64,000 nucleotides of DNA. Origin: an uncultured Roseburia sp. (GTDB lineage: Bacteria; Bacillota; Clostridia; Lachnospirales; Lachnospiraceae). The translations under genes were made by a program, and so were the position numbers. Below the pieces are notes generated by a model. It saw nothing but the letters and a program-made list of their open reading frames with translations. It ran no database searches and was not told the DNA's origin. Positions 1 to 64,000 of this stretch are shown in pieces. The stretch is from NCBI GenBank assembly GCA_945787015.1, contig CALZGM010000009.1, positions 1 to 64,000 of the forward strand. Direction: 5' to 3'. The stretch's first letter is position 1; each line of letters begins with the position of its first letter.

Positions 1-2
1 TT

Positions 3-245
3 GATGTGACAAAGCGGGAACAGCGGCAAAGGCTGATCGACAGCTTTGTAAATGCGGTGTATCTTTATGAGGACAAGATAATCCTTACTTTCAACTATAA
101 GGATGGTTCCAAGACTATCACTCTGGCAGATGTTGAGGGTTCGGATTTATCCTCATTCGGTGCACTTTCAAGAAAGAAGAACGAGGTAGGAATTTTATTC
201 CTACCTCGTTCTTTTTTACCGAGGCGGATGGGTACTTTAACCTGA
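3..245 (+). CDS. C-terminal end of a large serine recombinase (5' part outside window)
   Basis: An open frame enters from the left edge and ends at TGA 243-245. Its residues (KREQRQRLIDSFVNAVYLYE, then ILTFNYKDG) match the C-terminal tail found in transposon-type large serine recombinases of Firmicutes, which catalyse site-specific integration and excision. Only about 80 residues are visible and no catalytic part is present. The family-like part stops near SSFGAL (about position 165); the last ~25 codons run through a perfect terminator hairpin and have no family character, so the original stop codon may have been lost or the reading frame continued into the element end. Identification is by recognition of the tail only. 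Confidence 0.65.
   Translation, partial: DVTKREQRQRLIDSFVNAVYLYEDKIILTFNYKDGSKTITLADVEGSDLSSFGALSRKKNEVGILFLPRSFLPRRMGTLT
179..217 (+). terminator. Rho-independent terminator inside the recombinase frame
   Basis: Perfect 14-bp stem (179-192 with 198-211), 5-nt loop, then six T. It lies 25 bases upstream of the stop codon of the recombinase reading frame, so transcription would end before the annotated stop. Confidence 0.85.
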
Positions 246-306
246 GGTTCAAGGTCTCGGCTCCGCCTCGGTCGGTGCTAAACAGGCGCCACTGGCGCCT
301 AGCACC
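218..306. repeat. Inverted repeats at probable mobile element end
   Basis: An 11-bp perfect inverted repeat (218-228 ACCGAGGCGGA with 262-272) is followed by a second imperfect hairpin in which GGTGCTA (274-280) pairs with TAGCACC (300-306) and encloses two GGCGCC palindromes (285-290, 294-299). The stretch is GC-rich compared with its surroundings. It sits directly after the recombinase tail, so it may mark the right end of the element; no target duplication can be seen because the left end is outside the window. Confidence 0.5.
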
Positions 307-353
307 CTGTCACCCACATATTAGGAAGATGAGTGAAAATATATAAACAGTAA

Positions 354-382
354 TTGAAAATGTCAGAATTTTAGTCTATAAT
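354..382 (+). promoter_or_regulatory. Sigma-A type promoter of the HD-GYP gene
   Basis: TTGAAA (354-359), 17-bp spacer, TATAAT (377-382), about 80 bases upstream of the start codon at 461. Confidence 0.7.
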
Positions 383-460
383 ACATAGTGCATATGTCCT
401 ATGAATTTGATGAACAAAGTGAAAAAATGTTTTGAAAAGGAAATACAATAGGGTAGTCTG

Positions 461-1453
461 ATGAGATACGTAGGTTTAGAAGAATTGACGGATGATATGA
501 TCTTGGCTCAGAATATCAAGGATCAATATGGACGCGTACTGATAATGAAGGGAGCAAGACTATCGCCACACAAGCGGGAAAAATTAAAAAACTTTGAAAT
601 TGCCGGAGTGTATATCGATGACAGCTGGTCGGCGGATATTTTTATTGAACCGGCAGTAGAGGAAAAGCTGATTGATAAATCCATTAATGCCCTAAAAGAA
701 ATGAATATGGATGAAATTGAGAACTGTGCGTGCGAGATTATAGATAAGCTGATGGGCGCAGAAGATTATATCCATGATATGGAAAGCATAAAGGCATACG
801 ACGAGAATACATTTGAGCATTGTATTCACGTGGCTATTTCTTCCGTCACACTGGGCATCGGACTGGGATATAATTTTTACCGTTTGAAAAACCTTGCAAT
901 CGGCGCTATGCTGCATGATGTAGGGAAAAAAATGGTGCCGATTGAAATTATTAGTAAAAAAGGAAAACTTACGGATGAAGAGATGGAAGAGGTAAGAAAA
1001 CATCCGGTCTATGGATATTCTATTTTATCATCTAATATTAATGTTTACTCATCAACCCGTGGAATTGTGTATCAGCATCATGAAAACTGGGATGGAAGCG
1101 GCTACCCTAGAGGCTTAAAAGAGGAGGCGATATATGAGCTTGCTATGGTGACGCATATTTGTGACGTTTATGATGCTTTGATATCGAAGCGTTCTTATAA
1201 AGAAGCATTTAAAATTCGCTCTGCGATTGATATTGTGTTGGAGGGGGACAATACAATGTTTAATCCGGACATTACAAAAGCGTTTTTTAAATATGTCCCG
1301 ATTTATCACAAAGGAACAGAAGTGGAACTGTCAAATGGGGAAAACGCTTTAATCTTTAAAAATAACCGGGGGGATATGCTAAATCCGGTTGTTAAATTAA
1401 AATCAGGTTCTCTGATCGATTTAAGAAGGTCTGATTTAGGAATTATTAGTTAA
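461..1453 (+). CDS. HD-GYP domain phosphodiesterase (putative c-di-GMP hydrolase)
   Basis: A 330-residue cytoplasmic protein with no signal peptide or membrane segment. An N-terminal region of ~110 residues (the DUF3391-like or receiver-less lead seen in many HD-GYP proteins) precedes an HD-GYP domain. Visible motifs are the metal-binding LHDVGK (about residue 150), the HPVYG and QHHE histidines, and DGSGYPRG, a canonical GYP motif. The family hydrolyses cyclic di-GMP; substrate cannot be told from sequence. A C-terminal ~50-residue beta-rich tail follows. The gene is monocistronic, with its own promoter. The ribosome binding site is weak (GGGTAG upstream of ATG 461). Confidence 0.9.
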   Translation: MRYVGLEELTDDMILAQNIKDQYGRVLIMKGARLSPHKREKLKNFEIAGVYIDDSWSADIFIEPAVEEKLIDKSINALKEMNMDEIENCACEIIDKLMGAEDYIHDMESIKAYDENTFEHCIHVAISSVTLGIGLGYNFYRLKNLAIGAMLHDVGKKMVPIEIISKKGKLTDEEMEEVRKHPVYGYSILSSNINVYSSTRGIVYQHHENWDGSGYPRGLKEEAIYELAMVTHICDVYDALISKRSYKEAFKIRSAIDIVLEGDNTMFNPDITKAFFKYVPIYHKGTEVELSNGENALIFKNNRGDMLNPVVKLKSGSLIDLRRSDLGIIS

Positions 1454-1483
1454 TATACCGGACGCAGGATGGGAAGCTTAAGT

Positions 1484-1747
1484 TTAGGAAAAATGGGTGC
1501 GCCAGTATTCATTCATCCAATCAACAGCTTCCTGTTTCCCTGCATCTGTAAAGGGAAATGTTGCCATGGTTTTCTGCTCATCGGAAGTTGTGGCAAAATT
1601 ATAGGGTCCCGGCCAGACATAGCACCGAAAGACAGTCATTTCTTCCTCTGTATCTTTTTTTAACAGATACCGCATCCCCTTATAACTTCCGGTAAATGTT
1701 TCTTTCTTATAAAAATTCATATTCAGCACATCATCGGTAGTAATCAT
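1484..1747 (-). CDS. Small hypothetical protein, 87 aa
   Basis: I do not recognise the family. The start at 1747 is chosen because a TAGGAGGC ribosome binding site lies just upstream on the minus strand; an upstream in-frame extension to 1789 has no such site. The protein has no signal peptide and no membrane segment, is rich in aromatic residues (FRCYVWPGPYNFATT) and ends in an amphipathic helix with AVDWMNEYW. It converges with the HD-GYP gene, 30 bases away. Confidence 0.7.
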   Translation of the reverse strand: MITTDDVLNMNFYKKETFTGSYKGMRYLLKKDTEEEMTVFRCYVWPGPYNFATTSDEQKTMATFPFTDAGKQEAVDWMNEYWRTHFS

Positions 1748-1881
1748 TGTAAAAAGCCTCCTACTATTACATCTAAGAATTGCTTCCATAACCTAAAATT
1801 ATTATAACAGAAAAAACAGAAAAAAACAGAAAAAAAACAGAAAAATTTTGTTGATTTGGCAACAAAATTGGTATGAAGTTA

Positions 1882-1909
1882 TTGACAAATTCGAATTCGT
1901 ATGTATAAT
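1882..1909 (+). promoter_or_regulatory. Promoter of the opp operon with palindrome in the spacer
   Basis: TTGACA (1882-1887), 16-bp spacer, TATAAT (1904-1909). The spacer holds a 10-bp perfect palindrome AATTCGAATT (1888-1897), which could be an operator. Transcription would start near 1916, giving a ~230-nt leader before the ATG at 2144. Confidence 0.7.
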
Positions 1910-1951
1910 ATAAAAAAGTGTTGTACGCAACGCGCAAACAACTGTACTTGT

Positions 1952-1991
1952 GAAGTGCAATGGGCAAGGGTGTCTGTTGGCACTTCTTTTT
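1952..1991 (+). terminator. Leader hairpin followed by T run (possible attenuator)
   Basis: GAAGTGC (1952-1958) pairs with GCACTTC (1980-1986) and is followed by five T. It lies in the 5' leader of the binding-protein gene, about 40 bases after the predicted start of transcription, so it may act as an attenuator; the stem is short and no alternative fold was identified. Confidence 0.4.
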
Positions 1992-2143
1992 GCATACAAA
2001 AAAACAGTTTAGCGCGATGACGTGATAACGCAATAACTCATGGTAAAGGGGACGTTGCAATTTATGCGGTGGCGCCTTTATATAGAAATAATTTTTAATA
2101 AGAAGCATGTTTGAAAGTGCATGACTTCAAAAGGAGGAAAAAT

Positions 2144-4360
2144 ATGAGAAAGATTTCCAAGAGAATCTTAGCCCTCATGTTGGCATCTTCAATGGTAGTA
2201 TCATTGGCAGCATGTGGCAAAAAAGATTCAAACACAAACGGAACAGAAACACCTTCTACAAATACAGAAGTTGCTTCAAATAGTTCCGAATTAGCAGCAG
2301 ATGCATTGGTATTTGATCCAACAGCAGATGCAGCTAAATATGCTGAAGAATCAGCAGCTACTTATGAAGCAAACCTTTCTGAGTTTATGGCAGCTTATGA
2401 CGCAGCAAAAGCTACAGATAACATTGCTGAAAGATTTGCTTTAATGGCAATCGCAGAAGCAAAATTAATGGAATCAGCAGTTATGTTGCCAATCTACTCA
2501 CGTGGCGGTAACTATGCAGTTTCCAGAGTTGTTCCAAAGACAGTTCCAAATGCACTTTGGGGTAATGACAACGAACGTATGCATTCACTTCTTGTAGTAT
2601 CTGACTTTATTACAACAGAAGACAGAGATGCACTTAAGGGTCTCTGGGGTGAAGTAAAGGGTACAGGCACATACCTTGAAAAGGCAAAGGAATACCTTGC
2701 AGGCAAAGGATATACTGTAAAAGATTCTTATTCAGAGACTTATACAGGCGATCCTGAAACATGGGATGTTCTTGCTACATCTAAATCTAATGACTCTGAA
2801 AAAATTGTTCAGACATATGATGGTTTAATGGAATACGATGTAGAGGGTACCTTACAGCCGGCATTAGCTGAAAGCTATGAAGTATCTGCAGACGGATTAA
2901 CCTATACATTCCACATTCGTCAGGGTGTTAAATGGGTTGACTCTCAGGGACGTGAACTCGGTGAAGTAACAGCAGATGACTTTGTTGCAGGTATGCAGCA
3001 CATGATGGATTCCATGGGTGGTCTTGAGTACTTAATCCAGGGCGTTATTGTTAATGCTAATGAATACATCGGCGGTGAAGTAACTGACTTCGCAGAAGTA
3101 GGTGTTAAAGCAACTGATACTTATACCTTAGAGTACACATTAGAGGCTCCATGTTCATACTTCATTACAATGCTTGGTTATGGTGTATTTGCTCCAATGA
3201 ACCGTGCATACTATGAATCAAAGGGTGGTAAGTTCGGCGCAGAATATGATCCTTCAGCAGCTGATTATACCTATGCAAAAGACGCAGATTCTATCGCATA
3301 CTGCGGACCATTCCTTGTAACAAATGCTACAGAAAAGAATACCATCGTATTTGAAGCAAACCCAACATACTGGAATGCTGCAAATCAGAACATTAAGAAA
3401 TATACATTAGTATACAATGATGGTTCTGAAGCTACAAAGGCATACAACGATGCAGTTGCAGGAACCGTTGACGGTACAGGTTTAAATGCATCTTCACTTG
3501 AACTTGCAAAAGCAGATGGCAACTTTGATAAATACGGTTACGTAGCAGATTGTGATGCAACAACCTTCATGGCATTCTACAACCTCAATCGTAACACATA
3601 TGCAAACACAAACGATACAACAACTGTAAGATCTGCTCAGACAGTAGCAGATGCTGAAAGAACAAACGCAGCGTTAAATAACGTTCATTTCCGTCGTGCA
3701 ATTTCCTTTGCAGCAGACAGAGGTGCTTACAATGCACAGAGCGTTGGTGAAGAGTTAAAATATGCTTCATTAAGAAACTCTTACACACCTGGTAACTTCG
3801 TATCACTTGAAGAGGAAACAACTGTTGATATCAATGGTACAGCTACAACCTTCCCGGCAGGTACTTTCTATGGTGAAATCATGCAGGCACAGATTGATGC
3901 AGATGGTGTAACCATGAAGGTTTGGGATCCGACATTAGATGGTGGAATTGGTTCCGGTGATGGTTATGACGGATGGTTCAATCCTGAAAACGCAGCAGCA
4001 GAGATGGCAGTTGCAGTTGAAGAACTTGCAGCAGCCGGTGTAGAAATTTCTGCTGAAAACCCAATTTACATTGATTTACCATACTTCTCAGGTAGTGAAT
4101 CAGTGACAAACAAAGCAAATGCTTACAAAAAGTCACTGGAATCAGTTCTTGAAGGAAAGGTTATTGTAAATCTTACAGAGTGTACATCTGCTGATGAATA
4201 CTACTATGCAGGATACTTTACCTCATATGGTTACGAAGCAAACTACGATATGTATGACTTATCCGGATGGGGTCCTGACTATGGTGATCCTCAGACATAC
4301 CTTGATACATTCCTTCCAGACTACGCTGGATACATGGCTAAATGTGTAGGTATTTACTAA
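2144..4360 (+). CDS. oppA: Oligopeptide ABC transporter substrate-binding lipoprotein, apparently circularly permuted
   Basis: A 738-residue extracytoplasmic binding protein. The start at 2144 has an AAGGAGG site 6 bases upstream. A lipoprotein signal (MRKISKRILALML, lipobox SLAAC) is followed by a Ser/Thr/Asn linker. Core family 5 binding-protein segments are present: TYDGLMEYD, LQPALAESYEVSADGLTYTF, GVKWVDSQG, and late GWGPDYGDPQTYLDTF. In ordinary family members the DYxDPxTF segment is followed by ~100 further residues containing the (A)EAxxLM..A.MLPIY segment. Here the protein ends ~20 residues after DYGDP, and that C-terminal segment (AEAKLMESAVMLPIYSRGGN) instead lies near the N terminus, about residues 105-135. 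It is the first gene of the operon with OppBCDF. Binding of peptides is inferred from the family. Confidence 0.85.
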   Translation: MRKISKRILALMLASSMVVSLAACGKKDSNTNGTETPSTNTEVASNSSELAADALVFDPTADAAKYAEESAATYEANLSEFMAAYDAAKATDNIAERFALMAIAEAKLMESAVMLPIYSRGGNYAVSRVVPKTVPNALWGNDNERMHSLLVVSDFITTEDRDALKGLWGEVKGTGTYLEKAKEYLAGKGYTVKDSYSETYTGDPETWDVLATSKSNDSEKIVQTYDGLMEYDVEGTLQPALAESYEVSADGLTYTFHIRQGVKWVDSQGRELGEVTADDFVAGMQHMMDSMGGLEYLIQGVIVNANEYIGGEVTDFAEVGVKATDTYTLEYTLEAPCSYFITMLGYGVFAPMNRAYYESKGGKFGAEYDPSAADYTYAKDADSIAYCGPFLVTNATEKNTIVFEANPTYWNAANQNIKKYTLVYNDGSEATKAYNDAVAGTVDGTGLNASSLELAKADGNFDKYGYVADCDATTFMAFYNLNRNTYANTNDTTTVRSAQTVADAERTNAALNNVHFRRAISFAADRGAYNAQSVGEELKYASLRNSYTPGNFVSLEEETTVDINGTATTFPAGTFYGEIMQAQIDADGVTMKVWDPTLDGGIGSGDGYDGWFNPENAAAEMAVAVEELAAAGVEISAENPIYIDLPYFSGSESVTNKANAYKKSLESVLEGKVIVNLTECTSADEYYYAGYFTSYGYEANYDMYDLSGWGPDYGDPQTYLDTFLPDYAGYMAKCVGIY

Positions 4361-4393
4361 GATACGATTTGATTGTAAATGATTAAGTTGTGG

Positions 4394-4418
4394 GAGAACG
4401 GACAGACAGTCCGTTCTC
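4394..4418 (+). other. Hairpin between oppA and oppB
   Basis: GAGAACGGAC (4394-4403) and its perfect complement (4409-4418) form a 10-bp stem with a 5-nt loop and no T run. Such hairpins after the binding-protein gene commonly stabilise the upstream message so that the binding protein is made in excess; this role is inferred. Confidence 0.55.
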
Positions 4419-4445
4419 TTACAATGTTTTAGTGAGAGACAAATT

Positions 4446-6020
4446 ATGGCAAAATATTTATTAAAACGTTTGGCATTTGGTATATTTTCTATTGTAGCAG
4501 TCGTTGCAATTGTTATGGTTATGGTGTATTCCTTAATGGATCGTAACCTTATTTTTGCAAATGATCCTACTTACTCCAAAATGAGTAATAATAACAAGGT
4601 TACTTATAAGTATGGCAAGTGGGAAGAGTATGGCTATCTGGATTACGTGTCTTATGCTGATTACATTAACGAACTAGTTGCAAATGGTGAGATTGATGAG
4701 ACAACAAAATCAGCAGTAATTGGAATCGGTAAAACAGAAGCAAATGATTCTGCCAGTGCAAAAGAATATATTAACAAATTTATTGAAAATTATGAATCAC
4801 AAGGTTATACCATTCAGCGATTGGACGCTATTATGTTAGGACCTAAAAAATATGCAGATGGTGGACAACCACAGCTGTTTGCATATAAAGATGTGCCGTT
4901 AGGAAGCCGTATGTTAGCTTATTTTTCTAGATTAATCTCAGTTGATAACATTAATACGGCAAAAGGGGATGTTGGGGAACGAGGTATTACTTTTACGTTA
5001 TATGATCCTGTATATGGCGGTGAAAAATTTGCACCGGCTATTATTGGTAATGGTACACAGCATAAATACCTGTTGTATGTAAATTCGAAATTTCCATATA
5101 TTCATCAAAATATTGTTACAATAAATCTGGGAACATCGTATTCCGTTAATAAAGGAATTGATGTATTTACAACCATGACTCTGACCCAGGGGTCTTATGT
5201 AAAATCTACCGTTCTTTATCCGACCGGAGCAGTAGAAGAAAGTGCGGATGATTTACACTCTGCAGTATATGCACAGAATTCACTTGCATCCAATCCAATG
5301 AATGCAACACGATTTACGGATGATTACACAAATGTGGCAACAGTGAAATCCGGACTTTCAAAGATGGGATATTCGTTTGTAATCGGTGTAATTTCTGTTA
5401 TTATTGCATACTTCCTTGGTTTGCCATTAGGTGTTTTGATGGCAAGAAAGAAAGATAAATTAGTAGATAAGATGGGAACCATATACATTGTATTTATTTC
5501 AGCAGTACCATCTTTGGCTTATATTTTCCTGTTTAAAGCAATCGGTGGAAGTGTATTCGGCTTGCCGACTACCTTTGATATGGAATCAACCAGTAAATGG
5601 ATTTATGTTCTTCCGATTATTTCACTGGCGCTGCCATCTGTTGCAAATCTGATGAAATGGATGCGGCGTTATATGATTGACCAGATGAATTCGGACTATG
5701 TTAAATTTGCCAGATCCGGTGGTCTGACAGAGGGTGAGATTTTTACAAAGCATATTATGAAGAATGCAGCGATTCCGATTATCCACGGTATTCCCGGAAG
5801 CGTACTTGGCGCATTGACGGGTGCGATTATTACAGAGCGTGTATACGTAGTACCTGGTGCCGGTAACTTACTTACACAGGCGATTAACCGTTACGATAAT
5901 GGTGTTATCGTTGGTGTAACATTATTCTATGCAACATTATCAGTAATTTCCATTATTTTAGGAGATATTCTGATGTCGATGGTAGATCCGAGAATTTCAT
6001 TCTCTACGAAGGACAGGTAG
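4446..6020 (+). CDS. oppB: Oligopeptide ABC transporter permease OppB with large insertion
   Basis: An integral membrane permease of 524 residues; usual OppB/DppB length is about 300-340. Transmembrane helix 1 is at residues ~7-30. A hydrophilic segment of ~280 residues follows, predicted to face outside, before the normal core resumes with helix 2 at SFVIGVISVIIAYFLG (residue ~315). The binding-protein-dependent transport EAA-type loop (YVKFARSGGLTEGEIF ... H) is intact near residue 420, and the C terminus ends with the family MVDPRISF. The extra domain shows no recognised motif. Second gene of the operon, 85 bases after oppA. Confidence 0.9.
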   Translation: MAKYLLKRLAFGIFSIVAVVAIVMVMVYSLMDRNLIFANDPTYSKMSNNNKVTYKYGKWEEYGYLDYVSYADYINELVANGEIDETTKSAVIGIGKTEANDSASAKEYINKFIENYESQGYTIQRLDAIMLGPKKYADGGQPQLFAYKDVPLGSRMLAYFSRLISVDNINTAKGDVGERGITFTLYDPVYGGEKFAPAIIGNGTQHKYLLYVNSKFPYIHQNIVTINLGTSYSVNKGIDVFTTMTLTQGSYVKSTVLYPTGAVEESADDLHSAVYAQNSLASNPMNATRFTDDYTNVATVKSGLSKMGYSFVIGVISVIIAYFLGLPLGVLMARKKDKLVDKMGTIYIVFISAVPSLAYIFLFKAIGGSVFGLPTTFDMESTSKWIYVLPIISLALPSVANLMKWMRRYMIDQMNSDYVKFARSGGLTEGEIFTKHIMKNAAIPIIHGIPGSVLGALTGAIITERVYVVPGAGNLLTQAINRYDNGVIVGVTLFYATLSVISIILGDILMSMVDPRISFSTKDR

Positions 6021-6029
6021 GTATTAGAT

Positions 6030-6998
6030 ATGAACTATGATTTAGAAAAATTAGGAATGACGGAGGAAGAGTTATTTTCCAGAGTCGACCACAGTGATGT
6101 GGAATCTGAGAAAATTGCTGCACCAAAGTATTCGTACTGGCAGTCAGTTTTCCGTGTATTCTTTAAAAAGAAAATTAATATCGTAATTTTGGTATTATTA
6201 GCAGTTGTAATTGCCTTTTCTTATCTCTACCCGGCGTTGGTAGAATATGATAAATTCGCAAACCTGATGAATTCAGCAGCGAAGCACTTGTCACCTGCTA
6301 AGGCAATGGAAATGTTTGGACATAATATCCACTGGATATTAGGCTCCGGCGCAGCAGGACAGTCAACATTTGATGCGGTATGGAATGGTGCAAGAATATC
6401 AATTTCTCTTGCATTTGTCTGTGGTGCCATTAATATGACGGTGGGTGTTGTGGTTGGCGCAATCTGGGGATTCTCAAAGAGATTTGATACGATAATGATT
6501 GCGATTTACAATGTAATCGGTAATATTCCATACTTGTTATTGATTGCTGTTTTAGTTATGTTATTTGCTCCAAGTTTTTGGACAATGGTATTTGCACTTA
6601 CAGTAACAGGATGGTTATACATTGCATACTTTATCCGTACGCAGGTTATTATTATCCGAGACAGAGAATACAACCTTGCATCGAAATGTCTGGGTACTTC
6701 TACAGTTAAGATTGCAATGAAGAATATCCTGCCGTTTATGACATCTGTTATCGTAACACAGTTGGCGGTTGAAATTCCTTCCTATATTTCATACGAAGTA
6801 TTCCTGGCATATCTTGGTATGGGTCTTTCTGATATGTCTCTTGGACGTATGATTTATGAGGCAGAAAGTGCCATGGTTACTCCGGGATGGGAATTTGAAT
6901 TCTGGAGCCCGGTAGCAGTTGCAGCAATTATAGCCGTTGTATTATATGTTGTAGGTCAGAACCTTGGTGATGCATCTGACCCAAGAACTCATATGTAA
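6030..6998 (+). CDS. oppC: Oligopeptide ABC transporter permease OppC
   Basis: A 322-residue permease of normal size, partner of OppB in the transmembrane channel. It has an N-terminal cytoplasmic stretch, helix 1 at residues ~48-70, an external segment, and the conserved core with the EAA loop (REYNLASKCLGTSTVKIAMK ending in NILPF). The C terminus NLGDASDPRTHM matches OppC/DppC proteins (GD..RDALDPR). Starts 9 bases after oppB with a GGTAGG-like site. Confidence 0.92.
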   Translation: MNYDLEKLGMTEEELFSRVDHSDVESEKIAAPKYSYWQSVFRVFFKKKINIVILVLLAVVIAFSYLYPALVEYDKFANLMNSAAKHLSPAKAMEMFGHNIHWILGSGAAGQSTFDAVWNGARISISLAFVCGAINMTVGVVVGAIWGFSKRFDTIMIAIYNVIGNIPYLLLIAVLVMLFAPSFWTMVFALTVTGWLYIAYFIRTQVIIIRDREYNLASKCLGTSTVKIAMKNILPFMTSVIVTQLAVEIPSYISYEVFLAYLGMGLSDMSLGRMIYEAESAMVTPGWEFEFWSPVAVAAIIAVVLYVVGQNLGDASDPRTHM

Positions 6999-7010
6999 GG
7001 GGAAATCAGA

Positions 7011-8759
7011 ATGCAGGAAAAGAAAGTATTATTATCAATAAAAGATTTGAATGTCAAGTTCCGTGTCCGTGGCCGTGTTCTGACTGCTATTCGTGGAATT
7101 GACCTTGATATTTATGAAAACGAATCAATTGCCATTGTAGGCGAATCCGGTTCCGGTAAATCTGTATTTACGAAGACTTTTGCCGGAATGCTGGAGAGTA
7201 ACGGTTTTATTAGTGAGGGTAAGATTATTTTCAATGATGATGAATTATCAGACACAACCGTTAAGCTTACCTCTACTGCACAGAAAATGATTGCACATGC
7301 ATTAAAAAGCTTGAATGAAAGCTCACGTTTGGAGTTTGGTGCAGCTACTTACAGAGAAATTGTAAATCTGGAATCAGAAAAACGTGCAAAAGAGACCTTG
7401 ACAGACGCTGAACACGAAGCAATTGAAGAGGAAAAGAAGGATCTTGCTGCAAAAAGAGCAGATGTCTATAATTATAAGACAACCTTAAACGCAAAGAAGC
7501 AGAAGGAAGAAATCAAGAAAGCTGCTAAGGAATTAGAGGAATTAGATGCAAAAATCAAAGAAATCGAAACCAAAGCAGAAAAGATGGAAAAAGAAAAGAA
7601 AGCCGCTGTTGCAGCAGATACTGCTTACTTAAAGGCATATGAAGCAAAGATGGCTGAGTTAAAGGCAAAGCATGCTAAAGAGATTCAGGCTGAGATTTCA
7701 AAAGAAACAGAAGCACGTAATGAAATTCTGGCAAAAGAAGTATATTTGTCAGTTGGAAGATACGGCATTAAGAAACGTATTGAATTACTGAATGGTTTGT
7801 TAAAAGCATTAAAAGAAGCGATGAAGCTTGGCGTTGATTTAGATAACGAGGAAGAGAAAAATGCTGTATTTGACGAAGTGGCTTTCCGTGTACGTTATCT
7901 GGACGAGACACCTGAGAAACTTCACGGTACCTGTATTTTGAATCTTGCTAAGATTAAGTATGCAAAGGACTGGAGTCAGATTCGAGGAAGCAGAATTGCA
8001 ACCGTATTCCAGGATCCTATGACTTCCTTAAACCCGATTATTACAATTGGTAAGCAGATTACTTCTATTATTTTAAAACATCAGGATTGTTCTGAGGTGG
8101 AAGCAAGACGTAGGGCATTAGATTTAATGCATAAGGTAGGTATTCCGAATCCGGAAGCCCGTTTTGATGACTATCCATTCCAGTATTCCGGTGGTATGAG
8201 ACAGCGTATCGTTATTGCGATTGCACTTTCATGCCAGCCAAAGATTTTGATTTGTGATGAGCCTACTACAGCGCTTGACGTTACCATTCAGGCTCAGATT
8301 TTAAAGCTTATCAAAGACTTACAGAAAGAGTTCAACTATACGATCGTATTCATTACACATGACTTAGGTGTAGTTGCAAATGTTGCTGATCGTGTAGCCG
8401 TATTATATGCAGGTCAGGTTGTAGAGCTTGGAAACGTAGAAGAAGTATTCTATGATCCGCATCATCCATATACATGGGCGTTGCTTTCTTCACTTCCACA
8501 GCTTGCACAGAAAAATACGAAACTGTATTCCATTACCGGTACACCGCCATCACTTTATAACAACATTGTAGGTGATGCCTTTGCACCACGTAATCCTTAC
8601 TGCTTAAAGATTGATACATTGTTGGAACCGCCGATGTTTAAAATAAGTGATACCCACTATGCAAAAACATGGTTGTTGGATCCAAAGGCTCCAAAGATTG
8701 AAAAGCCGGAAGGAATTCAGGATATTCACGAGAAGTTAGTAAAAGCATTTAATATATAG
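7011..8759 (+). CDS. oppD: Oligopeptide ABC transporter ATPase OppD with coiled-coil insertion
   Basis: A 582-residue cytoplasmic ATPase; usual length is about 330-350. Walker A GESGSGKS is at residues 44-51, but the Q-loop VFQDPMTSLNP is only reached at ~332; normally ~55 residues separate them. The ~235 extra residues (about 85-318) are Lys/Glu/Ala-rich with heptad-like spacing (KKQKEEIKKAAKELEELDAK) and are predicted to form a long coiled coil. Downstream the signature YSGGMRQR, Walker B ILICDEPTTALD and the C-terminal oligopeptide-family tail (HPYTWALLSSLPQL) are intact. It should energise OppBC together with OppF. Confidence 0.92.
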   Translation: MQEKKVLLSIKDLNVKFRVRGRVLTAIRGIDLDIYENESIAIVGESGSGKSVFTKTFAGMLESNGFISEGKIIFNDDELSDTTVKLTSTAQKMIAHALKSLNESSRLEFGAATYREIVNLESEKRAKETLTDAEHEAIEEEKKDLAAKRADVYNYKTTLNAKKQKEEIKKAAKELEELDAKIKEIETKAEKMEKEKKAAVAADTAYLKAYEAKMAELKAKHAKEIQAEISKETEARNEILAKEVYLSVGRYGIKKRIELLNGLLKALKEAMKLGVDLDNEEEKNAVFDEVAFRVRYLDETPEKLHGTCILNLAKIKYAKDWSQIRGSRIATVFQDPMTSLNPIITIGKQITSIILKHQDCSEVEARRRALDLMHKVGIPNPEARFDDYPFQYSGGMRQRIVIAIALSCQPKILICDEPTTALDVTIQAQILKLIKDLQKEFNYTIVFITHDLGVVANVADRVAVLYAGQVVELGNVEEVFYDPHHPYTWALLSSLPQLAQKNTKLYSITGTPPSLYNNIVGDAFAPRNPYCLKIDTLLEPPMFKISDTHYAKTWLLDPKAPKIEKPEGIQDIHEKLVKAFNI

Positions 8760-8771
8760 GAGATTTTGACT

Positions 8772-10094
8772 GTGAGCAAGATAACAAAAAAAGGACATAC
8801 TTCCCTTTTTCCGGAGCGTGGTCCTTTAGATGAAAATGGTAGAGAAATATTATTGTCTTTAAAGAATGTTGATATTACATTCGGAAAAGGCGAAGATGCG
8901 GTAAAAGCAGTTAAGAATGCTTCCTTTGATATTTACAAAGGAGAGACATTTTCACTTGTAGGAGAATCCGGTTCCGGTAAAACTACAATCGGACGAGCTG
9001 TTATCCGTGTAAATGAGTTGGCTGCCGGTCAGATTTTGTACAAGGGCGTTCCGATTTCAGGAAAAATCTCTCGTGCATTAGACCGTGAAGTAATCCGTAA
9101 TATCCAAATGGTATTCCAGGATCCTGCAGCATCTTTAAATGAACGTGCCACGGTAGACTATATCGTATCCGAAGGTTTGTACAACTTTCATTTGTATGAG
9201 AATGAAGCGGACCGTGCGCGTAAAGTTGAAAATATGATTGAACAGGTAGGTCTGTTGCCGGAGCATTTAACACGTTATCCACACGAATTCTCAGGTGGAC
9301 AACGTCAGCGTATCGGTATTGCACGTGCTATGGTTATGGAACCTGAACTGGTAGTAGCGGATGAACCGATTTCAGCACTTGATGTGTCAATTCGTGCACA
9401 GGTATTAAACCTGATGAAGAAGTTCCAGGAAGAAAAGAATCTGACCTACTTATTCATTGCGCATGACCTTTCCGTTGTAAGATTTATTTCCGATCGTATC
9501 GGTGTTATTTATAAAGGTGATATTGTGGAAATTGCAGATGCAGAAGAATTATTTAATTTCCCACTGCATCCGTATACCCACTCCTTAATTTCAGCGATTC
9601 CGATTCCGGATCCAAAACTGGAAAAGAATAAAGTGTTATTCACTTATGATCCAAGTGTTCATGATTATAGTGAAGATAAACCGGAATTAGTAGATATCGG
9701 ACATAATCATCTGGTATTTGGTAATAAGAAAGAGATTGAAGAATACAAGGCAATCCGTGAAAAGAATGTCCCGTTAAAGACAATTACAATCGTGGATCCG
9801 ACAACAAAGGAAGGCCGGGAGGCTTTGAAAGCAAGTGCAGCAGCAGAAGAAGCGGCAGTGACAGCAGCAGAAGAAGAATTTTTGATAGCTCCGGTTCATG
9901 ATACAGGAAGTAAGTGGTACACGATAGTATCCTTCTTCTTACCAATCCTTGGTTTGATTGCAGCACTTGTATTTAAGCACTTCCATCATAAGCGCAATGC
10001 GAAAGCATGTAAAAAAGGCGCAATTATTGGACTTATTACACTTGCAGCATTCCTTGTATTGTTTGCAATTTTGTTAGTACTGGTGGTAATTTAG
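8772..10094 (+). CDS. oppF: Oligopeptide ABC transporter ATPase OppF with C-terminal membrane tail
   Basis: A 440-residue ATPase. The GTG at 8772 is preferred: the AGGAG site (8758-8762) is 9 bases upstream, while the alternative TTG at 8766 is only 3 bases from it. Walker [11 protein letters not shown]-loop [10 protein letters not shown], signature FSGGQRQR and Walker [13 protein letters not shown] are all intact. After the normal end of the family ([12 protein letters not shown]) the protein continues ~140 residues through an Ala/Glu-rich linker to two hydrophobic helices ([15 protein letters not shown] and [15 protein letters not shown]) at the extreme C terminus. A membrane-anchored OppF is unusual. 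It follows oppD by 12 bases. Confidence 0.9.
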
Positions 10095-10095
10095 T

Positions 10096-11367
10096 ATGGG
10101 TAAAACGGCGAAGGAGAGAACCACAGGGAATCCGAAGCCGGTAGAAAAAATAGAATTATCAGAAAAGCACATAGGATGGAGAATATTTTTCTTCATCCTA
10201 TTTGTAATCATAGCGGCAACGGCATTTGCCTATGGCGTGAGTTCTTTATTTTCTACCGAACCGGGGTGGCAGGAGATAGAAGCCGACGCGGCTGCAGGTG
10301 CAAACTGCGGCAACGAGTTTGTGCTGATGTACCACCTTGGTATTAGCGGACGCGATGCAACCGTTGAGAATAAGGCTTTAAAGATTATTTATACAGATGC
10401 CTGTGAGTTAGCTTATAAATTATTTCATAACAAGGAAACCTTTGATGATGTAATGAATATTTGTTACATTAATCAGCATCCAAACGAAGAAATTGTGGTG
10501 GATGACGCATTGTATCAGGCATTTTCAATCATTCAAAGCTATGGAGACCGACGTCTTTATCTGGGACCGGTGTATGACCAGTATGATGAGATGTTTTACT
10601 GCGAGGATGACACACAGCTTGGTCATTATGACCCACTTTTGAATGAAGAGATTGCAGCAGAGTATGCAATGATAGCTGACTATGCTAACAATCCTCAAAT
10701 GATAGATGTAAAGCTACTGGATGATAATAAAATCATGCTGGAGGTTTCTGAGGAGTATTTAGCATTTGCAAAAGAACACTATATCACGCAGTATATTGAT
10801 TTCTTTTGGATGAAGAATGCATTTGTCATTGATTATCTGGCAGATACCCTGATTAAAAATGGCTATATAGCGGGCGCGATTTCAAGTTACGATGGGTTTT
10901 CAAGAAACTTAGGAGAGATGGAAGAATCGTTTTCTTTTAATTTGTATGACAGAATGGAACAGACCATCTATCCGGCTGCAGTCATGCAGTATAGTGGCAC
11001 ACGCAGTATCGTTTGTCTGCGTGATTATATGATGAATAGCCAGGATGAGCAACATTACTATGTGATGAACAATGGTACGATTCGTACATCTTATATCGAT
11101 GTGACTGATGGTATCGCAAAAGCGGCTACGGATAATCTTTATGTTTACTCAGAGAAACTGGGGTGCGCAGAACTTTTGCTTAAGGCAGCACCGGTGTATG
11201 TGACAGACGAGTTTTCAGAAGATGCGGTAAAGAAGCTTGTGTCGGTCGGAATATATGCCATTTATTTTGAAGGAAGTACCGTAAAACACAATGATGCTTC
11301 TCTTGTTTTGACGGATTTGTTTAACGAATCCGGTATTACTTACAAGAAAGCTTATGTAGGAAAATAA
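10096..11367 (+). CDS. Membrane-anchored protein with a probable degenerate ApbE-like fold
   Basis: A 423-residue protein starting 1 base after oppF. A single N-terminal helix (IFFFILFVIIAATAFAYGV, residues ~31-49) anchors an external domain. The order of segments recalls ApbE (FAD:protein FMN transferase): a central IDFFWMKNAFVIDYLADTL where ApbE has IDLGGIAKGYAVD, then GAISSYDGFSRNLGE where ApbE has a GGN...G segment, and later TSYIDVTDGIAKAATDNL in place of HIxDPxTG. The metal- and flavin-binding residues of ApbE (DPxTG, GG, second Asp) are mostly lost. If the similarity holds this is a non-catalytic relative co-opted by the transporter. The comparison is from memory and could be coincidental; otherwise unknown function. 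Confidence 0.6.
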   Translation: MGKTAKERTTGNPKPVEKIELSEKHIGWRIFFFILFVIIAATAFAYGVSSLFSTEPGWQEIEADAAAGANCGNEFVLMYHLGISGRDATVENKALKIIYTDACELAYKLFHNKETFDDVMNICYINQHPNEEIVVDDALYQAFSIIQSYGDRRLYLGPVYDQYDEMFYCEDDTQLGHYDPLLNEEIAAEYAMIADYANNPQMIDVKLLDDNKIMLEVSEEYLAFAKEHYITQYIDFFWMKNAFVIDYLADTLIKNGYIAGAISSYDGFSRNLGEMEESFSFNLYDRMEQTIYPAAVMQYSGTRSIVCLRDYMMNSQDEQHYYVMNNGTIRTSYIDVTDGIAKAATDNLYVYSEKLGCAELLLKAAPVYVTDEFSEDAVKKLVSVGIYAIYFEGSTVKHNDASLVLTDLFNESGITYKKAYVGK

Positions 11368-11379
11368 AAAGTTTAAAAT

Positions 11380-11431
11380 GAGGCTGCTGCTTTTAAGAAT
11401 GAAAATTCGTGAGGCGGCAGCTTCTTTTTTT
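11380..11431 (+). terminator. Terminator of the opp operon
   Basis: An 11-bp stem with two G-U pairs (11380-11390 with 11414-11424), followed by seven T. Confidence 0.8.
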
Positions 11432-11459
11432 GCACATCGCTGGAAGAATATGCTATACT
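11430..11459 (+). promoter_or_regulatory. Promoter for the 11494-13918 gene pair
   Basis: TTGCAC (11430-11435), 18-bp spacer ending in TGC (extended -10), TATACT (11454-11459). Confidence 0.65.
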
Positions 11460-11493
11460 GTAAGGGAAGTTCTCAGATTCAGGGGAGTAAATC

Positions 11494-12168
11494 ATGGGAT
11501 TATTTAACCAGAGCACAGAGAAGAAAAGAGAAAAAGAGATTCGACGGGAGGCAAAAGAGATTTCTAAGGAGCTTGCAGCTTTGGGAATGGATAAGAGGGT
11601 TGCAAAAGAGTACTTGGAGGTCTTTCAGGAACTTCTGATTGATGCATGCCTGCAAAAGGATTGCTATGTATATTCAAAACAGCAGATGGCGGAGTGCAGG
11701 CTTCTGATAGATACCTTGCTTCCTGATATCGCAAAGAAGGAAGCAAACGAGGTGTGCAGTCAGTTAAAGCAGCTTGTTGTACTGCTTCAAGACATTTACC
11801 ATGAATGCACCATACGACGAGATGATCTTGACTTTGCATCTACTTATGCTTACATAAAAAAATCAGCACAGGAGTATGATGGAAGTGACCGCCTGATGCT
11901 TCAGAGTGAATTGGAAAATCTGCTGCATGTAGTAGAAGAGACACTTGAGTGGGAGGCACCGGATTTTTGCGCATTGGCATGCTTTTGCAAGTATGGAAAC
12001 CGAAGTGATTTGGCAGAGATTGAGAACCGTCAGAGAAATGATATGATACTGCGATTCTACCGTGAACAGTTCTGGGATGGATTTGAAAAAGAACTGGAAG
12101 GCTGTGGCGAGAAAGAACATGTTACAGGCTGGATAAAGGAAAAATTAGAACAAAGAGAGGATGTGTAA
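11494..12168 (+). CDS. Hypothetical all-helical cytoplasmic protein, 224 aa
   Basis: I do not recognise the family. The sequence is strongly helical and charged, with a Lys/Arg/Glu-rich first 30 residues (STEKKREKEIRREAKE), no signal peptide and no membrane segment, and five cysteines without a metal-site spacing. The start has GGGGAG 9 bases upstream. The stop codon is 1 base before the start of pepF, so the two are cotranscribed and probably coupled in translation. Confidence 0.75.
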   Translation: MGLFNQSTEKKREKEIRREAKEISKELAALGMDKRVAKEYLEVFQELLIDACLQKDCYVYSKQQMAECRLLIDTLLPDIAKKEANEVCSQLKQLVVLLQDIYHECTIRRDDLDFASTYAYIKKSAQEYDGSDRLMLQSELENLLHVVEETLEWEAPDFCALACFCKYGNRSDLAEIENRQRNDMILRFYREQFWDGFEKELEGCGEKEHVTGWIKEKLEQREDV

Positions 12169-12169
12169 A

Positions 12170-13918
12170 ATGAAAACAGAATGGAATTTAGAGGTGCTTT
12201 ATAAGGGGTTGGATGATCCGGCTTATGAAGCGGATATGAAGAAGTATGAGGAAACACAAAAAGAGTTTGCAGCACTTTTTGAAGAAGTTAAGAATCAGAA
12301 ACCGGAAGAAGTGGCAGAAACACTTTTGTTAAAAGAAGAAGAACTCGTAATGCTATTGGGCAAGCTTAGTACCTATCTTTCCCTTCGCCAGTCAGTTGAA
12401 ACAGAAAATGGAGATTTAATGGCACAAATGAACCGACTGGTTCGTATTTACAATAGTGGAATGGAAAGCGAGCTTGCTGCAGACAAATTTATTGCCAAGA
12501 TTCAGGATGTGGATGCTCTTGCGAAAGAAAATGAAATTGTGGCAGAATATCGTTCTATGATTATGCGTAATAAGCAAAAAGAAAAATATCTTCTGAGTGA
12601 TGAGGTAGAATCTATGATATCTGCCATGGACATGACAGGTGGCTCTGCATGGGGACAGTTACAGTCATACCTGACCTCTACGGTAAAGGTAGATTATGAT
12701 GGAAAACAGATTACTTTAACAGAAGTACGTAATCTTGCGAACAGTCCTGATGCCGCAGTTAGAAAAGCCGCTTACGAAGCAGAACTGGCAGCTTATGAAA
12801 AAATTGAGGATGCCCTTGCATTTGCATTGAATAATATTAAAAATCAGGTGACGATGCTTTCAGAAAAGCGTGGCTATGAATCTCCTCTTGCTATGACATT
12901 AATGGAGGCAAGAATGAAACGAGAAACCTTAGATGCCATGATGGAAGCTATTAAAGAATATTTGCCAAAATTCCGTAAATATCTTCGCAAAAAAGGTGAA
13001 ATGTTAGGCTATCAAAACGGACTTCCATGGTTCGAGTTGTTTGCACCATTGGGAAAAGCGGATAAAACCTATACGATAGAAGAAGCAAAGGAGTATCTGG
13101 TAAACTGCTTTTCTGATTTCTCACAGGATCTGGCAGATATGATGGCAGAAGCTTTTGATAACGAATGGATTGATTTTTATCCAAGAAAGGGAAAAGAAGG
13201 CGGAGCATTCTGCGCAGGAGTTTCCTGTTTAAAACAGAGCCGCATTCTGACAAACTTTGATGGCTATTTTGGCTCCATTGGAACTTTGGCTCATGAGCTT
13301 GGTCATGCTTATCACAACCGCCAGATTGAACATCAGCGGATTATGAATCAGGATTATCCAATGCCGGTGGCAGAGACAGCATCCACCTTTAATGAGACCC
13401 ATTTGGGACAGCATGCAGTTGCACAGGCAAGTGGTGAGGAACTATTGAACTTACTGGAAAACGATTTAAAGGAACAGACGCAGTGTATTGTGGATATCTA
13501 TTCGAGATATCTGTTTGAAACAGCGGTATTTGAACAGAGCAAAAATAAATTCCTGATGGCAGCTGATTTAAAAGAACTCATGTTAAATGCCCAGAAAGAA
13601 GCCTATGGTGATGGTTTGGATGAAAATTATATGCATCCATATATGTGGGCTTGCAAGGGACATTATTACAGCTCTGGCTTAAGCTTTTATAATTTCCCAT
13701 ATGCATTCGGCAACCTGTTTGCACTGGGACTTTACAGCAAGTTCTTAGAAGAGGGACAGAGCTTTGTGCCGAAGTATAAAGCAATGTTAAGCGCGACCCC
13801 AACCTGCACCATCGAAGAGGCAGGAGAGATGGTTGGCATTGATTTGACAAAGAAGGAGTTCTGGGCGTCTAGCCTTGCCTTAATTGAAAAGAATATTGAA
13901 CGTTTCTGTGAGATGTAA
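12170..13918 (+). CDS. pepF: M3 family oligoendopeptidase F-like
   Basis: A 582-residue cytoplasmic zinc metallopeptidase that cuts short peptides. The active site HELGH (in TLAHELGHAYHN) is at about residue 375 with the downstream family Glu (ETASTFNE). Length and N-terminal WNLEVLYKGLDDP fit the PepF/M3B group. The start at 12170 is preferred because the in-frame ATG at 12161 overlaps the GAGAGG ribosome binding site. With an oligopeptide importer just upstream, it plausibly digests imported peptides. Confidence 0.92.
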   Translation: MKTEWNLEVLYKGLDDPAYEADMKKYEETQKEFAALFEEVKNQKPEEVAETLLLKEEELVMLLGKLSTYLSLRQSVETENGDLMAQMNRLVRIYNSGMESELAADKFIAKIQDVDALAKENEIVAEYRSMIMRNKQKEKYLLSDEVESMISAMDMTGGSAWGQLQSYLTSTVKVDYDGKQITLTEVRNLANSPDAAVRKAAYEAELAAYEKIEDALAFALNNIKNQVTMLSEKRGYESPLAMTLMEARMKRETLDAMMEAIKEYLPKFRKYLRKKGEMLGYQNGLPWFELFAPLGKADKTYTIEEAKEYLVNCFSDFSQDLADMMAEAFDNEWIDFYPRKGKEGGAFCAGVSCLKQSRILTNFDGYFGSIGTLAHELGHAYHNRQIEHQRIMNQDYPMPVAETASTFNETHLGQHAVAQASGEELLNLLENDLKEQTQCIVDIYSRYLFETAVFEQSKNKFLMAADLKELMLNAQKEAYGDGLDENYMHPYMWACKGHYYSSGLSFYNFPYAFGNLFALGLYSKFLEEGQSFVPKYKAMLSATPTCTIEEAGEMVGIDLTKKEFWASSLALIEKNIERFCEM

Positions 13919-13938
13919 CAGACAAATTGGAGGAAGAA

Positions 13939-15066
13939 ATGAGCGGATTACAGGATTTTAACGAAAAGAAACTGGGGTTTGGCTGTATGCGGCTTCCGGT
14001 CTTGGATGGCAATATGGAGCAGATTGATGATGAACGCTTCTGTGAGATGATAGATTCTTTTTTAGAACAGGGGTTTACTTATTTTGATACGGCATATCCC
14101 TATCATAATCAGAAATCGGAAGGTGCAGTAAGACGTTGTCTGGTAGAGCGCTATCCGAGAGAACGCTTTTATCTGGCGGATAAAATGCCATTGTGGCTGG
14201 GAAAGGAAACTGCCGATTATGCCAAAATTTTTAACGAACAGTTGGAGCGTTGCGGTGTCGATTATTTTGACTTTTATTTATTGCATGCGATGGATAAAGA
14301 AAGCTTTGATGAAACAGAAGCAAAGGGTGGTTACCCATTTGTAAAGGAAATGAAGGCAGCAGGAAAAATCAAACACATCGGTTTTTCCTTCCATGATACC
14401 GCAGAAGTACTGGATGAGATTTTAACCAAGCATCCGGAAATGGAATTTGTACAGCTTCAGATTAATTACTATGACTGGGAATCGGAAAGCGTGCAGTCCC
14501 GTAAATGCTATGAAGTAGCAGTAAAGCATGCGAAACCGGTGATTGTCATGGAACCGGTTAAAGGCGGTACTTTGGCAAATCTTGCACCTGAAGCAGCTGC
14601 ATTTTTGGATGAGATGAATTCAAAAGCTTCTTATGCGTCTTTTGCCATTCGTTATGCGGCATCCTTAGAAAATGTATTTATGGTATTAAGTGGGATGTCT
14701 GATTTGGAACAATTGCAGGACAACACTTCTTATATGAAGGAGTTTGAACCATTGGCAGAAAGCGAGCAGGAGGGGATTCGGAAAGTAGTGGAAGCACTTT
14801 CTAAGCTTCCGACGATTCCTTGTACCAAATGCCGCTACTGTGTGGACGGATGCCCGAAAAAGATTCATATTCCGGGTTTGTTTCAGGCATATAATAACGT
14901 GGTGCAGTTTGGAGACAACACAGTCAGCCGGAGAAGCTATGCGCAGGCAATCAAAGACCATGGCCTGGCAAGTGAATGTATTGGCTGTGGGAAATGTGAA
15001 AAAAGCTGTCCGCAGCATTTGGAAATTCGGGAATTATTAAAGGACGTATCAAAGATATTTGAATAA
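13939..15066 (+). CDS. Aldo/keto reductase with C-terminal 4Fe-4S ferredoxin domain
   Basis: A 375-residue oxidoreductase. The TIM-barrel AKR domain begins with LGFGCMRLP and contains FDTAYPYHN (catalytic Tyr), the Lys in LADKMP and HIGFSFHD. The C-terminal ~90 residues carry two ferredoxin-type cysteine clusters, CTKCRYCVDGCP and CIGCGKCEKSCP, as in the Fe-S AKR subgroup common in anaerobes. Substrate unknown. The start at 13939 follows GGAGGAA; the upstream in-frame TTG at 13927 overlaps this site. It lies 20 bases after pepF. Confidence 0.92.
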   Translation: MSGLQDFNEKKLGFGCMRLPVLDGNMEQIDDERFCEMIDSFLEQGFTYFDTAYPYHNQKSEGAVRRCLVERYPRERFYLADKMPLWLGKETADYAKIFNEQLERCGVDYFDFYLLHAMDKESFDETEAKGGYPFVKEMKAAGKIKHIGFSFHDTAEVLDEILTKHPEMEFVQLQINYYDWESESVQSRKCYEVAVKHAKPVIVMEPVKGGTLANLAPEAAAFLDEMNSKASYASFAIRYAASLENVFMVLSGMSDLEQLQDNTSYMKEFEPLAESEQEGIRKVVEALSKLPTIPCTKCRYCVDGCPKKIHIPGLFQAYNNVVQFGDNTVSRRSYAQAIKDHGLASECIGCGKCEKSCPQHLEIRELLKDVSKIFE

Positions 15067-15071
15067 AAAAA

Positions 15072-15117
15072 GCAGGAAGCCAAGTGGTAATTTCACCAAA
15101 CGCTTCCTGCTTTTTTT
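15072..15117. terminator. Bidirectional terminator between convergent genes
   Basis: GCAGGAAGC (15072-15080) and its complement (15102-15110), with A run before and seven T after, so it can serve both the aldo/keto reductase gene and ktrA. Confidence 0.85.
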
Positions 15118-15122
15118 GTGAT

Positions 15123-15773
15123 TTACAGTTTTTTTACTAACGCAGAAATATCCGCATTTTTCCCCATTACCATAAGGTGTTCCTCCGGACTGAAAATATA
15201 ATCTGCACCCGGCATTAACTGCATGTTTCCGTTTGTCTTGATTCCTATGATATTGGCATTGTAACGTGCACGAACATTGACATCCTTGATTGATTTTCCA
15301 ACCCATTCCGGAAGCGGTGCCATTTCATAGATGGAGTAGTTCGGACCAAGTTCCATATAGTCGAATACGCGGTTGGCTGAGAATCGGACGGCAACTTTTT
15401 CTGCAATATCGCGGTCCGGATAGATTACTTCATCTGCGCCGTTTCGCAATAAAAACTTCGCATGAATGTCACGGCTTGCTTTACTGACCACATATTTGGC
15501 TCCTAAATCTTTCAGCTGACTGGTGATTTCAAGACTGTTCTGAAAATTGTCGCCAATGCAGACAAAACAAACATCAAAATTGCTGACACCAAGTGATTTT
15601 AAAACTTTTTCATTGGTGCAGTCGCCAATTTGGGCATTGGTAACATATGGAAGCAAATCTTCCAACACTTCTTCGTTTTCATCTACAATCATAATTTCGT
15701 TATTTAGTTTGGATAAGTCCATACAGAGGTGGGCGCCGAAGCGGCCCATTCCGATAATTAAAATAGATTTCAT
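15123..15773 (-). CDS. ktrA: Potassium uptake regulatory subunit KtrA/TrkA
   Basis: A 216-residue cytoplasmic RCK protein. An N-terminal Rossmann domain with GMGRFG near residue 8 binds nucleotide and a C-terminal TrkA-C domain follows (residues ~135-216). It gates the KtrB channel encoded just upstream on the same strand. The start at 15773 has GGAGGA 5 bases upstream; the longer frame to 15845 runs into the ktrB end and has no site. Confidence 0.93.
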   Translation of the reverse strand: MKSILIIGMGRFGAHLCMDLSKLNNEIMIVDENEEVLEDLLPYVTNAQIGDCTNEKVLKSLGVSNFDVCFVCIGDNFQNSLEITSQLKDLGAKYVVSKASRDIHAKFLLRNGADEVIYPDRDIAEKVAVRFSANRVFDYMELGPNYSIYEMAPLPEWVGKSIKDVNVRARYNANIIGIKTNGNMQLMPGADYIFSPEEHLMVMGKNADISALVKKL

Positions 15774-15837
15774 GTTATCCTCCTTGTTTTGCGAAGCAAA
15801 ATCCGAACCCTCTGGTGAGGAGAGGATTTCGCTCCTT
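15774..15837 (-). other. Hairpins between ktrB and ktrA
   Basis: TTTTGC-GAA-GCAAAA (6-bp stem) and CCTCT-GGTGAGG-AGAGG form two adjacent small palindromes in the 64-base spacer of the ktrBA transcript. No T run; role unknown. Confidence 0.45.
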
Positions 15838-17178
15838 TTAGCCAATATTAATCCGTTCTACCGGTAATAAAACACGAGGTGCTTTTTTCTGGTTTGTAAA
15901 TGAGAGCGCAAAGGACAAACTTCCGAGACGCCCGACATACATAAGGAATGCAATCAATACCTGTGAAACGGCTGACAGCTGACCGGTAATTCCGGCTGTC
16001 ATACCGACGGTACAGATGGCGGATACGACCTCAAATAAGGCATCTCCGATTGCAAAGCCATCAATGGCGCAAAGCAGCAACGTAGCTGCTATGCTGATAA
16101 ATAAGTAGATACATAAAACAGCAGAAGCTTTTGAAACGGTATCCGTTTCGATTCTTCTGCCAAAAATATTTGTGCCTTTACTATTACGCAAAATAGAACG
16201 CAAATACAGTAATAGGACAAAAATAGTTCCGACTTTGACACCGCCTGCGGTAGAACCGGAGCAGCCACCGATAAACATTAGCATAATGGTAAGTAGTTTT
16301 CCGCTTTCCGATAAAGCAGCAGTATCTGTTGTATTGAATCCGGCAGTCCTTGGTGTGACAGCTTGAAAAAAGGAAGCACAGATTTTTCCGACCGGGTTCA
16401 TGTCGGCATATAAGCCATTTCCTTCTATGATATAGAATAAAAGTGCTCCGCCAAATACAAGAACAATACTGGCAGATAAAACCATTTTTGTCTGAAGGGC
16501 ATATTTTTTAATGGCAAATTTGTGTTCTGCAATGTCGTTCCAGCAGAAAAAACCGATTCCTCCGATTAGTATTAAAGCAATCAGAGTAAACACTACCACG
16601 GGATGGTCATAATAAGCAGTAAAAGAAGAATTGCCAAACTGACCCATCAGGTCAAAGCCTGCATTACAAAAGGCAGAAATCGAATGAAAAATGCCATAGT
16701 AGAGGCTGGTGGCAAAGCCCATGTCCGGCAGAAAACAGAAGAATAAAATGATTGCTCCGACACCTTCAAATAGTAGCGTCCCTTTTAAAACCCGCCGAAT
16801 CAGGCGTACAACACCGCCGATTTCTAAGACATTAAAACTTTCACGAATCCAGCCTCGCTGCTGCAGGGTGATTTTTTTGTTAAATATCATGGAAACTAAT
16901 GTGCCAAAAGTGATGAAGCCGAGTCCGCCGATCTGAATTAGTACCAGTAATACAAGTTGTCCGAAAGTGGACCAGTGTGTATAGGTATCTACTAAAACAA
17001 GTCCTGTTACACAGGTGGCACTTGTTGCGGTAAAAAGTGCGGTCATAAAGGGAGTGCATTCCCCGGTCCGCGAAGAAATTGGAAGCATCAGCAGAAGACT
17101 TCCGGTTAAAATTAAAACAAAAAAACCGAGGCTGATAATCTGCGTTGCTGATAGTCGTTTTAAAAATACGGTTAACAT
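15838..17178 (-). CDS. ktrB: Potassium transporter KtrB/TrkH
   Basis: A 446-residue membrane protein with the fourfold M1-P-M2 repeat of the SKT superfamily. Selectivity-filter-like segments TSATCVTGL, HSISAFCNAGFDL, TPRTAGFN and SAICTVGMT each carry the key glycine. N-terminal residues LSATQIISLGFFVLILTG match TrkH/KtrB proteins. Forms the pore regulated by KtrA, encoded next. An AAAGG site lies 5 bases before ATG 17178. Confidence 0.94.
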   Translation of the reverse strand: MLTVFLKRLSATQIISLGFFVLILTGSLLLMLPISSRTGECTPFMTALFTATSATCVTGLVLVDTYTHWSTFGQLVLLVLIQIGGLGFITFGTLVSMIFNKKITLQQRGWIRESFNVLEIGGVVRLIRRVLKGTLLFEGVGAIILFFCFLPDMGFATSLYYGIFHSISAFCNAGFDLMGQFGNSSFTAYYDHPVVVFTLIALILIGGIGFFCWNDIAEHKFAIKKYALQTKMVLSASIVLVFGGALLFYIIEGNGLYADMNPVGKICASFFQAVTPRTAGFNTTDTAALSESGKLLTIMLMFIGGCSGSTAGGVKVGTIFVLLLYLRSILRNSKGTNIFGRRIETDTVSKASAVLCIYLFISIAATLLLCAIDGFAIGDALFEVVSAICTVGMTAGITGQLSAVSQVLIAFLMYVGRLGSLSFALSFTNQKKAPRVLLPVERINIG

Positions 17179-17212
17179 AAAATACCTTTCCGTTTTTGAT
17201 TACAAAATTTGC

Positions 17213-17241
17213 TTGAGAATATTATAGCAAAAGATTATAAT
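17213..17241 (+). promoter_or_regulatory. Promoter of the 17279 gene; divergent -10 for ktrB nearby
   Basis: TTGAGA (17213-17218), 17-bp spacer, TATAAT (17236-17241). On the opposite strand TGCTATAAT (complement of 17221-17229) is an extended -10 suited to ktrBA. Confidence 0.6.
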
Positions 17242-17278
17242 ATTTGCATAGAATTTTAGAAAAAAATGAGGAAGACAT

Positions 17279-17818
17279 ATGGGAAGTTTCATTTTCTTAA
17301 TTTTCATCGGAATATTTATTTACAAAATTGTCAAAGCGGCAGAAAAGAGTAACCCGAAGAATCAGGGCAGACCGAATCAGCAGAGAGTGCAGCAGAGCCA
17401 GTCACAGGCGTACCAGACAAGGCAGCGCCAGCCGCAGCAGAATGCTTATTATTATAATGAACAGCAGAGAGCGACAAAACAGCGGCTTCAGCAGAAGTAT
17501 GGGCAGAACACTAATATGGCGAGACAGGCAAAGGGTGACATTTTATCCAGAGCGAAAGAAAATGTACTGGAAAATGAACCGGATAAAGTGGCACAGGAAC
17601 TGCATGCAGAAGTTTGCAGAGATTACAGGGAGCAAGCTGCAGCGAAGCCGGATGTACAGGTACATATGGAACAGTCACATGATGGTGAGCCTTATGGTGA
17701 AAGTGATATTCTAAAAAGAGTGAATGATTTAATGGTGACAGGCTACAGCGGAGAAATGAAGTTTGAACGTGATTTCATTGCGGAAGGTGTTGAGATGTTA
17801 AACGGCTTTGGCATTTGA
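17279..17818 (+). CDS. Membrane-anchored Gln-rich hypothetical protein, 179 aa
   Basis: No family recognised. An N-terminal helix (SFIFLIFIGIFIYKIVKAA) would anchor the protein; then ~60 residues extremely rich in Gln, Arg, Asn and Tyr (NAYYYNEQQRATKQRLQQKY) suggest a disordered cytoplasmic linker, followed by a helical C-terminal part with GESDILKRVNDLMVTGYSGE. GAGGAAG lies 5 bases before the ATG. It probably forms an operon with the DUF1653 gene, 50 bases downstream. Confidence 0.75.
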   Translation: MGSFIFLIFIGIFIYKIVKAAEKSNPKNQGRPNQQRVQQSQSQAYQTRQRQPQQNAYYYNEQQRATKQRLQQKYGQNTNMARQAKGDILSRAKENVLENEPDKVAQELHAEVCRDYREQAAAKPDVQVHMEQSHDGEPYGESDILKRVNDLMVTGYSGEMKFERDFIAEGVEMLNGFGI

Positions 17819-17868
17819 TACGCCATCTACAAAGTGCATTGTATATGACAGGAAGTGAGGCTTAGAAG

Positions 17869-18453
17869 ATGGAACGCATACCAAAAAGCGGAGAGTTTTA
17901 CAGACATTTCAAGAACAAATTGTATCAGATTGTGACAGTGGCAGAACACTCCGAGAGCGGAGAAAAGCTGGTCATTTATCAGGCTTTGTATGGAGATTAT
18001 AAGACCTATGCGAGACCTCTCGAGATGTTTACAAGCGAAGTGGACCATGTAAAATACCCGGATGTAAAGCAGAAATACCGTTTTGAGAAAGTGGAGCCGG
18101 GTGAGGTAGCGAAGGCTGTAGAATCTATAGCAGAGACATCGGTGATTAACACGGAAAGCGTCTCTGCTACGCAGGTAACCACACAAGCAATGAAACCGGA
18201 AAATGAGCCTGCTTCAACAGAAGCGGATGAACTTCCGGAACCGGGACTACTTGAATTTCTGGATACGGACGACTGGGATATGAAATACAATATTCTGGTA
18301 TCATTACGGGATAAAATGACGGACAAATTAGTGGACGATTTTGCAGTAGCTTTAGACATAGTGATTCCGGAGGGACCATTAGACAAACGTTATGAAGAGT
18401 TAAAAAACTGTCTTAGAACCAGACAGAAATTTGAAAGCCAGCGTCTAAGATAG
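17869..18453 (+). CDS. DUF1653 domain protein
   Basis: A 194-residue protein whose first ~70 residues are a DUF1653 domain (GEFYRHFKNKLYQIV, VIYQALYGDYKTYARPLEMF), a small SH3-like fold of unknown function. The rest is a low-complexity Thr/Glu/Ala-rich linker and a C-terminal helical segment (LEFLDTDDWDMKYNILVSLR) also found after this domain in clostridial proteins. The 3' end overlaps the CYTH gene on the other strand by 9 bases. Confidence 0.82.
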   Translation: MERIPKSGEFYRHFKNKLYQIVTVAEHSESGEKLVIYQALYGDYKTYARPLEMFTSEVDHVKYPDVKQKYRFEKVEPGEVAKAVESIAETSVINTESVSATQVTTQAMKPENEPASTEADELPEPGLLEFLDTDDWDMKYNILVSLRDKMTDKLVDDFAVALDIVIPEGPLDKRYEELKNCLRTRQKFESQRLR

Positions 18454-18891
18454 CTGGCTTAAATTACTGTTGTGATATTTTGGTGAGTTGGTAACATCTT
18501 CTCCAAACCAGTCTGGCGGAATGAAAGCATTTGCTTCTTCGATACTGTCAAACTCTACTTCTGCTAACATAAGCGGAGCAAGCTTCCCATGGAAGACATC
18601 CAATTCAATGGTTAACTTTTCGTCATAAGGAATCAGGTATCTTGTTTTTTCAATAAAAATACCATCAGCCTTTGGCTTCATATGTTCAAAGGCTTCCTTT
18701 GTCAGCGGGAGCTCATATTCTTCGCGGACCATGAGACCTTCCCCTTTACAGGTGAGAACGTACTTGTCATTGGAGCGGCGGATACGTACCACAGGACTGG
18801 TACAAAGATAGCCCTGTTCGATTTCTTTGCAGGGATAGGAAGTCAGATTTTGGGGTGGGGTATCAATTAAAAATTTGCGTTCGATTTCCAT
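18445..18891 (-). CDS. CYTH domain protein (inorganic triphosphatase-like)
   Basis: A 148-residue cytoplasmic protein. The ExExK signature (EIERK) is at residues 2-6, and RIRRSNDKYVLTCKG, E...Y.LP and ELDVFHG supply the charged strands of the CYTH tunnel that binds triphosphate and divalent metal. Substrate cannot be assigned. The start at 18891 follows GGAGG by 5 bases; the ATG at 18903 overlaps this site. Confidence 0.88.
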   Translation of the reverse strand: MEIERKFLIDTPPQNLTSYPCKEIEQGYLCTSPVVRIRRSNDKYVLTCKGEGLMVREEYELPLTKEAFEHMKPKADGIFIEKTRYLIPYDEKLTIELDVFHGKLAPLMLAEVEFDSIEEANAFIPPDWFGEDVTNSPKYHNSNLSQLS

Positions 18892-19001
18892 AAGAACCTC
18901 CATAAGTATGATAGTTACAGTATGAATGATTGACGCAGAAATTTCAATGAAGTATACTAAATTTTAGAAAATAAATTTATGTGGCAGACAGGAGAAGTGA
19001 T

Positions 19002-19571
19002 ATGAAAAAATTAGGCATTTTTATGGCAGATGGTTGTGAAGAAATTGAAGGACTTACAGTCGTAGACCTTGTTCGCAGAACCGGCCAAATTGATATTACT
19101 ACGATATCCATTAGTGATTCGAAACAGGTGACAGGTTCACATAAAATCACATTTTTTGCAGATGCGCTTGCATCAGAAGTAGATTTTGATGCTTTAGACG
19201 GCATCATTCTTCCGGGAGGTATGCCGGGAACCTTACATCTTGGGGAGAGCGAGATTGTAAATTCGGTGATTAAAAAATTTGCCAAAGAAGGAAAAATGGT
19301 CGCAGCAATTTGTGCAGCACCGAGTGTTTTGGGCGCAGCAGGTTTGTTGGAAGGCAGACATGCAACCTGTTATCCGGGGTTTGAAGACAAGCTTTCCGGT
19401 GCAGAGGTGCTAGAGGATGCAGTTGTTATTGACGGTCACATCATTACCAGCCGCGGTATGGGAACTGCCATGGACTTTGGACTGGCAATTATCTGGCATC
19501 TTTTAGATGATGAGATAATGGAAAAAATAAAAAAAGGTATCATGTACGATATTGAGTGGGAAGTTATGTAA
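19002..19571 (+). CDS. DJ-1/PfpI family protein
   Basis: A 189-residue protein of the DJ-1 group. The nucleophile elbow AAICAAPSVL contains the conserved Cys near residue 105, with the partner Glu in DGCEEIEG near residue 15. Members act as protein or glyoxal deglycases, chaperones or redox sensors; which applies here is not visible. A GGAGAAG site precedes ATG 19002. Monocistronic, ends at a strong terminator. Confidence 0.9.
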   Translation: MKKLGIFMADGCEEIEGLTVVDLVRRTGQIDITTISISDSKQVTGSHKITFFADALASEVDFDALDGIILPGGMPGTLHLGESEIVNSVIKKFAKEGKMVAAICAAPSVLGAAGLLEGRHATCYPGFEDKLSGAEVLEDAVVIDGHIITSRGMGTAMDFGLAIIWHLLDDEIMEKIKKGIMYDIEWEVM

Positions 19572-19575
19572 AAAA

Positions 19576-19616
19576 ATACCCCTGTTCCTATCAGGTAGGA
19601 ATAGGGATATTTTTTT
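19576..19616. terminator. Bidirectional terminator
   Basis: A 15-bp stem (19576-19590 with 19596-19610) with one mismatch and one G-U pair, A run upstream and six T downstream; it separates the DJ-1 gene from the convergent SASP gene. Confidence 0.85.
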
Positions 19617-19624
19617 GTTAAAGG

Positions 19625-19849
19625 TTAGTTTGTACCTTTCATCTGTTCTTCCTGTTTCATGATCATTTTCTTGACCATTTCACCACCAATGCTTCCGGCC
19701 TGTGCAGATGTAAGGTCTCCGTTGTAGCCTTCTTTTAAAGGTACACCGATTTCACTTGCAACTTCGTGTTTAAAACGATTCATAGCTTCCTTTGCCTGTG
19801 GTACAGCCATTTTACTGGTGTTTGAACCTGAATTACTTGTTCCGCTCAT
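19625..19849 (-). CDS. Alpha/beta-type small acid-soluble spore protein (SASP)
   Basis: A 74-residue spore DNA-binding protein. Both family blocks are present: FKHEVASEIGVPL, with the Glu next to the germination protease cut site, and GDLTSAQAGSIGGEMVKKMI. It coats DNA in the forespore and protects it. The gene shows that the organism makes spores or descends from spore formers. A GGAGGT site lies 6 bases upstream of the start. Expression is expected from a forespore sigma factor; I could not identify the promoter with confidence. Confidence 0.95.
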   Translation of the reverse strand: MSGTSNSGSNTSKMAVPQAKEAMNRFKHEVASEIGVPLKEGYNGDLTSAQAGSIGGEMVKKMIMKQEEQMKGTN

Positions 19850-19974
19850 GGTTTCACCTCCGTTTTTACCATTTGTTTATTTGTTAGATAGACATAAAGT
19901 AGTGATTTTCATTACCATATGTCTTAATCCTAGTATTGACAGAAGATTTCAAATTATGATTGGAAATTTTTGTA

Positions 19975-20003
19975 TTGCAAGTTAATGGGCTTCGTATTAT
20001 ATT
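19975..20003 (+). promoter_or_regulatory. Possible promoter of the chemoreceptor gene
   Basis: TTGCAA (19975-19980), 17-bp spacer, TATATT (19998-20003), followed by AGGAGG at 20025-20030 and ATG at 20042. Confidence 0.45.
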
Positions 20004-20041
20004 AAAAACAGATAATTCTACTTTAGGAGGAGACAGTATAT

Positions 20042-21513
20042 ATGAGGGAATTACATTTATTACGTACCGGGAAATTACTTTTTTTAACTCAGATTGTTAC
20101 AACGATTTTTTTGACAATAGGTTTGCTGTCACAGATGATGCTATCGGGAATGCCTCCCATTCGAAGTATTGTTCCATTAGTAGTAAACATCGGGGTGTTT
20201 GTAGCTAGTATTTTTGTATATTTAAAGTTTAAGGGATCATACAAGTACTTTTATTTTGTAGGAATTGCTTTTTCTGTTTTATATCTATTTATTATGTTGC
20301 TTGGAGCGAGTGGTTCCGTGTTTCCTTACATGATTCCGTATTTGATTGTACTGGTACTCGCTTTGGATAAAAAGATTGTAAATATTGTGGGTGCTGTATT
20401 TCTAGTAGTGAATGTGATGCGTGTGGGGATGACATTTGCGACAGCTGCAGATCCGCAGACTGCAATTGAAAGCTGTATGATTGAAATAATTATTACTATT
20501 TTGGTTGCATTGGTATCGATGAAGGGCGTCACTTTGGTAAATCAGTTCTTTACAGAGTCTGCTGCAGAACTGACAAGTGCATCGGAAAAAATAGTGCGAT
20601 GACAGAAAAGATTATAGAAGTTGCGCGTAATGTAGAAGAAGAAACAGAATGTGCAAAAGAGAATATTGCACAAATTTCGGAGCAGACCCAGAATTTAAGC
20701 AGCTCAATGAATGACATTTCATCAGGAATTACAGGAGTAGCGGAAGCGATTTCTAACCAAATAGTGGAAACACAGGAAATTCAGAATATTATCAGTGATA
20801 CATATGCACAGACAGAAAAGATTGCCGGCATTATGAATGAGGCACAACAGGCACTTGACGATGGTGGAGTGATTATGGGTAACCTAATGAATCACGTTGC
20901 AAAATCCATTGATGAGGGAGCTGATATGAAAGCAGCAGCCGGTTTATTAAAAGTAAAGACAAATGAGGTACGAGGGATTACGGACATTATTTTAAGTATT
21001 TCCAGTCAGACCAATTTACTTGCACTAAATGCCAGTATTGAGGCGGCCAGAGCAGGAGAAGCCGGAAGAGGATTCGCTGTTGTGGCAGATGAAATTCGTA
21101 ACTTAGCGGAACAAACTCGTGTAGAGACTGAAAATATTACGAAGCTACTGGATGGACTTATTACAGATGCAGAAGCAGTTACAAGTAAAGTAGAGGGTAA
21201 TGTTGAAATCTCCAACAAGGAAAACGAATTGGCCGGACAGGCAAATAACCAGTTCTTTGTAATGAGACAGCAAGTAGAAAATCTTTCTAAAAGTATGGAA
21301 CAGGTTAATGTGATGATGACCAATCTGATTGAGTCAAATAATGCCATTGTAGATAGTGTGAACACGCTGTCTGCCGGAAGTGAGGAAATTACAGCTAGTA
21401 CCACAGAGGCCTGTCACATGAGTGAGGAAAATGCAGAACGTGTAAATGCGTTTATGAAAACAATGGCTCACATTGCAGAGCAAATTGGAAAATTGGAGGA
21501 ATACAGCATCTGA
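20042..21513 (+). pseudogene. Methyl-accepting chemotaxis protein split by a one-base frameshift
   Basis: Frame 1 (20042-20602) encodes a membrane part with six hydrophobic helices and begins the cytoplasmic helix (ELTSASEK). Frame 2 (20599-21513) continues as a cytoplasmic coiled coil with the conserved receptor hairpin tip ([20 protein letters not shown], then [17 protein letters not shown]). The break is at a run of six A (20586-20591): a seventh A would join the frames as [12 protein letters not shown]. There is no HAMP or periplasmic sensor domain; the six-helix part may itself sense. The stop TGA overlaps ATG in ATGA, so reinitiation is possible. It could be a decayed gene, a phase-variable gene, slippage-dependent expression, or a sequencing error. 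Confidence 0.85.
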
Positions 21514-21582
21514 GTTTGATGCGGTCTGGCTCTGATATCGGCAAGACTTTATACGTGAAATGGAAGATTTATGAAAAAATCG

Positions 21583-21611
21583 TTGACAGATAAATTGATA
21601 TATGCTTTACT
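21583..21611 (+). promoter_or_regulatory. Promoter of the leader peptide-ABC exporter operon
   Basis: TTGACA (21583-21588), 17-bp spacer ending in TGC (extended -10), TTTACT (21606-21611). Confidence 0.7.
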
Positions 21612-21621
21612 AAATTAGTAA
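21607..21621. promoter_or_regulatory. Operator-like palindrome overlapping the -10 box
   Basis: TTACTAAATTAGTAA is a perfect 7-bp inverted repeat about one base. Its position over the -10 and start site and its sequence style resemble MarR-family operators that control multidrug exporters. No MarR gene is nearby; a 10-codon open frame at 21630-21662 just after the palindrome might be the remnant of one, but this is speculation. Confidence 0.5.
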
Positions 21622-21677
21622 GCGAAATTATGAAAGAATATTTAAGCATGATTCAATCATAAAATTTTAAGGAAAGA

Positions 21678-21872
21678 GAGGTAATAACTATGACAATGCT
21701 TAACTTTAAAAACAGATACGTCAAAAACACAAAGCATATTATTACCTCGGTTTCTTCTGTGAGATAGCGGATTCTCTTGATTTATTTAAATCGTTTACAA
21801 GAGTTATTTTTGACAGAAGTATATCTGCAATGCTTATTTGCCCGTGGTAATGGTATATACCACGGGCTTTTT
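21678..21872 (+). promoter_or_regulatory. Ribosome-mediated attenuator with mutually exclusive hairpins
   Basis: Four segments can be read. Segment 1, GAGGTAATAA (21678-21687), is the leader's own ribosome binding site. Segment 2 (21739-21750, TTATTACCTCGG) pairs perfectly over 10 bases with segment 1, supported by a nested ATGCTT/AAGCAT helix (21696-21701 with 21732-21737). Segment 3 (21840-21850, GCCCGTGGTAA) can pair with segment 2 (8 of 9 positions) or with segment 4 (21858-21867) to give a perfect 10-bp terminator stem followed by five T. A ribosome stalled early in the leader would free segment 2 to capture segment 3 and prevent termination. Confidence 0.65.
21690..21767 (+). CDS. 25-residue leader peptide
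   Basis: ATG at 21690 is preceded by GAGAGGT at good spacing; the frame ends at TAG 21765-21767. The peptide begins MTMLNFKNRYVKNTK and is basic and hydroxyl-rich, with no known family. It is located between a promoter and a terminator hairpin upstream of a drug-type ABC exporter, the same arrangement as the BmrB leader of Bacillus subtilis bmrCD. The codons overlap one strand of each alternative hairpin, which supports a regulatory role. Confidence 0.65.
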   Translation: MTMLNFKNRYVKNTKHIITSVSSVR

Positions 21873-21925
21873 GTATGCAAAAAAGCAGATAGGGACCGAG
21901 GCATAAGAAAGGGGATTTAGAGAAA

Positions 21926-23659
21926 ATGAAAAAGTTACATACCTATGTATTACGTTATTGGTATGGATATTTATTTGCAATTGTATGTATGGTATTAGCA
22001 ATTGCATTGGATATGTTATATCCGATGATTACAGAGAGTATTATTGATGACGTTATTATAGGCGGACAGTGGAAACTATTAACAAAGTTATTAATCGGTA
22101 TCGCAGTTGTCGGAGCAGGCAGAGCGGTATTTGGATATTATAAGGAATTTACTTTTGATAAACTGGCATCCAGCGTAGGTTCAGATGTGAGAAAGGATTT
22201 GTTCAACCATATCCAGTCTTTATCGATGAACTATTTCGCAGACACGAATACAGGGGAACTAATGGCTCGTGTAAAGGATGATGTAGACAGAATATGGGAT
22301 GTATTCGGTATGGTTGGAATGCTCTTGATTGAGGTTACCATACATATCACCTTTATTTTGTACTGCATGTTTACCAGAAACTGGAAGCTGGCATTTCTGC
22401 CGCTTACAACGATGATTGTCTGCGGTGTGGCAGCGATTATTATGGAGCGAAAGCTGGATAAGGTTTATGAAGAGATAAGTGAGGAAAATGCAACACTTAC
22501 TACGGTCGCAGAGGAAAACCTGGCCGGTGTAAGAACCGTAAAAGCATTCGCAAGGGAAGAACACGAGATACAGAAGTTTTTATCACATAATAAACGCTAT
22601 TACGAATTGAACATGTCGCAGTCAAAAATGATGGTGAAATATGAGCCGATTTTTCAGTTTGTGGGAAGAGCGCTACCGGTTATTACAACCATACTCGGTG
22701 GTATTTCTGTTATGAAAGGGGAAATGTCACTCGGTGCACTGGTGGCATTTGTAGAATATACGAAAAACTGTACCTGGCCGACAGAAATGATGGGCTGGCT
22801 TGCAAATGATTTATCCGCAGGCATCGCATCCATTAAGAAGATTAATAAAATCTACGGTGAGAAAGCAGAGATTGCAAATAAAGAAGATGCAGTAGTACTG
22901 GACGAAGTAAAGGGCGAGGTTGCATTCGACCATGTATCTTTTGAAATGGAAGGAAAGAAGATTTTAGAGGACATAAGCTTCACCCTTCCGGCAGGAAAGA
23001 CACTGGGCATCATGGGTGCCACCGGCTCCGGAAAATCAACGATTATCAACCTGTTGCAGCGGTTTTATGATGCAAGCAGCGGTGCAGTCAAACTGGACGG
23101 CGTGGATATCCGTAATCTTACATTAAAGCAGCTTCGCAGCAGCATTGCAGTGGTGTTGCAGGATGTCTTCCTCTTCTCAGATACGATTGAGGAAAACATC
23201 AAAATGGGACAGCGTAAGACCTTAGCAATGGATGAAGTGAAAACAGCGGCAAACCGTGCACAGGCAAGCAGCTTTATTGAAAAGCTGGATGAACAGTATG
23301 CTACCGTAATCGGCGAACGAGGCGTGGGCTTATCCGGTGGACAGAAGCAGCGAATTAGTATTGCGAGAGCGCTTTCTAAAAAGAGCCCGATTCTAGTGTT
23401 AGATGACTCTACTTCTGCATTGGATATGGAAACCGAACACGAGATTCAGAAAACTTTAAATGAGTTAAATGGAACAACAAAAATCATTATCGCACACCGT
23501 ATTTCAGCGGTCCGCCGTGCAGATGAAATCATCTACTTAGAAAACGGCAAAATCGCAGAACGCGGTACGCATGAGGAATTACTGGCGAAGAAAGGACTGT
23601 ATTATCAGACGTTCGAAGCACAGTATGGAAATTATTCAGAGCCAAGGCAATTTTCATAA
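21926..23659 (+). CDS. Heterodimeric ABC exporter half-transporter, degenerate-site subunit
   Basis: A 577-residue half-transporter: six transmembrane helices (residues ~1-310) and one ATPase domain. Walker A GATGSGKST and signature LSGGQKQR are canonical, but Walker B reads LVLDDSTSALD, with Asp in place of the catalytic Glu. This pattern matches the BmrC/LmrC type that pairs with a second subunit to leave one degenerate ATP site. Substrate is probably a drug or lipophilic compound, by family. Expression is predicted to depend on the upstream attenuator. An AAAGGGGA site precedes the ATG. Confidence 0.93.
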   Translation: MKKLHTYVLRYWYGYLFAIVCMVLAIALDMLYPMITESIIDDVIIGGQWKLLTKLLIGIAVVGAGRAVFGYYKEFTFDKLASSVGSDVRKDLFNHIQSLSMNYFADTNTGELMARVKDDVDRIWDVFGMVGMLLIEVTIHITFILYCMFTRNWKLAFLPLTTMIVCGVAAIIMERKLDKVYEEISEENATLTTVAEENLAGVRTVKAFAREEHEIQKFLSHNKRYYELNMSQSKMMVKYEPIFQFVGRALPVITTILGGISVMKGEMSLGALVAFVEYTKNCTWPTEMMGWLANDLSAGIASIKKINKIYGEKAEIANKEDAVVLDEVKGEVAFDHVSFEMEGKKILEDISFTLPAGKTLGIMGATGSGKSTIINLLQRFYDASSGAVKLDGVDIRNLTLKQLRSSIAVVLQDVFLFSDTIEENIKMGQRKTLAMDEVKTAANRAQASSFIEKLDEQYATVIGERGVGLSGGQKQRISIARALSKKSPILVLDDSTSALDMETEHEIQKTLNELNGTTKIIIAHRISAVRRADEIIYLENGKIAERGTHEELLAKKGLYYQTFEAQYGNYSEPRQFS

Positions 23660-23780
23660 AAAACATTGACTATGCTTGCATAAGGAAATGTTTTTTTGAA
23701 AATTTCTTTGGCGAGAAGCCACAGCTCGGAAATCCAACGGATTTTCGAGCCTGGCTCTGAAGAATTTCCATAGGAAAATT
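23649..23780 (+). repeat. Structured spacer between the two ABC genes
   Basis: AATTTTC (23649-23655) pairs with GAAAATT (23774-23780) to close the spacer. Inside, hairpin A has a 10-bp A/T stem (23658-23667 with 23687-23696) and an apical TATG-CTTG-CATA (23671-23682), followed by T run. Hairpin B (about 23700-23767) has stacked helices: AAATT/AATTT, AGCCA/TGGCT, GCTCG/CGAGC and AAATCC/GGATTT around an AAC loop. Hairpin A could attenuate expression of the second gene; the closing helix ends just upstream of its ribosome binding site. Confidence 0.6.
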
Positions 23781-23801
23781 AAAAAAGAAAGGAACAACAT
23801 C

Positions 23802-25592
23802 ATGGCAGTGAATTCATATCGTGAAGATGAGTTTATGGAAAACACCGACAAAGCAAAAATCACGAAGCGGTTGCTTTCCTACTTGTTGGATTATAAAGGA
23901 AAAGTGGCTGCTGTCCTGCTCTGCATGGCAGTAACCATTGTGATTTCCTTAATCAACCCATTGATTATTGAAGAGGCACTGGATAACTACGTTGCAAACA
24001 GTGACCTGCCGGGATTGCTCAAGTTGGGAGTATTTGCCCTGGTAATCAATGTTTTATTTATTCTTTTGGTAAAAGCCCGGATGTACATCATGGCGTTAAT
24101 TACCAACAAGATTTTATTAAAAATCCGTCAGGATTTATACGAGCACATTCAGACATTATCCTTTGCTTTTTTTGACAGCAGACCAACCGGAAAAATTCTG
24201 GCCCGCATCATTGGGGATGTCAATTCTCTGAAAAATGTGTTGAACAATTTTGTAACTACATTAATTCCGGAACTTATCACAGTACTGGGTGTCGTTGTGA
24301 TTATGTTAGTGAAGGATATGCGTTTGGCTTCTGCAGCACTTAGTACCATTCCTTTGATGGCGGTTACGGTATTTGGTATTCAGAAAATCACCCATAAGAG
24401 ATGGAGAGTTTTTCGTAAAAAGTCTTCAAACCTAAATGCTTATGTTCATGAGGATATTGCCGGTATGAACGTAGTACAGAGTTTTGGCGCAGAAGATGAG
24501 ACAAAGGAAATTTTCGGTGAACTGACAGATGAGCATCGCAAATCCTTCTGGTCAGCCTGCCGGTTTGCCGACTTATTCGGCCCGACCATCGACTTCTGCT
24601 GGGGACTCGGAACGATGATGCTCTATCTTGTGGGTGTAAAACTGCTCGGAGCAGAGAGAGTATCAATCGGTTTGCTGGTGGCATTCGGAACCTATATCAG
24701 TATGTTCTGGAACCCGATTATGAACCTGAGTAACTTCTATAACAACCTGGTAACAAACTTAACCGCTGCAGAGCGTATTTTTGATATTCTGGATACAGAA
24801 CCTGATATCGTAGATCGTGAAGGTGTGGAAGAACTCCCGGACATCGAAGGAAGCGTGGAATTTTCTCATGTAAGCTTCACTTACGACCGTGGCACACCTG
24901 CAGAAACAAAGGTATTAGAGGATGTCAGCTTTAAAGTAGCACCGGGTGAGACCATCGCTTTGGTAGGTCCTACCGGAGCAGGTAAAACCACAATTGTAAA
25001 CTTAATCAGCCGTTTTTATGACATCGAAGACGGGACGATTCTGGTAGATGGCTACGATTTAACCAAGGTTTCCATCAACAGCCTGCGTAAGCAGATGGGT
25101 GTGATGACACAGGATAATTTCATTTTCCACGGAACGATTCGTGAGAATATTTTATACGGAAAACTGGATGCAACAGAAGAAGAAATGATTCGTGCAGCAA
25201 AGGCAGTAAACGCCCATGATTTCATCATGAAGATGGAAAAGGGTTATGACACCGAGCTAAAAGAACAGGGAGCAGGGTTATCCATCGGTCAGCGTCAGCT
25301 GATTGCTTTCGCGAGAACCATGATTTCCATGCCGAAAATTCTGATTCTGGATGAAGCAACCTCCAGCATCGATACCCATACCGAAATCTTAGTACAGAAG
25401 GGAATCGAAGCATTGCTTGCAGGCAGAACCAGCTTTGTCATTGCACATCGTCTGTCAACCATTCAGAATGCAGACCGCATCTTCGTCATCGATAAAGGAG
25501 GCATCTTAGAGCAGGGCAGCCCAAAAGAACTGATGGAGAAAAAAGGCGCCTACTACAACTTATACATGGCACAATTTGCGGATATCCAATGA
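23802..25592 (+). CDS. Heterodimeric ABC exporter half-transporter, catalytic subunit
   Basis: A 596-residue half-transporter with six transmembrane helices and an ATPase domain. Walker A GPTGAGKTT and Walker B ILILDEATSSID, with catalytic Glu, are canonical; the signature is LSIGQRQL, with Ile in place of Gly. The altered signature complements the altered Walker B of the preceding subunit, so one composite ATP site is degenerate and one is active, as in TM287/288, LmrCD and BmrCD. The gene starts 142 bases after its partner with an AAAGGAAC site and ends at TGA overlapping a palindrome. Confidence 0.93.
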   Translation: MAVNSYREDEFMENTDKAKITKRLLSYLLDYKGKVAAVLLCMAVTIVISLINPLIIEEALDNYVANSDLPGLLKLGVFALVINVLFILLVKARMYIMALITNKILLKIRQDLYEHIQTLSFAFFDSRPTGKILARIIGDVNSLKNVLNNFVTTLIPELITVLGVVVIMLVKDMRLASAALSTIPLMAVTVFGIQKITHKRWRVFRKKSSNLNAYVHEDIAGMNVVQSFGAEDETKEIFGELTDEHRKSFWSACRFADLFGPTIDFCWGLGTMMLYLVGVKLLGAERVSIGLLVAFGTYISMFWNPIMNLSNFYNNLVTNLTAAERIFDILDTEPDIVDREGVEELPDIEGSVEFSHVSFTYDRGTPAETKVLEDVSFKVAPGETIALVGPTGAGKTTIVNLISRFYDIEDGTILVDGYDLTKVSINSLRKQMGVMTQDNFIFHGTIRENILYGKLDATEEEMIRAAKAVNAHDFIMKMEKGYDTELKEQGAGLSIGQRQLIAFARTMISMPKILILDEATSSIDTHTEILVQKGIEALLAGRTSFVIAHRLSTIQNADRIFVIDKGGILEQGSPKELMEKKGAYYNLYMAQFADIQ

Positions 25593-25788
25593 GCCGTGCC
25601 AGGCTGGTAAGAAGCGACTGGCTGTGCTCGCACAAAGCCAGTTGGTTCTTGGCAGCCTGATAGGGCGAATGCCCGCGAGCCGGAAGAAGCGAAGCGGATT
25701 CCAGCTAGGCACGGCTCAAAAACTAGGAGCGAACAATAGGGCGAATGCCCGCGAGCGAGTGAGCGTAGCTCACGAGCGGGCACGGCTC
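25591..25788. repeat. Palindrome-rich non-coding element with 21-bp direct repeat
   Basis: GAGCCGTGCC (25591-25600) is complementary to GGCACGGCTC at 25708-25717 and again at 25779-25788. Inside is a long hairpin at 25601-25658 (AGGCTG/CAGCCT, AAGAA/TTCTT, ACTGGCT/AGCCAGT, GTG-CTCG-CAC). A 21-bp sequence beginning ATAGGGCGAATGCCCG occurs exactly twice (25660-25680 and 25736-25756), each followed by a further hairpin. The region is richer in G+C than its flanks. It starts at the stop codon of the ABC gene. It may be a mobile palindromic element or a structured 3' RNA. Confidence 0.7.
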
Positions 25789-25813
25789 ATGAAGTGGAAG
25801 CGAACGAAAGATT

Positions 25814-25842
25814 AGATTACTCATGCTTGCATGAAGTAATCT
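25814..25842 (+). repeat. Hairpin with CATG-CTTG-CATG tip
   Basis: AGATTACT (25814-25821) pairs with AGTAATCT (25835-25842) around CATG-CTTG-CATG (25822-25833), with one bulged A. The same tip occurs at 23671-23682 and 61523-61534 with different outer arms. Confidence 0.65.
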
Positions 25843-25879
25843 GGAGTTGCGGGGGGATTTTTCATCAAATTGAACTAGT

Positions 25880-26103
25880 TATACCCCGATATCTTTAAAA
25901 TATGGGGTATAGACATATAAAATAAGCATAATTTGTCTAGAAATTGAGCATTTTGAGGCGCTATACCCCGATTTTCAAAAAGGCGGGGGATAGAGAGCTA
26001 TAAATGAGGTATTATAGAAAATTTGATGTGATTCTTCCGTCAAATACCCCGCAAAAGAGATTTTCCAGGGTAAAATTATGCATAATAAGCGTTCCATACC
26101 CCG
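25880..26103. repeat. Degenerate repeats starting with ATACCCCG
   Basis: ATACCCCG occurs at 25881, 25963, 26044 and 26096 (steps of 82, 81 and 52). The first two units share the pattern ATACCCCGAT...AAAA...GGGG.ATAGA...TATAAA and each folds on itself (TATACCCC 25880-25887 with GGGGTATA 25904-25911; a similar CCCCG/CGGGG pair near 25966-25989). No gene is visible between 25593 and 26212. Confidence 0.55.
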
Positions 26104-26212
26104 AAGGATATTTTTGCAGGACTGTTTAAGTATGACTGGTTGACATAACATCGAGTGTTTCGCAAAAAATTAACAATTAGAATTTGCGCTTTTAGTAAGG
26201 AGAAAAAAACAG

Positions 26213-26776
26213 ATGGGTTCATTATTAAAATCTACATTAAACACACGTGCTTTACCTATAGGCGGTATGAGATATATCAGGAGTGATGCTCCGCTCTGTT
26301 TGACAAAGGAAGAGATTCAGTGGCTGTTGGATAATGATATAACTACTCTTGTGGATTTGCGTTCTACGCAGGAACTGGAACGTACACCATGTCCATTGCA
26401 GAATGTGGATGGATTCACTTATTATCATCTTCCTGTGACTGGCGGTGGAGATACGCCAAAGTCAAGGGAGCATCTTCATGAGGTTTATCGAGGAATGGTG
26501 GATGAACAAATGGATACCATCCTTGAAACTATATTAAATGCTACATCAAACGTGATGTATTTTTGTACGGCGGGAAAGGATAGAACCGGAGTTGTATCCG
26601 CATTGCTTTTAAAACGATTGGGAATTTCAGAAGATGTCATTGTGGAAGATTACATGAAGTCCAAGGAAAATTTATTGGGTATGCTTACTATGTATGTTAA
26701 GAATCATCCAGAAGTAGATATAGATATCATTATTCCTCAAGAAGAAAATATAAGGAAAGTATTATTGAAAGTCTAA
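26213..26776 (+). CDS. Tyrosine-protein phosphatase, DSP-like
   Basis: A 187-residue cytoplasmic enzyme of the Tyr_phosphatase_3 group. The P-loop CTAGKDRTG (Cys-X5-Arg) is at about residue 117, the general-acid loop region is near YYHLPVTGGGD, and the N-terminal TRALPIGGMRYIRSDAP matches the family start (lvNfRdlGG...). It is somewhat shorter at the C terminus than typical members of ~240 residues. First gene of the + strand island, with AAGGAG ahead of the ATG. Confidence 0.87.
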   Translation: MGSLLKSTLNTRALPIGGMRYIRSDAPLCLTKEEIQWLLDNDITTLVDLRSTQELERTPCPLQNVDGFTYYHLPVTGGGDTPKSREHLHEVYRGMVDEQMDTILETILNATSNVMYFCTAGKDRTGVVSALLLKRLGISEDVIVEDYMKSKENLLGMLTMYVKNHPEVDIDIIIPQEENIRKVLLKV

Positions 26777-26855
26777 GCGGAATACAAATTAAAATCTATT
26801 GGGATGACAACTTCCTGTTTTGGAAAGCTTTAATTTTTGGAAGGAGAAACAATAA

Positions 26856-27248
26856 ATGGAAAAAATATGGATTGATTTATATAACGCTGCAAAGGCAGTT
26901 CAAAACAGCAGAGATATTTCGGACAAAATGAGTGCAGGAGGAGTAGCCGCAGCTATTGAGTCTGCATCCGAGAAAATCTACACAGGGGTATGTGTAGATA
27001 CTTGCTGCACACTTGGAATTTGCGCAGAAAGAAACGCAATGTTTCAGATGATTACCAATGGAGAAGATGAAATAAAAAGAGTTCTGGCTGTTATGCCGGA
27101 TGGAAAGACCGGAGCGCCATGTGGGGCATGCCGTGAGTTCATGACGCAGTTAATGCCGGACAAATATAAAGATGTTCAGATTATGCTGGACTACGATAAC
27201 GAAAAAATAGTGACACTTGGAGAACTAACACCGGAGTGGTGGATATAG
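26856..27248 (+). CDS. Cytidine deaminase family protein (possible blasticidin S deaminase-like)
   Basis: A 130-residue zinc deaminase. The motifs CAERNA (zinc ligand and proton-shuttling Glu) and PCGACR (two further Cys ligands) are intact. Length and the ...YTGVCVDTCCTLGICAERNA context fit the tetrameric Cdd group and the related blasticidin S deaminases; the two cannot be separated by eye. In an island rich in resistance-type enzymes a detoxifying role is possible. GGAAGGAG lies upstream of the ATG. Confidence 0.85.
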   Translation: MEKIWIDLYNAAKAVQNSRDISDKMSAGGVAAAIESASEKIYTGVCVDTCCTLGICAERNAMFQMITNGEDEIKRVLAVMPDGKTGAPCGACREFMTQLMPDKYKDVQIMLDYDNEKIVTLGELTPEWWI

Positions 27249-27278
27249 TCCTTCTTTTAGAATTGGGGAGAGAACGAA

Positions 27279-27671
27279 ATGAAATTAAACAGAATTCATC
27301 ACATTGCAATTATTGTATCAGATTATCAGGCTGCAAAAAATTTTTATGTAGAGAAACTTGGATTTGAGGTCATAAGGGAAAATTATCGCAAGCAGCGAAA
27401 GGACTGGAAACTGGATTTGAAGCTTGGAGATGGACCGGAAGCGATTGAACTGGAGATTTTTGCAGAGGAAAATCCGCCAAAGCGTGTCAACAGACCGGAA
27501 GCCTGCGGTTTGCGTCATCTTGCTTTTCGCGTGGATGATATAGAGGAGGCGGTTGCGGAGCTGGCAGAGCTTGGAATCACGTGTGAACCGGTACGCTATG
27601 ATGAATATACAAATAAGAGAATGACTTTTTTCTTTGATCCGGATGGTTTGCCGCTGGAACTACACGAATAA
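27279..27671 (+). CDS. VOC family protein (GloA2/YaeR-like)
   Basis: A 130-residue vicinal-oxygen-chelate protein made of two beta-alpha-beta-beta-beta units. Metal-ligand positions are visible in IHHIAIIVSDY, ELEIF, LRHLAFRVDD and PLELHE. This subgroup resembles glyoxalase I-like SMU1112c/YaeR; substrate unknown. It has a GGGGAG site and lies 30 bases after the deaminase gene. Confidence 0.88.
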   Translation: MKLNRIHHIAIIVSDYQAAKNFYVEKLGFEVIRENYRKQRKDWKLDLKLGDGPEAIELEIFAEENPPKRVNRPEACGLRHLAFRVDDIEEAVAELAELGITCEPVRYDEYTNKRMTFFFDPDGLPLELHE

Positions 27672-27686
27672 TTTGGGGCAAAAAAG

Positions 27687-29042
27687 ATGAAAAAAGTAGA
27701 TTTTGACCATGACTCTATTTCAAAAAATATGATACAGACAGCTTTGCCGTTACTGGTAGCTCAGGTGATTAGTCTCCTATATAATATCGTAGACAGAATT
27801 TATATCGGAAGAATTGAGGGCTATGGAACAAGGGCACTTGGGGCGATAGGACTATGCTTTCCGATTGTCATATTAATCGGTGGTTTTACCAATATGTTTG
27901 GTTTGGGAGGCGCACCATTATTTTCCATCGAGCTTGGTAAAAATGACAAAAAGAAAGCGACAGATGTATTAAATACGGCTTTTCGACTCGAAATAATTGT
28001 GGGCGCCCTGCTTATGATAGGCTGTGAGTTGTTTGCTCCCCGGATTTTATCCGTTTTTGGAGCTACTGCAGATGAGCTTTGTTATTCGGTTCCCTATATC
28101 AGAATTTATCTGATAGGAACGATATTTATCATGCTTTCCACCGGAATGAATCCGTACATAAATGCGCAGGGGTATTCCACAATCGGTATGAAATCCGTAT
28201 TAATCGGGGCGGTTTCCAATATTATATTGGACCCAGTTCTAATTTTTGCGCTGGGTTTCGGAGTGAACGGAGCTGCAATTGCAACGGTCATTTCGCAATG
28301 TTTATCCATGTTATTTGTTCTCCGATTTCTGCTAGGTACGAAGAATGAATTCCCGATTGTCTTTAAAAACTTTTTCAAACTTCCTTATGCAAAGGAGATT
28401 ATGAGTCTCGGATTATCGCCCTTTGTCATGCAGTGTACCAATTCCATGGTGTCAGTGGCCTGCAATAGTGTATTAATGAATACCGGCGGAACCTTATATG
28501 TATCGGTTATGACTATCATTTCTTCCGTAAGACAGATTTTGGACACACCGATTATGGCGATAACAGAAGGGGCATCGCCGATTATTTCTTATAACTATGG
28601 TGCGAGGAGACCGAAGCGGGTACAGAAGGCAATCGTGTTAATGGCGACAACCGCTATCCTTTATACCTGCGTGATGTGGATTTGTATTGAGAAGCTTCCG
28701 CTGTTATTTATCAAAATCTTTAGTGATGATACGATTTTGCAACAGTTAGCTTTGCGTCCACTACACTTATACTTTTATGCGTTTGTTTTTCAGGCATTTC
28801 AGTATTCCGGTCAAACTGTGTTCAAGGCGTTAAACAAAAAGAAACAGGCAATCTTTTTTAGTTTATTTCGTAAAGTGATTATGGTAGTGCCGTTAACCTA
28901 TCTGCTGCCTTATGCTTTCCGTATGGGAACAGATGGTGTATTCATAGCAGAACCGATTTCAAATGTAATTGGAGGGCTGGCTTGTTTTATAACAATGATA
29001 CTGATGGTAGTTCCGGAGCTTAGAAGGATGGAGAAAAAATGA
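27687..29042 (+). CDS. MATE family multidrug exporter
   Basis: A 451-residue membrane protein with twelve predicted helices in two homologous halves, beginning PLLVAQVISLLYNIVDRIYIG as in the MepA-like branch. It exports cationic drugs in exchange for Na+ or H+, by family. Starts 15 bases after the VOC gene and its stop overlaps the next start (ATGA, 29039-29042), so the two are translationally coupled. Confidence 0.93.
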   Translation: MKKVDFDHDSISKNMIQTALPLLVAQVISLLYNIVDRIYIGRIEGYGTRALGAIGLCFPIVILIGGFTNMFGLGGAPLFSIELGKNDKKKATDVLNTAFRLEIIVGALLMIGCELFAPRILSVFGATADELCYSVPYIRIYLIGTIFIMLSTGMNPYINAQGYSTIGMKSVLIGAVSNIILDPVLIFALGFGVNGAAIATVISQCLSMLFVLRFLLGTKNEFPIVFKNFFKLPYAKEIMSLGLSPFVMQCTNSMVSVACNSVLMNTGGTLYVSVMTIISSVRQILDTPIMAITEGASPIISYNYGARRPKRVQKAIVLMATTAILYTCVMWICIEKLPLLFIKIFSDDTILQQLALRPLHLYFYAFVFQAFQYSGQTVFKALNKKKQAIFFSLFRKVIMVVPLTYLLPYAFRMGTDGVFIAEPISNVIGGLACFITMILMVVPELRRMEKK

Positions 29043-29704
29043 ACTACAGAGTAATTGATAAAGAAAAATATTATAGAAAAGGTGTTTATGAGCATTTTAC
29101 AAAGGACTGTAAATGTTCCACCTCAATGACAGCCAGAATCGATGTTACGGCGTTGAAAGAGTATTCAGATAAGACACACACGAAATTTTATATTAACTTT
29201 TTGTATCTATTAAGTAAGGTATTAAACTCCAGAGATGATTATAAAATGGGATATTTCTGGGAAACGGATGAATTAGTTTGTTATGATCGGATTCACCCAA
29301 CCCAGTACATCTTTCATGAGGATACAGAAACCTGTACACCTGTTTACACTACCTATTATGAGGATTATTTGGAATTCTACAAAAATTGTGAGAATGATAT
29401 AAAAAAGGCAAAACAAACCGGAGAATATGGACTGGATATGGCAAACCATCCGAATTGGTTTGATGCATCCTATATTTCATGGCTTTCTTATGATTCTTTA
29501 AATATAGAACTTCCGGATGGATATTTATTTTTTGCTCCTATCGTTAATTGGGGAAGATATCGAGAAGAAAATGGAAGATTATTGATGCCGGTCAGCGTTC
29601 GATTAAATCATGCAATTGCGGACGGATACTTAGTGGCAAAAGTATTTCGGCTGTTAGAAGAGGAGATAGAAGGATTTGAGGGAGGTATAAATGGAGTTTT
29701 ATAA
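29039..29704 (+). CDS. Chloramphenicol acetyltransferase-like (type A) enzyme
   Basis: A 221-residue acetyl-CoA-dependent O-acetyltransferase of the trimeric CAT fold. The active-site HxxxDG is present (LNHAIADGYL, near residue 195), preceded by PVSVR as in CAT (PVSVQVHHA). The N-terminal region with F...CSTSMTARIDVT fits CatA relatives (F.....CTYS.T..ID.T). Many such homologues in Firmicutes do not confer chloramphenicol resistance, so substrate is uncertain. Coupled to the MATE gene upstream by a 4-base overlap. Confidence 0.85.
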   Translation: MNYRVIDKEKYYRKGVYEHFTKDCKCSTSMTARIDVTALKEYSDKTHTKFYINFLYLLSKVLNSRDDYKMGYFWETDELVCYDRIHPTQYIFHEDTETCTPVYTTYYEDYLEFYKNCENDIKKAKQTGEYGLDMANHPNWFDASYISWLSYDSLNIELPDGYLFFAPIVNWGRYREENGRLLMPVSVRLNHAIADGYLVAKVFRLLEEEIEGFEGGINGVL

Positions 29705-30248
29705 AGAGATTGCTATAAAAAACGGACAGATGTGTATCTTAAGAAATGCAAAAGAAAGTGATGCAGAATCTTTTATGCGTTATTTTGAATTGGCGCATGG
29801 CGAGACAGATTTTCTGACTACATATCCTGATGAGAGTGAACACAATCTTAATAAAACAGCAGAACGCCTTAATGCTGCAAAGGAGAGTAAAACAAATATA
29901 GAAATTTGCGCATTTGTAGATAATCAATTAATTGGTTCTGCCGGAAATAATATGATTCATGATCGAGACAAAACAAGGCATAGAGCCGGATTTGGAATAA
30001 GCATTGTGAAAGAATACTGGGGACTTGGAATAGGACGTGCACTAACCGAGAGTTGTATCGAATGTGCAAAGAAGGCAGGCTTCCTCCAATTGGAATTGGA
30101 TGTTGTTGCTGACAATACAACGGCAATTGAGCTATATAAAAGGTGCGGATTTGTAGAATTTGGAAGAAATCCGAGAGGGTTTAAAACCCGCGAGGAAAAT
30201 TGGCAGGAATTAGTGCTGATGAGACTGGAATTAGATTCTATGAATTAA
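29691..30248 (+). CDS. GNAT family N-acetyltransferase
   Basis: A 185-residue acetyltransferase with acetyl-CoA loop KEYWGLGIGRAL (motif A) and motif B in ADNTTAIELYKRCGFVEFG. It overlaps the CAT-like gene by 14 bases. It is clearly paralogous to the protein encoded at 32488-33042 (shared CILR..., GFGI/CGFAI, YW.LGIG, GF.E.G.N.R). Substrate unknown. Confidence 0.9.
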   Translation: MEFYKEIAIKNGQMCILRNAKESDAESFMRYFELAHGETDFLTTYPDESEHNLNKTAERLNAAKESKTNIEICAFVDNQLIGSAGNNMIHDRDKTRHRAGFGISIVKEYWGLGIGRALTESCIECAKKAGFLQLELDVVADNTTAIELYKRCGFVEFGRNPRGFKTREENWQELVLMRLELDSMN

Positions 30249-30262
30249 GGGGAAAATTGGTT

Positions 30263-31636
30263 ATGAGAATAAATGTAGATAAACAATTTAACAAAGAACT
30301 TACAGCATTAGCAATACCTTTTGCATTGCAAGGCTTGCTGAATGCTTTGGTCGGAGCATCTGATGCATTGATGTTGGGAAGATTAACACAGGAATCCATT
30401 GCAGCAGTATCACTTGCCAATCAGGTTTCATTTGTAATGTCACTATTTATTAGTGCGGTAGTAGGCGCTGTCGGAGTACTGGTGGCACAGTATTATGGAA
30501 AGGGGGATTATGAGAGTGTAAAAAAACTGTTATGCATGTCGCTTCGATATGTTTTTGTTATCACACTTGTTTTCTTTGCGCTAGCATTTTTTGCCCCTGA
30601 ACAATTAATGAGGATTTTTACAGATGAGGCAGAACTTATCCATATAGGTGCAGGCTATCTTAGAATTGTCAGCTTTTCCTATCTGTTTTTAGGACTTACC
30701 CAATGCTATCTCATGCTGATGAAAATTGATGGCAGAGCAAAAATGAGCGTATGGATTTCAGCAGTAACTGTAATAGTAGATATGGTCGTGGACTTTTTCC
30801 TGATTTACGGATTTGGAAAGATACCGGCTCTCGGAGCAAACGGTTCTGCTTATTCCACGATTGCAGTAGAAGTGATTGCTTTTGTCTGGTGCGTAGTGGC
30901 ATCTTTTGAGAAAGGGCGGATTCACCCGGACGGAAAGAGCATGCTTTATTTCTCAAAGCAGCTTGAAAAAGATATGTTAATTGTGGCACTGCCGATGCTG
31001 GCAAGCTGTTTATCGTGGGGACTTAGTATTTCTGTGCACTCAGTAATTATCGGGCATCTTGGTACGGATGCTACCGCTGCGTACTCTGTCACCAATGTAG
31101 CTACGGGGTTGATTCAATGCCTCAGCCATGGATTTGCCAGTGGTGCCGGTGTCATGATTGGTGGGCTGCTTGGACAGAATATGCTTGAAAAAGCAAAAGA
31201 TTATGGAAGAAGATTTTGGAATGTTTCATTATTTTGTGGAATTGCGAATGCAGTTTTATTATGTATCATAGGTCCACTCGTGTACATATTCTATGTGCTG
31301 GAGCCATTGGCAAAGAGCTATCTGGTGATGATGATTGCATTTAACATTTTATATATGTTTGCTTATGCATTTAATACCGTATTCACCTGTGGCGTATTTC
31401 CGGCAGGAGGGGATGCAATTTATGACGCAATCAGCGTTTTCATTGCAACCTGGTGCCTTGCGTTACCGTTATCGCTGGTTGGATGTTTTATCCTCCATTG
31501 GCCGGTCATGGTTGTATATATTGTCATGTGTGCGGATGAAATTGTAAAGGTACCTTTTTTATATATGAGATATAAAAAATATATTTGGCTTAAAAACTTA
31601 ACGAGAGAAGGCAACGTTTCGGTTGTGAAAGAATAA
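30263..31636 (+). CDS. MATE family exporter (second copy)
   Basis: A 457-residue membrane protein with twelve helices, beginning ELTALAIPFALQGLLNALVG with DALMLGRL, typical of the second clostridial MATE branch. It differs strongly from the MATE protein at 27687. The start at 30263 follows AAGGGG; an upstream in-frame extension to 30200 overlaps the GNAT gene and has no site. Confidence 0.92.
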   Translation: MRINVDKQFNKELTALAIPFALQGLLNALVGASDALMLGRLTQESIAAVSLANQVSFVMSLFISAVVGAVGVLVAQYYGKGDYESVKKLLCMSLRYVFVITLVFFALAFFAPEQLMRIFTDEAELIHIGAGYLRIVSFSYLFLGLTQCYLMLMKIDGRAKMSVWISAVTVIVDMVVDFFLIYGFGKIPALGANGSAYSTIAVEVIAFVWCVVASFEKGRIHPDGKSMLYFSKQLEKDMLIVALPMLASCLSWGLSISVHSVIIGHLGTDATAAYSVTNVATGLIQCLSHGFASGAGVMIGGLLGQNMLEKAKDYGRRFWNVSLFCGIANAVLLCIIGPLVYIFYVLEPLAKSYLVMMIAFNILYMFAYAFNTVFTCGVFPAGGDAIYDAISVFIATWCLALPLSLVGCFILHWPVMVVYIVMCADEIVKVPFLYMRYKKYIWLKNLTREGNVSVVKE

Positions 31637-31662
31637 ATGATAAAGCTTGGGAGGAAAGCAGC

Positions 31663-32166
31663 ATGTTATATTTAAAAGAAGCTAATATGGAAGATATAGA
31701 GAAAGAATATGAATATATCACGAATTTACCTAAAGATGAAAATGGCTTTACGAATCCAAACTATGGCGTATCAAGGGAAGAGTTTGAGAAGAACGTTCTT
31801 CCCAATTATATCAATCATGCAAAAGGAATGAATTTGCAGGAGGGACATGTACCTTCCACACAGTATTTTTTATGGGATGACGATAAGATAGTTGGATTAT
31901 TCAGAATCCGGCATGAATTAAATGAGGTTCTGGCAAAGGGCGCTGGACATATTGGATACGGTATTAGAAAAGAGTATCGCGGAATGGGATATGCGACAAA
32001 AGGCTTGAAACTGACGATTGAAAAAGCCTGGGGAATTATTAAAGAGGATGAGATTTATATGTCTGTACACAAGGATAATCCTGCTTCCTTACAGGTTCAA
32101 AAAGCGAATGGGGCGTATATCCATCATGAAGATGATGTCGAGTATTATACAAGGATAAAGCGATAA
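31663..32166 (+). CDS. GNAT family N-acetyltransferase
   Basis: A 167-residue acetyltransferase. Motif A is GYGIRKEYRGMGYATKGL, followed by VHKDNPASLQVQKANGAYI, the N-N-ASxxVxxxxG arrangement of one large GNAT subgroup. A GGGAGGAAAG site is 6 bases upstream. Substrate unknown. Confidence 0.9.
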   Translation: MLYLKEANMEDIEKEYEYITNLPKDENGFTNPNYGVSREEFEKNVLPNYINHAKGMNLQEGHVPSTQYFLWDDDKIVGLFRIRHELNEVLAKGAGHIGYGIRKEYRGMGYATKGLKLTIEKAWGIIKEDEIYMSVHKDNPASLQVQKANGAYIHHEDDVEYYTRIKR

Positions 32167-32204
32167 CTGCCAGGTGGTTGCAATGATGATTGGGGAAAAA
32201 TACG

Positions 32205-32465
32205 ATGGTTGATGATAATGGTCTATATCATTATGAATGGCTTGATTGTTACTTGACTGAAAAAAACAGATATCCATATTTGATAAAAGTGGATGGCAGA
32301 TGGCAACTCAAATGTCATCCGCATAACCTTGCGCCGTTATATTTTTGGAACACTGTAATAAATGAGTATACGAAGGGAAAATACAGACTGGTGGAGAACT
32401 ATCCAAATTGTGAAGTCGATTATGAGGATGGGACACCTGCAAATGTATTCTTTTTTGAAAATTAG
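32205..32465 (+). CDS. Small hypothetical protein, 86 aa
   Basis: No family recognised. The start at 32205 has TGGGGAAAA upstream; a TTG at 32190 is in frame but overlaps that site. The protein is rich in Tyr, Asn, Trp and His (LYHYEWLDCYL, WQLKCHPHNLAPLYFW) and could be a small beta protein. It lies between two GNAT genes on the same strand. Confidence 0.6.
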   Translation: MVDDNGLYHYEWLDCYLTEKNRYPYLIKVDGRWQLKCHPHNLAPLYFWNTVINEYTKGKYRLVENYPNCEVDYEDGTPANVFFFEN

Positions 32466-32487
32466 TGGATTTGTGGAGGACAAATAA

Positions 32488-33042
32488 ATGATATTTGAAA
32501 AGAAGACAATAAATTTAAAAGATGGCCGCACCTGTATCCTTCGGCCGGTTGAAATAAAAGATGCAGAAGCTATGATTGAGTATCTTCGAAGGGTATCTTC
32601 GGAAACACCTTTTCTTCTTAGAAATGAAGACGAAGTTACGCTTACCGTTGAAGCAGAGGAAAAGCTTTTAGAAGGTAAAAGAAATGCTCCTCGTGAGATT
32701 ATGATGGTGGCAGAAGTAGAGGGCGTTATAGCCGGAAACTGTGGAATTATGTCCAACGGAAATTTGCGCCGAGTTTACCACAGATGCGGTTTTGCAATAG
32801 CACTGAAAGAAGTTTATTGGAATCTTGGGATTGGTTCAGCAATGATGGAGTATGCTTTTTCTTTAGCGAAAGAAATGGGATATGAGCAGGCAGAACTGGA
32901 AGTGGTTGAAGGAAATAATCGGGCAAAGAATCTATATGAACGGTTTGGGTTCAAAGAAACCGGAAAAAATTACCGGGCTCTCAAATATGATGATGGTAGT
33001 TATAGAGATGAGTACAAGATGGTAAAAATTCTGGCAGACTAA
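32488..33042 (+). CDS. GNAT family N-acetyltransferase, paralogue of 29691 gene
   Basis: A 184-residue acetyltransferase with VYWNLGIGSAMMEYA (motif A) and GNNRAKNLYERFGFKETGKN (motif B). Sequence and domain layout parallel the protein at 29691-30248, so one probably arose from the other by duplication within the island or its source. GGAGG precedes the ATG. Confidence 0.9.
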   Translation: MIFEKKTINLKDGRTCILRPVEIKDAEAMIEYLRRVSSETPFLLRNEDEVTLTVEAEEKLLEGKRNAPREIMMVAEVEGVIAGNCGIMSNGNLRRVYHRCGFAIALKEVYWNLGIGSAMMEYAFSLAKEMGYEQAELEVVEGNNRAKNLYERFGFKETGKNYRALKYDDGSYRDEYKMVKILAD

Positions 33043-33078
33043 GAGCGGAAAGATTCTCGATTTACTAAGGAGCAAAGG

Positions 33079-33663
33079 ATGATTCAAGGAATTGCTATTT
33101 TAGGACTGAACGGAAGTGGAAAATCCACCCTTTCCCATGCTTTATCAAAACAAATAGGTTATTTTGAAATGGATGTGGAGGATTACTATTTTCCTCAGCA
33201 ATCAGCATCAAGAAAATGGGCCTTGGAAAACAATAGTGTTATTCATACGGAGTATCTGGGAGAACTGCCATTTTCAAATCCCAGATTAAAGAGCGAAGTG
33301 CAGACTGCGATACTAGATGATATTCATGTGCATCCTAAATTTATTTTATCCGGTGTGACTATGAATTGGAGCGATGAAATTCTTTCTCATATTGACCTTG
33401 CTTTTTGGGTTCAAGCGGCACTGGAAGAGCGATTGAAGAGAATTCAGGAGAGAGAAGAAAAACGGTTCGGAACACGGGTTCTTGCAGGCGGAGATATGTT
33501 TATACAGCAAATGGAATTTCGAGAGGTAGTGAAAAGCCGTGATTTAAAATTGGTTGAAGAAAGCGCAAAGAAACTTCGTTGTCCTGTTATTGTCATTGAC
33601 GGAACGTTACCTGTGGCAGAAAATCTGGAGATAGTTTTAGATAACTTAAACCGGATAGCATAA
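33079..33663 (+). CDS. P-loop kinase-like protein
   Basis: A 194-residue protein with Walker A LGLNGSGKST at residue ~8, an ExxDYY acidic segment (MDVEDYYFP) at the usual substrate position and a Lid-like RIQEREEKRFGTRV region. The layout resembles shikimate/adenylate-kinase-like small-molecule kinases. Some relatives phosphorylate antibiotics, but no substrate can be assigned. AAGGAG precedes the ATG. Confidence 0.8.
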   Translation: MIQGIAILGLNGSGKSTLSHALSKQIGYFEMDVEDYYFPQQSASRKWALENNSVIHTEYLGELPFSNPRLKSEVQTAILDDIHVHPKFILSGVTMNWSDEILSHIDLAFWVQAALEERLKRIQEREEKRFGTRVLAGGDMFIQQMEFREVVKSRDLKLVEESAKKLRCPVIVIDGTLPVAENLEIVLDNLNRIA

Positions 33664-33753
33664 AAGGAAAATCAATTTTACAAAGTCACAAAATGTTTGT
33701 CTAAATGTCAGAATGAAAACCAGATTTAGATACATAATAATTAATACTAGGGA

Positions 33754-33798
33754 TTCAGGGGACTAAAAAATGAAAAAAGTAAAAAAGAGTCCCCTGAA
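33754..33798. other. 11-bp inverted repeat in the 33664-33948 spacer
   Basis: TTCAGGGGACT (33754-33764) and AGTCCCCTGAA (33788-33798) form a perfect stem around a 23-base A-rich loop. No T run. A 15-codon frame (33770-33817) starts in the loop, too short to trust. The spacer has no full gene. Confidence 0.5.
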
Positions 33799-33858
33799 AC
33801 AAGGAATAATGATATAACTGCAATGCTGAATACCATTATTGGATTATATTAACGGATT

Positions 33859-33908
33859 AGAAAAATCAATCGCATGGTGCTACCGAGATAATGTATGCAA
33901 AGAAGATG
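33859..33908 (+). pseudogene. Remnant of a GNAT gene 3' end
   Basis: Fifty bases match 35517-35566, the last codons of the intact GNAT gene at 35069-35575, at 48 of 50 positions. The upstream part of the gene is missing here, so this is a leftover of a duplication. Confidence 0.75.
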
Positions 33909-33948
33909 TAGTTATTTTTAAACCTGTAAACGTGTTGAGGAAAAATAT

Positions 33949-34381
33949 ATGGAAAACGTTGAAATTATTTTTAATAAAACAGATGAAGCAATTCCAGTAA
34001 TAAGGGAAGTTGCTGAATGGGGAAGAAACATTGGCCTGTGGGTTTGGCTAGATGAGTGGTTAACTCCAAACGAATTGATTACAGAAGAGGCTAAGCCTGA
34101 AAATTTTTGCATCGGCAAAGTAAATGGAAAGGTTGCATGTGCATTTATTCTTCAAAATAGCGATTCCGAATATTGGGGTTTGACACCAGAGAATGAAGCT
34201 GTTTACTTACATAAATTCTGTGTCCGGCGAGAATATGCACATAGAGAGATGACGAAATCTGTTGTTGAAGCAATAAGACAGCATTGTAAGAAAAATATAT
34301 TTAAAAGCTGGATTTAAAATCGTGGATATAATTGATTATGATAATGGAAATTCAATGGCGTTATATGAGATGGAAGTATAA
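33949..34381 (+). pseudogene. GNAT acetyltransferase with internal deletion and frameshift
   Basis: The first 122 codons read as the N-terminal part and motif A start of a GNAT protein (AVYLHKFCVRREYAHREMTK). The frame then runs off after KKN into a short tail. In another frame, from about 34293, the normal end is found (KIYLKAGFKIVDIIDYDNGN, then SMALYEMEV and TAA at 34379-34381). Roughly 15-20 codons normally between these parts are missing, so a deletion both removed part of the acetyl-CoA site and shifted the frame. Confidence 0.75.
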
Positions 34382-34420
34382 TTGCGAATTTTACATCTGG
34401 AGGAATTAATATGCATATAG
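34370..34420 (+). repeat. Duplicated junction segment
   Basis: Fifty-one bases match 35564-35614 at 47 positions. At 35564 this segment is the GNAT stop plus the ribosome binding site and first codons of the VOC gene; here the ATG (34411) opens only a 32-codon frame (34411-34509), so the VOC gene is absent. Confidence 0.75.
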
Positions 34421-34501
34421 CTAATGGGCTAAGGTCGGAGGACGTAATTGCAAGAAGATGTAAAAACTTAGAATTGACCGAGTTCTTTATCGCGAGGGAG
34501 G

Positions 34502-34524
34502 ACAATTGACCAAAGGTCAATTGT
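34502..34524. repeat. Perfect 10-bp hairpin
   Basis: ACAATTGACC-AAA-GGTCAATTGT, without a T run, just after the 32-codon frame. Nothing else was seen in the 34421-34570 spacer. Confidence 0.6.
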
Positions 34525-34570
34525 ATGGGGCAGAGATAAGGAAAAATTTGAGGTGGATGAGGTATGAAAT

Positions 34571-35038
34571 ATGATTACGCTGTACAAACCAAGAATTGAA
34601 GATTTATGGTTTAGAGAAAAACTTTTAAATGATGAAGCTACGATGACCTACAATCATGCTTGTGGTGGAACAATCCCATTCCCAAAAGAGAAATGGGGAG
34701 ACTGGTATGATAGATGGCTACTTAATCACGAAAACAAACGATTTTATCGATATATTACAGAAAATGGTGAGTTTTTGGGTGAAATAGCTTATCATTTTGA
34801 TGAAGCGAGAAATGTCTACATTGCAGATGTAATCATTTATGTTTCATATCGTGGGAAAGGTTATGGAAAAAAAGCATTACTACTGTTGTGCGAAAACGCA
34901 AGGAACAATGGTATTCAAGAAATCTTCGATGATATAGCAATCGATAATCCGGCTATAGCATTATTCATAAACTGCGGTTTTGAAGAAACATATAGAACAA
35001 GCGAATATATTATGCTAAAAAAGAAACTCATAGATTGA
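34571..35038 (+). CDS. GNAT family N-acetyltransferase
   Basis: A 155-residue acetyltransferase with VSYRGKGYGKKALLLL (motif A) and AIDNPAIALFINCGFEETYR (motif B). An N-terminal HACGGTIPFPKEKW segment is typical of a clostridial GNAT subgroup. A GAGGT site precedes the ATG. Substrate unknown. Confidence 0.88.
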   Translation: MITLYKPRIEDLWFREKLLNDEATMTYNHACGGTIPFPKEKWGDWYDRWLLNHENKRFYRYITENGEFLGEIAYHFDEARNVYIADVIIYVSYRGKGYGKKALLLLCENARNNGIQEIFDDIAIDNPAIALFINCGFEETYRTSEYIMLKKKLID

Positions 35039-35068
35039 CAAGCTTCCAATTTGTAAAGAGTGATTACT

Positions 35069-35575
35069 ATGAACAATGTAAAACTACGGAGAGCAAAATT
35101 AGGCGACGAAAAGATATTGGCATATATCCAAACCGAATCATGGAAAGCTGCATTTGCCGGAATACTTTCTTCGGAGGAATTAGCGCGAAGCACGAATTTA
35201 GAAAACGTAGAAGAAATGTATAAAAAAGTACTGGGACAGCAGTTTGTTCATATCACAATTGAATTTGTAGACAAGAAACCACATTGTATCGCAGGATGGA
35301 GCCAAAATAGAAGTGAACTGGGGACAAATGTTGCAGAGTTGATATGCATACATAGCTTGAGGGACAAATGGCATAAAGGATATGGTTCAATTATGATGCG
35401 ACAAATTCTTGATGAAATAAAACAAGCCGGTTACTCAGAAGTTATTTTATGGGTTTTTGAGAAGAATATGAGAGCAATAAGGTTTTATGAAAAACATGGT
35501 TTTACATTAATGAATCAGAAAAATCAATCGCATGGTGCTACTGAGATAATGTATGCAAAGAAAATGGAAGTATAA
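35069..35575 (+). CDS. GNAT family N-acetyltransferase
   Basis: A 168-residue acetyltransferase. Motif A is LRDKWHKGYGSIMMRQ and motif B NMRAIRFYEKHGFTLM. The N-terminal ILAYIQTESWKAAFAGIL segment is usual for this subgroup. ATG 35069 is preferred (AAAGAG 8 bases upstream) over GTG 35060. The 3' end of this gene has a second, isolated copy at 33859-33908. Confidence 0.87.
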   Translation: MNNVKLRRAKLGDEKILAYIQTESWKAAFAGILSSEELARSTNLENVEEMYKKVLGQQFVHITIEFVDKKPHCIAGWSQNRSELGTNVAELICIHSLRDKWHKGYGSIMMRQILDEIKQAGYSEVILWVFEKNMRAIRFYEKHGFTLMNQKNQSHGATEIMYAKKMEV

Positions 35576-35604
35576 TTGCGAATTTGACATCTGGAGGAAC
35601 GAAT

Positions 35605-35988
35605 ATGCACATAGAACATATTGCAATGTATGTCGATGATTTAGAAAAGACAAGAGATTTTTTTGTGAAATATTTTGATGCGGTGTCTAACGAAGGATAT
35701 CATAATCCAAATACTGATTTCCGTTCCTATTTTTTGTCGTTTGGGGATGGTGCAAGATTAGAAATCATGCATAAACCGAACATGACCCAGCACGAAAAAG
35801 AGTTAGCGAGAACTGGATATATTCATATTGCTTTTCAGTTGGGAAGCAAAGAAGCGGTAAATGAACTTACAAATAGAATGAAAAACGATGGCTATACAGT
35901 TGTTAGTGGACCCAGAACAACAGGGGATGGATATTATGAAAGCTGCATTATTGGGATAGAAGGAAATCAAATTGAAATTACAGAATAG
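35605..35988 (+). CDS. VOC family protein (second copy)
   Basis: A 127-residue glyoxalase/bleomycin-resistance-type protein: IEHIAMYVDDLEKTRDFFV, ARLEIMHKP, YIHIAFQLGS and QIEITE supply the metal-ligand positions. A CTGGAGGAAC site precedes ATG 35605. The start region is duplicated at 34401-34420. Substrate unknown. Confidence 0.88.
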   Translation: MHIEHIAMYVDDLEKTRDFFVKYFDAVSNEGYHNPNTDFRSYFLSFGDGARLEIMHKPNMTQHEKELARTGYIHIAFQLGSKEAVNELTNRMKNDGYTVVSGPRTTGDGYYESCIIGIEGNQIEITE

Positions 35989-35998
35989 GATTTTTTCC

Positions 35999-36289
35999 AT
36001 GATTGAAGACAAGAGTGGGGAATTCATCGGTAATATAGAATTCATGGATATAAAGGATGGATTCGGAGAACTGGGAATTGCTATTACTGCAAAGAAGCAG
36101 GACATGCACTATGGGACAGAGGCAATTCAGAGAATGCTTGCGTATGGATTTGCGGAGCTTGGGTTGAAGCGTATTGTTTTGAAAGTTTATCCGAATAATG
36201 CAAGAGCGATTCATGTATACGAGAAATGCGGTTTTGTAACATATGATGCTACGGATGAAGACATCTTTATGGAAATTTTTGCAGATTAA
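35999..36289 (+). pseudogene. N-terminally truncated GNAT acetyltransferase
   Basis: The ~96 residues from ATG 35999 cover only the second half of a GNAT protein: GNIEFMDI, DMHYGTEAIQRML at motif A, and YPNNARAIHVYEKCGFVTYD at motif B. The N-terminal ~60-70 residues are missing and the sequence begins 11 bases after the VOC stop codon, without a good ribosome binding site. It is probably a remnant joined to the VOC gene by recombination. Confidence 0.7.
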
Positions 36290-36339
36290 TTAAGACACGT
36301 GTGCAATATACAGACGAAAGAATATGGAGAAATAATAAT

Positions 36340-36870
36340 ATGATGCAATATAGAAGCTTAAGAGCGGATGAATTGAATAGAGAGTTATTTTCCAATTTTA
36401 TCCGCCGTCAGGTGGTCACAAAATGCTGGCGGAAAGAAAAAGGCGAATGGAAAATAAAAGAGGTACCCTTTATAGATGACTGGTCAGAAGAAAATTATGC
36501 GACACTGGTGTCCTGTTTAAAGAATACCATTCTTACCGGAGGCTTCGTATATGGAGCTTTTTCGGATAATGCGTTGAAGGGTTTCGTATCGGTAGAACCG
36601 GTGTTATTTGGCGGCGAACAAAAGTATCTGGATTTGTCCAGTATCCATGTATCTGAGGATATGCGGGGACAGGGAATTGGCAAGGTGCTTTTCCTTGCCG
36701 CAAAGGAATGGGCAAAGGAAAATGGCGCAAGAAAACTATATATTTCAGCACATTCATCCGTAGAGAGCCAGGCTTTTTATAAGGCAATGGGATGCGTGGA
36801 AGCAGAGGTCTATAACCAAAAGCATGTGGAAGAAGAACCTTGTGACTGCCAGTTGGAATGCCGCCTGTAA
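36340..36870 (+). CDS. GNAT family N-acetyltransferase
   Basis: A 176-residue acetyltransferase with VSEDMRGQGIGKVLFL (motif A) and SSVESQAFYKAMGCVEAEVY (motif B). A TGGAGA site precedes ATG 36340; the in-frame GTG at 36301 has none. The C terminus EPCDCQLECRL is cysteine-rich and typical of this subgroup. Substrate unknown. Confidence 0.88.
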   Translation: MMQYRSLRADELNRELFSNFIRRQVVTKCWRKEKGEWKIKEVPFIDDWSEENYATLVSCLKNTILTGGFVYGAFSDNALKGFVSVEPVLFGGEQKYLDLSSIHVSEDMRGQGIGKVLFLAAKEWAKENGARKLYISAHSSVESQAFYKAMGCVEAEVYNQKHVEEEPCDCQLECRL

Positions 36871-36888
36871 GAGGAGGGAACTTTAGTT

Positions 36889-37395
36889 ATGAAAATGTTA
36901 GAAACGGACAGGTTATATCTTAGAAATTTATCGCCATCTGACTTAGATAATATATACGACTACAGAAACAACGAAGTTTGCTATAAATATCAGCGGTGGG
37001 ATGACTTTACCAAGGAAGATATCGGGGCGTTCATTCAGAGATTTTGCAGGGATGAATTTTTGTCTACGAAAGAGGAACAGCATTATGCGGTTTGCTTAGA
37101 ATCAGATAATGAAATGATTGGAGAACTGGCATTTTTTTATAATGAAGAGGATAACTGCATTACGCTGGGAATTACGATTTCTTATCGCTATCATAAAAGA
37201 GGATTTGCATACGAATTGTTGGAAAAAGTAATTCATCAGATTAAAAACAAGTATCCTACGATGGACATTGTAGGATTAATTGAAAAAGATAACGTAAACA
37301 GTAGGAAGCTTTTTGAAAAACTTGGGTTTGAACAGGAATGTTATGCGGAATCAATTGCTTCGTATGTTTATACTTTATATGGAACTATGGTTTAG
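36889..37395 (+). CDS. GNAT family N-acetyltransferase (RimJ/RimL-like)
   Basis: A 168-residue protein opening with LETDRLYLRNLSPSDLDNIY, the classic start of the RimJ/RimL-type subgroup, followed by YHKRGFAYELLEK (motif A) and NVNSRKLFEKLGFEQE (motif B). Starts 18 bases after the previous gene with GGAGGG. Substrate (protein N terminus or small molecule) unknown. Confidence 0.88.
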   Translation: MKMLETDRLYLRNLSPSDLDNIYDYRNNEVCYKYQRWDDFTKEDIGAFIQRFCRDEFLSTKEEQHYAVCLESDNEMIGELAFFYNEEDNCITLGITISYRYHKRGFAYELLEKVIHQIKNKYPTMDIVGLIEKDNVNSRKLFEKLGFEQECYAESIASYVYTLYGTMV

Positions 37396-37409
37396 AGAAG
37401 GGGATTATT

Positions 37410-38126
37410 ATGGCGGTATGGAATCCTTGGCGTGGATGCAAAAGATGCAGCGAGGGCTGCTTGCACTGCTATATTCACAAAGGTGATGCAAAAAGAAATG
37501 TGAATACAAATAATATTGTAAAAACAAAAGATTTTGAAAAGCCAATTGTGAAGTTAAAAAATGGTAATTACAAGATGAAATCAGGAACTGTCTACCTGTG
37601 CTTTACATCAGACTTCCTGATTGAAGAGGCTGATGCGTGGCGGGATGACTGTTGGAAAATGATGAAGGAAAGAGGGGATTGCACTTTCTTATTCCTGACA
37701 AAAAGAATTAACAGATTTATGAAATGTATTCCCGACGATTGGGGCGATGGATATGAAAATGTTGTGGTTTGCTGTACTATAGAAAATCAGAAAAATGCGG
37801 ATTATAAGCTGGGAATTTTTAAAGATTTGCCCATTAAGCATAAATGCATTACAGCACAGCCCTTACTGGAAGACATAGATATTGAGAAGTATCTTGATGG
37901 AATTGAATTAGTTGTGGTAGGAGGAGAATCCGATTATCATGCCAGGCCGCTTGATTATGCATGGGTATTGAACATCCGAAAGCAGTGCGTGAGAAAAAAT
38001 GTAAACTTTGAATTCAGACAATGTGGAACTTATTTTATTAAGGATGGAAAGCAATATAAGCTACAGACAAAAGACTTAATGAGTCAGGCGAGGAAGGCAA
38101 ATATTAATTATAAAACGGTGAATTAA
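37410..38126 (+). CDS. DUF5131 family protein (phage Gp37/Gp68-like)
   Basis: A 238-residue protein opening with WNPWRGCKRCSEGCLHCYIH, the Cys-rich start of the DUF5131 family found in phages and bacteria. The clustered Cys suggest an Fe-S or zinc site and a radical-SAM-like barrel; CITAQPLLEDID and VVVGGESDYHARPLDYAWV are family blocks. Function unknown. The start at 37410 has AAGGGG; the longer frame overlaps the GNAT gene. Confidence 0.85.
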   Translation: MAVWNPWRGCKRCSEGCLHCYIHKGDAKRNVNTNNIVKTKDFEKPIVKLKNGNYKMKSGTVYLCFTSDFLIEEADAWRDDCWKMMKERGDCTFLFLTKRINRFMKCIPDDWGDGYENVVVCCTIENQKNADYKLGIFKDLPIKHKCITAQPLLEDIDIEKYLDGIELVVVGGESDYHARPLDYAWVLNIRKQCVRKNVNFEFRQCGTYFIKDGKQYKLQTKDLMSQARKANINYKTVN

Positions 38127-38150
38127 TATGGAAAGCACTAGGAGGTAACG

Positions 38151-38915
38151 ATGCTATTAGAGGAGTTTGATGAAAATAAAATTGCGGTAATCAATCCGGA
38201 TATGATATTTCAAAAAATACCGGATTTCCCGGAAACGGTAGTGTCTGTGTTTTCACATCAGCTGTTTGACGCGATTGTCCGTTTTTTGGGTGGAACTGTG
38301 ATTGCGGAAAGTCATGATGTAGATGGTGTATGGCCGGTTTATGAGGTGAACTATAAAGGAAAGCGGTTTGCATTTTTCAAGGGAAGGCTTGGTGGCCCGG
38401 CCTGTGTGGGAGCTTTTGAGGATGTTATGGCATTTGGTGGTAAAAGGATTATTTTGCTTGGAAACTGCGGTGTCCTGGATAAGAAGATAAAGGACTGCGG
38501 AATTATCATTCCAACGAAAGCAATTCGGGATGAAGGAACCAGCTATCATTATGCACCGGCAAGCGATACTATTGAAGTCAACACCAAATACACAGAAGAA
38601 TTTAAAAAGATTTTAGAGGAATTCGGTTATCCATATGTAGAGGGTGTCACATGGACGACGGATGCATTTTATCGGGAAACACCTCAAAAGATAGAGAACC
38701 GTAAAAAGATGGGAGCCATTTGTGTGGAAATGGAGTGTGCTTCTATGCAGGCCTTCTGCAATTTCAGAGGCATTGAGTTTTTTCAGTTTCTTTATGCTGG
38801 AGATAATCTTGACCATTCTTCGTGGGATCCGAGAAGCCTTTCCGGAAATGAAAGACTGGATGATAAGCAAAAGATTGCACTGCTGGCGTTTGAGTTGGCG
38901 TATAAGATTTCTTAG
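38151..38915 (+). CDS. Nucleoside phosphorylase (PNP/UDP family)
   Basis: A 254-residue enzyme that cleaves nucleosides with phosphate. Visible blocks are GRLGGPACVGAFEDVMAFGG (phosphate site), LGNCGVL, and AICVEMECASMQAFC with the MEcA ribose-binding Glu of the family. Base specificity (uridine or purine) is not evident. AGGAGG precedes the ATG. It overlaps the next gene, on the opposite strand, by 4 bases. Confidence 0.9.
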   Translation: MLLEEFDENKIAVINPDMIFQKIPDFPETVVSVFSHQLFDAIVRFLGGTVIAESHDVDGVWPVYEVNYKGKRFAFFKGRLGGPACVGAFEDVMAFGGKRIILLGNCGVLDKKIKDCGIIIPTKAIRDEGTSYHYAPASDTIEVNTKYTEEFKKILEEFGYPYVEGVTWTTDAFYRETPQKIENRKKMGAICVEMECASMQAFCNFRGIEFFQFLYAGDNLDHSSWDPRSLSGNERLDDKQKIALLAFELAYKIS

Positions 38916-39532
38916 CTGCCAAAAAGTTGTGAATCTATTTTTGATAAAACGGTTGCAGGGAAAAGAGATTTTGTTAATTGTAAATCTTTTTTCTTATATG
39001 TTAACTGAGTATATTCTCGTTTGGTATTTTTCATTTTAAAAATAGCAAAAATTTTTCCGGGTGGGTACTGAGAGATATTTCGAATATCTTCACTCAAAAT
39101 AGTATTTGGTATGAAAAAATCGTTTTTTGAAATTAATCCGAGGCAAGCAGAGGTTGTTCCGGCTACTTTTTCAGTATAAAGCTCAAGATGTGGACCGGTA
39201 TAGTTGCCTATCATACGGGCAGTTTGATCTATATTTACTATACTAGACAGAATCTTTAATTTTAATTCAGTGGTAAAAGGGCATTTAACAAAAAAGTCAT
39301 TCGGACTAAGCTTGTTATTTACTATTTTGTGATAAAATATATTTGCTGAAATTCCTGGACGTGGTACTAGACCTGTAAAGTGTAGAAAATTGTGAGCACG
39401 GAAGCGAACTTCAGCAAATTCTACTTTGTTTTGTGCATTGTAATAGACAAACATAACTTGAGTGTTACAAAGATTTGTATCATATGTACAGGCGCACTTA
39501 TGCACAATAGCAATAATTTCGTTTTTGGTCAT
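38912..39532 (-). CDS. Probable PBECR4-type nuclease-fold protein
   Basis: A 206-residue protein, the only minus-strand gene in the island. I recognise the pattern HNFLHFTGLVPR, DFFVKCPFTTELKLKILSSI, MIGNYTG, VAGTTSACLGL and PNTILSEDIRNI as that of the PBECR4 family (barnase-EndoU-colicin-RelE-like nuclease fold of phage and mobile-element proteins). The assignment is from memory. It could be a toxin-like or phage-derived enzyme. The upstream side (39533-39837) holds a direct repeat. Confidence 0.6.
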   Translation of the reverse strand: MTKNEIIAIVHKCACTYDTNLCNTQVMFVYYNAQNKVEFAEVRFRAHNFLHFTGLVPRPGISANIFYHKIVNNKLSPNDFFVKCPFTTELKLKILSSIVNIDQTARMIGNYTGPHLELYTEKVAGTTSACLGLISKNDFFIPNTILSEDIRNISQYPPGKIFAIFKMKNTKREYTQLTYKKKDLQLTKSLFPATVLSKIDSQLFGS

Positions 39533-39615
39533 GGGAAAACTCCTAATGATGTGAAATAGAATTTAAAAGGAAGATTCACCCACCGCAGCGAATGTAACCT
39601 TCCTTTCATGACTGA

Positions 39616-39706
39616 TTTTTCTGTTGTCCGTCAACGAATCGGCACCCGTAGTCCGATAAGAATGCTGGTTTTTCTGTTGCCAGCCAACTGTTCAGCACCC
39701 GTAGTC
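39616..39706. repeat. Two direct repeats with 53-bp period
   Basis: TTTTTCTGTTG occurs at 39616-39626 and 39669-39679, and GCACCCGTAGTC at 39642-39653 and 39695-39706; both pairs are 53 bases apart, with related sequence between. They lie in the 305-base spacer between the PBECR4-like gene and the fusion gene; no gene was seen there. Confidence 0.7.
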
Positions 39707-39837
39707 TGAGAAGAAATTCGGATTAATGTGTCAGCCCACAAATAGGCAATGCCTATCAACTACATATATTATACATTTAAAAATTGAATTATGCAAAGAG
39801 AAAAATGGGTTTGAAAAAAAGGGGGATTTTATAGATA

Positions 39838-41175
39838 ATGTATAAAAACATTTTTATTGAAGGAATACAGGGAACCGGAAAAACAACCTTGCTCCGTCTA
39901 CTCGGACAGGCCCTGCCGGATTATCATGTGTACTGGGAGGGCGATTATTCCCCGGTAGAACTGGCATGGTGTACTTATATGACAGAGTCAGAGTATGAAG
40001 CTGCACTGGTAAAATTTCCTGATTTAGCAGAAAAAATTCGGCAAGCCACGTATCAGGAAGACAGCCACTATATTGTTACATACACACGAATCTTAGCGGA
40101 ACGCAGAGAGTTCTATGAGTATATGGAGCAGTATGAAATCTATAATGGCAGACGTCCATTGGAAGAATTTAAAACAATTTTGCTGAGGCGTTATGAGAAC
40201 TTTAGTAGCGCGGGCAATGTGTTTGAATGCTCTTTCTTTCAAAATACGATGGAAGAACTGCTGCTTTATTATGACATGACGGAGCAGGAGATTCTGGATT
40301 TCTATGAGGAGCTGTTTGCCAAACTAAAAGAGAAAGAATTCGTGATGGTGTATCTGTGTTCCGAGCAGATTGAAGAAAATATTTTACAAATCAAAAAGGA
40401 ACGTTCAGACGAAAACGGAGTGGAAATGTGGTATCCGCTGATGCTGCGTTATCTGAACGATACTCCATATGGGAAAAAACACCCTTTTGAAGGGGTGACA
40501 GATATGGCCGCGCATTTTAGGCGCCGCATGCAGATGGAACTTGCGGCAATTGAAAAAGTGTTAGGAAATCAGGCAATTGTGATACCAGCAAAGGAATATC
40601 AGATAGAGGAACTGATAAGACAGATTCAAGGAGGAGAAATAATGAACGAGAAAATAGAAGTAAGAATCATTGACAAGGCGCATAGCGCAGATATTAACAT
40701 TCCAAACCAGCCTTTTGAATTGTTTGGAAGAATGATTCCGTCCTATGTGAACGAGCAGTGGAGTTATACAACGGAGTTGTTTCCGGAGGTGAGCACAATG
40801 TGTTTCCCGGATGAAAACTATGATTTTGACGCTCTTTCAGAAAATAGTGTGTTTATTGGTGCATATGAAGGAGAAAAGTGTATCGGATTAGCAATCATGC
40901 AGCAGGAATGGTTTAAATACATGTATTTGTATGATTTAAAAGTGGATTCTGCTTATAGAGGGAAAAACGTTGGCGCGATGCTGATTGAAAAAGCAAAAGA
41001 AGTGGCAAAGGAAAATGGATATCAGGGTATTCATACGGTGGGACAGGACAATAACCTTGCGGCATGCAAGTTTTATATCAAATCCGGTTTTGTCATTGGC
41101 GGTTTAGACACGAAGGTTTATCAGGGAACGAAACAGGAAGGTAAGAAAGATATTTTATTTTATTTGGATATCTGA
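39838..41175 (+). CDS. Fusion of P-loop kinase domain and streptothricin acetyltransferase-like GNAT domain
   Basis: A 445-residue protein. Residues 1-~265 form a deoxynucleoside-kinase-like P-loop domain (Walker A GIQGTGKTT; later FECSFFQNTMEELL). Residues ~269-445 form a GNAT domain strikingly like streptothricin acetyltransferases SatA/Sat4: NIPNQPFELFGRMIPSYV, YMYLYDLKVDSAYRGKNVGA, GQDNNLAACKFYIKSGFVIG and a C-terminal LFYLDI. The join contains a full ribosome binding site (AAGGAGGAG) and ATG at 40642 in frame, so the GNAT domain may also be made alone. Kinase substrate unknown. Confidence 0.85.
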   Translation: MYKNIFIEGIQGTGKTTLLRLLGQALPDYHVYWEGDYSPVELAWCTYMTESEYEAALVKFPDLAEKIRQATYQEDSHYIVTYTRILAERREFYEYMEQYEIYNGRRPLEEFKTILLRRYENFSSAGNVFECSFFQNTMEELLLYYDMTEQEILDFYEELFAKLKEKEFVMVYLCSEQIEENILQIKKERSDENGVEMWYPLMLRYLNDTPYGKKHPFEGVTDMAAHFRRRMQMELAAIEKVLGNQAIVIPAKEYQIEELIRQIQGGEIMNEKIEVRIIDKAHSADINIPNQPFELFGRMIPSYVNEQWSYTTELFPEVSTMCFPDENYDFDALSENSVFIGAYEGEKCIGLAIMQQEWFKYMYLYDLKVDSAYRGKNVGAMLIEKAKEVAKENGYQGIHTVGQDNNLAACKFYIKSGFVIGGLDTKVYQGTKQEGKKDILFYLDI

Positions 41176-41196
41176 AGACAGAATTTGGAGTAAAAA

Positions 41197-41817
41197 ATGG
41201 ATATAAAGATAGAAAGAATCAATGCGTATGATGACAGCAGATTTTCAGAAAAAGTCTTAAAGCAGCATGGCGCGTTTGTAATCAACGATACGATACCTTG
41301 TGAGATTGAAATTGTCGGTAGTTGCGAAGCAGTTGTTCACGGCGAAGTACAGGAGTATCAGGATGCAGTGATTGAGGAGTTCCGTTTTTACGCAGAGCAT
41401 ATTTGCAAGTTTTATAATGAAGAGCAGAAACTGATAAAAGAATTTGAACCGGTGGAGACGTTTCGAATCCGCATTGAGGAGATACAGCCATCCCAGTTTT
41501 ATGTGGATGAAGATAAAATCAAGGCGGTAAAGACCTTTATTACAAGTCAAAAGGACATCATCATTCCGGTAATGAAAGAAAACGGAAAATATATTTCACT
41601 GGATGGACATACAAGACTCGCAGCGGCTATTGAATTAGGGTATGATGAAGTCATAGCTTTTTACACAGAGGCAGGAGACTATATTTTTGACTTTGTAAAT
41701 GAGGCAAAAAAGCGCGGTATACATACTCCATATGATTTGAAAAAGGTACCACACGAGGAATACGAGGTGGTGTGGAATCAGTTTTGCGACGAGTTTTTTA
41801 GTAGGAAGCAGGCTTGA
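41197..41817 (+). CDS. ParB-like domain protein of an acetyltransferase-associated family
   Basis: A 206-residue protein. The C-terminal half contains a ParB/sulfiredoxin-type block (IQPSQFYVDEDKI, then GKYISLDGHTRLAAAIELGY with the GHxR motif). The N-terminal half (VINDTIPCEIEIV ... EEFRFYAEHICKFY) has no known catalytic motif; relatives are sometimes labelled acetyltransferase. It is too far from any replicon partition system to be a chromosome-segregation ParB. A 21-codon remnant of another reading frame ends at 41885 just downstream. Confidence 0.65.
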   Translation: MDIKIERINAYDDSRFSEKVLKQHGAFVINDTIPCEIEIVGSCEAVVHGEVQEYQDAVIEEFRFYAEHICKFYNEEQKLIKEFEPVETFRIRIEEIQPSQFYVDEDKIKAVKTFITSQKDIIIPVMKENGKYISLDGHTRLAAAIELGYDEVIAFYTEAGDYIFDFVNEAKKRGIHTPYDLKKVPHEEYEVVWNQFCDEFFSRKQA

Positions 41818-41912
41818 CTTTTGATGAGAATATGAAGGTTGTCTGCGAAGAGTTTAAACTGGTTTATAAGCCGGAAAAAGAATAGTTAACAAAATGAATG
41901 GAGGTAATGGTT

Positions 41913-42428
41913 ATGAAGGACGTATTTCTTGTATATGACAAAAGTTGTTTTTATGAAATTGTGATTTTGAATTACTTTATGCAATTTACGAATTGCGAGG
42001 TGCTTCTTTGCTCATTAGATGGCAAACCAATCCGGTCAATGGAAGGCTATTCGGTGAATGTGGATATGGCTGTAAGCGAACTCGATAAAAGCCAGATTCG
42101 CAGCCTTATCATACCTGGTGGAAACGTGAAAAATATTAATAACGAAGAAGTGAGAGCACTTTTTAGAGAGGTAAAAGCACAAGGGAAATTAGTTGCAGGA
42201 ATCTGTGCAGGCGTGGATTTGCTGGATGAGGCAGGAGTACTTTGTGATGTAAAATCAACACACTCTATCGATTTAGATATCGTAAGTGATAAAAATGTAA
42301 TTACCGCAAGGGCAAATGCTTATGTTGACTTTGCCGTAGAAGTGGCAAAAAAACTGGATTTGTTTGCCGACGAGGCAGATTTGCAGGAAACGATTGATTT
42401 TTGGAAATATCATAAACGGATGGAGTAA
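41913..42428 (+). CDS. DJ-1/PfpI family protein (second copy)
   Basis: A 171-residue protein with the nucleophile block LVAGICAGVDLLDEAG (Cys near residue 95) and the N-terminal YEIVILNYF region with the partner Glu. It resembles amidotransferase-like DJ-1 members more than the copy at 19002. The start at 41913 follows GGAGGT; upstream ATGs at 41894 and 41907 overlap or precede that site. Confidence 0.85.
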   Translation: MKDVFLVYDKSCFYEIVILNYFMQFTNCEVLLCSLDGKPIRSMEGYSVNVDMAVSELDKSQIRSLIIPGGNVKNINNEEVRALFREVKAQGKLVAGICAGVDLLDEAGVLCDVKSTHSIDLDIVSDKNVITARANAYVDFAVEVAKKLDLFADEADLQETIDFWKYHKRME

Positions 42429-42436
42429 AAAAATCC

Positions 42437-42988
42437 ATGAAAATATGCTTAAGAGAGCGCACCGAAGAAACAGTTGCAATTTATTTTACAAAAGCACAGG
42501 ATGTGGAAATAAAAAAGGTTTTGCCACAAATTACGAGAACATTGGAGGAGACCTTAGAAGATTATCACAAGACACAGCTTCCAGATGCGACTAGTTATGG
42601 AAGAACGATTTATGCTGATGATATCTATGTAGGGGACATTTGGTGCTACGCAATCAATATGGATGAGGAACCGAATGCTATGTTAAGCTATTGCATTTTT
42701 GAAAAAGAATATTGGGGACAGGGCGTAGCGACGAAGGCGGTGAAGTTATTTCTAGAGGAAATTTTAGAAAGATTTCATTTTATGACGATAGGCGCATTTT
42801 CTTACACATCAAATCCGGCATCAATAAGAGTACTTGAGAAAAATGGATTTTTGATGCAGGAAGAGTTTGTTGAAGATGGGATACAGTCGCAGTATTTTCA
42901 ACGAAAATGCATGACTATGAGTGAGGATGTGCTTAAAAATATTTGTGAACATTACGGTATAGAAGACGTTTGCATTGGAAGCTTTTAA
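42437..42988 (+). CDS. GNAT family N-acetyltransferase
   Basis: A 183-residue acetyltransferase with EYWGQGVATKAVKLFL (motif A) and TSNPASIRVLEKNGFLMQEE (motif B). It starts 8 bases after the DJ-1 stop, with GGAG close upstream. The substrate-side TSYGRTIYADDIYVGDIW is usual for this GNAT subgroup. Substrate unknown. Confidence 0.87.
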   Translation: MKICLRERTEETVAIYFTKAQDVEIKKVLPQITRTLEETLEDYHKTQLPDATSYGRTIYADDIYVGDIWCYAINMDEEPNAMLSYCIFEKEYWGQGVATKAVKLFLEEILERFHFMTIGAFSYTSNPASIRVLEKNGFLMQEEFVEDGIQSQYFQRKCMTMSEDVLKNICEHYGIEDVCIGSF

Positions 42989-43182
42989 AGTCCATTTTTA
43001 AGTATTACATATTAAACGAAGTAGAAAAAAAGGTGTATAGGGACTATAAGAAGATCATTGATTTATGCTTTTATCCGAATGTGATGTTGTGGATATATTT
43101 GATTGAAAATCATAAATATGAGGATAAAGTAATTCAGTTGATTCGGTTTTTGGCAAGAGATAAAGGACGGATAGAAAGCTGA
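42970..43182 (+). CDS. Short hypothetical frame, possibly a gene fragment
   Basis: A 70-codon frame opening with TTG inside the end of the GNAT gene. It reads as a helical protein (EVEKKVYRDYKKIIDLCFYP, then MLWIYLIENHKY), unlike random sequence, but has no clear ribosome binding site or family. It may be the 3' part of a truncated gene. Confidence 0.35.
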   Translation: MHWKLLKSIFKYYILNEVEKKVYRDYKKIIDLCFYPNVMLWIYLIENHKYEDKVIQLIRFLARDKGRIES

Positions 43183-43218
43183 AGAGGGAATATTTATGGA
43201 AGAAAAGGGAAGAAGTCT

Positions 43219-43508
43219 ATGGAACTAAAAAAGGTTGACTATAAAAACTTATGGCCGATTACAAAATTATCGGTGCAGGACTCCCAGAAGGAATTTGTGG
43301 CAACGAATACAGAAAGCATTTTGGAGGCATATGTCACAATCACATCCGGCGCGGTTGCGTTGCCATTCGGATTATATGAGAATGGCATCCTTGTTGGCTT
43401 TCTTACGAACCGGAAAATACCATGGCACGGCAGCTTTATCATTCGTTCGGATTCGAGGAGAACGGGGAAGTGTGTGATGGCGAAGTGGTTGCGGTACGAA
43501 AGCTATAA
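43219..43508 (+). pseudogene. GNAT acetyltransferase with internal deletion
   Basis: The first ~65 codons are a typical spermidine-type GNAT N terminus (FVATNTESILEAYVTI, VALPFGLYENG, LVGFL). The frame then shifts; in another frame the normal C terminus is found (EPENTMARQLYHSFGFEENG, then VVAVRKL and TAA 43506-43508). About 70 codons with the acetyl-CoA loop are missing. The deletion falls in the same part of the fold as in the pseudogene at 33949. Confidence 0.78.
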
Positions 43509-43522
43509 GTGGGAGATTTAGG

Positions 43523-44287
43523 ATGAAGCATCTATACGGAGTAGAGACAAAGGAAGAATTGACTAAATATCAAAAATTTGTTGAGCGGATACAGCCCAGA
43601 CTGGATGAATATCTTAAATTTCTTCAAACAGAATATGAAGTTCGTGACTTGCCAAGAACCATTTTGTGGACGGGAAAAGAAGCTGCGACAAGTCTGATTA
43701 GTGATATTCCGGTTCCGGCATATACCAATGAGTATCGTGTTGTTATGACGCCGGATATAGAAGCTTGGCGAAGTTTATACTTAAAACAATTGGAAGGTAT
43801 AGAGAATCAGAAAGAAAACGAGGCGGCCCGCCAAAGCATTAAGGAATATTACCTTAAGGAACTGTCAGAAAACCATATCATGCAAATCCTTGGTCATGAA
43901 CTGGCACATCATAGCGAATGGTTCTTAGAGGATTTTGATTCGGCTCTTAGTGATGGTATTTGGTTTGAAGAGGGAATGGTTGAGTACATTAGCAGACGCT
44001 ATTTTTTGACAGAGGAAGAATTTGAACAGGAAGCATTTTATAATCAACAATTAGTAAACTTGTTGAAAGAAAAATATGGAACTCATTCGTTGGAGGAATT
44101 CGGACAGGCTACCTATGAAGGCGACTATGCAAGTATCTTTTTTGAATATTGGCGAAGCTTTCTGGCAGTCAAAAAAGTAATAGAAGATTATAATGGGAAT
44201 ATTCGGAAAGTTTTTCACTCCTATCATGAGTGGCATGAAAAAAATAACGGACAGACACTGGTAGAGTGGTTTCAGGTCTGTATCTAA
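43523..44287 (+). CDS. Putative zinc metallopeptidase (HExxH, gluzincin-like)
   Basis: A 254-residue cytoplasmic protein with HELAHH (in ILGHELAHHSEWF, near residue 125) and, 25 residues later, WFEEGMVEYISRRY, where the Glu would be the third zinc ligand as in peptidase_MA-type enzymes. No signal peptide. The family is not known to me beyond this fold. GGGAG precedes the ATG; it begins just after the GNAT pseudogene. Confidence 0.72.
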   Translation: MKHLYGVETKEELTKYQKFVERIQPRLDEYLKFLQTEYEVRDLPRTILWTGKEAATSLISDIPVPAYTNEYRVVMTPDIEAWRSLYLKQLEGIENQKENEAARQSIKEYYLKELSENHIMQILGHELAHHSEWFLEDFDSALSDGIWFEEGMVEYISRRYFLTEEEFEQEAFYNQQLVNLLKEKYGTHSLEEFGQATYEGDYASIFFEYWRSFLAVKKVIEDYNGNIRKVFHSYHEWHEKNNGQTLVEWFQVCI

Positions 44288-44329
44288 TATTAAAAATAAG
44301 CTTAATCAGCGAAGAATTGAGGAAGAATA

Positions 44330-45088
44330 ATGGAGATAGATTATACAAAAGTAAATTCAAATGCGATAACTAAATGGTGTGAAGAAGGCTGGGAATGGGG
44401 AACGCCAATCAGTCATGAAGAATATGAAAAGGCAGTAGGAGGCGAGTGGAACGTGTTGCTGACACCGACAAAACCGGTTCCAAAGGAGTGGTTTTGCGAG
44501 ATGAAAGGTGCAAAAGTGCTGGGACTGGCATCAGGCGGAGGCCAGCAGATGCTGATTTTTACGGCTCTTGGCGCGGAATGTACGATTTTAGATTATTCAG
44601 ATGCACAGCTTGCCAGTGAAAAAATGGTGGCAGAGCGTGAAGGATATGAAATCAAAATCGTGAAGGCAGATATGACGAAGCCGTTACCTTTTGAGAATGA
44701 AAGCTTTGATTTGATTTTTCACCCGGTTTCCAATTGCTATGTAGAGGAAGTGCTTCCGATTTGGAAGGAATGTTATCGTGTGTTGAAAAAAGGAGGCATT
44801 TTACTTGCCGGTCTTGATAATGGATTGAACTATATTTTTGATGAGGAAACGGAATCGGTATTAACCTATAAGCTGCCGTTTAATGCGCTGCGTGATAAGG
44901 AAATGTATGAGCTTTCCCTAAAAAATGATTGGGGAATTCAGTTTTCTCATACCATTGAAGAACAAATCGGCGGCCAGCTTGCAGCAGGATTTTCCTTGGA
45001 AGGAATTTATGGCGATACCAATGGAGAAGGGAAACTGCATGAGTATAATGTGCCGACATTTTGGGCGACTAAGGCAGTAAAAAGGTAG
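44330..45088 (+). CDS. SAM-dependent methyltransferase (class I)
   Basis: A 252-residue enzyme of the Methyltransf_11 type: GAKVLGLASGGGQQMLIFTA holds the SAM glycine loop, followed by TILDYSD (acidic ribose ligand), KADMTKPLPFENESFDLIF and ECYRVLKKGGILLAGLD. The protein lacks any clue to substrate, though related enzymes are often found with resistance genes. Last gene of the + strand island. GAGGAAG precedes the ATG. Confidence 0.9.
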   Translation: MEIDYTKVNSNAITKWCEEGWEWGTPISHEEYEKAVGGEWNVLLTPTKPVPKEWFCEMKGAKVLGLASGGGQQMLIFTALGAECTILDYSDAQLASEKMVAEREGYEIKIVKADMTKPLPFENESFDLIFHPVSNCYVEEVLPIWKECYRVLKKGGILLAGLDNGLNYIFDEETESVLTYKLPFNALRDKEMYELSLKNDWGIQFSHTIEEQIGGQLAAGFSLEGIYGDTNGEGKLHEYNVPTFWATKAVKR

Positions 45089-45243
45089 ACCTAATAATTC
45101 TGAATGGAATGTCTGTTTAGTAAAAAAATTATGGGGCATTCTATTATGAGAAAAATTCTGAAAAAACACATGTCAGTTGAAAAGTCATACAAAAAATATT
45201 ATGATGAATTCAGGAAAAATTTGCAAAAAAAGGAAGGACGATT

Positions 45244-46794
45244 ATGGCACAGAATCATTTAGAAGAGTTTCGTGAGGACTTAAAAGAATTTCATGAGATG
45301 ACGAGAAAGTTTTATAACAAAGAAATCACTGTTCCGGAATATAAATCTTTCTCCGGCGGTTTCGGAAGCTATGCGCAAAGAGGCGGAGAACGCAGCATGC
45401 TAAGACTGCGTTTGTCCGGTGGAGAAATTGACAAGGACAAGCTGCAGTTTATTGTAGAGAGCATGGAGAAATATCAAATCAGCATGGCGCATCTGACCAC
45501 TTGTCAGACCGTTCAGCTTCACAATCTGACAGAAAAAGAAGTTTGCGGGTTGATAGAAGAGGCATGGGAGCATGGCATCATCACCAGAGGCGGTGGCGGG
45601 GACTTCCCGAGAAACGTGATGTGTACTCCGCTTTCCGGTGTCGCAAAAGATGAGACCTTTGATGTCCTTCCTTATGCAAAAGAAGCGGCAGATTATCTGC
45701 TCGGTTTTATTAAAAAAGTGAAATTGCCCAGAAAGCTTAAAGTTTGCTTTTCAAACAATGAAAAAAATGAACCGCATGCTACCTTCCGTGACCTTGGATT
45801 TGTGGCAAAGGACAACCATACCTTCGACGTTTATATCGCAGGCGGACTTGGAAACAAGCCAAAGTTTGGCGTAAAGGTTGCAGAAAATGTGGATCCTTCT
45901 AAAATTCTGTATTGTGTAAAGACAATGGTAGATGTATTTACTGAATATGGTAATTATACCAGCCGTGCGGCTTCCAGAACCAGATTTTTACAGGATACGC
46001 TTGGGGTAGATGGCTTACAGAAGGTCTTCGCTGAGAAATTAGAGAAGAATCTTGCAGAGGAAAATTTAGATATTTCTGTAGAGGAAGTTGCAGTAACAAA
46101 GACAGGGGAGGAGAGTACAGATGAGAATTTCCTTGGCAATGCAAGAGTGACAAAGCAGAAACAGTTTGGTCTGTATGCAGTTTCCTGTCATCCAATCGGC
46201 GGTGTCATTGAAGATGATTTCTTCCGGAAATTATATGATGTAATTGCAGATATGGAGGAAGTAAAGCTTCGTTTGACCCCGGATCAGGGCTTATATGTCA
46301 TTAATCTGACAGAAGAAGAGGCAAAGAAAGTATTGGCGTTAACAGCAGATGAGAGCGGTACTGAATTTGAAAAATCTACCGCCTGCATTGGTGCAGATAT
46401 CTGTCAGGTCGGAATCGGAAGATCGCAGGCAATGCTTGCTGCTTGTATTAAGAGAGTACGTGAGGAAAAACTTCCAAGTGATGCACTTCCGGCAATTCAC
46501 ATTTCAGGATGCCCGTCTTCCTGTTCTGCTCATCAGACTGCTGTCATCGGGCTTCGCGGTGCCAAGAAGCAGACGGAAAATGGACCGAAGGATGCTTTCT
46601 TAGTGATGGAGAATGGCTGCGACAGAGCAGGCGAAGAACAGTTTGGTAATGAACTGGGAGTTATGACTGTGGAAGATATTCCTGAGTTTTTTGTAGAGCT
46701 TGGAAAGGCTGTGGCGGATAAGGGACTGTCATATTCAGAATTTAGAAAGCAGTATCCGGACATGCCTGCAAAGATTGCAGAGAAGTATATCTAA
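45244..46794 (+). CDS. Ferredoxin-type sulfite/nitrite reductase
   Basis: A 516-residue siroheme-4Fe-4S enzyme with the two-fold repeat of ferredoxin-like and siroheme domains. The Fe-S cysteines are in TACIGADICQVG (C-X5-C) and SGCPSSCSAH (C-X3-C), near residues 380-425. Basic residues for the anion (RGGERSMLRLR, RGGGGDFPRNV) are present. It reduces sulfite or nitrite by six electrons; the choice is not visible. Monocistronic, AAAGGAAGG before the ATG. Confidence 0.92.
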   Translation: MAQNHLEEFREDLKEFHEMTRKFYNKEITVPEYKSFSGGFGSYAQRGGERSMLRLRLSGGEIDKDKLQFIVESMEKYQISMAHLTTCQTVQLHNLTEKEVCGLIEEAWEHGIITRGGGGDFPRNVMCTPLSGVAKDETFDVLPYAKEAADYLLGFIKKVKLPRKLKVCFSNNEKNEPHATFRDLGFVAKDNHTFDVYIAGGLGNKPKFGVKVAENVDPSKILYCVKTMVDVFTEYGNYTSRAASRTRFLQDTLGVDGLQKVFAEKLEKNLAEENLDISVEEVAVTKTGEESTDENFLGNARVTKQKQFGLYAVSCHPIGGVIEDDFFRKLYDVIADMEEVKLRLTPDQGLYVINLTEEEAKKVLALTADESGTEFEKSTACIGADICQVGIGRSQAMLAACIKRVREEKLPSDALPAIHISGCPSSCSAHQTAVIGLRGAKKQTENGPKDAFLVMENGCDRAGEEQFGNELGVMTVEDIPEFFVELGKAVADKGLSYSEFRKQYPDMPAKIAEKYI

Positions 46795-46810
46795 ACATGA
46801 CTTAAACATA

Positions 46811-46845
46811 AAATGTGAGCTGATATTGTTTGGCTCACATTTTTT
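46811..46845 (+). terminator. Terminator after the siroheme reductase
   Basis: AAATGTGAGC (46811-46820) and GCTCACATTT (46833-46842) form a 10-bp stem followed by T. Confidence 0.85.
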
Positions 46846-46928
46846 GTATGAGAGGAAAATAAAATAGTTGTAAGCATAGATTATAAAACTTAAAAGAAAA
46901 TGTAATTAATGCAAGGACAAATGTACTG

Positions 46929-46957
46929 TTGAAACGGACATTTGGTTGTGTTATCCT
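46929..46957 (+). promoter_or_regulatory. Promoter of the AGCS symporter gene
   Basis: TTGAAA (46929-46934), 17-bp spacer ending in TGT (extended -10), TATCCT (46952-46957). Confidence 0.65.
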
Positions 46958-46987
46958 AGAACTATTCTATGAAAGAAAAGGTGCCTT

Positions 46988-48370
46988 ATGATGTTAAAAA
47001 TGATTGATGACTTGGTATGGGGATTGCCCTTAATTGTGTTGATACTGGCGGTGGGTGTATTCCTGACGATTCGATTAAGGGGAATACAGATTTCCAAACT
47101 TCCGCTTGCGATAAAGCACATTATTGCGAATGAAAAAGATGGGCAGGACGGTGAAGTATCCAGCTTCGGTGCATTATGTATGGCACTTTCCGCAACCATC
47201 GGAACCGGTAATATTGTAGGTGTTGCAACAGCACTTGTGGCAGGCGGACCGGGGGCATTGTTCTGGATGTGGGTGGCTGCATTTTTTGGAACCGCAACCA
47301 AGTATGCAGAATGTCTTTTGGCGATTAAATATCGAACGGTAGCAGCGGATGGGCACATTGTTGGCGGACCGTTTTATTACATAGAAAAAGGAATGGGGAA
47401 AAACTGGCGTTGGCTGGGAAAATTATTTGCTTTCTTCGGTGTGAGCGCCGGTTTGCTTGGAATCGGAACGTTTACACAGATTAACGGAATCACAAGTGCT
47501 GTTAATAACTTTTTTGACCCGGATAATCTGAATACGATTACCTTATTTGGAACAGAGTATTCGTGGTCAGTTGTAATATCCGGTTTGATTCTTACTGCCT
47601 GCGCAGCACTCGTTATTATTGGCGGGGTGAAAAGAATTTCTTCCGTAGCACAGGTAATTGTGCCTTTTATGGCATTACTGTATATTGTGACAGTTCTCGG
47701 GATTCTTTTTACACATCTGTCTGAGATTCCGGCAGCATTTGTGATGATTGTAGAAAGTGCCTTTGGTCTGCGTGCAGCAGCAGGCGGAGCACTTGGAGCA
47801 GTTATGGTAGCAATGCAAAAGGGAATCGCCCGCGGTATTTTCTCAAACGAGGCAGGACTTGGTAGTGCACCGATTGCAGCAGCTTCCGTAAAAACAAATG
47901 AGCCGGTTGCACAGGGCCTGGTATCAATGACCGGAACTATCATTGATACGTTAATTATTTGTACCTTAACCGGCCTTAGTATTGTGATTACGGATACCTG
48001 GAATATTGGTTTGGAAGGTGTGGCGGTTACGACAAAAGCTTTCCAGCTTGGCTTGCCATTCCCGGCAGAGGTGTCATCCTTTATTCTGATGATTTGTTTG
48101 ATTTTCTTTGCATTTACGACTATTTTAGGATGGGATTATTATAGTGAGAAGTGTATGGAATACCTGGTTGGCGATAAGCCGCAGACACTAAAAAGCTTTC
48201 GTTGGCTCTATATACTGGCCATTTTTATCGGACCATACATGACTGTATCTGCGGTATGGACCATAGCAGATATTTTTAACGGCTTGATGGCATTTCCGAA
48301 CCTGATTGCGCTGGCAGCATTAAGCGGAGTAGTGGTATCGGAGACGAAGAAATACTTTAAAAAACTGTAA
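46988..48370 (+). CDS. Sodium:alanine/glycine symporter (AGCS family)
   Basis: A 460-residue membrane protein with about eleven helices. Family blocks are ALSATIGTGNIVGVATAL, GGPGALFWMWVAAFFGTATK, YAECLLAIKYR, GPFYYIEKGMG and FSNEAGLGSAPIAAA. It imports alanine or glycine with Na+. Own promoter; AAAAGG precedes the ATG. Confidence 0.95.
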   Translation: MMLKMIDDLVWGLPLIVLILAVGVFLTIRLRGIQISKLPLAIKHIIANEKDGQDGEVSSFGALCMALSATIGTGNIVGVATALVAGGPGALFWMWVAAFFGTATKYAECLLAIKYRTVAADGHIVGGPFYYIEKGMGKNWRWLGKLFAFFGVSAGLLGIGTFTQINGITSAVNNFFDPDNLNTITLFGTEYSWSVVISGLILTACAALVIIGGVKRISSVAQVIVPFMALLYIVTVLGILFTHLSEIPAAFVMIVESAFGLRAAAGGALGAVMVAMQKGIARGIFSNEAGLGSAPIAAASVKTNEPVAQGLVSMTGTIIDTLIICTLTGLSIVITDTWNIGLEGVAVTTKAFQLGLPFPAEVSSFILMICLIFFAFTTILGWDYYSEKCMEYLVGDKPQTLKSFRWLYILAIFIGPYMTVSAVWTIADIFNGLMAFPNLIALAALSGVVVSETKKYFKKL

Positions 48371-48384
48371 AAGTTTGAATAAAA

Positions 48385-48411
48385 TGCAGGGAAGATATTT
48401 CCCTGTATTTT
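48385..48411 (+). terminator. Weak terminator after the symporter gene
   Basis: TGCAGGGAA (48385-48393) pairs with TTCCCTGTA (48399-48407) with one G-U, followed by TTTTA. Confidence 0.55.
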
Positions 48412-48440
48412 ACATTGCGGTACAATAAGGGAAGAAAAAG

Positions 48441-49337
48441 ATGAACTATAAATATAATACAAAAGTAAAAGAAAATGATGCCCTACGAGCATCCTTCAAT
48501 GAACTAACACGAAAGACGTTTGGGTTTGACTTTGTGAACTGGTACGAAGCCGGACAATGGGGAGAGTTTTATATCCCCCATGTGCTGCTTGACGGTGACA
48601 AGGTTGTTTCTAACGTATCTGTAAACCTGATGCAGTTTGATGTAGCGGGTGTTAAGAAAAACTATATTCAGCTGGGAACTGTTATGACCGATGAAGCTTA
48701 CAAGGGAAAAGGCTTAAACAGAGAGATAATGGAGCGTATTTTGGAGGAATATGCCGGAAAAGTGGATGGTATCTATCTGTTTGGAAATGACAGTGTTTTG
48801 CAGTATTATCCGAAGTTTGGTTTCAGACCATCAAAGGAATATGAATACTATCTGCCGGCTGACAGGTTGGAAGATGCAGCAGCGTATCAGCTGGAAAAAG
48901 TGGATATGCAGGATATGTTGCAGGTAGAAAAACTTTATGCAGCGATGTATGCATATAAAATAGTACCAGAGAGTGTCAATCAAAATGATGCAATGTATAT
49001 GAATGAAAATGTGAACCTGTTCCAGTTTTGGCTTGGTGCCGGTTATGGAGATCATGTTTTCTATTTGCCGGAAATGGATGCTTATGCAATTGTGGATACA
49101 GAGGGAGCGACCTTGCGTATTTGCCAGATTTTTGGAAAAGAAGAAGTGGATATCGCACGTCTGGCAAAAGCATTTGGAGCCAATGCAGAGGCAGTGCTTG
49201 GATATACACCGGTGCAGAAAGAAAAATTCCTCGTGAGAGAGCATAAGGAAGAAGATTGTACGTTATTTATTATGGGAGAAGATTTAAAGTGTGTGGAACG
49301 GGAAAAAATGATGTTTCCTGTACTGTCACATGCTTAA
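48441..49337 (+). CDS. GNAT acetyltransferase, two-domain
   Basis: A 298-residue protein. The N-terminal ~150 residues are a GNAT domain: VVSNVSVNLMQFDVAG, YIQLGTVMTDEAYKGKGLNR (motif A) and DSVLQYYPKFGFRPSKEYE. The C-terminal ~140 residues form a second, divergent GNAT-like or sterol-carrier-like domain without motif A. Length is between simple GNATs and Eis-type proteins. It overlaps the unextended ybaK frame only. Substrate unknown. Confidence 0.82.
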   Translation: MNYKYNTKVKENDALRASFNELTRKTFGFDFVNWYEAGQWGEFYIPHVLLDGDKVVSNVSVNLMQFDVAGVKKNYIQLGTVMTDEAYKGKGLNREIMERILEEYAGKVDGIYLFGNDSVLQYYPKFGFRPSKEYEYYLPADRLEDAAAYQLEKVDMQDMLQVEKLYAAMYAYKIVPESVNQNDAMYMNENVNLFQFWLGAGYGDHVFYLPEMDAYAIVDTEGATLRICQIFGKEEVDIARLAKAFGANAEAVLGYTPVQKEKFLVREHKEEDCTLFIMGEDLKCVEREKMMFPVLSHA

Positions 49338-49350
49338 AGGAGCTGCGTTT

Positions 49351-49827
49351 ATGAAAAAGCAAGAAAAAACCAATGTAATGAGAATTTTAGATCAGAAGAA
49401 AATACCATATGAGAGTTACACTTATGATTCTACCGAGGCAATTAGCGGTATGGAAGTAGCAACAGTACTTGGACAGAATCCCAAGCAGGTCTTTAAAACG
49501 CTAGTGACTGTCGGAGCGTCAAAGCGTAATTATGTCTTTGTGGTTCCGGTTTGCGGAGAGTTGAATTTAAAGAAGGCAGCGAAAGCCGTTGGTGAAAAAA
49601 GTATTGAGATGATTAAGTCAAAAGAACTCCTGCCATTGACAGGCTATATTCATGGCGGATGCTCACCAATCGGAATGAAGAAGTTTTTTACAACGACCAT
49701 TGATGCTTCTGCCAATGACTGTGATACCATTATTTTTAGCGGTGGAAAAATCGGTTATCAGGTAGAAGTGTCGTTAGAGGATTTGAGAAAAGTGATTTCC
49801 TTTGAATTGCAGGATATTTGTGACTAA
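49351..49827 (+). CDS. ybaK: Cys-tRNA(Pro)/Cys-tRNA(Cys) deacylase YbaK
   Basis: A 158-residue trans-editing enzyme that removes mischarged cysteine from tRNA-Pro. Family features are MEVATVLGQNPKQVFKTLV, VVPVCGELNLKKAAKAVG with the catalytic Lys, and GYIHGGCSPIGMKK. ATG 49351 is preferred, with AAAGGAG 8 bases upstream, over an in-frame ATG at 49330 inside the previous gene. Confidence 0.93.
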   Translation: MKKQEKTNVMRILDQKKIPYESYTYDSTEAISGMEVATVLGQNPKQVFKTLVTVGASKRNYVFVVPVCGELNLKKAAKAVGEKSIEMIKSKELLPLTGYIHGGCSPIGMKKFFTTTIDASANDCDTIIFSGGKIGYQVEVSLEDLRKVISFELQDICD

Positions 49828-49840
49828 ATTTGTAGGTGTC

Positions 49841-49870
49841 TTGCTAAATATTAAGAATATTGTGTATAAT
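49841..49870 (+). promoter_or_regulatory. Promoter of the zeta-type toxin module
   Basis: TTGCTA (49841-49846), 18-bp spacer, TATAAT (49865-49870). Confidence 0.5.
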
Positions 49871-49900
49871 TATAAAAAACGCGTAATAGGAGATGGGATT

Positions 49901-50095
49901 ATGGAAGAATGGAATGAGTTAGATTCAATGTGTGGTATAACAGATGATGAATTAACAGAGCGATTTAAAGAAGCAGTTCGCATAGAGAACGAAGTAAAAA
50001 AAATAAAGGGTGTTCCGATTGCTGGTTATGATGAGGAGAAAAAAACTGCGTATTTAGAATATCCGGATGGAAGGAGAAAATATGCAGCAAAATGA
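49901..50095 (+). CDS. Small putative antitoxin, 64 aa
   Basis: An acidic helical protein (EEWNELDSMCGITDDELTER) ending in a short beta-rich tail, YLEYPDGRRKYAA, which resembles the tails of small proteins encoded next to zeta-type toxins. ATG 49901 follows TAGGAG; the longer frame from 49802 runs through the promoter. The gene overlaps the toxin gene by 14 bases, as is usual for such pairs. It does not resemble the epsilon antitoxin or PezA. The role is inferred from context. Confidence 0.65.
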   Translation: MEEWNELDSMCGITDDELTERFKEAVRIENEVKKIKGVPIAGYDEEKKTAYLEYPDGRRKYAAK

Positions 50096-50651
50096 AAAGC
50101 GTCCGGAAATTATTGTGTTTGCAGGACCAAATGGAAGTGGAAAATCAACGGTTACTAAATTAGCGAAGGTAATTGAACCATATATAAATGCAGATGATAT
50201 AAAACGAACGAATTATTGTAGTGATTTAGAAGCGGCACAATGGGCAGAAAAAATGCGTGAAGAGGCACTGGAAAAGCACCAGAGTTTTACGTTTGAAACA
50301 GTTTTATCTACAGAGAGAAACCTTAAATTGCTACAAAGGGCAAAAGAAAAAGGATATTTTATTCGATGCATTTATGTCCTTACATCAGATGTAAACATTA
50401 ATATTTTTCGAGTAGAATCAAGAGAAGCAGCTGGTGGACATGGAGTTCCGGAAGACAAAATACGATCCCGATATAAAAAAGCATTGGCATTGGTGCCGGA
50501 GTTGGTTTCAGTATGTGATGTTATGCATATTTACGATAATACAAAGATTCCATTTCGTATTTTTAAGAAGCGTAAAACAGAAGTATTCTATTGGGAAAAT
50601 GAGTTATGGAATAAAGAAAAGATTATGGAACTTGTAGGATGCAAGTTGTAG
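50082..50651 (+). CDS. Zeta-toxin family P-loop kinase
   Basis: A 189-residue protein with Walker A FAGPNGSGKST near residue 17, NADDI, and SFTFETVLST, which match the zeta/UNAG kinase family that poisons cells by phosphorylating peptidoglycan precursors. The downstream region (YVLTSDVNINIFRVESREAAGGHGVP with the RVxxRxxxGGHxVP motif) is intact, so the enzyme is probably active. ATG 50082 has AAGGAG upstream. Confidence 0.85.
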   Translation: MQQNEKRPEIIVFAGPNGSGKSTVTKLAKVIEPYINADDIKRTNYCSDLEAAQWAEKMREEALEKHQSFTFETVLSTERNLKLLQRAKEKGYFIRCIYVLTSDVNINIFRVESREAAGGHGVPEDKIRSRYKKALALVPELVSVCDVMHIYDNTKIPFRIFKKRKTEVFYWENELWNKEKIMELVGCKL

Positions 50652-50669
50652 ATGAGGAGCAGAAATGTT

Positions 50670-51905
50670 ATGACACAGGAAGCGATGCAAAAAATTTTTG
50701 AAGACACTGCTTATGTACGCACGGGTGGCAGTAAAGAAGAACGAAAATGTGCTGAATATATAAAAGAACAGTGCAAGGCATTTGGACAGGAAGCGGTCAT
50801 AGAGCCGTTTCAGGTAGATATGGCTACTATAAAAGAGGCCAGATTATTTATTGATGGAAAAGAGATTCCGTGCAAAGGCTATTTGTGTGCCGGAAATGGA
50901 GAAGTGGAAGCACCGCTTTACTATTTGACGGCAGAAGACGAGCACTCGCTTAGAGAATGTAAGGGCAAAATCGTCATGATTGACGGTTATTTAAGATACT
51001 GGATGTATCAGGATATGTTTAGGCATGGAGCCCTTGGGTTTATTACATATGACGGAAACGCCAATTATGTGGATGAAGATATCGACCAGAGAGAATTGCG
51101 TTCATTTGTCAGCAAGGGGAATAAAATACCTGGTGTCAATATTAACGCAAAACAGGCAATTTCAATTATCAATAGTGATGCCAAAATGGCAAAAATTGTT
51201 TTAAAACAGGATGAATATAAGGGAGAATCGAGGAATGTGATTTTGGATTTGCCGGGTGAAATAGATGAGACCATTGTGCTCACCGCACATTATGACAGCA
51301 CATCTTTATCGCAGGGAGCATATGACAATATGTCCGGCAGCGTAGGGCTACTAGCAATTGCGGAACAGTTTGCGAAAAAGCCTCATCGTTATGGTTTGCG
51401 TTTTATCTGGTGCGGTTCTGAGGAACGCGGTCTGCTTGGTTCAAAAGCATATGTGGCTGCCCATTCCTATAAAGAAGCGGAATGGAAAAAGATAGTATTA
51501 AATATTAACCTGGATATGATTGGCTGTATTATGGGAAAATTTATTGCTGTGTGTACCGCAGAAGAAATGCTGGTGCATTACCTTACCTATATGGGTATGG
51601 AAGAAGGCTTCGGAATGAATGTGTCACAGGAGGTTTATTCCAGTGATTCTACACCTTTTGCAGACAAAGGAGTGCCGGCTGTATCCTTCGCAAGAATCGC
51701 ACCGAATAATACGGCGACCATTCATAACAGTTATGATACCATGGATGTGATGAAAATGAGTCATATGGAAAAAGACGTGGAATTTATCAGCAAGTTTGTG
51801 GAGCGTATGGCAAATGCAGTGTGCTGCCCGGTTGGAAAAGAGATTCCGGACAACATGAAAGAAAAATTGGACATCTATTTATTGCGCAAACGCGACAAAA
51901 AATAA
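50670..51905 (+). CDS. M28 family zinc aminopeptidase with PA-type insert
   Basis: A 412-residue peptidase. Zinc-binding residues are visible in LTAHYDS (His), GAYDNMSG (Asp), GSEERGLLGS (Glu pair), NLDMIG (Asp) and ATIHNSYDT (His). A protease-associated domain lies at residues ~70-170. No signal peptide, so it is cytoplasmic. ATG 50670 follows GAGGAG; ATG 50652 has no site. Confidence 0.9.
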   Translation: MTQEAMQKIFEDTAYVRTGGSKEERKCAEYIKEQCKAFGQEAVIEPFQVDMATIKEARLFIDGKEIPCKGYLCAGNGEVEAPLYYLTAEDEHSLRECKGKIVMIDGYLRYWMYQDMFRHGALGFITYDGNANYVDEDIDQRELRSFVSKGNKIPGVNINAKQAISIINSDAKMAKIVLKQDEYKGESRNVILDLPGEIDETIVLTAHYDSTSLSQGAYDNMSGSVGLLAIAEQFAKKPHRYGLRFIWCGSEERGLLGSKAYVAAHSYKEAEWKKIVLNINLDMIGCIMGKFIAVCTAEEMLVHYLTYMGMEEGFGMNVSQEVYSSDSTPFADKGVPAVSFARIAPNNTATIHNSYDTMDVMKMSHMEKDVEFISKFVERMANAVCCPVGKEIPDNMKEKLDIYLLRKRDKK

Positions 51906-51917
51906 AGGAGAAAAGGT

Positions 51918-52550
51918 ATGCCAAAGAAACAATTTTACAGAAATCAAGCCGAAAGCATTATTAAAAAATTGGAACTCCGCAAAATGGAAGGCTATTATTG
52001 CGAGACAAAGGAAGAAGCCAAAGCAAAATTTTTGGAATTGGTGGGAACGGATAGAAAAAGCATTTGCTATGGCGGCTCCATGACCATTGATGAACTTGGA
52101 TTAAAAGAAGCGGTAGAAGCAGCAGGACATGATCTGATTCGAAGAGAAAATTATCAGACGCCGGAAGAAAAGAAGGAATGTAAGGCAAAACAGGCGACAG
52201 CGGATATTTTTATGACAAGTACCAATGCTATCACTCTGGATGGAGAGCTTGTGAACATTGACGGAGCCGGCAGCAGAGTGTGGTTGATGATATACGGACC
52301 GGAAACAGTTATTGTTGTTGCGGGAATGAATAAGGTTGTGACAGATGTGGAGAGTGGAATCGAACGCATTCGTAATTTCGCTGCACCGCCGAATACGGTG
52401 AGACTGAACTGTGATACACCATGTGCTAAGACAGGAAGATGCGGTAATTGTTTAAACAATACCATATGTTGTACTACAACTGTAACCCGTGCGTCCAGAG
52501 TGCCGGGAAGAATCAAAGTCATTCTAGTGGGAGAAGAATTAGGATACTAA
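51918..52550 (+). CDS. LUD domain protein (LutC/YkgG-like)
   Basis: A 210-residue protein of the lactate utilisation LutC/DUF162 family: YGGSMTIDELGLKE, ADIFMTSTNAITLDGELVNI and a C-terminal block with several cysteines (CDTPCAKTGRCGNCLNN) that may bind an Fe-S cluster. LutC normally works with LutA and LutB, which are not in the window; stand-alone versions are frequent in Clostridia and their role is unknown. It begins 12 bases after the peptidase gene. Confidence 0.88.
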   Translation: MPKKQFYRNQAESIIKKLELRKMEGYYCETKEEAKAKFLELVGTDRKSICYGGSMTIDELGLKEAVEAAGHDLIRRENYQTPEEKKECKAKQATADIFMTSTNAITLDGELVNIDGAGSRVWLMIYGPETVIVVAGMNKVVTDVESGIERIRNFAAPPNTVRLNCDTPCAKTGRCGNCLNNTICCTTTVTRASRVPGRIKVILVGEELGY

Positions 52551-52571
52551 AAGACACAGCTAGGGGATGTT

Positions 52572-53525
52572 ATGAGGAGACACAAAAGAATATGGATTGT
52601 GCTGGCGGTGTCAGTAATTCTGTTTTTAAATGTACTTGGGGTGTATCTTTTGGGGCAGCCAAAGCCGATTCTCAAAAGGGCAGCAGTCTGCGTGGTAGAA
52701 ACAATCGGAACGAGAGCCGCAACTAAGATAAAGCCACAGATAACGGAGCTGATAAATGTAATGGGGCTAAGCTATATTGAAAGATATGGCTTGGAGCATG
52801 TTGACAAACCTGAGGAACGAGATGATGAACAGGTACTGCAAAGGATTGCAGAGCTGGCTAAACAGTACGAACTTGTAAAACAGATTAATGAACAGCCCGA
52901 ACTCTATTCAATGGAGATGCTTAAGAATTTGGCTAACAATCCCGAGATGGCGGCATATGTAATTGGCTCAGTCGTTGCAGACGGTAGTGCCAAGGGAGGA
53001 TTTACTGACGAGGAACTGACGGAAGAATATCCGCTTCTGCTTCAATTTGATCCGAGGTGGGGGTATTTTGAATATGGCGGAAAAGAAATGGGTTTATCCG
53101 GCTGTGGACCTACCTGCTTATCAATGGTGGTATTGGCACTGACAGATTACGAGGAGGTAACACCGGATAAAATAGCGAAATATAGTACGGAAAAAAAATA
53201 CTATGTAGAAGGTGTAGGAACGGCATGGAAGCTTATGGATGAGGCACCTCTTTTATATGGGCTTACGGTGGAACATCCTGCTATGAAAGAAGAAAGCATG
53301 AAAGCGGCGCTTGATAAGGGGAAAATACTGATTTGTTCTGTGAGAAAAGGAGTATTTACTTCGGAGGGGCATTTTATTGTGATTTATGGATATGATGATA
53401 CAGGGTTTAAAGTAAATGACCCCAAATGTGTGGCGAGAAGCAGAAAAACATGGCAATTTAGTGAATTTGGGAAGCAGTTAAAGAGAATTTGGGCAATCGG
53501 AGCAGAAAATCAAAAAAATAGCTAG
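52572..53525 (+). CDS. Membrane-anchored C39-like cysteine protease
   Basis: A 317-residue protein with an N-terminal helix (IWIVLAVSVILFLNVLGVYL) and an external domain of peptidase C39-like type: QFDPRWGYFEYGG, SGCGPTCLSMVVLAL (catalytic Cys near residue 178), GHFIVIYGYDD (His) and VNDP. Between helix and protease is a ~130-residue Leu/Glu-rich linker. Such proteins are secreted or cell-surface and often act on peptides or wall; substrate unknown. Confidence 0.85.
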   Translation: MRRHKRIWIVLAVSVILFLNVLGVYLLGQPKPILKRAAVCVVETIGTRAATKIKPQITELINVMGLSYIERYGLEHVDKPEERDDEQVLQRIAELAKQYELVKQINEQPELYSMEMLKNLANNPEMAAYVIGSVVADGSAKGGFTDEELTEEYPLLLQFDPRWGYFEYGGKEMGLSGCGPTCLSMVVLALTDYEEVTPDKIAKYSTEKKYYVEGVGTAWKLMDEAPLLYGLTVEHPAMKEESMKAALDKGKILICSVRKGVFTSEGHFIVIYGYDDTGFKVNDPKCVARSRKTWQFSEFGKQLKRIWAIGAENQKNS

Positions 53526-53542
53526 TATTTTGAAAAACCATA

Positions 53543-53551
53543 TGCTATAAT
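53543..53551 (+). promoter_or_regulatory. Extended -10 promoter of tig
   Basis: TGCTATAAT at 53543-53551; no good -35 lies 17 bases upstream, so the extended -10 probably compensates. Confidence 0.6.
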
Positions 53552-53627
53552 CTTTAAATGACTGTTTATACGCAATTTGTACATGGTTATTTCATGAGAT
53601 ATATATTTAAGGAGGAAAATCGTTATA

Positions 53628-54959
53628 ATGAATGTACAGGTAGAAAATTTAGAAAAAAATATGGCGAAGCTTACTGTAGAGGTGCCGGCAGAAGAATTAG
53701 AAAAGGCATTACAGGCAGCTTACATGAAGGAAAAGAATAAAATCAGTGTTCCTGGTTTCCGTAAGGGAAAAGTACCTCGCCAGATGATTGAAAAAATGTA
53801 TGGCGCAGCTATTTTCTATGAAGAAGCAGCGAACATTTTAATTCAGGATAATTACGCACAGGCTATGGATGAAAGCGGTGCTGATATCGTTTCACGTCCG
53901 GTAATTGATGTTGTTCAGATTGAAGCAGGCAAGCCATTCATTTTTACAGCAGAAGTTGCAGTAAGACCGGAAGTAAAACTTGGTAAATACAAAGGTGTTC
54001 AGGTAACAAAGGTTGATACAACTGTAACAGATGAAGAAGTAGATAATGCAGTAGAAGCTGAGAGACAGAAAAATTCAAGAATGGTTAGTGTAACTGACAG
54101 AGCAGCTGCAAACGGTGATACAGCAGTGATCGACTACGAAGGTTCTGTAGATGGAGTTCCGTTTGAAGGCGGTAAGGCTGAAAATCACAGCTTAGAGTTA
54201 GGTTCTCATTCCTTCATTGATACCTTTGAAGATCAGATTGTTGGTCATAATGCAGGCGATGAATTCGATGTTAACGTGACATTCCCGGCAGAGTACCATG
54301 CAGCTGAATTAGCTGGCAAGCCGGCTGTATTCAAAGTAAAATTACATGAAATCAAAGTGAAAGAACTTCCGGAATTAAACGATGAGTTTGCACAGGATGT
54401 ATCCGAATTTGATACATTAGCTGAGTACAAGGAAGATGTTAGAAAGCATCTTGAAGTAGAAAAAGAAAACGAAGCAAAACGTACCAAAGAAGATGAAGCG
54501 ATTACAAAGATTATCGAGAAGTCTGAGATGGAAATTCCGGAGGCGATGATTGAAACCCAGTGTGAAAATATGGTAAATGATTTTGCACAGAGAATCGCAC
54601 AGAGTGGTCTTACTATGGAACAGTATATGCAGTTCTCAGGTATGACCTTAGACAAATTAAAAGAGCAGGTTCGTCCGGAAGCAGAAATGCGTATTAAGAG
54701 CAGTCTTGTATTAGAGCAGATTGCAAAAGAGGAGAACATTGAAATCTCTGATGAAGAAGTTGATGCTGAAATCGAAAGAATGGCAGCACAGTATGGTATG
54801 GAAGCTGACAAGTTAAAAGAATACATGGGTGAGTCTGAAAAGACTTCCATGAAGAGAGATTTAGCAGTAACAAAAGCTGTTGACTTAATCATGGAGAACG
54901 TAAAAGAGAAGGCAAAAGCAAAATCTAAGAAGGAAAAAGAAGAAGCAACTGAAGAGTAA
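53628..54959 (+). CDS. tig: Trigger factor
   Basis: A 443-residue ribosome-associated chaperone. The ribosome-binding signature GFRKGKVPR is in the N-terminal domain (residue ~44); the FKBP-type prolyl isomerase domain ([18 protein letters not shown]) follows at ~160-245, then the helical C-terminal arms with a Lys/Glu-rich tail. It heads the cluster tig-clpP-clpX-lon, the classic protein quality-control arrangement of Firmicutes. AAGGAGG precedes the ATG. Confidence 0.97.
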
Positions 54960-54985
54960 GACTTTTGCGGAAAAAGGATTGGATA

Positions 54986-55014
54986 CAGACTGGCCTGCCT
55001 GGCCAGTCTGTTTT
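54986..55014 (+). terminator. Terminator between tig and clpP
   Basis: CAGACTGGCC (54986-54995) and GGCCAGTCTG (55001-55010), perfect, 5-nt loop, four T. Read-through into clpP is likely because no clear promoter follows. Confidence 0.75.
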
Positions 55015-55056
55015 AAGATTATGACTATAGTTAGAAGGGAAAAGGAGGATTTTTTT

Positions 55057-55638
55057 ATGAGTTTAGTACCTTATGTCATTGAGCAGACCAGCAGAGGAGA
55101 ACGTAATTACGACATTTACTCACGATTATTGAAAGATCGTATCATTTTTCTTGGAGAAGAAGTAAATGAGACAACGGCAAGCCTTGTAGTAGCACAGTTA
55201 TTATTTTTAGAGTCTGAGGATCCGGGAAAAGATATTCATTTATATATTAATTCACCGGGAGGAATGGTAACAGCAGGTCTGGCGATTTATGATACGATGC
55301 AGTATATCAAATGTGATGTCGAGACAATTTGTATCGGTATGGCAGCCAGCATGGGGGCGTTCCTTTTAGCAGGCGGTGCAAAAGGAAAACGTCTTGCACT
55401 TCCAAATGCTGAAATTATGATTCATCAGCCATCCGGTGGTGCAAAGGGCCAGGCAACAGAAATCCAGATTGCAGCAGAGAATATTTTAAAGACTAAGAAA
55501 AAACTGAATGAGATTCTTGCCGCAAATACCGGAAAACCATATGAAGTAATTGCAGCAGATACAGAGCGTGATTACTATATGAGTGCTTTGGAAGCAAAAG
55601 AATACGGTTTGATTGATAACGTTATTACAAGCCGTTAA
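55057..55638 (+). CDS. clpP: ATP-dependent Clp protease proteolytic subunit
   Basis: A 193-residue serine protease forming the 14-mer chamber. The triad is Ser in [11 protein letters not shown], His in [10 protein letters not shown] and Asp in [13 protein letters not shown] 55057 has AAGGAGG 8 bases upstream; the longer frame from 54979 runs through the terminator hairpin. Works with ClpX, encoded 27 bases downstream. Confidence 0.97.
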
Positions 55639-55664
55639 AAGAATTTATAGTATGGAGAACTAAA

Positions 55665-56927
55665 ATGGCAGGAAGAAATGACGACTTGTTTCGCTGCTCC
55701 TTCTGTGGAAAAACACAGGATCAGGTTCATAAGCTGATTGCAGGACCAAATGGGGCATATATTTGTGATGAGTGTGTAGATATTTGTGCTGAAATCATTG
55801 AAGAAGAAATGGAAGAAGACCAAGGCAAAGGAACAAAGTCTGCCAAGGAAGAGATTAATCTGATTAAGCCGAAGGAAATGAAGGCATTTTTGGATGAATA
55901 TGTGATTGGTCAGGAACAGGCAAAAAAAGTATTGTCGGTAGCTGTTTATAATCACTATAAGAGAATCATGGCGGGAGATACCGGCGATGTGGAATTGCAG
56001 AAAAGTAATATCTTAATGCTTGGCCCAACCGGTTCAGGTAAGACATTTCTGGCACAGACACTGGCTAAAATTTTGAATGTACCATTTGCAATTGCAGACG
56101 CAACTACATTGACGGAAGCAGGATATGTAGGAGAAGATGTAGAGAATATTCTTTTAAAACTGATTCAGGCAGCGGATTACGATATTGAACGTGCCCAGCA
56201 TGGCATTATTTACATCGATGAGATTGATAAGATTTCAAAGAAGTCTGAGAACGTTTCAATTACCAGAGATGTTTCCGGTGAAGGTGTACAGCAGGCACTG
56301 TTAAAAATTTTAGAAGGTACTGTTGCCTCTGTTCCACCACAGGGTGGTAGAAAACATCCACAGCAGGAACTGATACCAATTGATACGACCAATATTTTGT
56401 TTATTTGCGGTGGTGCCTTTGATGGTCTGGAAAAGATTATCGAGAAGCGGCTTGACAAGAAAACTATTGGCTTTAATGCGACAGTACAGGCAAAGGGCGA
56501 GATGAATGTGGGAGAAGCATTTAAACATGTTCTGCCACAGGATTTTATCAAGTTTGGGTTGATTCCGGAATTCATTGGACGTGTTCCGGTAACAGTAGCA
56601 TTAGATATGCTGGATAAGGAGGCTCTTATCCGTATTTTAAAGGAGCCGAAGAATGCGCTGGCTAAGCAGTATATGAAGCTGTTTGAGCTGGATGGAGTGG
56701 CACTGGAGTTTGAAGAATCTGCATTGGAAACGATTGTAGACAAAGCCCTGGAGCGAAAGACCGGAGCAAGGGGTCTTCGTGCAATTATGGAAGCTGCTAC
56801 TTTAGATTTGATGTATCAGATTCCTTCTGACGAATCAATCGCAAAGTGTGTGATTACAAAAGAAATGGTGGAAGATGCACTTGTGGTTGAAGATCAGGAC
56901 ATAAAAAAGATTGAAGCAAGTGAATAA
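55665..56927 (+). CDS. clpX: ATP-dependent Clp protease ATP-binding subunit ClpX
   Basis: A 420-residue AAA+ unfoldase. The N-terminal zinc domain has four cysteines (CSFCGKTQ...CDECVDIC), Walker A GPTGSGKT, Walker [10 protein letters not shown], the pore loop GYVGEDVE and the IGF loop that docks on ClpP (KKTIGFNA). Cotranscribed with clpP. Confidence 0.97.
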
Positions 56928-56970
56928 TAGAAAGTACACCTTATGAACTTTCTATTATTATGAAATGGGA

Positions 56971-56994
56971 GGAGTCTGCATGTTTGCAGGCTCC
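56971..56994 (+). other. Hairpin between clpX and lon
   Basis: GGAGTCTGCA (56971-56980) pairs with TGCAGGCTCC (56985-56994) around TGTT, one G-U, no T run. It may slow or process the transcript rather than end it. Confidence 0.5.
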
Positions 56995-57024
56995 TTGTGT
57001 AAATAATGAAAAGTACATGGAGAA

Positions 57025-59346
57025 ATGATGGATACAATGATTAGAAAACTGCCTGCAGTAGCATTACGCGGGATGGTGATTCTGCCGGGAATGATTGCGC
57101 ATTTTGATGTAAGCCGTGAAAAATCAATTCGAGCGGTAGAAGAAAGTATGATGGACGAACAGCATATTTTTCTTGTGGCTCAGAAGGATGTAGAACAAGA
57201 AGAACCGGGCATTGAGGATGTTTATAAAATTGGTACAATTGCGGAAGTGAAGCAAGTGATTAAGCTTCAGAATAAAGTTGTCCGTATTCTGGTAGAAGGC
57301 AAGGAAAGAGCAGAATTATCGGCATTTTTAGACTGCCCGGACTATCTGTATACAGAGGTAATCTGCTTTGATGAAGAAACAGAGGGTGAACTGCCTGAGG
57401 AAGTAAAAGAAGCCATGGTGCGCAGTGTGCAGGAAACGTTTGGAAGATATCTGACTGTAAATCCCAAGGTGGGGAAAGATCTGCAGCGGCATCTAAATGA
57501 AATGAATGATTTGAAAAAGCTGATGGATTTGCTGGCAAATAACCTTCCGGTGCATTATGAGGAAAAACAGAAAATTTTAGAAACAGTTTCCCTGACAGAA
57601 CGTTATGAAGTTTTGATGGCACTTTTACTTAAGGAAATTGAGGTTACTGCGATTAAAAATGATTTCCAGAAGAAAGTAAAAGAGCGCGTAGATAAAAATC
57701 AGAAAGAATATTTACTACGCGAGCAGATGAAGGTCATTCGCGAAGAACTGGGAGAAGATAATGCTGAGTCTGATGCAGATGCTTTTAAGGCCGCTTTAAA
57801 AAAACTGAAAGCGGATAAAGAAGTAAAGGATAAGATTAACAAAGAGATTGACCGCTTTAAAAATATTGCATCCAGTTCTTCGGAAAGCGCAGTATCCAGA
57901 GGCTATATTGAAACATTATTAGAACTTCCTTGGGATAAGGCATCCAGAGATAATCGCGATATTAAAAATGCAGAACGCATTTTAGATGAGGACCATTACG
58001 GACTGGAAAAGGTAAAAGAGCGCATGTTGGAGTTCCTTGCTGTTCGCAACTTGACCAGTAAAGGTGAAAGCCCAATTATCTGTCTTGTCGGACCGCCGGG
58101 AACCGGTAAAACGAGTATTGCACGTTCCGTTGCAAGAGCATTAGATAAAAAGTATGTGCGCATTTGTTTAGGAGGTGTCCGGGATGAGGCGGAGATCCGT
58201 GGACACAGAAGGACTTATGTGGGCGCAATGCCGGGACGTATTGTAAACGGCTTAAAAAGTGCCGGTGTAAAGAATCCTCTTATGCTTTTGGATGAAATTG
58301 ACAAGATGAGCGGAGATTTTAAAGGAGATCCTGCTTCAGCATTGCTTGAGGTGCTTGATTCGGAACAGAATAATAAGTTCCGCGACCACTACGTGGAGGT
58401 GCCGATAGATTTGTCTGAAGTATTGTTTATTGCAACCGCTAATTCTGTACAGAATATTCCAAGACCGCTTTTGGATCGTATGGAAGTGATTGAGGTATCC
58501 AGCTATACAGAGAATGAAAAGCTGCATATCGCAAAACGTCATTTACTTGGGAAACAGATGGCAAAAAATGGTCTAAAAGAGGGAGAACTTACCGTAAGTG
58601 ATAAGGCGCTTGCCGCTATCATAAGCGGATATACGAGAGAAGCCGGTGTTCGTAATTTGGAACGAAAACTGGGAGAAATCTGCCGTAAAGCGGCAAGAGA
58701 AATTTACGAGGGCGAAAAGCAGAAAATTAAGGTGACGGAACAGAATCTTACGAAGTATCTTGGAAAAGTGAAGTACGATTTTGATAAGAAAAACGAGCAG
58801 GATGAAATTGGTGTTGTGCGTGGGCTTGCATGGACAAGTGTAGGCGGAGATACGTTAGAAATTGAAGTAAATATCATGCCGGGGAAGGGTGAGTTCCTAC
58901 TCACAGGACAGCTTGGCGATGTGATGAAAGAATCTGCACAGGCCGGTATTTCTTACATTCGGTCTGTGAGTGAAAAATATCAGATTCCGAAGAAATTTTT
59001 TCAGGAGCATGATATCCACATTCACATCCCGGAAGGCGCAGTCCCGAAAGATGGTCCATCTGCAGGTATTACGATGGCGACTGCTATGTTGTCCGCAATT
59101 ATTAAAAAACCGGTAAGAGCAGATGTAGCCATGACAGGCGAGATTACACTGCGCGGACGGGTACTGCCAATCGGAGGCTTAAAGGAAAAAATCTTAGCAG
59201 CTAAAAATGCAGGAATTAAGACAGTCTGTATTCCACGAAAAAATGAAAAAGATGTAGATGAGATTGCAACTGAAATAAAAAAAGGTTTGGAAATTGTTTT
59301 TGTGGAGCAGATAGAGGATGTATTAAATGTTGCACTTGTGAAATGA
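57025..59346 (+). CDS. lon: ATP-dependent protease Lon
   Basis: A 773-residue AAA+ serine protease. The N-terminal LON domain starts LPAVALRGMVILPG; the AAA module has GPPGTGKTS and LMLLDEIDKM; the protease domain has the catalytic Ser in PKDGPSAGITMATAML and the Lys in GGLKEKILAAKNAG. Full length. No CIRCE or CtsR-type operator was recognised upstream. Confidence 0.97.
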   Translation: MMDTMIRKLPAVALRGMVILPGMIAHFDVSREKSIRAVEESMMDEQHIFLVAQKDVEQEEPGIEDVYKIGTIAEVKQVIKLQNKVVRILVEGKERAELSAFLDCPDYLYTEVICFDEETEGELPEEVKEAMVRSVQETFGRYLTVNPKVGKDLQRHLNEMNDLKKLMDLLANNLPVHYEEKQKILETVSLTERYEVLMALLLKEIEVTAIKNDFQKKVKERVDKNQKEYLLREQMKVIREELGEDNAESDADAFKAALKKLKADKEVKDKINKEIDRFKNIASSSSESAVSRGYIETLLELPWDKASRDNRDIKNAERILDEDHYGLEKVKERMLEFLAVRNLTSKGESPIICLVGPPGTGKTSIARSVARALDKKYVRICLGGVRDEAEIRGHRRTYVGAMPGRIVNGLKSAGVKNPLMLLDEIDKMSGDFKGDPASALLEVLDSEQNNKFRDHYVEVPIDLSEVLFIATANSVQNIPRPLLDRMEVIEVSSYTENEKLHIAKRHLLGKQMAKNGLKEGELTVSDKALAAIISGYTREAGVRNLERKLGEICRKAAREIYEGEKQKIKVTEQNLTKYLGKVKYDFDKKNEQDEIGVVRGLAWTSVGGDTLEIEVNIMPGKGEFLLTGQLGDVMKESAQAGISYIRSVSEKYQIPKKFFQEHDIHIHIPEGAVPKDGPSAGITMATAMLSAIIKKPVRADVAMTGEITLRGRVLPIGGLKEKILAAKNAGIKTVCIPRKNEKDVDEIATEIKKGLEIVFVEQIEDVLNVALVK

Positions 59347-59385
59347 GCACCAAAGTCGTATGATAATAATGTTAAGGAGCATATT

Positions 59386-59985
59386 ATGGTAATAAAAAAT
59401 GTAAGCCTGGAAACTGTTTGCGGTATCACAAGTAAAATTCCGGATAATCTATATAATGAAGTAGCATTTGCCGGAAAGTCGAATGTGGGAAAGTCTTCGC
59501 TGATTAACGCACTGATGAACCGCAAATCTCTTGCCAGGACCTCGGCGCAGCCGGGAAAAACACAGACCATTAACTTTTACAATATCAATGATGCCATGTA
59601 TCTGGTAGATCTGCCGGGATACGGCTATGCCAAGGTGTCAGAGAGTGAAAAAGAAAAATGGGGAAAGATGATTGAAAAGTACTTAAAGACTTCAAAAAAA
59701 TTAAAAGCGGTCTTTTTACTGATTGATATTCGCCATGACCCGTCTGCAAATGACAGAATGATGTATGAGTGGATGGATTATCAGGGATATGCACCCATTA
59801 TTATCGCAACTAAGCTGGACAAGATAAAGCGAAGCCAGGTGCAGAAGAATATTAAGGCTATCAGAGAAGGATTAGGGGTAAAACCGGGAACGATTATTAT
59901 CCCATTTTCAGCAGAAACCAAGCAGGGAAGGGATGAAATCTGGGAGCTGATAGATTCCCTTGTTTTGCCGCAGGAAGAAGAATAG
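59386..59985 (+). CDS. ysxC: Ribosome biogenesis GTP-binding protein YsxC/EngB
   Basis: A 199-residue GTPase needed for assembly of the large ribosomal subunit. G1 GKSNVGKSS, G3 DLPGYGYAKVS and G4 TKLDK are intact. It follows lon by 39 bases, the order lon-ysxC being conserved in Firmicutes. AAGGAGC precedes the ATG. Confidence 0.96.
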   Translation: MVIKNVSLETVCGITSKIPDNLYNEVAFAGKSNVGKSSLINALMNRKSLARTSAQPGKTQTINFYNINDAMYLVDLPGYGYAKVSESEKEKWGKMIEKYLKTSKKLKAVFLLIDIRHDPSANDRMMYEWMDYQGYAPIIIATKLDKIKRSQVQKNIKAIREGLGVKPGTIIIPFSAETKQGRDEIWELIDSLVLPQEEE

Positions 59986-60002
59986 CGGGAGGAAATGTAC
60001 CG

Positions 60003-61472
60003 ATGAAGCAGTCAGAACAACGTAATTTGACAATGGTAATGGATTTGTACGAGCTTACAATGGCAAATGGTTATTTTAACGATGGTGATAAGGAAACGAA
60101 GGTAGCTTTTGATGTATTCTACCGTAAGAATCCGGATAGAGGCGGTTTTGCTATTTTTGCCGGATTGGAGCAGATTATTGAATATATAGAAAATCTGCAT
60201 TTCTCAGAAGAAGATGTTGCGTATTTGCGCTCTTTGAATACGTTTACGGAAGATTTCCTAACCTATTTAAAAACATTTTCTTTCCACGGCGATCTTTATG
60301 CATTTCCGGAAGGTACTATTATGTACCCGAATGAGCCGATTATTACTGTGGTGGCACCGCTTATTGATGCGCAGCTGGTAGAAACTGCTATTTTAGCATT
60401 GGTAAATCACCAGTCTTTAGTAGCAACAAAGACAAGAAGAATTGTAAAGGCTGCTGCCGGAAAAGCAGTGGCTGATTTTGGAGCCAGACGCGCCCATAAT
60501 ATGGATGCGGCAGTATACGGAGCAAGAGCGGCTTATATCGGCGGTGCGGTTGGAACTGCTACCGTTTTGGCAGGCCAGATGTTTGATATTCCGGTAAGCG
60601 GGACTATGGCACACAGCTGGGTAATGTATTATCAGGACGAGTTTGAAGCCTTTAAACATTATGCAGAAAATTATCCGGATAATACCATATTATTAGTAGA
60701 CACGTATGACACTTTAAAATCAGGTGTTCCAAATGCAATTCGTACAGCAAAAGAAGTATTGGAACCGATGGGAAAACGTTTAAAGGGAATTCGAATTGAC
60801 AGCGGTGACCTTGCGTATCTGTCAATTAAGGTTCGTGATATGCTGGATGAAGCCGGACTTACGGATTGTAAGATTACTGTTTCCAACAGTCTGGATGAAT
60901 ACACGATTAATTCTTTAATTTCACAGAATGCTAAAATCGACAGCTATGGTGTGGGAGAACGTTTGATTACAGGCGCTTCCAGTGAATATTCTGACGATAC
61001 ACTCTCACTCCTTGGAGCTGTATATAAGATTGCTGCAGTAGAAGAAAACGGTACATTTATGCCACGTATTAAAATTTCGGGAAATGTGGAAAAAATCACA
61101 AATCCGGGATTGAAAAAGGTATATCGTGTATATGATGCAAAGGGAAAGGCTAGAGCAGATCTGATTGCAAAGGCAGAGGAAGAAATTGATATGAGTAAGG
61201 AATTCCGCTTTGTAGATCCCCAGATGCCTTGGAAAAATCAGTTTTTTGCGAATTGTACTGCAAAACCGCTTCAACAGAAGATTTTTGAAAATGGGAAAAA
61301 GGTATATAACCAGCCGACTCTGAAAGAAATCAGAGCTTACGTAGACAAACAGCTGCGTGAAGAAATCTGGGAAGAGGAACAACGTTTTTACAATCCACAT
61401 AAGCACTATATGGATATGACCCCGGATTACTACGATATGAAAATGAGTCTGCTTCACGACTCGAGAAAATAA
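60003..61472 (+). CDS. pncB: Nicotinate phosphoribosyltransferase
   Basis: A 489-residue enzyme that makes nicotinate mononucleotide from nicotinate and PRPP in NAD salvage. Family blocks are DLYELTMANGYF, DFGARRAHNMDAAVYGARAA, GTMAHSWVMYY and RIDSGDLAYLS. Full length. It starts 17 bases after ysxC with GGGAGGAAA, so probably in the same transcript. Confidence 0.95.
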   Translation: MKQSEQRNLTMVMDLYELTMANGYFNDGDKETKVAFDVFYRKNPDRGGFAIFAGLEQIIEYIENLHFSEEDVAYLRSLNTFTEDFLTYLKTFSFHGDLYAFPEGTIMYPNEPIITVVAPLIDAQLVETAILALVNHQSLVATKTRRIVKAAAGKAVADFGARRAHNMDAAVYGARAAYIGGAVGTATVLAGQMFDIPVSGTMAHSWVMYYQDEFEAFKHYAENYPDNTILLVDTYDTLKSGVPNAIRTAKEVLEPMGKRLKGIRIDSGDLAYLSIKVRDMLDEAGLTDCKITVSNSLDEYTINSLISQNAKIDSYGVGERLITGASSEYSDDTLSLLGAVYKIAAVEENGTFMPRIKISGNVEKITNPGLKKVYRVYDAKGKARADLIAKAEEEIDMSKEFRFVDPQMPWKNQFFANCTAKPLQQKIFENGKKVYNQPTLKEIRAYVDKQLREEIWEEEQRFYNPHKHYMDMTPDYYDMKMSLLHDSRK

Positions 61473-61482
61473 TTAAAAATAG

Positions 61483-61674
61483 AACTATTCAGAACCCCTT
61501 AGAATAAGATAAGCAGAATCGTCATGCTTGCATGTAAGAGGCTGATTATCTTATTCGTAAGGTGGCTCGAATAGAGTCACCGCCCCATATATGAGCAAAA
61601 AGAAAGCTTCGAAGAAGCGGCAGGCCGGTAGACGGGCTGTTTTTGCGAATGTATGGGAGGGGTTTTGAATAGTT
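61483..61674 (+). ncRNA. Candidate structured RNA element between pncB and pyk
   Basis: A 17-bp helix with one G-U (61483-61499 with 61658-61674) closes the element. Inside are: P2, 61502-61516 with 61542-61556 (14 of 15 paired) capped by CATG-CTTG-CATG at 61523-61534; P3, 61561-61567 with 61575-61581; P4, CCCATATA 61584-61591 with 61650-61657; P5, GCAAAAA 61595-61601 with 61640-61646; P6, GCTTC-GAA-GAAGC at 61606-61618; P7, 61621-61626 with 61634-61639. The helices nest without conflict into a multibranch fold. It lies in sense orientation 30 bases before pyk. It resembles no RNA class I know; it may be an independent RNA, a leader or a mobile palindromic element. Confidence 0.5.
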
Positions 61675-61703
61675 ACAATAGAACAAAGAATGGAGACTTG
61701 TAG

Positions 61704-63482
61704 ATGTTTAGAAAGACAAAAATTATTTGTACACTTGGACCGGCAACCGATAAAGGTGATGTATTAAAACAGCTAATTTTAGAAGGTATGAATGTTGCCC
61801 GTTTTAATTTCTCACATGGAAGCTATGAAGAGCAGAAAGGACGTTTAGAGCAACTTCGGAAATTACGCATCGAGTTAAAACGCCCGGTTGCTGCACTGCT
61901 CGATACAAAAGGACCGGAAATCCGTTTACGGGATTTTGCAGATGGAAAAGTGGAGTTAAAGAGTGGGCAAACCTTTACACTCACCACAGAAGAAATCTTG
62001 GGTGATGCAAATCGTGTTTCTATCACATATAAAAATCTGCCAAATGATGTCAAGGTAGGTGGGCACATTTTAATTGATGATGGTTTAATTGGTATGGAAG
62101 TGATTTCTATGAAGCCGGTTGCCGGAGCGAAAGCAGATGCAGAAGGTCACCAGCCAATGGATATTGTCTGCCGCGTGTTAAATAGTGGTGTGATATCCAA
62201 TAAAAAAGGTGTGAATGTTCCAAATGTAGATCTTTCTATGCCATATATCAGTGAAAAAGATTATAATGATATTCTGTTTGGTATTGAAAATGATTATGAC
62301 TTTATTGCAGCCTCTTTTGTACGAACAGCAGATGATGTCCTTGCTATTCGTAAGATTTTAAAAGAAAAAGGCGGTAAGGATATTAAAATTATTGCCAAAA
62401 TTGAAAATATGCAAGGTGTAAAAAATATAGATGAAATTATCCGTGTTTCTGATGGTATTATGGTTGCCCGTGGCGATATGGGTGTCGAAATTCCGTTGGA
62501 AGATGTTCCTGTGATGCAGAAAATGATTATTAAGAAAGTATTGGATGCAGGAAAAGTGGTTATTACAGCAACACAGATGCTTGACTCCATGATGAAGCAT
62601 CCAAGACCAACCAGAGCAGAGTCAACGGATGTTGCTAATGCAATTTATGACGGAACAAGTGCTATCATGCTTTCAGGTGAGACGGCAGCAGGTATGTATC
62701 CGGTAGAAGCATTAAAAACGATGGTGCGTATTGCGATGAGAACAGAGCAGGATATTAATTACTGGCAGCGTTTGCGAACCAGACATACGTTAAGCAATCC
62801 GGATATGACGAATGCGATTTCTCATGCAACCTGTACAATGGCAGAGGATTTAAATGCGGCTGCAATCATCACGGTCACAAAATCAGGACGTACCGCCCGT
62901 ATGGTATCCAAGTACCGCCCAGCTACACCGATTATCTGCGGATGTCTGACAGAAAAGGTATACCGTCAGGCAGGTCTTTCCTGGGGTGTATTGCCACTTT
63001 TATTGGAAGAGAAAGATAATGCGGAGGATTTGTTTGACTATGCAGTAGATGCAACGGAAAAAGCTGGTTTTATTTCCAAAGGGGATGTAGTAGTGTTAAC
63101 AGCTGGTGTACCACTTGGGGTTTCCGGTACGACAAACCTGATTAAGGTACAGGTGGCTGGGCATATCTTAGTTCGCGGAAAGGGAATTAATAAGAAACGG
63201 GTTTCCGCAAATTTATGTGTTTGCCATGATGAGGATGATCTAAAACAATTCAAGTCCGGTGACATCATAGTTGCAAGGGATACGAACAACGGAATGATGG
63301 AGCAAATCAGACAGGCAGCAGGGCTGATTGTTGAAACCGATGATGTGAACTGCCATGCAGCAATTGTAGGATTAAGCTTAGACATTCCGGTATTGGTTGG
63401 TTCTGAAAATGCTCTTGAAATCTTAAAATCCAGCTCTTTTGTAGAACTGGATGCGGAAAATGGAGTTGTAACTGCGAACTAG
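61704..63482 (+). CDS. pyk: Pyruvate kinase with C-terminal PEP-utilising domain
   Basis: A 592-residue glycolytic enzyme converting PEP and ADP to pyruvate and ATP. Visible are KIICTLGPAT, FNFSHGSYEEQ, LDTKGPEIRL, IIAKIENMQG (active Lys and Glu), MVARGDMGVEIP and ATQMLDSM. The final ~110 residues form the PEP-utiliser-type mobile domain (NCHAAIVGLSLDIPVLVG), as in Bacillus-type pyruvate kinase. GGAGA precedes the ATG. Confidence 0.97.
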   Translation: MFRKTKIICTLGPATDKGDVLKQLILEGMNVARFNFSHGSYEEQKGRLEQLRKLRIELKRPVAALLDTKGPEIRLRDFADGKVELKSGQTFTLTTEEILGDANRVSITYKNLPNDVKVGGHILIDDGLIGMEVISMKPVAGAKADAEGHQPMDIVCRVLNSGVISNKKGVNVPNVDLSMPYISEKDYNDILFGIENDYDFIAASFVRTADDVLAIRKILKEKGGKDIKIIAKIENMQGVKNIDEIIRVSDGIMVARGDMGVEIPLEDVPVMQKMIIKKVLDAGKVVITATQMLDSMMKHPRPTRAESTDVANAIYDGTSAIMLSGETAAGMYPVEALKTMVRIAMRTEQDINYWQRLRTRHTLSNPDMTNAISHATCTMAEDLNAAAIITVTKSGRTARMVSKYRPATPIICGCLTEKVYRQAGLSWGVLPLLLEEKDNAEDLFDYAVDATEKAGFISKGDVVVLTAGVPLGVSGTTNLIKVQVAGHILVRGKGINKKRVSANLCVCHDEDDLKQFKSGDIIVARDTNNGMMEQIRQAAGLIVETDDVNCHAAIVGLSLDIPVLVGSENALEILKSSSFVELDAENGVVTAN

Positions 63483-63498
63483 AGAGGAGATGGGGAAT

Positions 63499-63636
63499 AT
63501 GACAGAAACAGGGTTATTGATTTTCTTAGGTTGCATTATTTTATTGGCGATTGTTGTAGTCGTTGCAGCGGTTGTTTCCTCTGTAACGGGCGCAGCAGCA
63601 GCTATTGTCGATGATGAAGACAGTGAAGAATTATAA
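63499..63636 (+). CDS. Small single-pass membrane protein, 45 aa
   Basis: Starts 16 bases after pyk with GAGAGGAGA upstream and a well-formed frame: MTETGLLIFLGCIILL, a hydrophobic helix of ~22 residues (IILLAIVVVVAAVVSSV) and an acidic tail DDEDSEEL. No family recognised. Its position, ribosome binding site and following terminator support a real gene cotranscribed with pyk. Confidence 0.65.
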   Translation: MTETGLLIFLGCIILLAIVVVVAAVVSSVTGAAAAIVDDEDSEEL

Positions 63637-63655
63637 TTAGTATAAGATAATCATT

Positions 63656-63690
63656 AAAATGCAGGTTGCAAATGCAACCTGCATTTTTTT
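63656..63690. terminator. Bidirectional terminator after pyk operon
   Basis: Perfect 14-bp stem (63656-63669 with 63674-63687), 4-nt loop, A run before and T run after. Confidence 0.88.
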
Positions 63691-63752
63691 ATACGCGTTC
63701 GGCAATACACGTTATTACTTCTAAAAAAAATATAAAATAAATGAAAAAGAGG

Positions 63753-63780
63753 TTGATTTTTAAGGTAAAGATAGTAAAAT
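63753..63780 (+). promoter_or_regulatory. Promoter of the RND pump gene
   Basis: TTGATT (63753-63758), 16-bp spacer, TAAAAT (63775-63780). Confidence 0.55.
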
Positions 63781-63788
63781 TAAAAATC

Positions 63789-63804
63789 GACCGGCTGGTC
63801 GGTC
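63789..63804. promoter_or_regulatory. TetR-family operator-like palindrome
   Basis: GACCGGCTGGTCGGTC is a near-perfect 16-bp palindrome of the GACCG...CGGTC type bound by TetR/AcrR-like repressors of efflux pumps. It sits at the expected start of transcription. No regulator gene is inside the window. Confidence 0.65.
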
Positions 63805-63829
63805 AGTCTGATATGCAGGAGGAAAAAGC

Positions 63830-64000
63830 GTGTTTAGTAAGTTTAGTGTAAAGAAACCATACACCGTTTTTGTAGGTGTTGTACTGGTGATTGTTTTAGG
63901 TGTGGTATCTTTTACAAGAATGACCACGGATTTGCTGCCGGATATGAGCCTTCCATATGTGGTTGTAGTGACAACGGATATAGGGGCAAGTCCGGAGGAA
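63830..64000 (+). CDS. RND family efflux permease, N-terminal part (continues beyond window)
   Basis: GTG 63830 is preceded by AGGAGG (63817-63822). The 57 visible residues, FSKFSVKKPYTVFVGVVLVI ... TTDLLPDMSLPYVVVVTTD, match the first transmembrane helix and following segment of AcrB/MmpL-like pumps (usual start ...KPv.v.v..l.l..lG...l.....lP...p...v). The rest lies outside the window. Probably regulated by a TetR-family repressor. Confidence 0.85.
   Translation, partial: MFSKFSVKKPYTVFVGVVLVIVLGVVSFTRMTTDLLPDMSLPYVVVVTTDIGASPEE

Follow-up and report, generated by a model that had tools for sequence, protein, structure and literature searches.

The window analyzed here, 64,000 nt in length, comprises positions 1 to 64,000 of contig CALZGM010000009.1 of an uncultured Roseburia sp. 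(assembly GCA_945787015.1) and carries, at positions 21678 to 21872, a leader element followed by two ABC exporter genes. The features of the locus are as follows.

21583 to 21611, + strand: promoter-like TTGACA - 17 nt - TTTACT, inferred from sequence only
21678 to 21687, + strand: segment 1, GAGGTAATAA, leader Shine-Dalgarno (SD) sequence and putative anti-antiterminator arm (10/10 complement of 21739-21748)
21678 to 21748, + strand: hairpin 1:2, the predicted anti-antiterminator, which conceals the leader SD (minimum-energy structure; covariation on alignment A1 mixed)
21690 to 21767, + strand: leader open reading frame (ORF), MTMLNFKNRYVKNTKHIITSVSSVR, 25 codons plus TAG (21765-21767), ATG at 21690
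21736 to 21750, + strand: segment 2, ATATTATTACCTCGG, with segment 1 (core 21739-21748) and the terminator left arm as alternative partners by complementarity and folding
21754 to 21819, + strand: spacer hairpin joining segments 2 and 3 in the predicted antiterminator fold
21842 to 21856, + strand: segment 3, terminator left arm and loop, antiterminator partner of segment 2 (pairing; compensatory variants in relatives)
21840 to 21872, + strand: intrinsic terminator, GCCCGTGGTA-ATGGTATA-TACCACGGGC plus TTTTT (-18.3 kcal/mol)
21926 to 23659, + strand: ABC exporter subunit A, 577 aa, Walker B LVLDDSTS, a degenerate ATP site in which Asp replaces the expected catalytic Glu
23832 to 25592, + strand: ABC exporter subunit B, 586 aa (from Met 23832), Walker B LILDEATS, signature LSIGQ, a canonical site

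The two exporter subunits, one with a degenerate and one with a canonical ATP site, bear out the heterodimeric ABC exporter that a preliminary description of this DNA had placed downstream of the element. The region upstream (20042-21513) contains a chemoreceptor-like gene in the form of two ORFs overlapping by ATGA, the first encoding 186 aa without a Pfam match and the second 304 aa with an MCP signalling domain, which may be either a split receptor or the result of a frameshift. The promoter-like box suggests that the exporter unit is probably independent of these chemoreceptor genes. This box is missing from the promoter-scan list because the scan accepts only second hexamers with A as their second base, and a similar box is also visible upstream of L004, L005, and other relatives. 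The intrinsic terminator is placed between the box and the exporter gene.

The 25-codon leader with its ribosome binding site, the anti-SD segment at 21739-21748 that is exactly complementary to that site (10/10), and the perfect terminator all stand as they were first described. The SD lies at 21678-21687, GAGAGGTAATAA stands before the ATG at 21690, the stop codon occupies 21765-21767, and the terminator stem (21840-21849 with 21858-21867) has 10 of 10 pairs followed by TTTTT. Hairpin 1:2 includes a second helix, in which 21696-21701 pair with 21732-21737. The pairing of segment 2 with the terminator left arm is present as well, and its earlier count of 8 of 9 was an understatement, as antiterminator 2:3 has 14 pairs (two G-U) formed by 21736-21746 with 21846-21856 and by 21748-21750 with 21842-21844, the two blocks being split by a single U-U mismatch. 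The complete set of 1:2, 2:3, and 3:4 pairings claimed for the locus is correct and stronger than was stated. The 221-nt leader fold has an energy of -56.4 kcal/mol (z = -4.06), equaled by none of 200 dinucleotide shuffles; terminators in the region, by a simple terminator scan, are not in excess of shuffles (4 found versus 4.4 expected). In both predicted folds of the window, the exporter's own SD is unpaired with a probability of 0.85-0.95, which indicates control at termination rather than at translation. Translational attenuation was rejected because this main-gene SD is free, and the likeness to erm leaders drawn earlier is weak, since the sequestered main-gene SD of the erm type is not seen in the window folds.

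A DNA search of 62 Roseburia genomes gave a match in 12, including the window's own, and 10 of the 11 others are homologous in leader and context. L013 was dropped; the common part there is the SD stretch only, and an ordinary membrane gene follows. Searching named genomes with exporter subunit A yielded 80 loci, mostly from Lachnospiraceae. A covariance model, R1, which was built from 41 sequences (alignment A1) and describes hairpin 1:2 alone, has a sense-strand match at E <= 0.05 in 55 of the 80 loci, 36 of which are in the model and 19 outside it, with one of the 19 (L016) repeating a model sequence; the other 25 loci have no R1 match, and a contig end explains several of these. R1 matches are also found in at least 38 of 397 genomes of the family (E <= 0.01), in at least 17 of 196 genomes of the order, 11 in families other than that of the window, and in at least 5 of 245 genomes of the class, of which four are from the family of the window and the fifth lies beyond the order. 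The counts in the genus, family, order, and class are lower bounds, set by strict filters and few candidates per genome (10 in the family search). Seven loci from other families (L172 to L178) each show, by eye, a leader and a following hairpin. The pattern AAGNGAGGTN{45,75}ACCTCGGT occurs at 20 places in the 397 family genomes and its reversed control at 16, and therefore the count alone is no proof. A terminator whose left arm resembles CCGTGG, CCGCGG, or CCATGG lies behind 19 of the 20 places, which were accepted on this ground; the remaining one, L145, was rejected and is absent from later counts. The R1 matches L117, L131, L135, and L138, which fall within coding sequence or at its beginning, were judged by eye to be chance matches and excluded. 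R1 also matches the window in antisense orientation (33.3 bits); we assume that this match arises from the near-palindromic nature of the hairpin, and it was excluded from the counts. The automatic terminator calls look wrong for L038, where a branched stem is visible, and L039. With elements identical over 60 nt merged, 105 elements were collected, and 104 were kept after the removal of L145.

Exporter A orthologues (E <= 1e-150) are present in 39 of the 62 Roseburia genomes. Judged from coordinates and the corresponding named contigs, those of G020, G041, and G047 lie at contig ends, leaving 36 testable orthologues, and 35 of these have a same-strand R1 match at most 1.1 kb upstream; the 36th (G059, corresponding to L026) has a base-compensated copy of the element (29.9 bits). 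R1 finds at least 48 sense elements in these genomes, 35 of which precede the exporter, and 10 of the remaining 13 precede an RsgA paralogue. The RsgA paralogues at L126, L180, L181, and L182 are of the type found in the window's own genome, the one at L183 is of another type, and those at L184, L185, L186, L188, and L189 match a GNAT-RsgA fusion (L127) over nearly their whole length. The other three elements stand before apparently broken reading frames (L187, G037:C119), before a small ORF (L179), and, where a contig ends, before the first part of an exporter gene (L190). In the family-wide search, 44 entries besides the window's own comprise 23 exporter A genes, 12 RsgA-type genes, one other ABC exporter (L134), two small ORFs, two loci too near contig ends, and four judged to be chance. 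The RsgA paralogues that follow the element at L122, L127, and L137 carry a GNAT acetyltransferase-like N-terminal domain (Pfam). The window's own genome contains a second element (G000:C36:10802-10890; L161 / L126), which heads a diverged RsgA GTPase gene (152 bits; cut-off, 100), and a better RsgA (238 bits) is encoded elsewhere in the genome. This diverged gene is followed by an ABC-F gene, which is ribosomal-protection-like (NF000355, 474 bits versus a cut-off of 380) and far below the OptrA cut-off (605 versus 1450), and then by the start of another ABC-type ATPase gene (region G000:C36:10802-14500).

Similar small ORFs of 54-94 aa sharing W-A-x-x-E-x-x-Y-N-C lie behind the element at L179, L096, and L097, and two of the three also have I-Y-P-L-x-F; the two tested, L179 and L096, have no Pfam match. 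An RqcH-type gene (NFACT_N) lies ~500 nt downstream of the element at L097, and a gene resembling the RqcH type by eye only is found on the opposite strand at L179. In a sister family (L083, L086 of Petrocella, L173, L174, and L177), the element lies ~600-700 nt upstream of the exporter gene, with further terminator-like hairpins in between.

The preliminary description had named conservation of the pairings in relatives as its own test, and the pairings are kept. Across the 104 elements, pairing 1:2 is stronger between own partners than between swapped ones (-12.9 versus -11.1 kcal/mol), as is pairing 2:3 (-12.1 versus -9.3 kcal/mol), with none of 2,000 permutations being as good in either case, and in the 23 RsgA-type and other elements none is as good for 1:2 and 51 of 2,000 are as good for 2:3, for which the test is weak, all these permutation tests being ones whose significance shared ancestry can inflate. 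Compensatory changes are seen in individual elements. L026 has the SD GGGGTAA with TTACCCC, by which the leader ITS becomes ITP, and L081, L111, and L119 have the SD GAGGCA with TGCCTC. In the antiterminator, CGCT is matched with AGCG in L087 and L088. TTTACCT is matched with AGGTAAA in L101 and L103 and with AGGTAAG in L041 and L042, and the start region of L021 and L044 has ATGTTT with AAACAT. In alignment A1, GAGGTA of segment 1 is invariant, and five of the eight SD-helix pairs never vary; the SD core hardly varies and therefore cannot co-vary. Pairs changed on both sides (4 versus 4.2) and further pair types (17 versus 15.9) show no excess over shuffles in A1, and one slid control exceeds the real helix in both (5 and 20, respectively); changed cells (24 versus 12.5), percent paired (85.0 versus 81.8), and the covariation score are above the shuffles (0/500). 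The sequence of the spacer hairpin varies among relatives, and A1 contains no conserved block besides the SD, the start, and segment 2. An Rfam search of the window gave no match at the gathering threshold, the best sub-threshold hit being Arrc14 (28.3 bits versus a cut-off of 99). The attenuator family to which the element belongs is absent from Rfam.

In 97 of the 104 elements, the leader frame continues without a stop across segment 2, compared with 21 of 194 for the other two frames; the seven elements without an ORF failed the SD-to-start rule. The 97 leaders are 21-45 codons long (median, 27), and the stop codon precedes the terminator in all of them. In 90 of the 97, segment 2 is kept in the same frame (ACC as a codon), with a start-to-core distance of about 45-105 nt. 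The leader is thus very probably a real reading frame. In exporter-type leaders, the conserved RNA segment encodes ITS, and no conserved stalling peptide was seen; codons 3-14 are not conserved by eye, and the earlier suggestion that an unfamiliar leader implies a novel inducing antibiotic is not supported in that form. Some clades read segment 2 in another frame, giving LPR (L041, L042, L103, and L170) or PYL (L083 and L173), which suggests that the RNA segment is a more general part of the element than the peptide. As codons 3-14 are unconserved and the ITS-coding RNA is conserved, the element more likely reports early stalling in general. The RsgA-type leaders L184, L185, L186, and L189 share R-E-x-V-x-x-E-Y-x-x-x-T-S-V, which has no obvious explanation from the RNA pairings and may be a stall motif.

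Sequence and comparison establish these parts, show that they are conserved and co-vary, and identify an open leader frame and the downstream genes, and these findings make it likely that the element is a ribosome-mediated transcription attenuator that reads a ribosome stalled at the start of the short leader. From them we infer the order of events, the position of the stall, and ribosome-targeting antibiotics as the signal. When the leader is untranslated, the SD (segment 1) would pair with segment 2, the terminator would form, and the exporter would be off. When it is translated normally, the ribosome would pass segment 2, stop 17 nt beyond it, and leave, and 1:2 would re-pair behind the departed ribosome, again giving the terminator and the off state. 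A ribosome stalled within approximately the first nine codons, for example by a drug acting on the peptidyl-transferase center or the tunnel, would cover or sterically block segment 1; the free segment 2 could then pair with the newly made terminator left arm, the polymerase would pass, and the exporter would be made. The ribosome footprint extends ~15 nt to either side of the P site, and therefore a stall in roughly the first nine codons is predicted to leave segment 2 free, and a later one to mask it. Since hairpin 1:2 hides the leader SD, a ribosome could report only if it had loaded before the synthesis of segment 2, and because the SD is freely usable only until segment 2 is made, ~60 nt later, the device may act as a one-shot gate. 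Our best guess for the inducer is drugs that stall ribosomes early.

Three-state folding of the 104 elements is compatible with this scheme under kinetic control. Without a ribosome, 1:2 and the terminator are each predicted in 101 elements. Masking of segment 1 in the absence of the right arm gives 2:3 (>=5 pairs) in 95 elements, with a mean of 10.5 pairs versus 5.0 when segment 2 is shuffled, and with segment 1 free and the right arm absent, 1:2 forms in 90 and 2:3 in 26. The exceptions are nine elements in which 2:3 falls below 5 pairs and three for 1:2. An antiterminator that wins at equilibrium was considered and fails: once the terminator is complete, masking segment 1 leaves 2:3 in the minimum-energy structure of just 4 of the 104 elements; in the window's element with segment 1 masked, the terminator reaches -40.3 kcal/mol versus -34.9 kcal/mol for the antiterminator. 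Antitermination must therefore be kinetic, with the antiterminator forming first and holding long enough.

The upstream chemoreceptor-like gene ends at 21513 and the terminator precedes the exporter, which would fit a plain terminator of that gene with accidental pairings; the promoter-like box in between, the distance of about 330 nt, the conservation of the element in many genomes, and the permutation tests on the pairings leave this explanation with next to no credibility. Alternative hairpins ending in a terminator are usual in small-molecule riboswitches, T-boxes, and protein-binding leaders, and the terminator might accordingly be tuned by something other than a ribosome. The Rfam result, on which riboswitches and T-boxes were rejected, the open leader with an SD in 97 of the 104 elements, and the lack of a conserved block in A1 outside the SD, start, and segment 2 all argue against such tuning, which we regard as highly improbable.

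Two further explanations keep the ribosome as the sensor and differ in the signal. The natural signal could be slow early elongation caused by starvation, cold, or ribosome damage, with the element acting as a general sensor of translation status. The RsgA paralogues among its targets, relatives of a 30S-maturation GTPase, and the absence of a visible drug-specific motif in exporter-type leaders speak for this; the commonest target found is a multidrug-type exporter, however, the second target in the window's own genome includes a ribosomal-protection-like ABC-F, and a failure of initiation alone would keep the default off state, so that we consider this signal rather unlikely. With ErmCL and MsrDL, a particular leader peptide stalls the ribosome together with one drug class, and drug-specific nascent-peptide stalling of this kind, with one drug class as the sole inducer, would be consistent with the segment 2 frame kept in 90 of 97 leaders and with the peptide common to several RsgA-type leaders. 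Exporter-type leaders, however, share almost nothing by eye in codons 3-14, the T-S residues are what the pairing segment encodes, in a frame that some clades do not use, and a stall at segment 2 would be expected to mask that segment and favor the terminator; on this evidence drug-specific stalling is unlikely. An attenuator that responds to early stalling in general remains the preferred reading.

If this attenuator works as proposed, one RNA module, its reporting confined to the first ribosome by the use of the SD as the anti-antiterminator arm, may wire a ribosome-stress regulon in Lachnospiraceae and sister families, in which the RsgA paralogues would be antibiotic-response factors rather than housekeeping 30S-maturation enzymes; we put this forward tentatively, as a possibility somewhat short of even odds. 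The regulon would comprise a multidrug exporter, RsgA paralogues, some of them fused to an acetyltransferase-like domain and one before a ribosomal-protection-like ABC-F gene, and an unnamed small protein, and the RsgA paralogue would stand to RsgA as HflXr stands to HflX. The least expected point is the association of RsgA paralogues with a switch that senses stalled ribosomes; it predicts a place for the paralogue and the GNAT-RsgA fusion in the stalled-ribosome response that their sequences alone do not suggest. The element is a testable candidate for an antibiotic-response switch of gut bacteria, the regulon of which can be traced with the covariance model, and its simple design, with the SD as the anti-antiterminator, would allow early stalls to be sensed without a drug-specific peptide.

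A search of the literature, mostly outside subscription journals and preprints, found no description of the element. It is the same kind of device as bmrBCD, vmlR, cplR, and rli80-hflXr, and its layout differs from each. In bmrBCD of Bacillus subtilis, a translated leader with a terminator overlapping an antiterminator and an anti-antiterminator precedes the exporter BmrC/BmrD, and bmrCD transcription is induced by lincomycin, erythromycin, and chloramphenicol (PMC4191407). The likeness to bmrBCD noted in the preliminary description holds for a translated leader, overlapping alternative hairpins, an ABC multidrug-type exporter, and a terminator more stable than the antiterminator, as far as the cited passages describe them (PMC4191407). 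It does not extend to the layout, as the bmrB leader gene of 162 nt has its predicted structures inside the coding region, at nt 60-162, with the role of the anti-antiterminator left open in those passages (PMC4191407), whereas the window leader has 25 codons, ends at 21767, before the terminator start at 21840, and has its own SD as the anti-antiterminator arm. In phmmer comparisons, the scores of both exporter subunits against BmrC/BmrD (YheI/YheH) are no higher than those against the 5mkk, TM_0288, or SAV1866 chains.

In vmlR of B. subtilis, a ribosome stalled on the upstream ORF (uORF) blocks the anti-antiterminator hairpin and permits the antiterminator, the release also proposed here; the uORF, as described in the cited passages, encodes the tripeptide MIN and lies in a bulge, with an SD that is single-stranded ahead of the hairpin, and the main SD is sequestered as well (PMC9226507). 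The window, in contrast, has a 25-codon ORF, a leader SD inside a helix, and a free main SD. In cplR of Clostridioides difficile, which controls an ABC-F, a 5' hairpin sequesters a three-codon uORF, MR[I/M], a stalled ribosome leads to the antiterminator, the terminator hairpin sequesters the main SD, and the reporter stayed inactive when the start codon was mutated, according to the portions cited (PMC10201436). The sequestration of the leader by a 5' hairpin and the antiterminator formed when a ribosome stalls are also proposed here, and in place of the ~three-codon uORF in the first hairpin of vmlR and cplR, the present leaders have 21-45 codons. The Listeria rli80-hflXr system is a leader attenuator with an RLR motif over a ribosome-acting factor, and an inducible ABC-F, lmo0919, is described there too (PMC6310831, in the part cited). 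The uORFC-6-1 motif before hflX has an RLR peptide and, as described in the section cited, a structure entirely downstream of the uORF start (PMC8632094). The element resembles both as a leader attenuator over a ribosome-acting factor, the RLR motif being a feature of those two. For tlrB (yxjB) of B. subtilis, the leader must be loaded before completion of the structure that inhibits its translation, a timing problem similar to that of the present element; in the cited passages, no overlapping antiterminator is identified, the stalled ribosome blocks the terminator directly, the main SD is sequestered, and NusG-dependent pausing is required (PMC6851288). What sets the element apart from bmrBCD, vmlR, and cplR is the use of the SD itself as the anti-antiterminator arm, together with a leader whose reading frame runs through segment 2.
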